Shown piece by piece: positions 1 to 34,394 of a DNA stretch of 34,394 nt. The notes beneath the pieces are model-generated. The model worked only from the letters and a program-made list of their open reading frames with translations. It did not search any database and was not told where the DNA came from. Position numbers and translations under genes: made by a program. The number at the start of each line of letters is the position of its first letter. Position 1 is the stretch's first letter. Origin of the DNA: a virus; the IMG/VR virus record IMGVR_UViG_3300021347_000016, positions 1 to 34,394 of that record. One strand, written 5' to 3'.

Positions 1-142
1 AATTGAAGCAGATCAAAGAAAATTTCAAAGAGAAGAAGAAAAAAGACAAGCTGTGTTAGAAAAAAAACTAGCAGAAGCAGAAGAAGACGCCCAAATACAA
101 AGAGAAATAGATGATATTAAAATTAACCAGGGCATTAGTTTA
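1..142. repeat. left copy of terminal redundancy
   Basis: These bases recur at the right end of the window with a single mismatch (C at 127 here, G at 34379 there). The repeat lies inside one reading frame, the tape measure gene, which runs straight across the join. So the molecule is circular, or circularly permuted, and the repeat is most likely assembly overlap rather than a true terminal repeat. The mismatch changes Asn to Lys in the tape measure protein and may be a population variant or a read error. Confidence 0.9.
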
Positions 143-820
143 AGCAAAAGAGAACAAAAGCTATTAAAAGAAGACATAAAAAAGAAAAGAGAACAAAAAG
201 ATGAAAGAGATAAAAAGGATCTCCTAAAGAGAATTGAGCAAAGAAAAAAAGAGCAAGAGATTGAAACTAAATTTGGAACTGCATATTTAAATTTTTCTAA
301 AATAATAGATAGTGAAAGATTTAAAAGTGCAGAAAATTTAGCAAATAAAAATATAAAATTACAGCAGTCTTCTAATGCCACATTGAGAACAATTGGAAAG
401 GCGGCCGCCGTAACACAAATCGGAATTGATTCTTTTAAAGGAGCAATGGCGGTCTTTGCTCAGTCCGTTGCAACGTTTCCACCGCCATTTGGCCCTGCCC
501 TCGGTGCAGGATTGGCCGCTGCACAAATAGCATTCGGGGCCGAACAAATAGCAAATGTTTTAAAGGCACAGAAAGGTGGAATGATAGAGGGTGTAGGTCG
601 TGGTGATAGGATACCAGCTTTATTAGAACCTGGAGAGTTAGTCGTTCCGAGACAAAATTTTGAGGATGTTATTCAGGCCGAGTCAACTAGAAGGGCCATA
701 GAAAATGGGTCGATAACTTCAAATCCAACTGAAATAATAATAGGGTTTAGTGATAATGCATTTGACATTATAGAAGAAAAAATTTTAGAACGCCGGGCTA
801 TAGGTGTGGGATTAATATAA
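2..820 (+). CDS. tape measure protein, C-terminal part (continues from the right end)
   Basis: This open frame has no start of its own: the first in-frame GTG at 53 has no ribosome binding site, and the frame is open from base 2. It is the continuation of the gene starting at 32973, giving about 699 residues in the closed circle. The first part is a long charged Glu/Lys/Arg/Gln-rich coiled coil. A small-residue hydrophobic stretch follows (Ala, Gly, Pro), then a Gly-rich segment and the motif PALLEPGELVVPR, which is common near the C-terminus of tail tape measure proteins. The protein sets tail length by spanning the tail tube lumen and is linked to DNA ejection. The stop TAA overlaps the ATG of the next gene by one base (TAATG), so the tail genes are translationally coupled. 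Confidence 0.85.
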   Translation: MEADQRKFQREEEKRQAVLEKKLAEAEEDAQIQREIDDIKINQGISLSKREQKLLKEDIKKKREQKDERDKKDLLKRIEQRKKEQEIETKFGTAYLNFSKIIDSERFKSAENLANKNIKLQQSSNATLRTIGKAAAVTQIGIDSFKGAMAVFAQSVATFPPPFGPALGAGLAAAQIAFGAEQIANVLKAQKGGMIEGVGRGDRIPALLEPGELVVPRQNFEDVIQAESTRRAIENGSITSNPTEIIIGFSDNAFDIIEEKILERRAIGVGLI

Positions 821-1635
821 TGGCACAAAATATAAAATGGTATAATAAAAATTTTATCGACATTGATAATCCTGATCCAACAATAACAATAACTGATAGT
901 GTTGCGACTGACACAGGGCAAAGTTATGTAGATTATATGATCAATCGAAATAATACCTCAGGTTGGCGAACTACAGGGTCAAACGATAGTGCAAATACGC
1001 AAATTGATATCGATATGATAGATACCTATGGGATAGATAGAATTTTGCTTGTAAACCATAATTTAAAGGCCTTTACGATACAATATTATAACGGTGCAAG
1101 CTATACAGATTTTTCAACTCCAATTAACGAAACAACAAATACAAATACAACAAATGAATTTAGTTTTAACTCAGTGCAAACGAGTCAAATAAGAATTATT
1201 ATTACAGGGACTCAGGTTGCGGACGAGGATAAATTAATTAGTCAGTTGATTATTACTACTGCATTAGGTCAATTTGAGGGATGGCCACAAATTGTAAAAC
1301 CAACAATTAGTAAAAATAAGAAAAACTCAAGATTGCTTTCTGGCAAAAGCTTAGTTACAAGACAAGTCGGGTCATTTTCTTGTGAGTTATCTGTGGAGAA
1401 TTGGAATAACAGTAATGATTTAGATTTAGTTGAAAGTATATATTTTAACCCAACTGGAGTTTTAATGTGGGTTAACGCTGGGGATGATTCCCAATTTTCC
1501 CGAACCAATATTGGATATAGAAGCAAAGATATCTACTTAGTCTATCCAGTGAATGAATATATACCAGAGTTTTATAAATTTTATTATAACACTGGTATTA
1601 AAATAAAAATTAAACTGGCAGAGGTCGTTAGATGA
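820..1635 (+). CDS. distal tail protein-like (Dit-like), with discoidin-like N-terminal part
   Basis: A 271-residue protein directly after the tape measure gene, the usual place of the distal tail protein that joins tail tube and baseplate hub. The first half has the look of a discoidin/F5-8C-type beta-sandwich: a segment around residues 68-95 (DRILLVNHNLKAF and following) resembles the strand pattern seen in many phage adsorption proteins that bind sugars. The second half is aromatic-rich and probably forms the tail-tube-like ring domain. The start codon overlaps the previous stop (TAATG) and its own stop overlaps the next start (ATGA). The role rests on gene order and fold pattern, not on a clear family motif. 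Confidence 0.55.
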   Translation: MAQNIKWYNKNFIDIDNPDPTITITDSVATDTGQSYVDYMINRNNTSGWRTTGSNDSANTQIDIDMIDTYGIDRILLVNHNLKAFTIQYYNGASYTDFSTPINETTNTNTTNEFSFNSVQTSQIRIIITGTQVADEDKLISQLIITTALGQFEGWPQIVKPTISKNKKNSRLLSGKSLVTRQVGSFSCELSVENWNNSNDLDLVESIYFNPTGVLMWVNAGDDSQFSRTNIGYRSKDIYLVYPVNEYIPEFYKFYYNTGIKIKIKLAEVVR

Positions 1636-2858
1636 GTCAACTAAGAGTTTACATAAACACTTTTGACGATAGAAATGTATATAGTGGTTTTGTGGAATAC
1701 ACTAACGACACAGATGAATCTAGTCTTCAAAGAGTTAGTCAAAAGTTAGACAATAATCAATTTGATGTAGGTGTTTATAAAAATACTAATTTTAATCTTG
1801 CATTAAAAAATGACGATGGAAAATTTTCTGAAGTCGGTGTGACACAAAGCATATTTATAAGCAAAAGAATTGATTCAATTGTAAAAATTACTTGGCAAAA
1901 TGCAGGGTCACAGGCCATTTGTGGAATTGCCATTTGTGGAGATGCAATACTTGGAGATGAAAAAATAATTTTTTATGGTTTATTAAATGACATTGCAACG
2001 TTTCAAAATATTCGTGATCAAAAAATTAAATTTTCTTGTCAGGGCCTAGAGTCAATTTTTCAACGTGTCGAAACAAATTACTCTAGTCTAAATGGCAGTG
2101 ACACTATAAGCGATATTATTTATGATTTATTAAATCAAACTGAAATAACTAATTTAATGACGGTTAGTGCAGGGAATATTTCGGTAGGTCAAGATCAAGT
2201 GCCTGATTCAATTGCGGATCTAGAAGAATCAACTGTAAAGGAAGCGTTAGACAAATTATTAGAAATGTCTAATAGCGTAATTTATGTTAGTGTAGATGAT
2301 CAAACTGTATATGTTAAACCAAGGTCTCCAGGAGCAACAGTTGATTATATTTTTTACGGACAAGCATCAAATGAAGGATCGGAAAATATAATTGATATAA
2401 AAAATGTTAAGACAGGTCTTAATAGGACTTTTAATTTTTGGAAATGGACAGACACTACAAATACATCAAAAGATCAATCTAGTATTGATATGTATGGGGT
2501 TAGAAAAAAAGAAATTGACAGTAGTTTATTTACTAATACAACAAAAATAGAAAATATATTAACTGATTATAAAGATGAATTTGCAAATCCAAAACAAGAA
2601 TTAAAGTTAACAAGCATTTTGGATAATAATACAGTAGATTTATTTTTATTAGACAAAGTACAAATTGATTATCCAACAGTTTTTGACCCTGCTCCAGATA
2701 GTGATTTACCGTTGTATGGTAAGGCTGTTTATGGGACAGATAAATATCCGTTTGGGCAATGGAATTTAACAATTGATTCAACAAAAAGTTATAAAATTCT
2801 AGGCAGATCAGTTGATTTAAAAAATAATTTAATAACATTTGATTTAAGAGAAATTTAA
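1632..2858 (+). CDS. tail hub / baseplate protein (tail-associated protein-like)
   Basis: A 408-residue protein in the hub position, after the distal tail protein. It starts with an ATGA overlap. The N-terminal part is beta-rich, and a repeated Cys/Gly stretch near residue 95 (CGIAICGDAILGDE) contains tandem ICG units that may form a short beta-turn repeat. The middle (about residues 150-250) has the helix-then-strand pattern of gp27-like hub domains. I see no lysozyme or peptidase catalytic motif, so if the tail carries a cell-wall enzyme it is not obvious here. The hub closes the tail tip and initiates ejection. The assignment is by position and general fold. Confidence 0.5.
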   Translation: MSQLRVYINTFDDRNVYSGFVEYTNDTDESSLQRVSQKLDNNQFDVGVYKNTNFNLALKNDDGKFSEVGVTQSIFISKRIDSIVKITWQNAGSQAICGIAICGDAILGDEKIIFYGLLNDIATFQNIRDQKIKFSCQGLESIFQRVETNYSSLNGSDTISDIIYDLLNQTEITNLMTVSAGNISVGQDQVPDSIADLEESTVKEALDKLLEMSNSVIYVSVDDQTVYVKPRSPGATVDYIFYGQASNEGSENIIDIKNVKTGLNRTFNFWKWTDTTNTSKDQSSIDMYGVRKKEIDSSLFTNTTKIENILTDYKDEFANPKQELKLTSILDNNTVDLFLLDKVQIDYPTVFDPAPDSDLPLYGKAVYGTDKYPFGQWNLTIDSTKSYKILGRSVDLKNNLITFDLREI

Positions 2859-2885
2859 AAAACCATAATTTAAAAGGAATTAATT

Positions 2886-3842
2886 ATGGGAACAAATACT
2901 TTAGTTTCAAAAAGCGATGGCCAGACTATTTCTAGTTCGGATGTGAACCAATATAGGACAGCACTTAATCAAAATATTGTTCCAAGAAATGCCAGCGGTG
3001 CACCGACCGATCAGGCCGGAGATTTAGGGACATCAACCTATGGATTCGATAAGGTTTATGCAGAAGAATATAATATAGGTGATACCGCCAGCGGACTTGT
3101 TATAAAAGAAAACGTTAGTGGCCAAATGTCATTCCAATCTAGTGGTGTGGAAAGAGTCGTATTGGACGATAATGGTATAAACGGAAGTGGAATTAAAGAT
3201 TCTACAATTGCAACGTCAAAAATTATCGATGCAAATATCACAACGGCCAAGATCGCAGATAGTAATGTAACAACGGCCAAGATCGCAGATAGTAATGTAA
3301 CTTCTGCTAAAATTGCGTCAACGGCAGTTACAACGGCCAAGATCGCAAATAGTGCAGTTAGCACAAGTCAAATCGCAGATTTAAGTATTTCAAATGGTAA
3401 AATTATAAATGGTGCAGTTACAGTTTTAAAAAGATCAATTGACTCTACTGCTTCTTCATCCTCTGGAACCTGGAGTACTAGCTCATTAACAGAAACACAA
3501 ATAAATAATGCTTTTGTTTATTTAAGCCCAGACAGTAGACCGCTAAAAATAGAATTGTTGCCTGATTACACAACAAATATATCTCAACTTTATTTAGCAA
3601 GTCCAACAACCCCAGGAGCATACACAGCGTCATTTTGCTTATATAGGGCCACAACAAAAATAGATGAAATATATATGTATAGCGTAAATTCTACTACTAA
3701 CGTTGCTAGTTGGCCTTCAGTTTGTTTTTTTACAGGAAATGAAAGCGGAGTAAATGTTATTTATGGTATACAAGTTAAGGTTTCTAGTACAAATGCTGTT
3801 ATACATGCTAACAATATGCGTGTAGTCGCTACCTATATTTAA
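2886..3842 (+). CDS. tail fibre or tail appendage protein with decapeptide repeats
   Basis: A 318-residue protein with a good AAAAGGA ribosome binding site. Residues about 110-175 are a run of ten-residue repeats of the form TTAKIADSNV, a fibre-shaft pattern known from many phage appendage proteins. Two of the repeats are identical at DNA level (30-bp units at 3241 and 3271), with a degenerate in-register copy at 3331. The C-terminal 130 residues are a Ser/Thr/Tyr-rich beta domain that could be the receptor-binding head. It lies between the hub and a second fibre gene and is likely cotranscribed with them. Confidence 0.65.
   Translation: MGTNTLVSKSDGQTISSSDVNQYRTALNQNIVPRNASGAPTDQAGDLGTSTYGFDKVYAEEYNIGDTASGLVIKENVSGQMSFQSSGVERVVLDDNGINGSGIKDSTIATSKIIDANITTAKIADSNVTTAKIADSNVTSAKIASTAVTTAKIANSAVSTSQIADLSISNGKIINGAVTVLKRSIDSTASSSSGTWSTSSLTETQINNAFVYLSPDSRPLKIELLPDYTTNISQLYLASPTTPGAYTASFCLYRATTKIDEIYMYSVNSTTNVASWPSVCFFTGNESGVNVIYGIQVKVSSTNAVIHANNMRVVATYI
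3241..3300 (+). repeat. exact tandem 30-bp repeat in fibre gene
   Basis: Two identical, adjacent 30-bp units encode the ten-residue fibre repeat. The next unit (3301-3330) is diverged, and the one after that (3331-3360) is close again. Identity at silent positions points to recent duplication or conversion. Confidence 0.9.
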
Positions 3843-3858
3843 TTTTCAAGGATGAAAA

Positions 3859-5631
3859 ATGGCAAATCCATATGATAGTATTCCAACAAGAGTTAATAAC
3901 ACAGTTATTGACGCATCTTGGTTTAATACAATAAAAACTACTTTAGTTAATAACGGTTCCGTTAAACACAACAAATCGGCAACAACGGCACCAACAACCT
4001 CAAATGATGAAACAGAAAATTATGAACCAGGGTCTACATGGGCCGACATAACAAATGATAAATTTTATTATTGTATAGATGCATCTACAGGTTCAGCGGT
4101 ATGGTTTGAATTTGCAAATACTAGCGGAACACAAACTTTAACAAATAAAAGGTTGGACTCTCCAAAAATTAATGAAGACGTTGCCATGACGTCAACGGCA
4201 ACGGAGTTAAACCAATTAGACGGTGTTTCAGTAGGTGGCAATAGTTCGGGCGATATTATTACAACGGATGATACACAGACTTTAACCAACAAAACATTAA
4301 CAACACCGCAAGTTAATGAAGCCGTTAATCTAACATCAACTAGCACAGAATTAAATCAACTTGACGGTGTTTCTGTGGGTGGAAACAGTTCAGGCGATAT
4401 TTTAACAACCGATGATAGTCAATCGATAACAAATAAAGACATAGACGGAGGAACGGCATCAAATACTTTAAGGGTAACAATTCCAAAAAATACCACATCA
4501 AATTTAAATGCATTAACCAGGAAAGAAGGAACTATAGTCTATGATACAACTGTTTCAAAATTGAAATATGACGATGGTATTATATTATATGAACTGGCCG
4601 AAGGAACTACTTCTACAAATGAGTTGGTTAAAAGATCAAAAAATTTTGTTATAAATCCAAGATTTGACTGGTGGCGAATTAACACAACTCAAGCATCTGA
4701 CGGATATGGAAGTGACGATATGGGCTATAATGGAATTTCTGGTTATACAAGGACTCATTCTAGGCAAGCCTTTACTATTGGTCAAACAGATGTGCCTGGT
4801 AATCCTATCTACTATTCGAGGACTGTATGTACAGCGTCGGCAGGGGTTGGCGATCTTTGCTCAAAGCAAATTAGATTCGAGGACGTTAGAAGATTTTCTG
4901 GCAAAGCAATGACTTTTATTATTTATGCAAGAGAAGCGTCGGGTCTGGATTTTTCAATAGAAACAGCACAACATTTTGGAACTGGTGGAAGTCCTTCATC
5001 ATCCGTAAGAGGAATAACGGTAGATAAATTTACGCTATCTTCATCATGGGATAAATATATTGTCAATGTGACTTTTCCAAGTATAAGTGGAAAAACAATT
5101 GGAACTAACAATAACAGTTATTCAGAAGTATTAATATATTTTGGAGCAGGGTCAAATTATAATGCTTTGACTGATAGCTTAGGTCATCAATCGGGGACAT
5201 TTGATTTAAGTTACAGATTCATGATAGAAGGGACATATACTTCTATTACAGACATTCCACAAACCTATGACCCTACAGCGGACTATTTAGCTTGTTTAAG
5301 ACATTATCAAAAAAGTTATAATGACAATATCTTCGCTGGTGCCTCTGGTAGTACTACGGGTTGGACTAGATTTTCTAGTGGAACAACAACAACAAATTCA
5401 ATTTTTAATACTACTTTTTTAAAAGTGCCGATTTATAACTCTCCTTCCGCTAGTTTAACCACATACGATTTATTGGGAAATAGTGGAAAAGTAACACATT
5501 TTAGCACTCATAATATATCACCTAATATAACCGCATTAGGTAGGGGATCTTTTGAAGTATACAGTGATGCAACAACATCAAAAACAAATGGTGATATGTC
5601 ATATCATTGGGTAGTTTCAAGTCAAATTTAA
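3859..5631 (+). CDS. tail fibre / receptor-binding protein
   Basis: A 590-residue protein with AAGGA placed six bases before the ATG. It opens with a short Thr/Asn-rich domain. Two copies of a repeat of about 48 residues follow (about residues 93-188): each starts with TLTNK, contains ELNQLDGVSVGGNSSGDI and ends in TTDD. The TLTNKTL pattern is typical of fibres of many environmental phages. From about residue 255 the protein is a large beta-rich domain full of Tyr, Trp, Ser and Gly, which looks like a carbohydrate-binding jelly roll, probably the receptor-binding part. It is the last large gene of the tail operon. Confidence 0.7.
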   Translation: MANPYDSIPTRVNNTVIDASWFNTIKTTLVNNGSVKHNKSATTAPTTSNDETENYEPGSTWADITNDKFYYCIDASTGSAVWFEFANTSGTQTLTNKRLDSPKINEDVAMTSTATELNQLDGVSVGGNSSGDIITTDDTQTLTNKTLTTPQVNEAVNLTSTSTELNQLDGVSVGGNSSGDILTTDDSQSITNKDIDGGTASNTLRVTIPKNTTSNLNALTRKEGTIVYDTTVSKLKYDDGIILYELAEGTTSTNELVKRSKNFVINPRFDWWRINTTQASDGYGSDDMGYNGISGYTRTHSRQAFTIGQTDVPGNPIYYSRTVCTASAGVGDLCSKQIRFEDVRRFSGKAMTFIIYAREASGLDFSIETAQHFGTGGSPSSSVRGITVDKFTLSSSWDKYIVNVTFPSISGKTIGTNNNSYSEVLIYFGAGSNYNALTDSLGHQSGTFDLSYRFMIEGTYTSITDIPQTYDPTADYLACLRHYQKSYNDNIFAGASGSTTGWTRFSSGTTTTNSIFNTTFLKVPIYNSPSASLTTYDLLGNSGKVTHFSTHNISPNITALGRGSFEVYSDATTSKTNGDMSYHWVVSSQI

Positions 5632-5655
5632 ATTAACATTTAAAAGGACTGTGAA

Positions 5656-5784
5656 TTGATAAAATTTTTAACAAAAATTATCATGTTTTCAAAAAAAAAT
5701 GGGTTAGAATTAGATTTAAGGCTTATAAAGTTATGGTTAGAAGCAAATAGTAAAAAAAAAGAAAAAAAATTTTACATTAAATAA
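5656..5784 (+). CDS. small basic hypothetical protein, TTG start
   Basis: A 42-residue frame with TTG start, preceded at suitable distance by AAAAGGA, which decides the start; the upstream GTG at 5651 runs into a stop at once. The product has an amphipathic hydrophobic N-terminal helix and a very Lys-rich tail. It follows the fibre gene by 24 bases, so it is probably the last gene of the late operon. The function is not recognised. Small basic proteins at the end of tail operons are sometimes lysis accessories, but nothing here shows that. Confidence 0.45.
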   Translation: MIKFLTKIIMFSKKNGLELDLRLIKLWLEANSKKKEKKFYIK

Positions 5785-5868
5785 AAATAAAATATATAAT
5801 ACATTATTCAAACAGACCTTTCTGGTATTTTTATTCAAAACCTCATTCAGTTTTTTCCTAAAATTTCT

Positions 5869-6192
5869 TTAAGGGTCCAATAAGACCCTTTCTTCACTTC
5901 TATAAAAGTCAAATACCATCCTTGTATGCCCATCGACCTCTATTTCAACCTCATGTATTCTGAATAGACCTCCAAGAGTCCAATCGCAACCAACGACTTT
6001 TTTAAATCGACCAATACAGCTAAATCCGAGATAGGATAAAACTTTTTCTTTGTCCATGCCTAAACTCTCCAGGTCTTTGCCTTTTTGTGGGGTTTTACAA
6101 TTCGGACAAACCAAAATAAAATCTAGAATATTATCTTTTCCAAATAGATTTTTACCTTCTTCTTTCCATTCTTCGATAGTATATTTTTTCAT
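5869..6192 (-). CDS. VVA0879 family protein (zinc-binding, unknown function)
   Basis: A 107-residue protein. The opening EEWKEEGKNLFG, the CPNC pair (Cys29, Cys32), SCIGR (Cys59) and GCDW (Cys69) match my memory of the VVA0879 family, which is common in phages and prophages. The cysteines suggest one bound zinc. The family has no established function. The start codon overlaps the stop of the upstream minus-strand gene by one base (TAATG), so the two are cotranscribed and coupled. The minus-strand pair is convergent with the tail operon. Confidence 0.7.
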   Translation of the reverse strand: MKKYTIEEWKEEGKNLFGKDNILDFILVCPNCKTPQKGKDLESLGMDKEKVLSYLGFSCIGRFKKVVGCDWTLGGLFRIHEVEIEVDGHTRMVFDFYRSEERVLLDP

Positions 6193-7181
6193 TAATATTT
6201 TTTCCTTCTTTGTGGGTGTTGTGGGGCAAGAAAAACCAACTTAGTTTGACTTAAAGCAGGGCCGCATTTTTGCCAGCGAGCATGACCTTTTCGATACCAT
6301 GACTTGCCCTGTTCATATGCGCGGACTTTTTCAATATTTAAGTCTAAATAGGTATAAGGTTTACTAGAGTAATGTTTTGTTTCAAATTCTCTTTTACTTC
6401 TTTTTCTTGAAAATTCAGCAATTCTTTCCTGTATTATTGTATTCCTTGAAGGGTTTTGTATGTAAATAATAGAGTTAACGACAGTGCTAAATATTTGCAA
6501 AAGATGCGGTCTCAAAAGATCTCTATATTTGTCACTTTTATCATTCTGGAAGCACATTCTCAGACTGTTCGGAACGATCGGCGCCACATTCAAAGAGTCA
6601 TCTTTTATGCTTCCATGCGCGGCAATTAGTGATTTAAAGATACGAGCAATAATAACAATAACGGCAAGATCTTTACTCACACAAAATGCGTAAGCTGTAA
6701 TGTCGTCAAATATGTTATTTTCCAATTTTGAAAAGTGGAAGCACATCCCTTTTTTTACATAAAGCAAATTTTTTATTATATCGTGATATTTTTCGACCGG
6801 TGTTACGTTTTTTAAAATATTTGTTAATGTTGAGCTAACAGAATAGTTAATGTAATCTTTTTTACAGAAAGTTACTAAACATCCACTTATAAAGGTTAAA
6901 CTCTCAAATGTTACGTCTTGATGTGGTCCTTCTTCATTTAAAAATTCTTCAAAAAAAGATGCATAGTCATTCTCACTTTTGTTTAATATATATAAAAAAT
7001 CATCTTTATTTTTGTATATATTCTTACCCAGGGCATGTTTTATCCCGTCTTCTTTTACAGAAGCAATAAAGAGATGCAGTACAATAAACAAGTCTGTATG
7101 TATCTTCTTCTTTTTTTCCTTGAAGAGTTCTTCAAGTGACTTGTCGTCAAAGATTTCATGCAAAAATTTTTTTATAAACAT
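6192..7181 (-). CDS. hypothetical phage protein with C-terminal RGHxRxQ-like motif
   Basis: A 329-residue, mostly helical protein. The last 45 residues (WYRKGHARWQKCGPALSQ, then a hydrophobic strand, then PQHPQRR) resemble a C-terminal motif I remember from many unrelated phage proteins, of the form W-x2-RGHWRxQ-x2-Gxxxs-x2-+-vwI-x-P. The motif is basic and aromatic and may bind nucleic acid, but its role is unknown to me. The gene is first in a two-gene minus-strand operon. A promoter candidate (TTGTCA, 17 bases, TAAATT) lies just upstream on the minus strand. The ribosome binding site is weak. Confidence 0.6.
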   Translation of the reverse strand: MFIKKFLHEIFDDKSLEELFKEKKKKIHTDLFIVLHLFIASVKEDGIKHALGKNIYKNKDDFLYILNKSENDYASFFEEFLNEEGPHQDVTFESLTFISGCLVTFCKKDYINYSVSSTLTNILKNVTPVEKYHDIIKNLLYVKKGMCFHFSKLENNIFDDITAYAFCVSKDLAVIVIIARIFKSLIAAHGSIKDDSLNVAPIVPNSLRMCFQNDKSDKYRDLLRPHLLQIFSTVVNSIIYIQNPSRNTIIQERIAEFSRKRSKREFETKHYSSKPYTYLDLNIEKVRAYEQGKSWYRKGHARWQKCGPALSQTKLVFLAPQHPQRRKKY

Positions 7182-7213
7182 AATCTAACTTTTTGGATAT
7201 ATTAAGCTGAATA

Positions 7214-7242
7214 AATTTACATTAAAAAAAAAGCAATGACAA
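7214..7242 (-). promoter_or_regulatory. sigma70-like promoter for the 7181-5869 operon
   Basis: On the minus strand, TTGTCA (7242-7237) is followed after 17 bases by TAAATT (7219-7214), about 33 bases ahead of the first start codon. The -35 overlaps the ribosome binding site region of the divergent gene at 7254, so the two directions may interfere. Confidence 0.4.
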
Positions 7243-7253
7243 AGGGATTTTAA

Positions 7254-7562
7254 ATGAGAACACCACGGGAGTTTTACAACGAAATCGTTAATATGTTCTA
7301 CGATTTCCAAAAAGAGGGTGCAATAGACGGGGAAATACCGAGAGAAAGAATTGTAGAGTCAACCGAATCATTGATCCAAGCAAGTCTGGCGACTTCTCTT
7401 GTTCAGATGATGACTAACAAGGAAAATAGATCTAGAGGAAAAGGCGAGCTATACCAAGAATTTGTTAGTTTTTATTATGGATGCGCTGAGACATATTTTG
7501 AAAATTTTTATGAAATTACACGACAGGATATAAACAAAGTTAAGGGATATGAAAATAATTAA
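7254..7562 (+). CDS. hypothetical helical protein
   Basis: A 102-residue soluble protein, mostly alpha-helical by composition, acidic in the middle and Tyr/Phe-rich near the end. AAAGGGA lies about eight bases before the ATG. It overlaps the next gene by 14 bases. The opening (TPREFYNEIVNMFYDF) is reminiscent of short phage early proteins, but I do not recognise a family. Confidence 0.6.
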   Translation: MRTPREFYNEIVNMFYDFQKEGAIDGEIPRERIVESTESLIQASLATSLVQMMTNKENRSRGKGELYQEFVSFYYGCAETYFENFYEITRQDINKVKGYENN

Positions 7563-7926
7563 AAACCTCAACAAGAACATAGATAAATACATTATTAAAT
7601 TTCTTAATAGGCAAGCAGAAAAAGACGTAAAGAGGCAAATAAAAAAGGTTGAATTTGAGTTTTATAAAAATTTAAATATCAAAGTTGATTTATTCCAAGA
7701 CGCTGATTTTAACAGTCTAAATGAAGATCAAAAAAGATTTTTAATTTATTTATTAGAAAAACAAAAGAAAGAAAGCAAAAGAAATGATTTAATAAAATTT
7801 ATAATGTGTATTATTGTTCCTTGGGTATCATTTTTTATAATGTATAACGCAAGAGGAAACAATTATATGCTATGCATTCATTTTGCAATTGCTTTTGTTG
7901 TTATATTGATAAATTTTATTGGATAA
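7549..7926 (+). CDS. small membrane protein with C-terminal hairpin of two TM helices (holin candidate)
   Basis: A 125-residue protein. Residues 1-80 are charged and Lys-rich and likely cytoplasmic. Two hydrophobic segments follow, at about 83-97 (IKFIMCIIVPWVSFFIMY) and 107-124, joined by a short loop, giving a C-terminal two-helix hairpin. Holins and other small phage membrane proteins can look like this, although most class II holins carry their helices nearer the N-terminus. It overlaps the gene before it. With no recognised lysis gene elsewhere, it is one of two holin candidates in the window; the other is at 15394. Confidence 0.55.
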   Translation: MKIIKNLNKNIDKYIIKFLNRQAEKDVKRQIKKVEFEFYKNLNIKVDLFQDADFNSLNEDQKRFLIYLLEKQKKESKRNDLIKFIMCIIVPWVSFFIMYNARGNNYMLCIHFAIAFVVILINFIG

Positions 7927-7937
7927 AAGGAAATTAA

Positions 7938-8009
7938 ATGACGAGAGAAGAATTAGCAAGCGAGAAAAAATTTTTAAATATAAAGAAAAAAGAAGTTTAT
8001 AATTTATGA
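7938..8009 (+). CDS. 23-residue leader-like small protein
   Basis: A short frame with a clear AAAGGA six bases ahead of the ATG. Its TGA overlaps the ATG of the next frame (ATGA), the signature of translational coupling. The product is charged (MTREELASEKKF...). It may be a real small protein or a leader whose translation delivers ribosomes to the zinc-ribbon gene behind it, which has no ribosome binding site of its own. Confidence 0.45.
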   Translation: MTREELASEKKFLNIKKKEVYNL

Positions 8010-8167
8010 TTTCCAGAACTATTTCTAAACAATGCCCTTTTTGCAATGAAATTAATTTATGCGAGATAGACATAAACGATAAGCTCGACAACATGAAAGA
8101 GTATGAAATTGAGTGTTTTTTTTGCAAAAATATTTTTTATTTTTGGAATAATGCGTTTTTGTACTAA
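8006..8167 (+). CDS. zinc-ribbon miniprotein
   Basis: A 53-residue frame, coupled by ATGA to the frame before it. It has two CxxC pairs, CPFC (Cys10, Cys13) and CFFC (Cys37, Cys40), with 23 residues between them, the layout of a treble-clef or zinc-ribbon finger, plus an aromatic tail. Many phages carry such com-like or zinc-ribbon proteins that bind nucleic acid or host enzymes. The specific function is unknown. The paired cysteines in an AT-rich frame make a chance frame unlikely. Confidence 0.6.
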   Translation: MISRTISKQCPFCNEINLCEIDINDKLDNMKEYEIECFFCKNIFYFWNNAFLY

Positions 8168-8199
8168 AGACGAATTATCAACTACTTAAGTTAATATTT

Positions 8200-8231
8200 T
8201 TTCATATAATTGATATTATATGAAATTTTTT
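8200..8231 (+). terminator. AT-rich intrinsic terminator-like hairpin
   Basis: Perfect 11-bp stem (TTTCATATAAT paired with ATTATATGAAA) around the loop TGAT, followed by six T. It has only one G-C pair, so it is a weak terminator, or it may be a dyad operator for the gene at 8262. An A-run on the far side makes it symmetrical in both directions. Confidence 0.45.
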
Positions 8232-8261
8232 AAATAAAAAAACAATATAAAGGCCATAAAA

Positions 8262-8525
8262 ATGATAGATCTAAATCCACAAGAAAACACTTTTAAAATA
8301 AAAGAAATATGGGCGTTCTTATCCGTTGACAATGGTGGAGAAGGAATTATTGGAGCTTTGAACGATAAAGGTTATTTTGTTCCCTTTGTTGCAGCAGACA
8401 AGCAAAGATTATTAACTTTAATGCCAGAAGCTCAAAAAATAGCAAAAAATATAAATAAAAAAGTTAAATTAGTGAAATTTACAACAAGAGAAGACATAGA
8501 AGAAATTGATGGAAGGATTTTATAA
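8262..8525 (+). CDS. hypothetical protein
   Basis: An 87-residue protein, alpha/beta by pattern: IKEIWAFLSVDNGGEGIIGAL forms a strand-turn-strand, then a helix (KQRLLTLMPEAQKIAKNI) and a last strand (KVKLVKFTTRED). AAAGG precedes the ATG. It stands alone between two hairpins that look like terminators, so it is probably a single-gene transcription unit. I do not recognise the family. Confidence 0.6.
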   Translation: MIDLNPQENTFKIKEIWAFLSVDNGGEGIIGALNDKGYFVPFVAADKQRLLTLMPEAQKIAKNINKKVKLVKFTTREDIEEIDGRIL

Positions 8526-8554
8526 AAGACCTACTTGAGAAAAGCAGGTCTTTT
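8524..8554 (+). terminator. intrinsic terminator after the 8262 gene
   Basis: Nine-base-pair stem AAAAGACCT / AGGTCTTTT with a 13-base loop, starting on the stop codon of the gene. The T-run is part of the stem, and the A-run on the other side means it could also act on the minus strand. Confidence 0.6.
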
Positions 8555-8688
8555 GTATTCCCAAGAAGTAACACATTGCCTAATAATATGTTAACAAAAT
8601 TTTATTTATAAATTTACTCTTGGTCAACTGAAATTAATTCTTGTACATTAACAAAAACAATATTTCAAATTTTAAAAAGGAATTTTCA

Positions 8689-9363
8689 ATGAAAAAAATG
8701 ATTTTTTTATTAATGACTATTCTGTCTTTTTCTGTTTTTTCAGTCACATATTTCGGAAAAAATTGTAAGCGAGTCACGAGAGATAATATGTATACTAGAA
8801 TCAGTGGTCGTGTACATGCCAACGGACTTTTAATTCACGAAAATAAAGAAAAAATTGAGAGGCCGATTCGCGATTGTTGGGTCCATTTAAGCAATCCTAT
8901 GAGACATATAAAAACTCAATTTCATTTTGAAGACAATTATAAAGCAGGGTCAGCAAAATTTAATGGAAATTATGTACAATTTTACGACGAACCTGGAATT
9001 GTATTTGACCCCATGAGATTTGGCCATGCATTTAATGGAATAATAGCAATTGGTTTAGAAAATCAGGATAATAGCAGATCCGCATTTCTGCAAATTGCAG
9101 GCGAAAATATAGAATTAGAATTAAGACCAGAGTCATCGTGCTTATATTATTTTTCAGCTTCCAATTACGAAATAACTACATTTAAAGTAAGGTCAGACGC
9201 TTTTCATGGTTATTTATACCAGAAATTATATTATAACAATAATGTAGATGGTTCATTTTTGAAAAAAGAATATAAATCACCTGAGTTTGAATCTTTTCAA
9301 AATAGATATATAGATTCAAATATGTTTCATAAGTTTTACCCTCACTATCCAAACCTTGACTAA
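8689..9363 (+). CDS. exported protein with signal peptide, unknown function
   Basis: A 224-residue protein. The ATG at 8689 is chosen because AAAAAGGA sits just upstream; an in-frame TTG at 8641 has no such site. Residues 1-18 form a signal peptide: MKK, a hydrophobic core and a likely cleavage after SVFS. The mature part is beta-rich and aromatic, with a few cysteines (for example Cys26), and I do not recognise it. Terminators flank the gene, so it is its own transcription unit, as expected for a moron gene that alters the host envelope. A secreted lysis protein cannot be excluded, but I see no glycosidase or amidase motif. Confidence 0.65.
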   Translation: MKKMIFLLMTILSFSVFSVTYFGKNCKRVTRDNMYTRISGRVHANGLLIHENKEKIERPIRDCWVHLSNPMRHIKTQFHFEDNYKAGSAKFNGNYVQFYDEPGIVFDPMRFGHAFNGIIAIGLENQDNSRSAFLQIAGENIELELRPESSCLYYFSASNYEITTFKVRSDAFHGYLYQKLYYNNNVDGSFLKKEYKSPEFESFQNRYIDSNMFHKFYPHYPNLD

Positions 9364-9407
9364 CATAAATGCAAGTGTTAAAAGATTTTAACAGCTAGTT
9401 CTAGGGC

Positions 9408-9477
9408 GACCACGCACAACATTAAATAGTTTAAGGCCAACTTTCTAGATTATTTTTTATTTATGCGTGGTCTTTTT
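9408..9477 (+). terminator. long-loop terminator-like hairpin with internal stems
   Basis: GACCACGCA (9408-9416) pairs perfectly with TGCGTGGTC (9464-9472), which is followed by five T. The 47-base interior contains a smaller stem (TTAAA-TAG-TTTAA). Just upstream are two more small hairpins (9377-9392 and 9395-9404). It follows the exported protein gene and may be its 3' end or a separate small RNA. Confidence 0.55.
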
Positions 9478-9549
9478 ATATTTACTCTGTTATAAATAAG
9501 ATTCGTATGTGCAAGAAATTTTGATATCTAAAAAGAAAGTTTTTGTGAA

Positions 9550-9585
9550 TGCCCTGTCAGTGAAGAATTAACAGGGCATTTTTTT
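9550..9585 (+). terminator. strong intrinsic terminator
   Basis: TGCCCTGT (9550-9557) pairs with ACAGGGCA (9571-9578) around a 13-base loop, followed by a run of T. It points along the plus strand and separates the exported protein unit from the structured region that follows. Confidence 0.8.
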
Positions 9586-9654
9586 ATTCAATCCAATTTT
9601 GTATATCATATCCACCCAACAAAGTATGCCCCTGTTGGAAGCAAATTCTGGCAT
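9568..9654 (-). CDS. possible 28-residue small protein opposite the structured RNA
   Basis: On the minus strand an ATG at 9654 is preceded, at eight bases, by AAGGAGG, one of the best ribosome binding sites in the window. The frame runs 28 codons and stops inside the terminator stem. However, both the binding site and the ATG lie in perfect stems of the structured region, so the match may be a by-product of RNA structure on the other strand. It would be the last gene of the minus-strand recombination operon if real. Confidence 0.25.
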   Translation of the reverse strand: MPEFASNRGILCWVDMIYKIGLNKKMPC

Positions 9655-9820
9655 ACTATATGCCTCCTTTTTGGAGAGAGTCCTTGTAGGACATAAAAGT
9701 AAAGGTGATAACTTTGCATTAAGCAAAGACGTAGCCCATAGTGGCCGTGTGTTCCGGCCTGGATAGTTTGTAGAATTTTCAATTTTGCAAGGTTTCACGA
9801 AGCTCCTTCCTTTAGGGAGG
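9616..9820 (+). ncRNA. candidate structured RNA with H-type pseudoknot
   Basis: A series of perfect stems. CCAACA (9616-9621) pairs with TGTTGG (9633-9638), and AGTATGCC (9623-9630) pairs with GGCATACT (9650-9657); interleaved, these make an H-type pseudoknot with loops of 1, 2 and 11 bases. Then come CTCC/GGAG (9664-9676), GTCC/GGAC (9680-9692), CTTTGC/GCAAAG (9712-9728), GGCCG/CGGCC (9743-9759) and CCTTCC/GGGAGG (9805-9820). The plus strand is favoured for two reasons: the short loop then crosses the deep groove, as in known pseudoknots, and the last stem has a U-G pair that would be a C-A mismatch on the other strand. I cannot match it to a known family, and its ends and promoter are not clear. 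Confidence 0.5.
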
Positions 9821-9826
9821 TGTAGA

Positions 9827-10099
9827 TCACTTAACGATTGAAAGTGGACTTAATATCCTTTTAATTTCATTAATATCAAGATTGGCCGTGGCCTTGGCAA
9901 TTTCTTCGTCAATACTTGGATCTTGAATCCATGCTGTATAATACTCAATAATGCTCAATGAAGTTTTAAGCTTAGCGGTATCTATAGCTTTAAAAATTTC
10001 GTGACTTTTTATAATCTCACAATATTCATCTATGGCCAACCATGCCTTATAGCGTGCGGCTTCTAATTCTTTTTTGTCTTTTTCATTTAACTTATTCAT
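9827..10099 (-). CDS. hypothetical helical protein
   Basis: About 90 residues, almost entirely alpha-helical by pattern (KELEAARYKAWLAIDEYCEI and on). The ATG at 10099 is preferred because GAAGG lies seven bases upstream and the start overlaps the end of the previous gene; an in-frame ATG at 10117 is an alternative. Last clear gene of the minus-strand operon that includes the RecT-like annealase. No family recognised. Confidence 0.6.
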   Translation of the reverse strand: MNKLNEKDKKELEAARYKAWLAIDEYCEIIKSHEIFKAIDTAKLKTSLSIIEYYTAWIQDPSIDEEIAKATANLDINEIKRILSPLSIVK

Positions 10100-10439
10100 T
10101 TCCAAACCTTCTTTCATCTCTCATTTTCCTGGCCTCATTCCCTCTACTATATTTTTCTTCTAAAACTTCTATGCGTTTATTTTCATCGGCCCATCTTTTT
10201 CTTTTAACGCCACGTTTATAAAGATTGCGACCTTTAATTCTCATTTTTTGACCATCATTTTTTAATATAGTAAAAGTGTGTTGTTGCCTTTCAGCACCAT
10301 AGCTATCCTTAACAATTTCACCTTCAATTGTCTCAAAATGAGAGAATTTTGGCTTAAAATAATTCCCCGAAAAAACGGCTCTTTCAAAAATAATTTGATC
10401 GCCTACGCAACAATTTCCAGTGCAGTCTATTTCATACAT
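10092..10439 (-). CDS. conserved phage protein of unknown function (KGRNLYKRGVKR motif)
   Basis: A 115-residue protein. The N-terminal half is a small beta-barrel-like domain (CCVGDQIIFERAVF ... SYGAERQQHTFTI), followed by KGRNLYKRGVKRKRW and a basic helical tail. I recall similar proteins in other phages with the same SYGA-x-KQQHTFT and KGRNLYR patterns, but without an assigned function. The basic C-terminal part suggests nucleic acid binding. Start supported by AGGA six bases upstream. The context is a recombination operon. Confidence 0.65.
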   Translation of the reverse strand: MYEIDCTGNCCVGDQIIFERAVFSGNYFKPKFSHFETIEGEIVKDSYGAERQQHTFTILKNDGQKMRIKGRNLYKRGVKRKRWADENKRIEVLEEKYSRGNEARKMRDERRFGNE

Positions 10440-10447
10440 GCAAAATC

Positions 10448-10771
10448 CTATTTTAAAAAATTTTCTTGTTCTTTTATTTTACCTTCTAATGTTTTTTTAA
10501 AAATAACTTCAAGTCGAATAACTTGATTCCATTTTTTGTTGAAATCGCCTCGATCTGATTCATATACAATATGATATAAACCCTTCTCAAGTGGATCAGT
10601 ATCAACTGTAAATGTTTGGTTATCGATGTCCATATCCACAATATCAGTATTTAAAAAAACTCTATCGGCCTTATTTGGACCTTTTATATTTGTACACTTA
10701 GTAATATAAAACTTTGATTTATGGGCCTTTGGTTTTACTAACTGTGATATATACGCGTCAAATGTAATCAT
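10448..10771 (-). CDS. hypothetical beta-rich protein
   Basis: A 107-residue protein with many strands in the first 85 residues (KFYITKCTNIKG, VFLNTDIVDMDID, TFTVDTDPLEKGLYHIVYES) and a short basic end. The ribosome binding site is AGGAGAGT, here part of the over-represented GGAGAGT heptamer. It sits between two unknown genes in the recombination operon. Not recognised. Confidence 0.6.
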   Translation of the reverse strand: MITFDAYISQLVKPKAHKSKFYITKCTNIKGPNKADRVFLNTDIVDMDIDNQTFTVDTDPLEKGLYHIVYESDRGDFNKKWNQVIRLEVIFKKTLEGKIKEQENFLK

Positions 10772-10789
10772 AATTCATACTCTCCTGCT

Positions 10790-11095
10790 CTAAAATTCAT
10801 CGTCTACACCTATTTGAAATCCGCATGTATTACATAAATTATGCTTATAATTAATCAATGGGGCTTCGTACTCTAGTTCGTAATCTCTGTCTTTTATCCC
10901 AAGACTTTCGTGTCTAACTGTAAAATCATGGAATAATTCAAAAATGAAAGTTTGTTCTTCTTTGTTTAACCCAATGCCCATTGCGTTAAGTGCGTATAGC
11001 TCCACTGATCTAACGCCTTGCTTTATGTCTTCTTCCCAACATTCTTGTCTTGATTCATCTATCATTGCTTCAAAAATTTCTAAATGTTTTTTCAT
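10790..11095 (-). CDS. hypothetical acidic protein
   Basis: A 101-residue acidic, helical protein. It ends with a CNTC pair (NLCNTCGF) that could hold half of a metal site. Its ribosome binding site overlaps the stop codon of the RecT-like gene, so it is probably coupled to it. Such small partners next to RecT are common, but I cannot say whether it is an exonuclease or single-strand binding partner; no motif of either is visible. Confidence 0.6.
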   Translation of the reverse strand: MKKHLEIFEAMIDESRQECWEEDIKQGVRSVELYALNAMGIGLNKEEQTFIFELFHDFTVRHESLGIKDRDYELEYEAPLINYKHNLCNTCGFQIGVDDEF

Positions 11096-11097
11096 AA

Positions 11098-12021
11098 TTA
11101 ATCCCTATTTTTTCCTAATAAATCGTTTAAAAAATCTAAATAAGCTTCTCTTTGCTCAAAATCTTTATCCTTCATTTCTTTAATATCTTTCATATTAAGA
11201 TTATCTAAAATTTCATTATACTTTTCTGTATTTTTTAAATTGTCAGTTAATATTTTAATAGCAGTCCAAATTTTTACACCTAATTCATTAAATTCTTTTT
11301 CAAAATTATCCTCTGTTTTTGGAGGATCAATTTTTTCGGTAGGTATTTCAGGGGGATTAATATTTTTTACTAATTTTTTTTCTTTTTTAATTTTATCATC
11401 GCCTTCATAGTCAACGCCCTTCATTTCTTCGCTTATATAGATTCCTGACAATGCCTCTGGAAATGCCCATCTAAAAGCATTTGCAATAGCACACTTTTCT
11501 AACATCAAGTAAGGTTTGTTTTTCCAGACGTAAGTATTTTGAGCAAATTCGGGGTACCTTGCTTTATACTCAATGACTTCTTCCATGTTTTTTCTTTTAA
11601 CCCAACAAGTCGAAACAAGAGTATCAATTTCTTTTCCTTTGTCAGGGCTGAAATATTTTTCTGATCTTGTTATTATCTTGAACCAATCCAGATTTCCCGT
11701 TCTAGATGCCTTGTCCATGAAAAATTGATACGCAAAAACTACATTGGCCGCTTGAATATACTGATTTGTACTAGGGTCTTTTTTGCTAGCAGGCACTAAG
11801 TAAATTTGGTTAAGTCTTGGGTCTGCACCTGTTAATTGGGCCTTTTTAACAAAGTCTACAAAATATGGAAGTGGAATATTTGGATTTTCTCTCGCTTTAA
11901 TCGCCAAGAAAGTCGGATCGGCTTTCCATAGGGCCTCTATTTCGTTACCTATTAATTCTTTTATCGCCTCAGGATTACTCGACAAGTCACCTGTATTTCT
12001 AACTAGTTCAAAGTTGCTCAT
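11098..12021 (-). CDS. bet: single-strand annealing recombinase, RecT/Bet family
   Basis: A 307-residue protein matching the lambda Bet/RecT family. The marks are the N-terminal FVDFVKKAQLTGADPRLNQIYLVPAS, the central FAYQFFMDKASRTGNLDWFKI and KPYLMLEKCAIANAFRWAFPEALSGIY at about residues 170-200. These proteins bind single-stranded DNA and anneal complementary strands in phage recombination and replication. The C-terminal 90 residues are Lys/Glu-rich and variable, as usual. Strong GGAGAG ribosome binding site. No exonuclease partner of the Exo or RecE type is recognisable nearby, which is unusual but not rare. Confidence 0.85.
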   Translation of the reverse strand: MSNFELVRNTGDLSSNPEAIKELIGNEIEALWKADPTFLAIKARENPNIPLPYFVDFVKKAQLTGADPRLNQIYLVPASKKDPSTNQYIQAANVVFAYQFFMDKASRTGNLDWFKIITRSEKYFSPDKGKEIDTLVSTCWVKRKNMEEVIEYKARYPEFAQNTYVWKNKPYLMLEKCAIANAFRWAFPEALSGIYISEEMKGVDYEGDDKIKKEKKLVKNINPPEIPTEKIDPPKTEDNFEKEFNELGVKIWTAIKILTDNLKNTEKYNEILDNLNMKDIKEMKDKDFEQREAYLDFLNDLLGKNRD

Positions 12022-12026
12022 TTTTT

Positions 12027-12284
12027 TTACTCTCCAAACATTTCTTGTTGTTGCTCTTTTTCAGAAGGCAATTTTTTTATTACACCTTTTTTAAAAGACT
12101 TTATATTTATATCCAGTGCGTTACATATTTTTGTTAAATCACTTTCTGTCAATACTCTCCAGCCGTTCAGAAATTGATTTAAAATTGTATAGTGTAGACC
12201 TGTCATTTTTGCCAAATCCCTTTGCTTTATTTCGTTCTCAACAAGAAACAATTTTAATTTGAAGCCTGACTTAAATTTATCCAT
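12027..12284 (-). CDS. XRE/Cro-like helix-turn-helix regulator
   Basis: An 85-residue protein. Residues about 10-65 make a Cro/C1-type helix-turn-helix: KLFLVENEIKQRDLAKMTGL is the first half, HYTILNQFLNG the recognition helix, and DLTKICNALDINIKSF the closing helix. It is first in the minus-strand operon with RecT and divergent from the replication gene at 12418, so it may set the switch between the two directions. Its own promoter (TTGACA, 17 bases, GATAAC) and candidate operators lie in the 130-bp gap. It is short for a lysogenic repressor and closer to Cro in size. Confidence 0.8.
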   Translation of the reverse strand: MDKFKSGFKLKLFLVENEIKQRDLAKMTGLHYTILNQFLNGWRVLTESDLTKICNALDINIKSFKKGVIKKLPSEKEQQQEMFGE

Positions 12285-12326
12285 AATTTTCCTTTAAATC
12301 TTTATACTATACTAAAAAGATAGACA

Positions 12327-12355
12327 GTTATCACATTTATTAGTAAAGTTGTCAA
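12327..12355 (-). promoter_or_regulatory. leftward promoter of the regulator/RecT operon
   Basis: On the minus strand, a perfect TTGACA (12355-12350) is followed after 17 bases by GATAAC (12332-12327). It drives the XRE regulator and the genes behind it. Direct repeats AGTTATCA (12326) and AGTTGTCA (12347), 21 bp apart, cover the -10 and -35, so two regulator molecules could bind one face of the DNA. Confidence 0.6.
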
Positions 12356-12356
12356 C

Positions 12357-12383
12357 TATAATCTTTGTAAATAAGTTTACAAA
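12357..12383 (+). promoter_or_regulatory. rightward -10 element and operator-like inverted repeat
   Basis: A perfect TATAAT (12357-12362), without a good -35, is followed by the inverted repeat TTTGTAAA-TAAG-TTTACAAA (12364-12383). The repeat would sit on the transcription start for the replication gene at 12418. The half-site TTTGTA/TACAAA recurs upstream of the ParB-like gene (19747), so it may be a shared operator of this phage. Confidence 0.5.
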
Positions 12384-12417
12384 TAAAATAATTGCGTATT
12401 TGGCCTTGAGGTAAAGA

Positions 12418-13866
12418 ATGAAAAGTAGTGTAGTGATTAGTCGTTTAATACAAAAATGGAAGCTTGTGGACGATTTAAAGTACTTTAAAGTAGCAATGAG
12501 TTTAATTCTTGAGTCGGGGTCAACTGACAGGGTTTTCAGGGGACATAAAATAAAAAAAGGAGAGTCGATTTTTACGCTTAATTATTTAGAAAATAAATTT
12601 AAAAATACTAAACCGCAAATAACTAAAAGAAATATTAGAACTATCCTTAAAAATTTAGAAAAAGAAAAAATTATAACAAGGAGAGTTATAAAAGAGAAAA
12701 ATAAAAGCTTATTTACAGCGGTTAGCGTCATAGATCTTAATTTATGCAGTGTCAATGAAGCTAAAATAGATAAAAAAGAAAGCAATACAAAAAAATGTAT
12801 AAAGAAAATACAGAATGACGCACAAAATGACGACATATTGACTCACCAGATAAAAGAGTTTAATTCAAAAATTGCCACACTAAATTTAGAAGAAAACCAA
12901 GATATACAGGGTATTTACGTTGACGGTAAATACTTGACTGACACATTAAAAGAGATAAATCAAAGTTTAGGAAATAAAAAAGTAACGCATGTAATCAATG
13001 CACTTATAAATGACCTTGAAATCAAAAATAAAAGGGAAAATAAACAAAATAAACTTTTACACAGTACGCAAGGTGTATTAAAATGTGGAAAAAAACAGCA
13101 TATACTTGATAAAAGTACTTCATCTGTGGTTACAAAAGAAAATTTCCATGATAAAATATCAAACGAACCAACGCATAAAATCGGTCCTGCCAAAACAGAT
13201 AAGGATTCTTCGCTTACTCCCTCAAGAAATGATTTTCCTTATGAAAAAATAAAGAAAAAAATCAAAGAAAACCATACAGTGAAAAAAACAAACGATGCTA
13301 TAGAAAGTATCGTCATTTACAACCTGTGTCATATGAAAAAAATGGAACCAGTCCAGGCAGCGGCATATAGATCAACACATGACATTTCGGCATTTTGTTC
13401 AAAAGAAATCCACGAAACAATACATGCAATTTGTAGTTTAGTGATCCCATACTTTAATAGATTTAGCCCTAAATATAGATATAAGATAAGGTCTAACAAG
13501 AGTGAATGGTGTATATTAGAATGTTATTATTTAAAGAATTTAAGAGACCCAAAAGACTATATTGCTATAATTGACTATGCTTCCACCTTAATAATAGATA
13601 GATATAATCCAAATAAATTTTCTGTAAAAAATAATATCGCATTGAGTGAATATTTCACTCTTCAAACGATCTTTATTAACAAGGGACTAGAATATTTATC
13701 TCTCTCAGCAGAAAGAAATGAGACGCCCATAGTATTGCCGAAAAAAGACGACTTCACAGAGAGACTAGATCAGACATTGAAGGAACTAGAAGAAGAAGAA
13801 AAAAAGTTACAATTAGAAAAAGAGTTGAATTATCAAGAAGGGTTAAAGCTTTTAAATAAAAAGTAG
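12418..13866 (+). CDS. replication initiator-like protein with N-terminal winged helix
   Basis: A 482-residue protein. Residues 5-115 look like the winged-helix domain of phage replisome organisers: helices around FKVAMSLILESGS, then FTLNYLENKF, PQITKRNIRTILKNLEKEKIITRR and a strand pair. A long Lys/Asn-rich linker follows, then a helical C-terminal domain from about residue 290 (VYNLCHMKK ... AICSLVIPYF). The gene opens the plus-strand replication module, ahead of four loader-like proteins. By analogy with lambda O it would bind the origin, possibly inside this gene, but I see no clean iterons. The function is inferred from position and fold pattern. Confidence 0.6.
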   Translation: MKSSVVISRLIQKWKLVDDLKYFKVAMSLILESGSTDRVFRGHKIKKGESIFTLNYLENKFKNTKPQITKRNIRTILKNLEKEKIITRRVIKEKNKSLFTAVSVIDLNLCSVNEAKIDKKESNTKKCIKKIQNDAQNDDILTHQIKEFNSKIATLNLEENQDIQGIYVDGKYLTDTLKEINQSLGNKKVTHVINALINDLEIKNKRENKQNKLLHSTQGVLKCGKKQHILDKSTSSVVTKENFHDKISNEPTHKIGPAKTDKDSSLTPSRNDFPYEKIKKKIKENHTVKKTNDAIESIVIYNLCHMKKMEPVQAAAYRSTHDISAFCSKEIHETIHAICSLVIPYFNRFSPKYRYKIRSNKSEWCILECYYLKNLRDPKDYIAIIDYASTLIIDRYNPNKFSVKNNIALSEYFTLQTIFINKGLEYLSLSAERNETPIVLPKKDDFTERLDQTLKELEEEEKKLQLEKELNYQEGLKLLNKK

Positions 13867-13894
13867 AAAAAACGATGAAATTGTATTAATAAAA

Positions 13895-13920
13895 TTTATC
13901 GGCCCTAGGAAGCCGATAAA
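13895..13920. terminator. hairpin between initiator and first loader-like gene
   Basis: Nine-base-pair stem TTTATCGGC / GCCGATAAA around the loop CCTAGGAA. There is no T-run on the plus strand and only a broken one on the minus strand, so it may be an mRNA processing or partial termination element rather than a true terminator. Confidence 0.4.
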
Positions 13921-13960
13921 TAAAAATATATATGAAAAAATTTTAAGGATAATTCTACAT

Positions 13961-14548
13961 ATGAAAGATTCAATGTTTTGGCAAACACTATTTGATAGAG
14001 CAGAAAAATATTTTATAAATAGCATTCCAACGATAGATAGAATCGAAATCATAAAGATTTTCCATCGATCAACTGAGAATCAAATTATTAATATATTTAA
14101 AAAAACAATTGAGAGTAGAAAAATAGGTCAATCTTTTCCTGCACCATCCTATTTTTTAAATAAAGTCAATATACCTAAAGGAATTGATTGTAATATATGT
14201 GAAAGTGGGATCGTTTTTGCGAAGAATAAAAATCTAGATGGAGAGTTAGATTTAAATAGCTATAATATAAAATTTTATTGTAATTGCAATAATGGAGCAA
14301 TCGAAAAACGCAATGATGAGTTGGCAAATTGTTTACAAAAAATTTCTGTATGGGATGAAAGATACTTAAATGAATTTACTATAAGAAAATTATACTTGGA
14401 TAATTATTTCAAAACAAAAAAAGAAAAAAATGATTTTATGAAGGATTATTATTTACAAATAGACATTAAAGCAGCAAAAGCACAGAAAAAAAATTACACT
14501 GCCAAACATGCAAACTTCTATTTACAAGAAATAATAGATTTAATATAA
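13961..14548 (+). CDS. helicase-loader-like protein with zinc-binding C-terminal half
   Basis: A 195-residue protein. Residues about 28-68 (IIKIFHRSTENQIINIFKKTI ... FPAPSYFLNKV) follow the pattern R/H-x-Lx-x-I ... F-x-x-x-I-x-x-F...lP-s-x-x-I. The same pattern is seen in the three genes behind it and in the N-terminal domain of G39P-type helicase loader/inhibitor proteins. Cys77, Cys80 (CNIC), Cys107 and Cys109 (CNC) then form a probable zinc site, as in some primosomal proteins. It likely helps load the host DnaB helicase at the phage origin. AAGGA lies rather far (11 bases) from the ATG. The family call is from pattern memory, not a search. Confidence 0.5.
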   Translation: MKDSMFWQTLFDRAEKYFINSIPTIDRIEIIKIFHRSTENQIINIFKKTIESRKIGQSFPAPSYFLNKVNIPKGIDCNICESGIVFAKNKNLDGELDLNSYNIKFYCNCNNGAIEKRNDELANCLQKISVWDERYLNEFTIRKLYLDNYFKTKKEKNDFMKDYYLQIDIKAAKAQKKNYTAKHANFYLQEIIDLI

Positions 14549-14615
14549 ATTTTTTATTGAGTTATTGAGTAAAATAATATATTAAGGCCTTTGAAAGAAA
14601 AAAAGGCGGTTAACA

Positions 14616-14882
14616 ATGATCACAAAAGAAGACTATGGCCTAATGATAGAAGCTTTTGAAACAAATTTTGTAGAAAAATATAACAACAAAAGAAAAGAGA
14701 TTTTATATCAAGAGTTAATGCTTTTGGATTTACCAGAATTGACATTAACTTTAAAAAATTTATTGCTTAAATTTAATAAAAGTAACTTGCCAGTGTTGCA
14801 AGAAATTAAAAAAGAGGCCTATAAAATATGTCCATGGGTCATTGACCTAGAAGAAGAAGAAGGTCAAAAAAAGGCGATTTGA
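14616..14882 (+). CDS. G39P-like helicase loader/inhibitor domain protein, paralogue 1 of a tandem triplet
   Basis: An 88-residue acidic helical protein with the family pattern: an opening TKEDYGLMIEAFETNF, a central KRKEILYQELMLL, then LTLTLKNLLLKFNKSNLPVLQEI. The last part (L-x2-LL-x2-FN-x4-LP-x3-I) is shared with the next two genes and resembles the N-terminal domain of replicative helicase loader/inhibitor proteins. It lies four bases before the next gene. It may bind the host helicase or the neighbouring initiator. Confidence 0.6.
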   Translation: MITKEDYGLMIEAFETNFVEKYNNKRKEILYQELMLLDLPELTLTLKNLLLKFNKSNLPVLQEIKKEAYKICPWVIDLEEEEGQKKAI

Positions 14883-14886
14883 TTTT

Positions 14887-15153
14887 ATGATAAAAAGAGA
14901 AGACTATGATAAATACATGGATTATTTCGAGAAGCAATTTGATAAAAAGTTAGGTAAAACAAGAAAGGAGTTATTATATAGAAGAATCTCTTCATTTTTA
15001 GACGCCAAAGTTTTTGGAGAGTGCTTAGTCTCCGTCATTGAAAGATTTAACAGTAATGAGCTTCCAAGCGTTGATGTAATTGCGGACATGGCCATGGATG
15101 AAATGGCCTTAAATGAAAAAATAAAAAAAGATCAAATAAAAGAAAAAAGTTGA
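14887..15153 (+). CDS. G39P-like helicase loader/inhibitor domain protein, paralogue 2
   Basis: An 88-residue protein clearly related to its neighbours: KREDYDKYMDYFEKQF, then RKELLYRRISSF, then FGECLVSVIERFNSNELPSVDVI. Sequence identity to paralogues 1 and 3 is confined to the spaced pattern, so the duplications are old. It follows paralogue 1 by four bases without a strong ribosome binding site, so translation is probably coupled. Confidence 0.6.
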   Translation: MIKREDYDKYMDYFEKQFDKKLGKTRKELLYRRISSFLDAKVFGECLVSVIERFNSNELPSVDVIADMAMDEMALNEKIKKDQIKEKS

Positions 15154-15162
15154 GGTTGATAA

Positions 15163-15387
15163 ATGCAGAAAAAAGAATTTGAAAATGTAATAAGCTGGTT
15201 TATAAATGAATTTGATGAAGACTTGACGGAGCTAAGAAGACAAATGCTTTTTGAAGGCATAAAAGATATTTCTATAGATCAATTTTACTTAGGATTAAAT
15301 AGTATTATCCAAAAATTTAATAGAAAGAATATGCCGTCTATTGAAACAATTTTTGAAATTGTAACGGGTAAAAAAATGGCGTGTTAA
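15163..15387 (+). CDS. G39P-like helicase loader/inhibitor domain protein, paralogue 3
   Basis: A 74-residue protein with the same layout: KEFENVISWFINEFDEDL, then LRRQMLFEGIKDI, then FYLGLNSIIQKFNRKNMPSIETI. It lacks the longer charged C-terminal tails of the other two. GAGG lies seven bases before the ATG. Three short paralogues in a row may form a hetero-oligomer on the ring-shaped helicase; this is inference. Confidence 0.6.
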   Translation: MQKKEFENVISWFINEFDEDLTELRRQMLFEGIKDISIDQFYLGLNSIIQKFNRKNMPSIETIFEIVTGKKMAC

Positions 15388-15393
15388 TGGCCT

Positions 15394-15555
15394 ATGATAA
15401 AAATAATAATGCTCATTATAATAATATTAATTCCTATATCTGCCCTCTATGTATACTTAATAAATGAAAATAAATCGACTGATCCTTATTTGTTAATAAT
15501 ACATTTAATTTTGTGTATAGTTGGGTATAAATTATTAACAATTTATACAAAATAA
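15394..15555 (+). CDS. small two-helix membrane protein (holin-like candidate)
   Basis: A 53-residue frame with two hydrophobic segments (about residues 2-22 and 32-46) joined by a short polar turn (NENKSTDP) and ending in YTK. Size and shape fit a small holin or other membrane protein. No clear ribosome binding site is present. An overlapping frame from ATG 15387 (26 codons, with a CPLC pair) overlaps the previous stop and may be the translated one instead. In AT-rich DNA hydrophobic frames arise easily, so this is tentative. Confidence 0.4.
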   Translation: MIKIIMLIIIILIPISALYVYLINENKSTDPYLLIIHLILCIVGYKLLTIYTK

Positions 15556-15557
15556 AG

Positions 15558-15586
15558 TTGACTGCAACACAAAGTTATTGTAGTTT
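15558..15586 (+). promoter_or_regulatory. promoter candidate for the 15.66-15.94 kb RNA
   Basis: TTGACT starting at about 15558, 17 bases, then TAGTTT. The -35 is good and the -10 fair. It is the only sigma70-like pair I see with correct spacing between the replication genes and the structured RNA; the start of the RNA is not known. Confidence 0.35.
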
Positions 15587-15768
15587 ATTTTTAATGTATT
15601 TTCGTTTGTTTTAAATATATTGTGATTTGTTTTTGGAATATGAAATAGAAAGAGGAAGGAGAGTCTAAACCAACAAGTTGAGACAATTCTTTTTTGTGGG
15701 CGGTAGAAAATATTTATGTTTATATATCAGATTCGCCCCATTATTTTTTTACTGCCGATAGGCAGCGG

Positions 15769-15832
15769 TTAAAGACCTTTCAGAGGATAGAAAGTTTTTT
15801 CAAAAAACTTTGTTTAAAGACCTTTCAAAGGA
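15769..15832 (+). repeat. 19-bp direct repeat within the structured RNA
   Basis: Copies at 15769-15787 and 15814-15832 differ at one base (TTAAAGACCTTTCA then G or A, then AGGA). The start-to-start distance is 45 bp. The perfect hairpin of A/T lies between them. Confidence 0.85.
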
Positions 15833-15905
15833 AAATTTTTAGTGGGGTTGATCCGTGGTTATGTCTCGTTGTTGTTGATGAGAGACAAATGTTCCCCACA
15901 CCTAG

Positions 15906-15941
15906 ACCCAAGCAGATGACAAGTTGCTTGGGTTTTTTTTT
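15906..15941 (+). terminator. strong intrinsic terminator of the structured RNA
   Basis: CCCAAGCA (15907-15914) pairs with TGCTTGGG (15925-15932) around a 10-base loop, followed directly by nine T. This is one of the best terminators in the window. Confidence 0.9.
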
Positions 15942-15995
15942 GCCTAAACTCTCCTATAAATATATACTCTTTAAAAAATAAAAAAGGGTGTATAT

Positions 15996-16250
15996 ATGAT
16001 TTTCACTGATCACGACGATCAATCCGTATCAATAAAATTAAACCAAAAAGAATTAACAATTTTATTAATGTTAATAGAAAGCAGATGTCTCACTGCACGT
16101 AAATACATGGCCAGAAAAAAAGAATTTAGGGATGAATTTACAAAAACAAAAAATAAAATTTTAGTGCAATGGCAAGAAGAAATAGATCTTTACTTGCAAA
16201 AAAATTCTGTAAAGATTACTGGCAAAATGTATGAGAATCAGGGGATGTGA
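15996..16250 (+). CDS. hypothetical protein, first of a cluster of small genes
   Basis: An 84-residue protein with a short beta start (QSVSIKLNQKELTILLMLIESRC) and a long basic helix (ARKYMARKKEFRDEFTKTKNKILVQWQEEIDLY). The ribosome binding site is AAGGG, seven bases upstream. One base separates it from the next gene. Not recognised. Confidence 0.6.
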   Translation: MIFTDHDDQSVSIKLNQKELTILLMLIESRCLTARKYMARKKEFRDEFTKTKNKILVQWQEEIDLYLQKNSVKITGKMYENQGM

Positions 16251-16251
16251 A

Positions 16252-16674
16252 ATGGGCAATAATAAATTGATCATAGAGGGAATCCAGGCAAATGAATTTT
16301 CTAAGCATGGATTAAGGGCGATATTTAGCATCAACAATAATGTCATGTGCGTAAATTTCAGAATAGATGATATTAAAAATCCATTTGGAGAGTTAACTTT
16401 TATTTTTAATCCTGATTCCTTTTCATTTTTAAGTTTCAGAGAAAATAAATTAAAATGGGATCAAGATTTATTAACCAGAGTTTCAGATGCACTGGTTTTA
16501 AAGTTTTTTGAAAAAGATAATTATTTTCAGGAAAATTTGGAAATAAGACTCAAGAAATTTAAAGAAAATGTTTATTTTGACACAGATGAATTAAACCCTG
16601 AAGTCGGTAAGTACAAGGACGAACTGACTCAGTTTTATATTTGCAAGTATGTAAATAATATTATGAGATTTTAA
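16252..16674 (+). CDS. hypothetical protein
   Basis: About 140 residues. The ATG at 16252 is chosen because AGGGG lies seven bases upstream; the in-frame ATG at 16231 has no such site and would overlap the previous gene. The pattern is alternating strands in the first 75 residues, then a Lys/Glu-rich helical end. No known family is recognised. Confidence 0.6.
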   Translation: MGNNKLIIEGIQANEFSKHGLRAIFSINNNVMCVNFRIDDIKNPFGELTFIFNPDSFSFLSFRENKLKWDQDLLTRVSDALVLKFFEKDNYFQENLEIRLKKFKENVYFDTDELNPEVGKYKDELTQFYICKYVNNIMRF

Positions 16675-16733
16675 ATCGGAGTCATTATCAGAATTTTTAT
16701 ATAATTTTTCGGAGTAGGATCAGAGGATTTAAA

Positions 16734-17048
16734 ATGACCAAGTTATACGAAGTAGATCATCCATACTATATGACGGAAGGATGTTATTATAACAGTAAAA
16801 ATCATCAAGACTTTGATAGCTTTGATGATTTTTTAGAAGAATGGGGGGATGCTAACCAGGATCTTAATTGGGTTATAAGATGGGATTGGGAAGAGGATAA
16901 ATTAAAAATTCAATACTTTATGCAGCGTAAAGCATACCCTTTTTCATGTTTCATAAAAATAAACAAAAGCGACCATAATAGAGTTGTTAAATTTTTAAAA
17001 CCATTTGCAGATTACATGAAAACAATGTGGGAACCTTTGATAAAATAA
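16734..17048 (+). CDS. hypothetical acidic/aromatic protein
   Basis: A 104-residue acidic protein, rich in Trp and Tyr (LNWVIRWDWEED, KIQYFMQRKAYPF), with alpha/beta pattern. AGAGG precedes the ATG by seven bases. A TATAAT (16700-16705) sits upstream without a clear -35. I recall similar W-rich phage proteins with a conserved RK-aromatic pair but no function. Confidence 0.6.
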   Translation: MTKLYEVDHPYYMTEGCYYNSKNHQDFDSFDDFLEEWGDANQDLNWVIRWDWEEDKLKIQYFMQRKAYPFSCFIKINKSDHNRVVKFLKPFADYMKTMWEPLIK

Positions 17049-17108
17049 GTGGTTATTTGTGACTAAGCGATATTGTTGGTCAGATTATTATAATTTAAGG
17101 AATAAAAA

Positions 17109-17309
17109 ATGATTAGTGAGAAATATATTTATTTGGATAAAAAGAGCAAGGTTAATCCATACAGGGTTAAGATATATAAACTTGGGAAAACATACCATGT
17201 AGGCCGATATAAAGACCTAGAGGACGCAATAAAGTCAAGGGATAGGTTTATGGAGAAATTAGAAAATTTTCCACAGGATCAACTTGATGAAAAGTCAATC
17301 CCATGGTAA
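17109..17309 (+). CDS. small AP2-like DNA-binding protein
   Basis: A 66-residue protein. Residues 15-48 (NPYRVKIYKLGKTYHVGRYKDLEDAIKSRDRF) follow the AP2-like fold: three strands, with aromatic and basic residues, and one helix. The same pattern occurs in the arm-binding domains of phage integrases and in HNH-endonuclease-linked AP2 domains. Here it stands alone, without a nuclease or recombinase domain, so it may be a small DNA-binding regulator. AAGGA precedes the ATG. Confidence 0.6.
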   Translation: MISEKYIYLDKKSKVNPYRVKIYKLGKTYHVGRYKDLEDAIKSRDRFMEKLENFPQDQLDEKSIPW

Positions 17310-17363
17310 ATCGATAGATTATTTATTTAAGCTGAGAAATTTATACTAGCAAGGGATTTTGAA

Positions 17364-17603
17364 ATGGACTATAAAAAAAAACAGTATTGGGATAAATACT
17401 CATCTGACTATAGAAAATACTTAGTAGAAAAAATCTATCACTGGCAATATGCGAATTCTAATTCCTTCGATGATATTATTTTTGTGTTAATAGCTAAAGC
17501 ATCTCTTAGTAATTTAAATAAACTTGCCATAGGATTCATGGACTATATACAAGTTTTTGTACAGTGGAAGGACGCTTCTGATTCAGGGAATGACCTTTTT
17601 TAA
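17364..17603 (+). CDS. hypothetical small protein
   Basis: A 79-residue aromatic-rich helical protein (KYLVEKIYHWQYANSNSFDDIIFVLIAKASL). The ribosome binding site is AAGGG, eight bases upstream. Its end overlaps the start of the next gene by 14 bases. Not recognised. Confidence 0.55.
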   Translation: MDYKKKQYWDKYSSDYRKYLVEKIYHWQYANSNSFDDIIFVLIAKASLSNLNKLAIGFMDYIQVFVQWKDASDSGNDLF

Positions 17604-17781
17604 TAATGAAAATTACTCTCATATAATGAAATCAATAAAAGAGCTGCATGTAATGAGAGAAGTTGATGACGAGTATTATTTTTCTATAATAAGAAACAAA
17701 GATAAAATAAAAAAAATTATAAAAACAGGCGACACCTTGCTACAAGAAGACAGTGAAATATTTATATTAAAAATGAAGTGA
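17590..17781 (+). CDS. hypothetical small protein overlapping its neighbour
   Basis: A 63-residue charged protein (MTFFNNENYSHIMKSIKELHVMREVDDEYYF...). The ATG at 17590 lies within the end of the previous gene. An AGGG is too close to the ATG to be ideal, so coupling to the upstream gene is likely. An in-frame TTG at 17557 is possible but less good. Not recognised. Confidence 0.5.
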   Translation: MTFFNNENYSHIMKSIKELHVMREVDDEYYFSIIRNKDKIKKIIKTGDTLLQEDSEIFILKMK

Positions 17782-17788
17782 GAAAAAA

Positions 17789-18298
17789 ATGAACTACAAA
17801 TTAAAAATAACAGAAATAAGCGGAGACGATTATAAGATAATAAATGAATCGAACGACATTAATTTATTATTAAACATAGCAAAAAAAATTAATGATAAAG
17901 AAAAATTTAAGAGATGGGTAATTGTAGATGAAAGCGATAATATTCTTTATCATACAAAAATTTTCGATAGATTATTAAATGAAATTAGTGACGAGGGCCT
18001 GCATGTGACAGAAGATTATTATCTACAAAAATTTTTAAAAAAAAATAAAATTAAATATATGACTGTCGACGATTTAATAAAAAAAGTTGAAAATGATAGT
18101 TTTGATTTCGATGTAAAAGTCAGTGATACAGTAATAGAGGAAATCGAGTTGATAAAAAAAAAAACTGCATTAAAAAAGATTAATACAGTCGACAGTATCA
18201 AGTCGGTCATTTTGCCCATAAAACGCCTGAAATGCCCTAAAATTATCGAAAATTCACCTCAAAAAACACTTGATCAACACCTAGAAATTTCCTTGTAA
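17789..18298 (+). CDS. hypothetical Lys/Glu/Asp-rich protein
   Basis: A 169-residue protein with a first beta-alpha unit (YKLKITEISGDDYKII), then mostly helical charged segments and a Pro/Lys-rich tail (LPIKRLKCPKIIENSPQKTL). The tail ends in LDQHLEISL, close to a beta-clamp-binding motif (QLxLF-like, here QHLEIS), which may be coincidence. Weak ribosome binding site. Not recognised. Confidence 0.55.
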   Translation: MNYKLKITEISGDDYKIINESNDINLLLNIAKKINDKEKFKRWVIVDESDNILYHTKIFDRLLNEISDEGLHVTEDYYLQKFLKKNKIKYMTVDDLIKKVENDSFDFDVKVSDTVIEEIELIKKKTALKKINTVDSIKSVILPIKRLKCPKIIENSPQKTLDQHLEISL

Positions 18299-18380
18299 TT
18301 TAGAGGCATTTAAAGGCCTTAAAACTATATTGTAATGCAAAAAAAATGCACTTTTTTTACCAAAAAATAGACGATTTCCC

Positions 18381-18408
18381 TTGATTATTTAACGCAATAT
18401 GTTAATAT
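18381..18408 (+). promoter_or_regulatory. sigma70-like promoter for the 18442 gene
   Basis: TTGATT, 16 bases, TAATAT, ending 33 bases before the start codon. A T-run after a weak A-rich hairpin (about 18330-18360) precedes it, so this seems to be a new transcription unit. Confidence 0.45.
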
Positions 18409-18430
18409 GTTTTTATAGATAATATTAAAA

Positions 18431-18657
18431 AGGAGGGAATTATGAAAAAATCAATAAAAAAAGGTAAGGTTTTTGCCCTAAAACCAGGTGTTAAAATAAA
18501 AATTGTTGAGTTGGCAGAGGGATTTACAGAAGGTCATAATGGCCGTTATTGGGTTAGAATTATGGAAGGTGAGTATAAAGGATTACACAGGGGGGAAGAA
18601 ACATTACTAGGCGTTAAAACGATCAGAAAATATCTTAAATAGGAGGGAATTATGAAA
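18431..18657 (+). repeat. 17-bp direct repeat of ribosome binding site and start codon
   Basis: AGGAGGGAATTATGAAA occurs at 18431-18447 and again at 18641-18657, once before the 18442 gene and once directly after it. The repeat covers the complete ribosome binding site, the ATG and the first Lys codon. Confidence 0.95.
18442..18642 (+). CDS. small basic beta-rich protein
   Basis: A 66-residue protein with five predicted short strands (GKVFALKPGVKIKIVELAEG, NGRYWVRIMEGEYKGLH, VKTIRKYLK), the pattern of a small SH3-like or KOW-like barrel; it could bind RNA or DNA. It has the strongest ribosome binding site of the window (AGGAGGG), which together with the promoter and the terminator points to high expression. 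A copy of the same 17-base site follows directly after its stop codon. Confidence 0.65.
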   Translation: MKKSIKKGKVFALKPGVKIKIVELAEGFTEGHNGRYWVRIMEGEYKGLHRGEETLLGVKTIRKYLK

Positions 18658-18666
18658 GAAATTTAA
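18652..18666 (+). CDS. possible four-codon minigene (Met-Lys-Glu-Ile)
   Basis: The second copy of the strong ribosome binding site is followed by ATG AAA GAA ATT TAA, and the stop lies in the terminator stem. It may be the leftover of a deleted paralogue. A translated minigene, like the two-codon bar minigenes of lambda which drain peptidyl-tRNA, is the other possibility. Whether it is translated is not known. Confidence 0.35.
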   Translation: MKEI

Positions 18667-18689
18667 GGGCCTAACGGCCTTTTTTTTTT
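18665..18689 (+). terminator. strong intrinsic terminator
   Basis: Stem AAGGGCC / GGCCTTT with loop TAAC, then T-run to 18689. It ends the unit with the 18442 gene and the minigene. Confidence 0.9.
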
Positions 18690-18757
18690 GCCATTTGCAC
18701 AAATTACAAAAATATTCAATAATATACTTATAGAAATTAAATTTTATGGGTGTATTT

Positions 18758-19129
18758 ATGTATAAAGTGATCGATTTACAAAAAATAAAATTAAGATCAG
18801 TTAATAAAAAATATATAAATGGCACTTTTAAGCTAAGTCCTGAGTATAGATCATTTAAAGAATTAATGTATTACTCCATTGATAAACCAAAAAAAAAAAT
18901 ACTAAAACCTTATACCGTTGCAATCCTAATGAAGACTTATATCGACATTGATAACCCCATAAAAGCAATTCTAGATGCATTAGAGGCAAGAAAATTAATT
19001 GTTAATGATAAAAAAGTTTTGAGGTTGTTAGTCGATAAAATTGAAGAAAAAAGAGGGTATCCTTCTAATCTAGAAGTATATCTAGGGACATTAGGCGATA
19101 GAAATGATTTTAGAATCCCTTTTTATTAA
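18758..19129 (+). CDS. rusA: RusA-family Holliday junction resolvase
   Basis: A 123-residue protein. SVNKKY near the start and YIDIDNPIKAILDAL (Asp63, Asp65, Asn66, Lys69, Asp73) followed by IVNDKKV (Asn83, Asp84) are the hallmark RusA pattern, in which the aspartates bind the catalytic metal. RusA dimers cut four-way DNA junctions made in recombination and replication. The ATG at 18758 is chosen because GGGTG lies at good distance; an in-frame ATG at 18746 has no site. With the RecT-like annealase it completes a phage recombination set. Confidence 0.85.
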   Translation: MYKVIDLQKIKLRSVNKKYINGTFKLSPEYRSFKELMYYSIDKPKKKILKPYTVAILMKTYIDIDNPIKAILDALEARKLIVNDKKVLRLLVDKIEEKRGYPSNLEVYLGTLGDRNDFRIPFY

Positions 19130-19140
19130 AGGAATGTAAA

Positions 19141-19719
19141 ATGATCGTAAAATTTAAATACAACAATTTTAAAATATGCTTAGAGGCCGAAAACTATAAA
19201 CCATATGAAGAGGACAAGATAAGACAGGCCGCATATTATATGGTTTATGCATTAGGCCACGATGATTTTAAAGAATTTTGCATAAATTATGAATATAAAG
19301 TTAAAACCTGTTATTGGAAAAATTTTAAAAGATATTGCTATTATAAAAAATATAAAAATTTTCATAAATCAAACGGTAAAACAAACTATCAAGTTTATCA
19401 GCACTTAATGTCAGGGCAAGAATTACTTCCAAACGAAACAGAAATTGATAATGAAGCCGATATTTGGTTAAGAATCGACAGAGAAAAGCAAGGCAAAAGA
19501 GTTATTGGATATACTTATCCAAGTAGTAAATGGCAATATATATTAAAATGGGTATTAGAAGAAAGGACAGCAGAATACATAGCAGGAAATTTAGGTCATG
19601 AGTATTGTCACAAGCTTAACTATTCTCATAAAAAAAACAATACTCCACATAGAAGACATACTGTTAGTTATGCGGTTGGAAATTATATTAGAGATTTTCT
19701 CGAAAAAAAGAAAAAATAA
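19141..19719 (+). CDS. putative phage metallopeptidase (HExxH)
   Basis: A 192-residue protein. HEYCH at residues 153-157 is a zinc metallopeptidase HExxH motif in the setting IAGNLGHEYCHKLNYSH, followed by TPHRRHTVSYAVGNYI. I recall the same arrangement (HEwxHKxGFsH ... SVPYaiG) in a family of putative phage metallopeptidases. No signal peptide is present. It might act on virion or host proteins; no data show a target. AAAGGA precedes the start, and it follows RusA by 11 bases. Confidence 0.7.
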   Translation: MIVKFKYNNFKICLEAENYKPYEEDKIRQAAYYMVYALGHDDFKEFCINYEYKVKTCYWKNFKRYCYYKKYKNFHKSNGKTNYQVYQHLMSGQELLPNETEIDNEADIWLRIDREKQGKRVIGYTYPSSKWQYILKWVLEERTAEYIAGNLGHEYCHKLNYSHKKNNTPHRRHTVSYAVGNYIRDFLEKKKK

Positions 19720-19745
19720 TTTAGAAAAATAGACAATACAAACTA

Positions 19746-19788
19746 TTTTGTACAATATACAAAAGAATAGTAAAATCATTGTATACAA
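19746..19788 (+). promoter_or_regulatory. inverted repeats upstream of the ParB-like gene
   Basis: TTTTGTA-CAATA-TACAAAA (19746-19764) and TTGTATACAA (19779-19788) are two inverted repeats with the half-site TTGTA/TACAA. A further half-site (TACAAAA) ends on the start codon. The half-site also occurs in the operator-like repeat at 12364. They probably regulate the ParB-like, methyltransferase and packaging genes. Confidence 0.45.
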
Positions 19789-19799
19789 GGAAGTACAAA

Positions 19800-20465
19800 A
19801 TGGAAGTCCAAATAAAATGCAAAGAAAGAATAGAATTAGTCGATCCAAAAACTTTAAAAAAACATCCTGACAATAATAATATACACACAGATGATCAACT
19901 AGAAAGATTAATAACCATTATAAAAGAAAATGGTTTTACAAGCCCTATCACTGTTTCAACTAGAAATAATTGTATCACAAAAGGTCATTTACGATTAGAC
20001 GCTGCTTTGAAAATGGAATTAAGTCAAGTCCCTGTTATTTACAATGATTATAAAAATGAAAAAGATGAATACGCAGATCTAACCGCAGATAATGAAATCG
20101 CAAGATGGTCAGAATTGGACAGAAAAAAAACAATAAAAAAAATAACTGAATTAGAAAGTAGTGGGGATAGATTTAATTTAGACCTATTAGGCGTAAAGGA
20201 CACTTCTATATTTCAAGAAATGGAAGCACAAAGTCAGGCGTTTCAAGATGAAATGAATAGTAATTATGACGATGATATCGGTATAGAACCCGATGACGAT
20301 GATTTTATTGTTGATGATAAAAAGGTTAAGGAAGTTAAAAGCAGAGAAGACATTAAAGATAAGTACATTATTATTGTTGAATGCGATAATGAAATAAAAC
20401 AAGAAAATCTTTTTGAAGAATTAAAAAGAAGAAATTACAAATGTAAAATAATGAGTGACCTATGA
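19800..20465 (+). CDS. ParB/Srx-fold N-terminal domain protein
   Basis: A 221-residue protein. Residues 10-115 are a ParB-like N-terminal domain: VDPKTLKKHPDNNN, then LERLITIIKENGFTSPITV, then KGHLRLDAAL (62-70), the counterpart of the GERRxxA box of ParB proteins. Phages often place this domain next to, or fused to, a DNA methyltransferase, as here: the genes overlap by ATGA. The central DNA-binding helix-turn-helix of true partition ParB is not visible, and the C-terminal part is acidic and unlike the ParB dimer domain. So it is probably not the protein that reads the parS-like sites in this phage. The start at 19800 is set by AAGGAAG. Confidence 0.7.
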   Translation: MEVQIKCKERIELVDPKTLKKHPDNNNIHTDDQLERLITIIKENGFTSPITVSTRNNCITKGHLRLDAALKMELSQVPVIYNDYKNEKDEYADLTADNEIARWSELDRKKTIKKITELESSGDRFNLDLLGVKDTSIFQEMEAQSQAFQDEMNSNYDDDIGIEPDDDDFIVDDKKVKEVKSREDIKDKYIIIVECDNEIKQENLFEELKRRNYKCKIMSDL

Positions 20466-21514
20466 TCAAAGGTCTAACTTTGCCTTATACTGGCAACAAA
20501 AGCGGTATTATACATAAATTAAGTAAGTGTTTTCCAAAAACAGAAAACTTTTATGATATTTTTGCCGGAGGATTTGCCGTAACAAGTTTTATGATAGCAA
20601 ATCATTATAATAAGTATTCTAATTTCTATGCAAACGACATCAACCCTATGACAATTGATCTTTTTAAAAGGGCGGTTAGCGGAGAGTTTAACCCAAAGAT
20701 TTTTACGCCTAAGTGGATTTCAAGAGAAGAATTTGATTTAAAAAAAAATACAGATTCTTATATTAGATACTGTTGGAGTTTTGGGAATAATGGAAAGACT
20801 TATCTGTTTTCAACTGACATAGAAGAATATAAAAGATCTATGCACCAGGCCGTTGTTTTTGATGAGTTTAATGATCTAGTTAAAGAGTCATTAAAAATAA
20901 ATAAATGGCCGTTAAAGTGTAATTCTATCTATAAAAAAAGATTATATCTGAGAAGAAAAATAGAATATTATAGAATTAATAATTGCTTGCCAAAAGTTTT
21001 GTGGAATTTTTTAAGTAAAAGTCAGTTAGAACAATTAAAAAAAATAAATCTGAATCAATTAGAGCGATTACAGCAATTAGAGCGATTACAGCAATTAGAG
21101 CGATTACAGCAATTACAGCAATTACAGCAATTACAGCAATTAGAGCGATTACAGCGATTAGAAAATAAAACTCTCCAAGATAGAATAATAACAAAACTTG
21201 AAATTACAAATTTGGATTACTCAAAAATAGATATAAAACCAAATGCAGTAGTTTACTGTGACCCTCCATACAAAGAGACTTTTGGTTATGGTGTTAACTT
21301 TAACACGGAAAAATTTTTAGACTGGGCAGATTCATTAAACGAAATTGTCTTTATATCTGAATACAATATAAGCGATAAAAGATTTTCTTTATTCTGGAGC
21401 AGTAGCAAAAGATGCACGTATTGTAGTGGAGAAGGAAATTCAGAAGCAAAAAACAAACTTGTAACCGAAAAACTTTATATAAATAAATACGGAAAAAACA
21501 AATTAATGAGCTAA
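20462..21514 (+). CDS. dam: D12-class N6-adenine DNA methyltransferase with tripeptide repeat
   Basis: A 350-residue protein of the Dam/D12 class: YTGNKSG near residue 9 and FAGGF (motif I, S-adenosylmethionine site), and YCDPPY (Asp267-Tyr270, motif IV, catalytic). It methylates adenine, GATC being the usual target of the class, and may protect phage DNA or control packaging. Residues 200-232 are an unusual run of eleven tripeptides (LER, LQQ) encoded by 9-bp tandem repeats, placed between the target recognition part and motif IV. Start overlaps the previous stop (ATGA). It lies upstream of the terminase genes. Confidence 0.85.
   Translation: MIKGLTLPYTGNKSGIIHKLSKCFPKTENFYDIFAGGFAVTSFMIANHYNKYSNFYANDINPMTIDLFKRAVSGEFNPKIFTPKWISREEFDLKKNTDSYIRYCWSFGNNGKTYLFSTDIEEYKRSMHQAVVFDEFNDLVKESLKINKWPLKCNSIYKKRLYLRRKIEYYRINNCLPKVLWNFLSKSQLEQLKKINLNQLERLQQLERLQQLERLQQLQQLQQLQQLERLQRLENKTLQDRIITKLEITNLDYSKIDIKPNAVVYCDPPYKETFGYGVNFNTEKFLDWADSLNEIVFISEYNISDKRFSLFWSSSKRCTYCSGEGNSEAKNKLVTEKLYINKYGKNKLMS
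21059..21157 (+). repeat. 9-bp coding tandem repeat (11 units)
   Basis: Eleven in-frame units TTA-SAG-CRA (TTAGAGCGA or TTACAGCAA and one mixed form) encode Leu-Glu-Arg or Leu-Gln-Gln. The unit is a multiple of three, so slippage would change length but keep the frame. It lies in the middle of the methyltransferase. Confidence 0.95.
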
Positions 21515-21525
21515 GGGAGGCAAGG

Positions 21526-21906
21526 ATGCCAAAAGGAAAAGGAAGACCGTCAATTTTTGACGACCCTAAACGGGACTATGAACTAAAGCAATTAATGAGA
21601 TTAAGACCGACATTAAAAGACTGTGCTTCATTTTTTGACTGCCATACAGACACTATTGAAAAGTATATAAAAAGACAATATAAAATAAAATTTTCGGAAT
21701 TTCGTGAAACGCATATGGTTCACACCCGATTTAATATTATTAGAGCATTGTTAAAAACGGCAGAAGCAGGCAATGTAAAAGCGATCGAATTGGCACTTGG
21801 ATATTTTCTAAAATGGCAAAATAAATTTGAAGTTAAGTCGGATGGAAAAATAGATATTAAGTATAATATTGTACAAAATAAATCAGACTTAGAAAATGAA
21901 TCATAA
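21526..21906 (+). CDS. terS: terminase small subunit
   Basis: A 126-residue protein. Residues 1-15 are basic (PKGKGRPSIFDDP). A helix-turn-helix-like part follows (LRPTLKDCASFFDCHTDTIEKYIKR), then a helical oligomerisation region (VHTRFNIIRALLKTAEAGNVKAIELALGYF), as in many small terminase subunits that bind the packaging start site. A strong GGGAGG site precedes it. Its end overlaps the large subunit gene by 11 bases. Confidence 0.75.
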   Translation: MPKGKGRPSIFDDPKRDYELKQLMRLRPTLKDCASFFDCHTDTIEKYIKRQYKIKFSEFRETHMVHTRFNIIRALLKTAEAGNVKAIELALGYFLKWQNKFEVKSDGKIDIKYNIVQNKSDLENES

Positions 21907-23122
21907 CTTAAACCTTTTACAAGGGCAGTATGATTTTATAACAAGTGATGCAAAAAAATCTTTATTACTAGCAGGTATAGGCTATGGTAAAAGTTTTTCG
22001 GGATCTCATTTTTTATTAAAAATGCTATCTGAATATCCAAAAGCAAAAGGATTGATCACTGCAAATACCTATACTCAACTTATAAATGCAACCCTGGAAT
22101 CATTTATTGGAGAGTTAGACCATTTAAATATACCCTTCAAATGTATTTTGGGCGGAGCAAAAAAACATATAAAAATATTTAATACAAAATTATATCTTTA
22201 TTCTTTAGAACGCTATGACGCAATTAGGGGAATTGAGGTAGGTTACTGGTGGTCAGATGAGTCGGCATTTGCGAAGCACGAGGCGATACAAGTTTGTAGA
22301 GGGCGATTGAGAGATAGAAATGGTCCCCTGTATGAAAGACATACTACAAGCCCCAACGGTTATAACTGGACATATGAAGAATTTGAAAATAAAGACGGCA
22401 AAAACAAAAATAAGAAAATCGCACTTTTTAGAGGGATCACAAAAGATAACATTTTTTTACCAGAGGGTTATTATGATTCTCTTTTAGAAGACTATGGAGG
22501 TATTAATAACCCTCTTGCAAAACAAGAATTGTTCGGTCAATTTGTTAATCTACAAAGCGGTGCGATATATTGGGCGTTCGATAGAAATATACATGTAAAA
22601 CCATTTACTCCAAATAGATCTTTTCCTGTTTATGTAGGACAAGATTTTAATATAGATAATATGGAAGGTGTATATATACAGTATATAAGTGGTGTTTTTT
22701 ATTGCTTTCAAGAAAATATTTTAAAGCATCACGGGGCAAACACGGACGCAGCGGCCTCTAAAATATGTAATGATTTAATTCCAAAATATAATGTTATTGT
22801 TATTCCAGACTCTACAGGTAAGGCCGTTAAAACTTCCTCAAGTGGGTCTGACATTGAAATTCTTAAACGATATGGTCTCAATGTGGCAACAACAACAAAT
22901 CCTTTTATAAGAGACCGTCAAAATACAGTTAACATATTACTGAAACAGGGTAGAATAATAATTGATCCGTCATGTACGAATTTAATTAAAGAATTTGAAA
23001 CTATATCATCAAGGGATAAGGAAGGCGATAAGGCACATGCAAGTGTTGCCCTTGGTTATGTAGTTTATAAATTAGAACCTCTAAGGCAAAAAAAGAAACA
23101 ACAAAGGACTGTCAGACTATAA
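21896..23122 (+). CDS. terL: terminase large subunit (ATPase and nuclease)
   Basis: A 408-residue protein. GIGYGKS (27-33) is Walker A, YWWSDES (Asp121, Glu122) Walker B, and TTSPNG the coupling motif. Nuclease part: VGQDFN (Asp250) and PDSTGK (Asp305). The third acidic position, usually in a HASDALGY-like motif, is HASVALGY here, with Val384 in place of Asp. It pumps DNA into the prohead and cuts it. The valine means a neighbouring acid (EGD at about 376-378) must serve, or the nuclease differs. A parS-like palindrome begins one base after its stop. Confidence 0.85.
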   Translation: MNHNLNLLQGQYDFITSDAKKSLLLAGIGYGKSFSGSHFLLKMLSEYPKAKGLITANTYTQLINATLESFIGELDHLNIPFKCILGGAKKHIKIFNTKLYLYSLERYDAIRGIEVGYWWSDESAFAKHEAIQVCRGRLRDRNGPLYERHTTSPNGYNWTYEEFENKDGKNKNKKIALFRGITKDNIFLPEGYYDSLLEDYGGINNPLAKQELFGQFVNLQSGAIYWAFDRNIHVKPFTPNRSFPVYVGQDFNIDNMEGVYIQYISGVFYCFQENILKHHGANTDAAASKICNDLIPKYNVIVIPDSTGKAVKTSSSGSDIEILKRYGLNVATTTNPFIRDRQNTVNILLKQGRIIIDPSCTNLIKEFETISSRDKEGDKAHASVALGYVVYKLEPLRQKKKQQRTVRL

Positions 23123-23123
23123 A

Positions 23124-23139
23124 TGTTCCACGTGGAACA
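23124..23139. promoter_or_regulatory. parS-like site 1 (perfect 16-bp palindrome)
   Basis: TGTTCCACGTGGAACA is a perfect palindrome and identical to a chromosomal parS sequence known in proteobacteria (the bacterial consensus is TGTTNCACGTGNAACA). It lies in the 36-bp gap between terminase and portal, one base after the terminase stop. A 16-mer like this is not expected by chance in 34 kb of AT-rich DNA. Confidence 0.8.
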
Positions 23140-23158
23140 AAATTTCAAAGGATGAAAT

Positions 23159-24571
23159 GTGTTAAAATTAAAAATTGAAAAAATTTTAGATTATATAGCT
23201 AGTAAAAGTGATTTTTTAAAATTTAATGAAGATATATTTAATATTTTAGAAGGTGATTTAGTTAGATATGTTGATAATGCCCTAGAAAATCAATTGTTAT
23301 CGAAACAGGCCTATGAAAGTGCCAGAGAGGGGATCAGTCCGATTAATATTATAAAAAAGGTGACTGATAAATTAACAAAATTATATGCATCAAATGTTAA
23401 AAGAATTGTTACTGTAGACAATGAACCATCGGAAAAAAATCAAGAAATTGTAGACTATTATGTAAAAGAATTAAATGTCGATAAATTTATGAATGACTTT
23501 AATTATTTTATGAATAGCACTAAGACAAGTTTAATCGAACCATATTTATCTAGGGAAAATAAACCAAAAATTAGAGTAATACCTTCACATCAATATTTAG
23601 TCTGGTCAGATGATATCGTCGAACCAAATAAACCAACCGTGTTAATTAAATTAATGGGCAAAAAAAAATTTGGAGACAAAGAATTAGATGTATATTTTCT
23701 TTATTCAGATGACGAGTTTATAGCAATAAACAGTGAAGGTGACATTTTAAATGATTATATGGAAGGAAATGAAGGGTTAAATGTTTATGGGGTTATTCCT
23801 GCCACCTACGGCAATATGAGTGATTATTTATTAATGCCTAAACCAGACACAGACCTTTTCAGAATGTGTATACTTTTCTGTCTATCATTTACGCATAGCA
23901 ATGACGCGATTAAATATATGAGCTATAGTATTGTGTATGGGGTCGACATTGAAAGCGATAGCCTAGAAAGAAATCCAAATGTTTTTTGGTATTTTAAATC
24001 AGAACAAAATAAAACACCGCAGATTGGACAAATAAAACCAGAGGTAGACACTTCAAAGGTGATTGAAAATATAATGGTGCAGTTTGATAGTTGGTTAGAA
24101 ACTAAAGGAATCAAGGTTAGTAATGCAGGCAGGGCGAGAGGAGATAATAATTTATCAGGTTTATCAATGATTATAAAAGAAATGGACACAATCCAGGCAT
24201 TAAAAGGCCAAATGAGTAAAATGGAATTTACAGAAAATGATTTTTGGAAACGAATGGCCAAAATACATAATTATTGGGTTTTAAATGGAATTGTTAAAGG
24301 CAAGGAACTAATGGATGAAAATATAAATGTAAAAGTTGAGTATGAATTGCCAAAACCAATAGAATCAGAGGACGAAAGACTTGATCGAGCGATTAAGGCC
24401 AGAAAAGAAATGCTTGCAACAACTAAAGAGGCCATTAAAATATGGAAGCCTAGATTAAGCGAAGAAGAATTAAATCAAATGATAGAAGAATTAGAAGAAG
24501 AATTTTCTTTTAAAAGTCAAGAAAATTTAAGTATAGAATCAAATGATCAAGAAAATGACCAGGAGAGTTAA
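23159..24571 (+). CDS. portal protein (SPP1 gp6-like)
   Basis: A 470-residue protein in portal position. It starts with GTG at 23159, supported by AAAGGA six bases upstream; nearby ATG codons are out of frame or stop at once. The sequence has the portal pattern: GISPINIIKKVTDKLTKLYAS, then PYLSRENKPKIRVIPSHQYLVWSDD, GVIPATYGN and a long C-terminal helix (EDERLDRAIKARKEML). The acidic C-terminal tail is Glu/Asn-rich. The portal is the dodecameric gate for DNA at one capsid vertex. A parS-like palindrome lies just upstream of its ribosome binding site. Confidence 0.75.
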   Translation: MLKLKIEKILDYIASKSDFLKFNEDIFNILEGDLVRYVDNALENQLLSKQAYESAREGISPINIIKKVTDKLTKLYASNVKRIVTVDNEPSEKNQEIVDYYVKELNVDKFMNDFNYFMNSTKTSLIEPYLSRENKPKIRVIPSHQYLVWSDDIVEPNKPTVLIKLMGKKKFGDKELDVYFLYSDDEFIAINSEGDILNDYMEGNEGLNVYGVIPATYGNMSDYLLMPKPDTDLFRMCILFCLSFTHSNDAIKYMSYSIVYGVDIESDSLERNPNVFWYFKSEQNKTPQIGQIKPEVDTSKVIENIMVQFDSWLETKGIKVSNAGRARGDNNLSGLSMIIKEMDTIQALKGQMSKMEFTENDFWKRMAKIHNYWVLNGIVKGKELMDENINVKVEYELPKPIESEDERLDRAIKARKEMLATTKEAIKIWKPRLSEEELNQMIEELEEEFSFKSQENLSIESNDQENDQES

Positions 24572-24573
24572 AA

Positions 24574-25095
24574 ATGCCTAAAAATATCGCAAGTGAGGAT
24601 ATAACAATTTCAGAAAATTATTCTGAATTGGAAAGAAAATCTATTGCAAAAGATATAATAGAGCATTTGAGAAAACGCACAAAAAGCGGTAAGGGCGAGG
24701 GCCTTAAACCATGGCCAGGAAGTGCAGGAAAGTATTCTAAATCTTATAAAGAGAGTTTAGATTTTAAATTAAAAGCTAGTAAGTCACCTGTAAATCTAAC
24801 ATTATCGGGGGATATGTTAACGGCCATTGAAGTTTTGCAAAATAGAAAAAGCAAAATACAAGTAGGTATTCCTTTTGGTGCTTCAGAATGGGGTAGAGCA
24901 AAAGGAAATATTTTAGGATCATATGGAGGCAACCCTAATCCAAGCAAGGCCAGACCATTTTTGAAACTCTCCAAAAAAGAAATTGATAATATACTTTCTA
25001 AATATCCTTTGCAAAAAAAGAAAAGAGAAAAAAACTTAAAAAGATTAGAAAAGCTTGCTCCTTTCTTAACAGAATTTAAGGAGGATAAAAAATAA
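24574..25095 (+). CDS. virion morphogenesis / tail-completion-like protein
   Basis: A 173-residue basic protein. The patterns KRTKSGKGEGLKPWPGSAGKYSKSYKE, NLTLSGDMLTAIEV and KARPFLKLSKKEIDNI are like those of phage virion morphogenesis (Mu gpG-like) and HK97 gp10-like proteins: a Ser/Tyr-rich linker, LTxSGxML, and a RPFLxLS motif. Such proteins complete necks or tails. The place between portal and scaffold is unusual for them. The ribosome binding site is GGAGAG. The end overlaps the next gene by one base. Confidence 0.55.
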   Translation: MPKNIASEDITISENYSELERKSIAKDIIEHLRKRTKSGKGEGLKPWPGSAGKYSKSYKESLDFKLKASKSPVNLTLSGDMLTAIEVLQNRKSKIQVGIPFGASEWGRAKGNILGSYGGNPNPSKARPFLKLSKKEIDNILSKYPLQKKKREKNLKRLEKLAPFLTEFKEDKK

Positions 25096-25589
25096 TGCCT
25101 GCACAATTTTCAACTGATCCAAAATTTTTAGGTAAAAAAATTAAAGGCAAAATGATTAAGGCCTTAAATAAACAGTTTATGTTAAAAGCTGGAAATGAGT
25201 TATCTGAGGATATAAGAAGGCGAACAAGATTAGGTTTTGGAGTAAAAGATATAGGTCGGCCAAGAAGAAAATTAAAACCACTAGCACAGATTACAAAAAT
25301 TTATAGGCGTGAATTTCAAAATAAAATGTCTTCACTAACAAAACCATCTAGAAGTAATTTAACTTTTACAGGACAGCTATTAGATAGCTTAAAGGCCGTA
25401 AAATCGTCTACTGGTAAGGTCACAATTGATTTTGTAGGAATACACAAAGATATACATGGAAAAAGAATGAAAAATATTGATCTTGCAAATGAAGTTACAA
25501 GTAAAGGGAGACCATTTTTAGGGCCTACTAATAGGGAACTGCAAAGGTTTCGAACAAAATTAATTAATCAAATAGAAAAATTCTTATAA
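25095..25589 (+). CDS. second virion morphogenesis / HK97 gp10-like protein
   Basis: A 164-residue basic protein with the same order of features as its neighbour: DIRRRTRLGFGVKD, NLTFTGQLLDSLKAV and KGRPFLGPTNREL. The two seem to be distant paralogues or two versions of one fold. Role probably at the head-tail joint. It starts in TAATG overlap with the previous stop. Confidence 0.55.
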   Translation: MPAQFSTDPKFLGKKIKGKMIKALNKQFMLKAGNELSEDIRRRTRLGFGVKDIGRPRRKLKPLAQITKIYRREFQNKMSSLTKPSRSNLTFTGQLLDSLKAVKSSTGKVTIDFVGIHKDIHGKRMKNIDLANEVTSKGRPFLGPTNRELQRFRTKLINQIEKFL

Positions 25590-25641
25590 CACATAAAGTA
25601 AAAACCGATATTATTGACCTATTGTATAGAAGGAGTTTACA

Positions 25642-26247
25642 ATGGAAAATGAAAATGGCACTAACGTTAGTGACGATAATGTCAATGAAAATGGAACAGC
25701 TAGTGGCGTCCAAGAAAATGGGAATGTTTCATATACTACTTACAAAAAAACTTTAACGCAGCTTAAAAACCTTCAAGAAAAACACAAGCAAAGTGAACAT
25801 TTACTTGGAGAGTTTGAAAAAAAAGAGCAAGAATCAGAAAAAAAGCGGTTAGAGGAACAAGGAGAGTATAAGAAATTATTGGAAATGGAACGTCAAAAAA
25901 TCGGGCAATATGAATCTGAACGAGATGAATATAAAAATAGATTAATAACGGCCCACAAGTTAAATGCTTTTACCGAAAAACTTCCTTCCAAGATTTCTAA
26001 ACCTCAATTTTATGATCACATTCCTTTAAATGATATTGTAATTGATCCTGAAACTGGAATAGTTGATGAAACAAGTGTTAACAATGCAGTTAACTTTTTT
26101 GTTAAAGAATATCATCAACTTTTAGAACCGACTGGCAAACCGTTGCCATCCGACTCTCCTTCGGGATCGGGACAATTGTCGTATCAACAATGGTTGAAAC
26201 TGCCTGTGAAAGAAAAAAGGGCAAGAATAAATGAAGTAATAGATTAA
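25642..26247 (+). CDS. capsid scaffolding protein
   Basis: A 201-residue protein directly before the major capsid gene. The first 25 residues are Asn/Gly/Asp/Val-rich, followed by a long charged coiled coil (LTQLKNLQEKHKQSEHLLGEFEKKEQESEKKRLEEQ). A C-terminal helix-loop region (QQWLKLPVKEKRARINEVID) is probably the capsid-binding part. Scaffold proteins shape the prohead and leave before or during packaging. Good AAGGAG site. Confidence 0.75.
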   Translation: MENENGTNVSDDNVNENGTASGVQENGNVSYTTYKKTLTQLKNLQEKHKQSEHLLGEFEKKEQESEKKRLEEQGEYKKLLEMERQKIGQYESERDEYKNRLITAHKLNAFTEKLPSKISKPQFYDHIPLNDIVIDPETGIVDETSVNNAVNFFVKEYHQLLEPTGKPLPSDSPSGSGQLSYQQWLKLPVKEKRARINEVID

Positions 26248-26282
26248 AATAATAATTAAAAACTTTAAGGAAGGAGTTTTTT

Positions 26283-27185
26283 ATGGGTGCGACTTCAGTC
26301 GGTGACGTAAGTAATCAAGTAAAAAAATATTGGTCTCCATTGTTCCAAGATGAATTGCTCGAAACAAATATCTTAGCAAATCTTGTTAATAGGGACTATG
26401 AAGGAAATTTAGACAAAAGCGGTGATTCAGTTTTTGTCTCCCAAATTAATCGGCCAACGGCAACAAGAAAAACGGTCGGAAGTGGCCACGAGTATTTTAA
26501 TACAAGCAAGCTATCAACTTCTAGAATCACGATAACCGCTGATCAAGTTATTTCTGCGGCCTATGAATTTGATGACCTAGTTGATTTACAGTCTCAAATA
26601 GGTGAGCAGGATTCTAAAATTAGATTAGGATTAGTAGAAGCCTGTGGAATCGAGCTAAATAATTATCTTTATGAAAAAGTTAGTCCTTCAACTTCTGCAC
26701 CTGATCATTTAGTTGATGCGGTAACTGATTTTAATGCAACACAATTAAATAGTGTCCGAAAACTAGCAAGTCAAGCTAAATGGCCTAAAATGGGAAAGGG
26801 CTGGTATGGGTTATTAGATCCTCAATACTATTCAGACCTTTTGAATGCTGCAACTTTGACTAGTGTTGATAATGTAGACGAAAGACCTGTAGTTGGCGGT
26901 GTTTTTGGAACAAGGCGATTTGGTTTTAATCTTTTTGAAGACAATTCAGACGGCTTAATAGATGCAATGCAAAGATTAGACGGATCGTCTACTGCCACCG
27001 AAGATGCAGGTTTATTCTTTCATCCTGACTTCATGGCTTTAGTTATGCAAAAAGATATTACGTTTGAAGTGGCACCATTAACGTCTAATAAACAATTTGG
27101 ATATGTAATTGTTTGTAAAATGGTAGTAGGTGCAGCATTAACAAACGATGGTGATGAAAAACATATTGTAGTTTACAACACTTGA
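26283..27185 (+). CDS. major capsid protein
   Basis: A 300-residue protein following the scaffold. The pattern suggests an HK97 fold: KKYWSPLFQDELLETNILANLVNRDYEGNL, then a long loop with RPTATRKTVGSGHEYF, a spine-helix region (QIGEQDSKIRLGLVEACGIELNNYLYEKV), GLLDPQYYSDLLNAATLT, and a final beta part (KQFGYVIVCKMVVGAALTND). The type resembles the N4gp56/P22-coat-like group of major capsid proteins. AAGGAAGGAG precedes the ATG. Confidence 0.75.
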   Translation: MGATSVGDVSNQVKKYWSPLFQDELLETNILANLVNRDYEGNLDKSGDSVFVSQINRPTATRKTVGSGHEYFNTSKLSTSRITITADQVISAAYEFDDLVDLQSQIGEQDSKIRLGLVEACGIELNNYLYEKVSPSTSAPDHLVDAVTDFNATQLNSVRKLASQAKWPKMGKGWYGLLDPQYYSDLLNAATLTSVDNVDERPVVGGVFGTRRFGFNLFEDNSDGLIDAMQRLDGSSTATEDAGLFFHPDFMALVMQKDITFEVAPLTSNKQFGYVIVCKMVVGAALTNDGDEKHIVVYNT

Positions 27186-27214
27186 TATTTAACTTTTTTT
27201 AAAAATGAAAAATT

Positions 27215-27448
27215 ATGGACGGATTAAGACCTTATAAATATATAACAACGTTACAGGCCAAATCTGCAAAAGAATTGGACAATTTGATATCAGGTATTGC
27301 CATGCCCTGCGTAATCGTGGGGCTTTATGTCGATAATAAAGGTATTCATTATGCAAAAATAAATTTATCCAGGCCGTTGTATAAAAAGGTTGAATCAAAA
27401 AGTCCAAAAAATACAAATAAAAAATACGATATAATAAAGGAGTTATAA
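27215..27448 (+). CDS. small hypothetical protein after the capsid gene
   Basis: A 77-residue protein (LQAKSAKELDNLISGIAMPCVIVGLYVDNKGIHYAKINL ...). The ribosome binding site is weak. The frame runs to one base before the next ATG, and the next gene's AAGGAG site lies in its last codons. The place suggests a head accessory protein, but no family is recognised. Confidence 0.5.
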   Translation: MDGLRPYKYITTLQAKSAKELDNLISGIAMPCVIVGLYVDNKGIHYAKINLSRPLYKKVESKSPKNTNKKYDIIKEL

Positions 27449-27856
27449 ATGGCCGTTTTAAGTGACGCTCAGACAATTTCGGCACCTTTCGGAAATGAAG
27501 TAAATTACGTTAATGTAGTTTATGATTTTTCTGTAGACGGAGGTGCTGCCGCTGATTACACAGTACTAACAGCAGATGGATCTTTACTTGTAGAATTAAT
27601 TTGTTGCGACGTAGAAACTCAAGTAACAAGTGGTGGAGCAAATGTAAATGACCTTGGAAAAGGAGCAGGCGGTACCGAGTTTTGGAGTGACCAGGCCGTT
27701 GCAGGATTTACAGCAGACGCACAGTTAATAGCAGACACACCAGGAACAATAGTTGAACTGGCCAACGCCGAAACAATTGTTTTTGGCATTGAGACCGCAG
27801 CTATTACAGCAGGAAAGGTAACTTTTAAATTTAAAGTTTTTAAAAGAGGAAAATAA
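27449..27856 (+). CDS. head decoration or accessory protein candidate
   Basis: A 135-residue beta-rich protein with many Ala, Gly, Val and Thr residues (TISAPFGNEVNYVNVVYDFSVDG, VELANAETIVFGIETAAITAGKVTFKFKVFKRG). Position and composition fit a structural protein on the capsid surface. The gene is followed by a hairpin and two parS-like sites. No family was recognised. Confidence 0.5.
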   Translation: MAVLSDAQTISAPFGNEVNYVNVVYDFSVDGGAAADYTVLTADGSLLVELICCDVETQVTSGGANVNDLGKGAGGTEFWSDQAVAGFTADAQLIADTPGTIVELANAETIVFGIETAAITAGKVTFKFKVFKRGK

Positions 27857-27873
27857 TTTTTTAAAAATATATT

Positions 27874-27912
27874 ATGTGAACTATTTATTTACCCTTGATT
27901 GATAGTTCACAT
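27874..27912. terminator. long inverted repeat (possible terminator)
   Basis: ATGTGAACTAT (27874-27884) is perfectly complementary to ATAGTTCACAT (27902-27912), with 17 bases in between. Only a short T-rich stretch follows (TTTAATT), so termination is probably incomplete. It would reduce transcription from the capsid genes into the neck genes. Confidence 0.45.
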
Positions 27913-27917
27913 TTAAT

Positions 27918-27933
27918 TGTTCTACGTGGAACA
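27918..27933. promoter_or_regulatory. parS-like site 2 (15/16 to the palindrome)
   Basis: TGTTCTACGTGGAACA differs from site 1 by one base (C to T at the sixth position). It begins five bases after the inverted repeat and 38 bp ahead of site 3, which is identical. Confidence 0.75.
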
Positions 27934-27955
27934 TTTTGAAAAATGATTTTTTAAT

Positions 27956-27971
27956 TGTTCTACGTGGAACA
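27956..27971. promoter_or_regulatory. parS-like site 3 (identical to site 2)
   Basis: TGTTCTACGTGGAACA with the same flanks as site 2 over about 26 bp (TTTAATTG before, TTTT after), so the pair arose by duplication. Seven T follow, then the ribosome binding site of the 27992 gene. A short RNA hairpin with T-run is an alternative reading for this copy alone. Confidence 0.75.
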
Positions 27972-27991
27972 TTTTTTTGTAAGGAATGAAA

Positions 27992-29896
27992 ATGTCTTTG
28001 CCTCCACATATAAATGATAGAGTAAAAGAAAGTTATGTAACAGTTGGATCAAGGGATTCTGTGCAACAAGTTTTACCAGTAAGCGGAGCAGGCGATACCT
28101 TAGACATAGATTCAACTGGTCAACTTGAGGTCGTTTTATCGGGTTATGTAGATGATAATAATAGTTCATCCACACCTTTGAGTGCAGGAGCAACGTTTAC
28201 AGGGACAAAAACCGAAGTTATTGATTATGGTATAATTTATGTAAATGTTTATTCTGACGTTGCAAGTGCATCCGACGGCCTCGAAATTCAATTTTCTAGT
28301 GACGGTGTAACGTGGCGTGGAGGGCTTGGGGATACATTTACAATAAGTGCAAATCTAGATAAAACATTTTCCTTTCAGGCACATAAAAAATACTTTAGAG
28401 TGCTTTATCAAAATGGTGGAAGTGATCAAACGTCATTCGACTTGCAAACAATTTTAAAAAAGGTCAATGGAAAGCCTTCAAGTCACAGAATTCAAGATTC
28501 AATTTCTGAAGAAGACGATGCCGAATTAGTTAAGGCCGTTATCACTGGAGAAAATGCAAGTGGAAATTTTGTAAATGCATCACTGACTAACGGTGGAAAC
28601 TTTAAAGTATCATTAGAAGAATTAGAATCAGGCGTTAGTGTAAACAGTAATTCACAATTGAAAATTACTCAATTTGATTCTTCTGGAAATGAGTTATTTA
28701 CAGGTGATAAGCCTGCAAGAGTAGATTTCCCCCCAACCTATTTTGATATTTTTGGAAAATTTGAGACCGCAGCACCTTACAAGCTTTATGAATATAGTGC
28801 TGGTTATCCTTTAGACACAACAAGATACATTGATACATTAACCTCTGGTAGTGGAACCGTTGTTAGAAATGCAACAAAAACACAAATTGAATTTACAACA
28901 ACTACCGCAAGTGGTGACAGAGCATTATTTCAGACAAGAAGAAATATTCAGTATAATAAGGCAAATGCTCAACAAATATTTTTCATCTATAGACCTAACC
29001 CACTAACAAATAGAAGAGAAAGATTTGGACCCCACGATGATAACAATGGAACCTTTTTTGAAATTGAAGGATCTAACGTTAATATAGTTGTTAGATCTAA
29101 TACTAGCGGTAGTATTGTTGACACTAAATTTGCTCAAGCAGATTGGGACGACCCATTAAATGGCACTGGAGCAAGCGGAAAAACTATCGACTGGACAAAG
29201 CAAATAGTTTTCAAAATTGAATTTGGTTGGCTTTCTTCAAGGGGAATAAGATATTTTATTGATATTGAGGGGGATATAATATTAGTAAAATCTTATTTTG
29301 TATCAGACACATTAACAGTGCCTTATTTTGCAGTCCCTACACTTCCTTTTAGAGTCGATGTAGAAAATATAAATACAACTGCACAGACACAAGTAAACTC
29401 TCTTTCTTGTATTGCATTTTTATCATCGGGAGCGCAACAACAAGAAGGCCCTATTAGAAATATTTCTTCTGATACAACGGCAGTCAGTGCATCGACCACG
29501 GAAACAATTGTTGATGGCATTAGATTAAATTCTTCTTATCTCAATGGATCATTACAACCGATAAGATTATCCATATTGCCTGCCTCTGGAAATACTTTTT
29601 TACGATATAGATTAAGATATAACCCAACCCTAACAAGTGCTGTATGGGCCACAGGGACAGGAATTCACGATACATTAACGTCAGTATCCAGTTTTACAGG
29701 TGGCGACATTATATTAAGTGGAATTGTTGCATTGAGTAACCAAGCAACGCAAGCGTCAATTATTTCAGAATTGAAAGAGGACGTCTATGTCGGTCGGGAC
29801 GCTTCCAATAACCCTGACGCTTTAGTTTTAACCGTTGAAACCACCTCTAGTTCTGGGACTTTACATTATGATTTTGACTTTAAAGAATATATTTAA
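27992..29896 (+). CDS. large head/neck structural protein
   Basis: A protein of 634 residues. The ATG at 27992 is chosen because AAGGA ends six bases upstream; the ATG at 27986 touches that site. The protein is beta-rich with many Ser, Thr, Gly and Asn residues (TGTKTEVIDYGIIYVNVYSD, FQAHKKYFRVLYQNGG). A middle part, about residues 250-500, looks like a concanavalin-like or jelly-roll domain. It is probably an external decoration or a neck whisker-like protein. Gene position between capsid and tail completion genes supports a structural role. Family not recognised. Confidence 0.5.
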   Translation: MSLPPHINDRVKESYVTVGSRDSVQQVLPVSGAGDTLDIDSTGQLEVVLSGYVDDNNSSSTPLSAGATFTGTKTEVIDYGIIYVNVYSDVASASDGLEIQFSSDGVTWRGGLGDTFTISANLDKTFSFQAHKKYFRVLYQNGGSDQTSFDLQTILKKVNGKPSSHRIQDSISEEDDAELVKAVITGENASGNFVNASLTNGGNFKVSLEELESGVSVNSNSQLKITQFDSSGNELFTGDKPARVDFPPTYFDIFGKFETAAPYKLYEYSAGYPLDTTRYIDTLTSGSGTVVRNATKTQIEFTTTTASGDRALFQTRRNIQYNKANAQQIFFIYRPNPLTNRRERFGPHDDNNGTFFEIEGSNVNIVVRSNTSGSIVDTKFAQADWDDPLNGTGASGKTIDWTKQIVFKIEFGWLSSRGIRYFIDIEGDIILVKSYFVSDTLTVPYFAVPTLPFRVDVENINTTAQTQVNSLSCIAFLSSGAQQQEGPIRNISSDTTAVSASTTETIVDGIRLNSSYLNGSLQPIRLSILPASGNTFLRYRLRYNPTLTSAVWATGTGIHDTLTSVSSFTGGDIILSGIVALSNQATQASIISELKEDVYVGRDASNNPDALVLTVETTSSSGTLHYDFDFKEYI

Positions 29897-29907
29897 GGAG
29901 TTTAATT

Positions 29908-30747
29908 TTGCATTACAGAATTATTTTTAGTGACAATGGGACATTAAACGATCTTAGCATTAATTTAAATAACTATCATAGTGGGACAGGTGCTATTGGT
30001 TTTGTTAGTGCAGATGATTATTTATATATAGGGTCAAGGTATCCTTTTAATAGTTTTTACGTGGCATTTGGAACGGCAAATACACAAGCATCAACCCTTT
30101 CTATAGATTATTGGGATGGGAATACGTGGAGAGAATCTGTTGATGTAGTGGATCAGACAGATGGTTTTAAGCAGGACGGTCTTATAACTTTTGTTCCCGA
30201 TAAGGGAAAATCAGGGTGGTCAAGAGAAGACACTGTTAACAGAAGTGGAACCGAACAAGTCACAGGTTTAGGGGATGTAACCATTTATGATCAATATTGG
30301 TTAAGACTCTCCGTGAGTGCAGATATGGACGCAGGAACGACTTTAAAATGGTTAAAATATAAATTTATAATCGATGACGAACTATATAGTGAATATCCTA
30401 TTTTCAATAGTTCAGATGTGAAAACTTCATTTGAGTCGGGAAAGACCGATTGGGAGGAGCAAGTAGTAGTAGGGTCTGGCCTAGTCGTCGATGAATTAAT
30501 TAGACGCGGAACTATAGAATCAGGGAATCAGTTATTAGATTATAGTAAATTAAAATCTCCATGTGTCCCTAAAGTCGCTGAATTAATTTTTAATTCTTTT
30601 GGGGATGACTACAACGATGATAGGCTAAAGGCCAGAGATTTATTTAAAGAGCGTATAGGGAATAAATCATTTAACATTGATTTAAATAATAATGCAACGC
30701 TCGATAATCAAGAGTTAGGATTCAGGTCAGGTTATTTCTGGCAATAG
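29908..30747 (+). CDS. head-tail connector or neck structural protein candidate, TTG start
   Basis: A 279-residue protein starting with TTG, with AAGGAG seven bases upstream. The first 160 residues are beta-rich with WDGNTWRES and DKGKSGWSREDT, typical of carbohydrate-binding-like or adaptor folds. The last 90 residues are helical (VPKVAELIFNSFGDDYNDDRLKARDLFKERIG) and look like a connector domain. It ends nine bases before a tiny Lys-rich gene. Confidence 0.5.
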   Translation: MHYRIIFSDNGTLNDLSINLNNYHSGTGAIGFVSADDYLYIGSRYPFNSFYVAFGTANTQASTLSIDYWDGNTWRESVDVVDQTDGFKQDGLITFVPDKGKSGWSREDTVNRSGTEQVTGLGDVTIYDQYWLRLSVSADMDAGTTLKWLKYKFIIDDELYSEYPIFNSSDVKTSFESGKTDWEEQVVVGSGLVVDELIRRGTIESGNQLLDYSKLKSPCVPKVAELIFNSFGDDYNDDRLKARDLFKERIGNKSFNIDLNNNATLDNQELGFRSGYFWQ

Positions 30748-30755
30748 GATTAAAG

Positions 30756-30818
30756 ATGCCATGCAATAAAAAAAATAAGAAAAAAAATAAAAAGAAAAAT
30801 TATAAAACTAAAAAATAA
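30756..30818 (+). CDS. 20-residue lysine-rich miniprotein
   Basis: ATG CCA TGC then almost only Asn and Lys codons (NKKNKKKNKKKN) and a stop. AGGA lies six bases upstream. It fills the gap between two structural genes with 8 and 11 bases to spare. If translated, it would be a strongly basic peptide that could bind DNA in the head. But poly-A-rich DNA can mimic such frames. Confidence 0.35.
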   Translation: MPCNKKNKKKNKKKNYKTKK

Positions 30819-30829
30819 AAAGAATTTAT

Positions 30830-31300
30830 ATGAGTACATTAGGGACAATAAGAGATGCAATGGTAACAAAGATAACTACTTTGTTTCCTAATAAAAAAAG
30901 AATACCGAGACCACGAGTATTAGATCAAAATATCGATAATTTTTTAAATGACGGATTCGGTATATATATAGGCCCTAGCACTATTTCAGATCAGGATTTA
31001 GGTTATCACATCGCAGTAAGATCAAGTGAAATCAATGTAGTTCTAACTGAAAAAATTTATACTTTAGATAATAATCATGTAGGGGAAGCCGCAGCAGAAA
31101 ACTCTTTACATGGAAATAAAGAATCATTAATTCAATCGATCTCTGAAATGACTTTAGAAGCTATTGAAGATGATTTTTTAAATATACTTTATACAAGTGA
31201 CGATGGCGGAGAGTTTATTTTTGCAGAAAAAAATAATTACTTGGCCTTAACAATTACGTTTACAGTTAATTATTCAAAAAATAAAACATATTGCGTTTAA
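30830..31300 (+). CDS. tail terminator / tail completion protein
   Basis: A 156-residue alpha/beta protein in the place of the tail terminator, directly before the tail tube gene. The opening STLGTIRDAMVTKITTLFP and the late EFIFAEKNNYLALTITFTVNYS resemble tail terminator folds such as lambda gpU, which cap the tail tube and join it to the head. The ribosome binding site is weak. Assigned by position. Confidence 0.5.
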   Translation: MSTLGTIRDAMVTKITTLFPNKKRIPRPRVLDQNIDNFLNDGFGIYIGPSTISDQDLGYHIAVRSSEINVVLTEKIYTLDNNHVGEAAAENSLHGNKESLIQSISEMTLEAIEDDFLNILYTSDDGGEFIFAEKNNYLALTITFTVNYSKNKTYCV

Positions 31301-31314
31301 TAAAGGAGTATTAA

Positions 31315-32205
31315 ATGGCCCTATCAAACCCACGATCATTATTTGGAATTCACTCGGTTGCAATGTACAACACAACAACAAGAGTTCCCTATGGAATAGT
31401 AAAAGTCGCCAAGGGTGCTAACCTTGCTTTGACAGGTGAGACAGTCGAGTTAACAGGTGGATCTTTTAGATATCCATGGGCAATTGAAGACGGTCTTATA
31501 TCAACGGAACTAAGTTTGACTTTTGCAGAATACCCAAACTTTTTATATGAAGTCTTATTGGGTAAATCAGTTACAGAAAATACAAGTGATACCACTGGTG
31601 ATATTTCTGCAATTACAAACCAAAATGGAACCTCGGTAGTTGATGCAACCACTGGTATAGCCTCAGTAGGGTTACTCTCTGGAGACAGTGCAGATTTAAA
31701 ATTTGGAAAATACTTAGTAAAAGTCACAGATTCATCGACGGACACTATTACTGTTTATAATTATACCGATATCGATTTTGCTAGAGGGACAGACACAAGT
31801 TACACCGATGATACTTTAGCTATTGGAACCGCAATTATACCAGGATCAGGTGGAACGGTCAGTCTTGCGGATTATGGTTTAGAGTTTACTGGCGGTAGTG
31901 GGACTATTGCACTTACAGACGATGACACAGCGTATTTTGAAGTCAGACCAGTCAATACAAAAAATATAACCGTGACCATTGGCGGTGCGAATGACGTTTT
32001 TCCCGAATTTGGTTGCTTAATTTATGCTCAGAAAAAAGGTGGAGGTCAGATGTACGAAATTGATCTTTTTAAATGTAAAGGAATCGGATTGCCTTTAAAT
32101 TTTACACCTCAAGAATTTTCAGAGGCAGAAGTCACAATTAAAGCATTTTATGATTCTGCTCGAAGTGGAATTATGTCAATAAGATCAATCGATTCATTTT
32201 CTTAA
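31315..32205 (+). CDS. major tail protein (tail tube)
   Basis: A 296-residue protein between the tail completion and tail chaperone genes. It is beta-rich with few Cys (LALTGETVELTGGSFRYPWAIEDG, TVTIGGANDVFPEFGCLIYAQKKGG), and ends in FTPQEFSEAEVTIKAFYDSARSG, similar to tube proteins. An inserted Thr/Asp/Ser-rich region at about residues 95-200 could be an Ig-like or decoration domain. Strong AAAGGAG site. The tube forms hexamer rings around the tape measure. Confidence 0.7.
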   Translation: MALSNPRSLFGIHSVAMYNTTTRVPYGIVKVAKGANLALTGETVELTGGSFRYPWAIEDGLISTELSLTFAEYPNFLYEVLLGKSVTENTSDTTGDISAITNQNGTSVVDATTGIASVGLLSGDSADLKFGKYLVKVTDSSTDTITVYNYTDIDFARGTDTSYTDDTLAIGTAIIPGSGGTVSLADYGLEFTGGSGTIALTDDDTAYFEVRPVNTKNITVTIGGANDVFPEFGCLIYAQKKGGGQMYEIDLFKCKGIGLPLNFTPQEFSEAEVTIKAFYDSARSGIMSIRSIDSFS

Positions 32206-32236
32206 TGCTTTTATTTAATAAACATAAATAGTAAAA

Positions 32237-32260
32237 CTTGAAATAATAAAATATTTCAAG
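32237..32260 (+). promoter_or_regulatory. hairpin covering the ribosome binding site of the tail chaperone gene
   Basis: CTTGAAATA pairs perfectly with TATTTCAAG around six bases. The second arm runs into the AAGGA site of the gene at 32270, so the hairpin may lower translation of the chaperone relative to the abundant tail tube protein. Confidence 0.5.
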
Positions 32261-32269
32261 GATAGAAAA

Positions 32270-32686
32270 ATGAAATTAGAAAATTTAACACCACGACCTT
32301 CCAAAATATATCTTTCTTCCATGGGCAAAGAGTATACCCTTCGCCCATGGTCGTTAAAAGATCAAATTTTTATGAATCAAGAATATGGCGACAGGGTCAA
32401 TGAAATTTTTAACAAAGATAAAATTGACTTAGTCGCAATATGTAGGATGGTTTATAGGTTAATCGCAGATAAAAATGATTTTAAAGCAATTGAAGTTAAT
32501 GACATTGATGAAAATGGAAATGAAGTTAAGTATAAATTAGGTGGATATAAGCTTTTAATACATAAAGTCACTGATTACAAAGATCAGGTCAAATTAATGA
32601 CTGGTCTGTTAGAATGTATAGGACTATCAATGCCGGAATTAGAAGAGTTAAAAAATTTAGGTGAAGAATCAGAAAAAAAAAGTTAA
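32270..32686 (+). CDS. tail assembly chaperone, short form (gpG-like)
   Basis: A 138-residue protein following the tail tube gene. It is mainly helical after a short beta start (YTLRPWSLKDQIFMNQEYGDRVNEIF). It has the same place and size as lambda gpG and its many analogues, which coat the tape measure and recruit tube subunits. Near its end a run of nine A (frame GAA AAA AAA AGT TAA) is a slippery site, from which ribosomes can enter the -1 frame and make the long form. Confidence 0.7.
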   Translation: MKLENLTPRPSKIYLSSMGKEYTLRPWSLKDQIFMNQEYGDRVNEIFNKDKIDLVAICRMVYRLIADKNDFKAIEVNDIDENGNEVKYKLGGYKLLIHKVTDYKDQVKLMTGLLECIGLSMPELEELKNLGEESEKKS

Positions 32687-32988
32687 CTCAAGAAGAAACT
32701 GACTGGTCTGAAATTTTAGATTTACTTAGTTATGAATACGGTTGGACAACAGAATATATTTTATCTCGAACCTTTAAAGAAATAGAATATAGGATGTATG
32801 CAATAGATAGAAGAAAAAAAATAGAGCAGTCTAACAAAATAGCTTTAGCAGGCGGTAAACCAAGAATTGCTATACCTAAGAGAAGAATTGATAATAGTAA
32901 AAAAGAAAAAACAAAAGAAGAAATAAACATAGATCAAAAAGTAATGGATGCATTTAACAAAAGGCAAATGGAATGGCCGAAAAATTAG
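32270..32988 (+). CDS. tail assembly chaperone, long form by -1 frameshift (gpGT-like)
   Basis: Slip at A AAA AAA (32674-32680) moves the ribosome from the short form's frame to the -1 frame, which is open from there to the stop at 32986-32988. It continues LTQEETDWSEILDLLSYEYGWTTEYILSRTFKEIEYRM, the T domain pattern, followed by a Lys-rich end. The frame has no plausible start of its own near the slip. The same arrangement is conserved in long-tailed phages (lambda G/GT). The nine A may also allow transcriptional slippage. The end overlaps the tape measure start by 16 bases. Confidence 0.7.
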
Positions 32989-34394
32989 TAATTGACATCG
33001 AAGCAAGAAATAAAAAATTTAATCAAAATATTGATGAGTCAATTTCTAAATCTGAAAAGTTAAAAGAAACTTTGACAGGTGTTGCCACTGTGTCAGGTGC
33101 CGCATTCGCCGGATTAACAGCAGGAATTGGAGCGGCAGTAAATGAAGCAATTAAAATAGAGCAAATTAATACTCAATTTGAAGTTTTAACAGGTTCAGTC
33201 TTAGGAGCAGAAAAGGCCGTAAAACAACTACAAGATTTATCGGCAACAACACCATTTTCATTTGAGGAAGTGGCCAGTGCAGGCAAACAATTACTTGGAT
33301 TTGGATTTTCCACGGAAGAATTAACAGACAGGTTAAAAGAGTTGGGCAACGTTGCCGCTGCCTCTGGATCACCTGTTAATGACCTTAGTTTAATTTATGG
33401 TCAGGTTGCCGCAGCAGGAAAATTAACTGGAGAAAGATTATTACAATTACAAGAAAGAGCAATCCCTATAGGCCCTGCTATTGCAAAAACTTTAGGTGTT
33501 GCAGAAAGTGCAGTAAGGGATTTAGTTTCTAAAGGAAAAGTAGACTTTGATACTTTTCAAACGGCCTTTGCTTCACTCTCCAAAGAGGGTGGTTTTGCAT
33601 TCGGTGGATTGGAAAAGCAATCCCAAACTTTAGGTGGTCAAATTTCAACTTTAAAAGATAATTTTAAATTAATACTAGTTGAAATAGGCAATAGATTCTT
33701 ACCTGTATTAAAGCAAGTCACAGCGTCATTCATAGAATTTTTTCAAAAATTAAGAAATAATCCAGAATTAATTGACACAGCGGTTAAAATTTTAAAAATT
33801 GCAGCGGTTACAACTGGACTTATAACAGCAGTATCAACTGCGGTCATAGTGTTTTTAAAACTAAAAGCTGTGTTAGTCGCAACTGTGGGCGTGTTAGGTG
33901 CTATAGGTGGTTTTCTTAGCTCTCCTATAGTGATAATCGGTGCCTTGGTTGCTGCGGTGGTCGGATTAGTGACTGCATGGGATTCTAATCTTTCAATAAT
34001 GGAAAATATAACCGAAAATTTTTGGTTAAGAATAAAAACTTTATTCGGTGGGATAAAAAATATAATTGCATCGGCCTTTAGTTTTGACATACAGGGAATT
34101 AAAGATGGACTTGAAGAAGCAAAGGCCGCTTTTGCCTCAAGTGCCGATGAAGTCCAGAAAAAAAGAGATCAATTGGCCGAAAAACAACAACAAAGACGAG
34201 ACGCAGAAGTTGAGGCCGAAAGAAATAAAACTGCATTATTAGAGCAAGAAGAAATTGAAGCAGATCAAAGAAAATTTCAAAGAGAAGAAGAAAAAAGACA
34301 AGCTGTGTTAGAAAAAAAACTAGCAGAAGCAGAAGAAGACGCCCAAATACAAAGAGAAATAGATGATATTAAAATTAAGCAGGGCATTAGTTTA
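32973..34394 (+). CDS. tape measure protein, N-terminal part (continues at base 1)
   Basis: First 474 codons of the tape measure protein; the frame is open at the end of the window and continues across the circular join. The start ATG lies inside the chaperone gene's end. LKETLTGVATVSGAAFAGLT, LSATTPFSFEEVASAGKQLL, ASGSPVNDLSLIYGQVAAAGKLTGERL, TLGGQISTLKDNF form the tape measure core region seen in many siphophages. A hydrophobic stretch (about residues 270-335) may cross membranes during ejection. The last part is a charged coiled coil. Confidence 0.85.
   Translation, partial: MAEKLVIDIEARNKKFNQNIDESISKSEKLKETLTGVATVSGAAFAGLTAGIGAAVNEAIKIEQINTQFEVLTGSVLGAEKAVKQLQDLSATTPFSFEEVASAGKQLLGFGFSTEELTDRLKELGNVAAASGSPVNDLSLIYGQVAAAGKLTGERLLQLQERAIPIGPAIAKTLGVAESAVRDLVSKGKVDFDTFQTAFASLSKEGGFAFGGLEKQSQTLGGQISTLKDNFKLILVEIGNRFLPVLKQVTASFIEFFQKLRNNPELIDTAVKILKIAAVTTGLITAVSTAVIVFLKLKAVLVATVGVLGAIGGFLSSPIVIIGALVAAVVGLVTAWDSNLSIMENITENFWLRIKTLFGGIKNIIASAFSFDIQGIKDGLEEAKAAFASSADEVQKKRDQLAEKQQQRRDAEVEAERNKTALLEQEEIEADQRKFQREEEKRQAVLEKKLAEAEEDAQIQREIDDIKIKQGISL
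34253..34394. repeat. right copy of terminal redundancy
   Basis: Matches bases 1-142 with one mismatch at 34379. Removing one copy gives a circle of about 34,252 bp. The reading frame of the tape measure gene is preserved across the join, which supports true circular continuity. Confidence 0.9.

Follow-up and report, generated by a model that had tools for sequence, protein, structure and literature searches.

To our knowledge, few small RNAs of phages redirect host regulation, and most examples come from enterobacterial and vibrio phages. An intrinsic terminator with a U tail is a feature of Hfq-type RNAs. Phage lambda encodes PreS, a trans-acting RNA of the early region that is located between ea10 and ral, and the tabulated sizes of phage small RNAs are about 88 nt for PreS and about 50 nt for VpdS (PMC12197685). 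Here we describe, in a phage from an AT-rich, little-studied group, a segment that, very probably, specifies a compactly folded non-coding RNA with a classic transcription terminator at its end. The proposed RNA (15695-15941, plus strand, about 247 nt) would resemble lambda PreS/LPR1 and VP882 VpdS in being a small early-region or accessory phage RNA, and it carries a predicted U-tailed intrinsic terminator of the Hfq-type kind.

The window, i.e., the whole stretch of DNA that was analyzed, is a 34.4-kb virus record from a phage (34,394 nt), and it is a fragment because an open frame still runs past its right end at 34394. It encodes a large terminase subunit (TerL, 21896-23122), a RecT-like annealing protein (11098-12021, minus strand), RusA-like, SprT-like, and ParB_N-domain proteins, and a D12-type DNA methyltransferase. 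The best similarity of TerL to a named phage is only about 29% identity, which indicates that the phage group is poorly sampled. Relatives were sought with TerL, a 482-aa protein, and the SprT-like protein, and one was useful for the region discussed here: L002, the nearest relative found, with a TerL 77% identical. No TerL match was detected in GTDB genomes, and consequently no host or prophage was found there.

Several features of the window lie outside the RNA locus. An exact parS-type site, TGTTCCACGTGGAACA, is present at 23124-23139 and has the same sequence as the chromosomal parS of Bdellovibrio bacteriovorus (PMC10547168) and the parS of Pseudomonas putida (PMC7022226). A near-identical pair of palindromes, TGTTCTACGTGGAACA, is found at 27918 and 27956, giving three parS-like palindromes of the form TGTTCYACGTRGAACA in the window (23124-23139, 27918-27933, and 27956-27971) against 0.3 expected; the degenerate pattern is also matched twice in L002 (4763-4778 and 14512-14527). 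Judged by these matches, ParB-binding sites of the host type may be present in the phage and conserved in L002, and such sites in a phage may outrank the RNA in interest. The D12-type methyltransferase (20462-21514) contains an internal low-complexity run (RLQQLERLQQLQQLQQ...) that is shared with its homologue in another phage sequence (L003, 4565-5491). The sequence AGGAGGGAATTATGAAA occurs at 18434-18458, before a 66-aa ORF (18442-18642), and again at 18642-18664, just past the ORF, where the second copy opens a frame of 4 codons (ATGAAAGAAATTTAA) with a terminator behind it; we read the pair as a possible small duplication or vestigial gene start.

The genome is tightly packed, and just two of the gaps in the window exceed 240 nt. 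The gap that holds the proposed RNA (15556-15995, 440 nt) separates a 53-aa ORF (15394-15555) from an 84-aa ORF (15996-16250), and its G+C content of 0.32 compares with 0.13-0.30 in the other listed gaps, the exception being 9364-9826 (0.36). A function for the gap is favored because a functionless gap would be costly in a tightly packed genome. The genes upstream (12418-15555) run in the same direction right up to the gap. They include three small paralogous ORFs in a row (14616-15387; 88, 88, and 74 aa), to which a single ORF in L002 (101-310) is related. The longest gap, 9364-9826 (463 nt), lies between convergent genes and contains terminator-like hairpins near 9409-9475 and 9551-9586. A hairpin-rich segment (9590-9835; z -2.4 on the plus strand, -1.5 on the minus strand) ends with CACGAAGCTCCTTCCTTTAGGGAGGTGTAGATCAC, which resembles the right end/omegaRNA hairpin of IS200/IS605 TnpB elements. 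Rfam gave nothing for this gap at E≤0.5, and none of the proteins scanned was recognized as TnpB.

The sole long open frame across 15556-15995 (15694-15981, 95 aa, TTG start) runs through the terminator of the proposed RNA. Its codon score of -0.14 falls in the wrong-frame range, whereas neighboring small genes score at least 0.00 and large genes 0.03 to 0.28. A coding reading was therefore rejected on codon usage, and because the frame also crosses the terminator, 15695-15941 is best taken as non-coding.

The fold was predicted from the single sequence, using the partition function and with dinucleotide shuffles as controls. It is unusually stable: z is -3.33 for 15658-15941 and -3.62 for 15695-15941, for which none of 150 shuffles folds equally well, and the sub-segments 15695-15900 and 15728-15855 give -2.6 and -4.0, respectively. 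The full-length RNA has one dominant structure, in which 50 pairs exceed a probability of 0.8; shuffles average 27 such pairs, and 12 of 120 get to 50. The closing helix P1 is formed by TGTGGG (15695-15700) and CCCACA (15895-15900), with pair probabilities of 0.93-0.95. Between P1 and P2 is a long, mostly unpaired A+U-rich strand (15701-15729), which holds most of the motif GGCGGTA. P2 consists of 13 pairs between GATTCGCCCCATTA (15730-15743) and TAGTGGGGTTGATC (15840-15853), with probabilities of 0.90-0.97 and a single mismatch (15734/15849). The P3 hairpin, CTGCC-GATA-GGCAG (15752-15765), has a pair probability of 0.97. P4 (15776-15786/15821-15831) has inside it a hairpin formed by AAAGTTTTT and AAAAACTTT (15791-15811; probability 0.91). 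The P5 hairpin (15862-15887) has alternative registers with probabilities of 0.36-0.58, so that its register is uncertain.

P4 is built from a 19-nt repeat, TTAAAGACCTTTCARAGGA, present at 15769-15787 and 15814-15832 in copies that are 18/19 identical; none of 100 window shuffles gave two matches, and a search of the window allowing up to 3 mismatches gave no further copy. Each copy holds the quasi-palindrome CCTTTCARAGG, and for this reason the copies pair together, CCTTTCAGAGG of copy 1 providing the 5′ strand of P4 and CCTTTCAAAGG of copy 2 the 3′ strand, with a C-C mismatch mid-helix. The minus strand of the segment gives a similar z (-3.9), and we favor the plus strand because the terminator and the orientation of the genes on either side point to it. 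A coarse scan in steps of 200 nt shows other sites in the window with equal or lower z, e.g., 27801-28000 and 26001-26200, some of them within genes. Since z alone is not distinctive, the case for an RNA rests on the long non-coding gap, the stable nested fold, and the terminator combined.

The intrinsic terminator (15904-15941, plus strand) consists of a 12-bp stem (15904-15935) followed by a T run, corresponding to a U9 tail, and has a z of -5.93. On the other side, an AT-rich lead-in (15556-15694, plus strand) extends from the 53-aa ORF to the RNA and would hold the promoter if the RNA were independently transcribed; it includes a weak hairpin followed by a T run (15652-15695, z -2.15). Six promoter-like sites were observed against 3.6 ± 1.8 expected. 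One of this class, which is not above chance, begins at the terminator tail (TTGCCT-17-TATACT, 15940-15968, plus strand, 9/12 consensus) and possibly serves the downstream small-gene cluster. An imperfect inverted repeat brackets the RNA, with a left arm AGGAGAGTCTA (15657-15667, plus strand) and a right arm TAAACTCTCCT (15945-15955); AGGAGAGTCTA resembles a Shine-Dalgarno sequence, and near-matches to it are over-represented in the window. An earlier note, made from the letters of this DNA, had described a structured non-coding RNA with a textbook terminator and a repeated 19-base element in a non-coding gap. The anatomy supports this description well (fold z -3.3 to -3.6, terminator z -5.9, two repeat copies, 440 nt with no convincing frame); the promoter candidate that the note placed upstream is not distinguished from chance by the site counts.

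To identify the RNA, the window was compared with Rfam (4227 families), which gave no match anywhere in it at the gathering cut-off, and a permissive search gave as its best match OmrA-B (RF00079; 22 bits versus a cut-off of 40, E 0.085). Both searches agree with the previous observation that the RNA fits no known family. Membership of OmrA-B was rejected as a chance match, some of the stem pairs being broken. BLASTN against phages and against plasmids returned short chance matches only. Exact patterns for the repeat, one P2 strand, and the gapped P2 helix matched IMG/VR sequences about as often as a rough chance estimate, with unrelated flanks, and two of these matches were discarded because they lie within protein genes, as the codons for "...KDLSK...". 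A pattern and model search of GTDB produced chance matches, and a single-sequence covariance model run over related and pattern-derived loci matched only itself. Thus no relative of the RNA emerged from collections that may lack the very closest ones.

In L002, the downstream 84-aa gene has a homologue (1903-2169, 37%). Upstream, L002 encodes a small-protein paralogue, with an alignment score of 63 (shuffles reach 44 at most), and a possible but weak membrane-protein counterpart, whose score of 50 equals the shuffle maximum. The stretch bounded by the apparent counterparts of the two flanking ORFs contains three protein genes and has no long gap. By this alignment of neighbors, the RNA is absent from the apparently equivalent slot of L002, which is incomplete upstream and so may carry the RNA at another place, and the element looks accessory because that slot carries three protein genes without the RNA.

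We propose that 15695-15941 encodes a small structured phage RNA of about 250 nt, accessory and probably trans-acting, a reading to which we give an even chance. The RNA would occupy a variable site flanked by the replication-side genes and by the next small early-gene cluster, and would be ended by its own intrinsic terminator, with one compact dominant fold and not a switch. Stability, and perhaps an end for chaperone binding, would come from the terminator hairpin with its poly-U tail and from the nesting of P1, P2, and P4; the A+U-rich strand 15701-15729 and the P5 loop would be the sites of contact with an RNA or protein of the host or phage. The RNA is inferred to be transcribed, from a putative 5′ end near 15695, to act in trans, and perhaps to bind a chaperone. 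Cargo of an accessory kind is favored because the L002 slot holds protein genes instead.

The single stable fold, the terminator, the non-coding frame, the G+C content, and the promoter-like site past the terminator were counted in favor of a small RNA. Counted against it were the lack of a relative in any search, and hence of covariation and of any sign of selection on the fold, the promoter count not above chance, the similar z of the minus strand, and the other window sites that fold as well. Most base-pairing phage sRNAs are also smaller than about 250 nt. Matches of the open strand to phage gene starts are weak and AU-rich, reaching -13 kcal/mol with the next gene, a value without a background control. 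It is very improbable that the locus founds a new class of structured phage RNAs, one that acts on a host machine through the nested P1/P2/P4 fold (e.g., as an RNA polymerase, chaperone, or defence decoy), and no novelty is demonstrated past an orphan small RNA. If transcribed, it would be a phage RNA of no assigned class, an optional cargo at an early-gene position that is occupied by protein genes in a related phage, and an example from an AT-rich, little-studied phage group would widen the sampled diversity of phage small RNAs.

Because an independent promoter for the RNA is not supported, the main rival is that the early operon has a structured 3′ end here: the segment would be just the tail and terminator of the 12418-15555 mRNA, protecting its end and insulating the next unit, and would not act as a free RNA. 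The co-directional upstream genes and the strong terminator with a promoter-like site directly after it are consistent with this, and the arrangement of a gene, a terminator with a T run, and a TTGCC-type -35-like site recurs at 18665-18716. However, the segment contains about 210 nt of extra stable structure, with sub-segment z of -2.6 and -4.0, far beyond what a terminator needs, and the other operon ends in the window have gaps of about 100-130 nt. We consider an operon 3′ end a serious but unlikely explanation.

It is improbable that the locus is instead a DNA element in which the dyad-like 19-bp repeats, 45 bp apart, are binding sites of an operator or origin iterons. The quasi-palindrome in each repeat, the AT-rich flank in a setting near replication-type genes, and the similar z on both strands would fit such an element, but there are just the two copies, and they pair together inside a larger nested fold. 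Furthermore, the G+C-rich P1-P3 and the terminator would be left unexplained, and no neighboring gene matched a replication family in the libraries tried.

A cis-acting leader or attenuator, either riboswitch-like or with a leader peptide (a 26-codon TTG frame, 15678-15761), could control read-through into the cluster that starts at 15996. The terminator is 54 nt ahead of the next start codon, an SD-like AGGAGAG is present upstream, and GGCGGTA has successive partners as the 3′ end of the transcript extends: the 15730s, TACTGCC (about 15750-15756) when the end is near 15761, the 15730s again, and finally the arrangement in which P1 and P2 take over (partner 15895-15900). The alternative pairing of GGCGGTA described in the earlier note is thus real, but the switching RNA is not supported: the refolding is no more than in shuffles, with 18 transient pairs where shuffles average 21.5 (66 of 120 have at least 18), and the full-length RNA has one dominant fold. 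The best upstream competitor for the terminator arm reaches -8.9 kcal/mol versus -17.7 kcal/mol, so no antiterminator segment of a terminator-type riboswitch or attenuator was found upstream. We rejected a regulatory switch on the prefix folding against 120 shuffles and the lack of a serious rival to the terminator arm. The leader role that had also been suggested becomes less likely because the promoter-like site 15940-15968 begins at the terminator tail, ahead of the next gene, and that gene is kept in L002 without the RNA; overall, a cis leader appears quite improbable. A type III toxin-antitoxin-like unit, in which a repeat RNA and its terminator precede a toxin gene, is scarcely credible: the order of repeats, intrinsic terminator, and ORF is shared with ToxI-like antitoxin RNAs, but the repeats here are just two in number and pair together, and the 84-aa downstream ORF has no recognizable toxin identity (no ToxN/CptN/TenpN-type toxin, PADLOC, or Pfam match) and has an L002 homologue without repeats.

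Among other known RNAs, a CsrA/RsmA sponge of the CsrB/RsmZ type was rejected, as 15695-15941 contains only two GGA motifs, with the G-G of both inside helix P4, and a retron ncRNA was rejected because no reverse transcriptase match was found among the neighboring ORFs scanned. The likeness to OmrA-B consists mainly of the terminator hairpin and U tail. There is a loose likeness to 6S RNA (RF00013 and relatives), with a closing helix, a large A+U-rich bubble, a hairpin in the 3′ strand of the bubble, and an inner helix; the Rfam 6S families gave no match to the RNA even at E≤10, and it differs from 6S RNA in having a closing helix of just 6 bp and a branched inner part. Compared with PreS and VpdS, the proposed RNA is larger, at about 250 nt, and is folded into multiple nested helices.

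Follow-up and report, generated by a model that had tools for sequence, protein, structure and literature searches.

The phage genome analyzed here, a stretch of 34,394 nucleotides (hereafter the window) whose two ends repeat each other over 142 bp, carries three intergenic sites that match parS exactly or nearly so. The 16-bp palindrome TGTTNCACGTGNAACA is exact in site 1 and has one mismatch in sites 2 and 3. We propose that, with these three palindromes, the phage carries copies of the centromere site of chromosomes, and that they are probably recognized by the ParB protein of the host.

parS palindromes in the late region of the window

Site 1 lies between the genes of the terminase large subunit (terL) and the portal protein, as the first-pass annotation had reported. 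It starts 1 base past the terL stop codon TAA (23120 to 23122), and 19 bases separate its end from the GTG start (23159) of the next gene. A direct family match was sought for this gene and none was found; the portal call comes from phrog_533, which was matched by three of the eight members of the homologue alignment. The annotation had also named the 16-mer as the chromosomal ParB site of many bacteria, and it is indeed identical to parS2 and parS3 of Pseudomonas aeruginosa (PMC4368675) and to parS of Bdellovibrio bacteriovorus (PMC10547168). It had treated the portal site as the only one, but two more were found in a 129-bp gap of the structural region, ahead of a virion structural gene (Table 1). 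Each of these sits in an identical 26-bp repeat, the repeats being 38 bp apart. A 10-bp inverted repeat (TGTGAACTAT / ATAGTTCACA) at 27875 to 27911, just 5′ of sites 2 and 3, is possibly a second regulatory element.

Table 1. Sites and neighboring or candidate reader genes in the window
Feature	Position	Strand	Remarks
Small Cro/C1-type helix-turn-helix protein	12027-12284	-	HTH_26, E 1.6e-8; other candidate reader
ParB-like protein	19779-20465	+	ParB N-terminal (CTPase/nuclease-type) domain only; PF02195 weak
Dam-type DNA methyltransferase gene	20462-21514		Contains a 9-bp repeat
Terminase large subunit gene (terL)	21896-23122	+	phrog_2, E 7.6e-35; directly 5′ of site 1
parS site 1	23124-23139	.	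Exact palindrome TGTTCCACGTGGAACA; inside 36-bp terL-portal gap
Portal gene	23159-24571	+	Homologues match phrog_533; directly 3′ of site 1
parS-like site 2	27918-27933	.	TGTTCTACGTGGAACA; 1 mismatch, one arm perfect
parS-like site 3	27956-27971	.	TGTTCTACGTGGAACA; same sequence as site 2, 38 bp further on
Virion structural protein gene	27986-29896	+	phrog_1645, E 6.9e-58; directly 3′ of sites 2 and 3

The first-pass annotation had considered a palindrome of this length improbable by chance. This was wrong: 1.3 palindromes of at least 16 bp and of any sequence are expected in the window, and another one, TTTAAAGTACTTTAAA, is present at 12474. The improbable part is the match to parS, not palindromy as such. 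An exact TGTTNCACGTGNAACA is expected 9e-5 times and was observed once, while sequences with at most one mismatch to it are expected 0.0045 times and were observed three times.

ParB of P. aeruginosa has its highest affinity for this palindrome, followed by sites with one perfect arm, which are still bound, and it prefers an intact CACGTG core; the weak site parS5 carries a TGTTCT arm (PMC4368675), as do the sites of the window family with a C-to-T change. If the host ParB resembles that of P. aeruginosa, the sites of the window family should lie between moderate and strong.

Recurrence of the sites in relatives and other phages

A scan of related phages, proposed in the first-pass annotation, found the site again in relatives, and many deposited phages have it too. 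The closest relative, L124 (a 22-kb contig; TerL and capsid 77% and 84% identical to those of the window), contains three sites: CGTTCCACGTGGAACA at 3790, TGTTCCACGTAGAACA at 4763, and an exact copy at 14512. All three are intergenic and lie just 5′ of a gene, yet their locations differ from those in the window, and the genes that they precede, RusA among them, are not homologous to the site-flanked genes of the window. The terL-portal junction of L124, which spans no more than about 10 bp, has no parS site. Our initial idea of a site confined to the terL-portal gap was dropped, since L124 has sites elsewhere only. No sites were found in the available fragments of relatives with TerL identities of 56 to 69%, and most relatives are without sites. 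L124 also shares two adjacent genes of unknown function on the minus strand of the window (5869 to 6192 and 6192 to 7181; 55% and 34% identity, respectively), for which there was no match to a defence family.

More distant carriers were reached via a tail gene and then via a portal profile; a search with the single portal sequence found no relatives, whereas the profile search yielded 71 loci. In all of these carriers, a pair of sites occupies the terL-portal gap. The pair consists of one exact site and one TGTTCCACGTAGAACA in L194/L220, of two exact sites in L200/L264 and in L222, of two TGTTCCACGTAGAACA sites in L195/L206 and in L205, and of two TGTTCTACGTGGAACA sites in L239. The pairs end 24 to 29 bp ahead of the portal start, and their spacings are 42, 24, and 34 bp. 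The portal proteins of these phages are 30 to 36% identical to that of the window, and the terminases about 23 to 32%. Portal relatives without sites are for the most part nearly gapless at this junction, which measures −13 to 39 bp and, in one case, 56 bp. In the portal tree, the six carriers form a single clade (SH-aLRT 100), with the window as an occurrence of its own, which amounts to two changes.

When the terL-portal gaps of the window, L239, L205, L220, and L222 were aligned, the invariant columns were nearly only those of AATGTTC-ACGT-GAACA. This footprint indicates that the 16-mer is kept by selection. All 12 sites of the window, L124, L194, L200, and L195 are intergenic, and none lies inside a gene. 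Five of them are exact; in six, one arm has a C-to-T change at its position 6, and the remaining site has a T-to-C change at position 1. The variation thus falls on another position than the N in the consensus of bacteria.

Beyond the relatives, viral contigs were scanned with the word TGTTCYACGTGGAACA, which was found in at least 120 stretches compared to 8 for the matched control palindrome TGTTGGACGTCCAACA (whole collection). Among the matches listed, perfect palindromes outnumbered one-letter neighbors by 106 to 17, and 36 of the 106 were intergenic, compared with 9.4 expected (crude gene calls). The CCGG form of parS was found in 108 deposited phage records and the TTAA form in at most 315, an upper figure because some Listeria records (OR84...) resemble fragments of assemblies and are possibly host DNA. 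The records are redundant, and the number of independent lineages is far below these counts. The matched control palindrome was found in 0 deposited records, as were six shuffled 18-mers, a control that detected full 18-letter matches only. The C-to-T variant (TGTTCCACGTAGAACA type) is rare in deposited phages (3 records).

Among the carriers of the CCGG form are Pseudomonas phages (20), Alcaligenes phage QDWS535, and Xenohaliotis phage pCXc, and among those of the TTAA form are phages of Listeria, Microbacterium, Arthrobacter, Gordonia, Bacillus, Lactobacillus, and Ruegeria. The phi29-type Bacillus phages B103 and Goe1 have TGTTTCACGTGAAACA, and Pseudomonas putida phages of the KoPa-4 or Roomu-2 type have a noncoding site. 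Among bacteria, the CCGG form is used by P. aeruginosa and Bdellovibrio and the TTAA form by Caulobacter (PMC4368675, PMC10547168). The phage variants thus mostly follow the type of the host. For hosts other than these three bacteria, the match is a matter of general knowledge. The Mycobacterium records, 27 in number, belong to one phage group, nearly duplicate each other, and have the word within a gene. None of the matches listed came from Escherichia or Salmonella phages, while 10 Klebsiella phage records with the 16-mer were among them, mostly with the word inside genes of RaK2-like jumbo phages; this host group is not known to have a chromosomal ParABS.

Several carriers show arrangements of their own. 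Phage pCXc has exact sites at 15413, 15822, and 17747 in 36 kb, and the abalone shriveling syndrome-associated virus has one exact site and one TGTTCCACGTAGAACA, at 3708 and 4600. In marine podovirus-like contigs (L038, L042, L055, L088, L106, L111, and L113), an exact parS directly follows the major capsid gene; the cultured kin HTVC023P, CRP-901, and Pag-Yong1 have no parS at this place. Contig L060 combines both forms, TGTTCCACGTGGAACA and TGTTTCACGTGAAACA, 24 bp apart at 310 to 349, 5′ of a terminase gene. Several small single-stranded DNA microviruses carry the exact word, some copies lying outside annotated genes, and in one group, the bajarodino viruses, the TTAA form occurs five or six times within about 6 kb.

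The host of the window phage was approached from its genes. A search with a TerL profile and RecT against 84,980 genomes found no relative. Shine-Dalgarno-like motifs precede 25 of the 45 window genes, compared to 6% in the background, a frequency that argues weakly against a Bacteroidota host, although the tape-measure gene matches a Cellulophaga phage.

Candidate readers and rival functions

The first-pass annotation had noted that the only ParB-like protein of the window lacks a helix-turn-helix, and profile searches agree. Its match to TIGR00180 is partial (positions 4 to 115 of 186), and PF17762, the ParB helix-turn-helix, was found neither in it nor in the rest of the window nor in 13 additional records, 11 of them with parS sites; of 14 control genomes, 9 were positive in the same search. 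An AlphaFold model of the protein reached a mean pLDDT of 37, and the absence of a DNA-binding domain is therefore taken from the profile searches. On these domain matches, the protein is unlikely to be the reader of parS. Neither a ParA of family PF13614 nor a tyrosine integrase was found in the window. As regards ParB-type centromere binders, the window has only the ParB-like protein devoid of the helix-turn-helix, and parA is lacking. The phage late region, in a window with neither PF13614 nor HTH_ParB, is likewise not the setting of a chromosomal centromere, and we regard the sites as parS by sequence and not as a chromosomal centromere by location. The neighboring Dam-type methyltransferase gene contains an in-frame 9-bp repeat at 21038 to 21187 (CAATTAGAG / CGATTACAG units) that encodes an LERLQQ-type stretch.

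With a Cro/C1-type protein encoded in the window, the palindrome could instead be the operator of a phage regulator that equals parS by accident, and phages are known to have dispersed intergenic operators. Mycobacteriophage L5, for example, has stoperators, short sites scattered among intergenic gaps as in the window, which however lack symmetry and serve a repressor that the phage itself encodes. We consider an operator improbable: the promoter gap of the regulator's own gene (12285 to 12417), where an operator should be, contains no parS match with up to 3 mismatches, and the coincidence would need repeating in many unrelated phages. RNA hairpins acting as transcription terminators are likewise unlikely, with only a slim chance of being the explanation. 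Sites 2 and 3 do lie where L124 has a strong terminator, seven T residues follow site 3, and paired sites are able to co-fold (−27.6 kcal/mol in L239). Single sites, however, form weak hairpins (−4.7 to −7.1 kcal/mol; z −0.9 to −1.6), a long T run follows site 3 only, the ACGT loop is as invariant as the stem, and the L195 variant disrupts the sense-strand hairpin in each site. The 19 to 29 bp between site and portal start are, moreover, too short for a promoter, so that a terminator would silence the portal gene. Chance or contamination has a negligible probability. Although 16-bp palindromes in general are expected in the window, the rarity of a match to parS, the conservation of the site across lineages, and the plainly phage nature of the contig stand against it, and the 16-mer footprint in relatives rules it out.

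Two further explanations accept ParB as the reader and differ in what the binding would achieve. Site-bound ParB might block or time transcription into the portal and tail operons, which would suit sites just ahead of the ribosome sites of structural genes in the window, L194, L195, and L239, and 5′ of the major structural protein gene in a gap of Pseudomonas phage KPP25; ParB also silences nearby genes in P. aeruginosa parS assays (PMC4368675). This control of late genes is doubtful, since L124 has its sites before nonhomologous genes, including RusA, and the marine podovirus-like group has the site after the capsid gene and not before it. A role specific to the portal gene, which the first-pass annotation had envisaged as repression or timing, did not hold up, as the closest relative has no site there and three elsewhere. 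That the number of sites (two or three) is kept while their position shifts between the window and L124 fits a function of the whole molecule (positioning, segregation, or decoy) better than portal control, whereas the twofold use of the terL-portal gap leaves room for a local role. Alternatively, many phage copies with two or three parS sites each might titrate host ParB and disturb host segregation or cell cycle control. Such a decoy would accord with sites whose number stays at two or three while their position is flexible, and with carriers such as KPP25 and Listeria phage P100plus, both virulent types. It is nevertheless rather unlikely, given that many deposited carriers have one perfect site per genome, few for titration, and that it leaves the recurring terL-portal position unexplained.

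Possible use of the host partition machinery

We therefore return to the recognition of phage-borne parS by host ParB. From the sequence, number, placement, footprint, and recurrence of the sites and the lack of a canonical phage reader, we infer ParB binding, clamp loading, and a gain for the phage. Host ParB would contact the 16-mer with its helix-turn-helix, form a closed clamp that depends on CTP, and move by sliding into the late genes next to the site. Host ParA (and SMC) would then treat phage DNA coated with ParB as if it were a chromosome origin, and phage copies would be spread over the nucleoid and passed to both daughters while the phage persists or replicates extrachromosomally. 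Lacking a recognizable integrase, ParA, and DNA-binding ParB, the phage would fit an extrachromosomal existence in which the partition system of the host is borrowed. Taken as a whole, with most weight on recognition, this account of phage-borne parS, host ParB, and partition-like handling is the one toward which we lean, while positioning or segregation as the main benefit is put forward tentatively.

Several observations weaken it. Many carriers are virulent phages or microviruses without a plasmid state, which speaks against segregation as a general reason. Reading by host ParB is made less secure by the C-to-T change in the CACGTG core of half of the 12 family sites (the core preference being that of P. 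aeruginosa ParB), by the rarity of this variant in deposited phages and the lack of sites in most relatives, and by the 16-mer in Klebsiella phages.

parS itself is known, as are phages with their own ParABS (P1, N15, and RedRock [PMC7157519]). These plasmid prophages resemble the window in having a centromere-like site on phage DNA and a genome without integrase, but they encode their own ParA and ParB and have their own centromeres, which in RedRock consist of eight 8-bp direct repeats (PMC7157519), whereas the window has neither gene and a host-type site. Chromosomal parS of P. aeruginosa and Bdellovibrio is similar in its 16-bp palindrome and in occurring as several sites per replicon, some degenerate with one intact arm; the phage sites differ in lying in a late region, away from oriC and parAB, on a replicon without parAB. 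The CtrA sites of alphaproteobacterial phages are reportedly also phage-borne sites for a host cell cycle DNA-binding protein (PMC9437464), but CtrA is a transcription factor, whereas ParB is a partition clamp. The literature searched (open-licence papers) contained no report of host-type parS on phage DNA without parAB.

Host-type parS without parAB may be a widespread and repeatedly evolved strategy of tailed phages and microviruses, one that exposes viral DNA during infection to host ParB clamps and, via these, to ParA or SMC; on this generalization our judgment is evenly balanced. If the proposal is true, the host chromosome would bear TGTTCYACGTRGAACA near its origin, and a single 16-letter word would suffice to scan phage genomes. 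Cultured phage-host pairs (Pseudomonas, Bacillus, Listeria, and actinobacterial phages) make the idea testable. Host-type parS would also offer a weak clue to the hosts of uncultured phages. If host ParB loads on phage DNA, a widespread bacterial segregation machine would be a target that phages use or disable.
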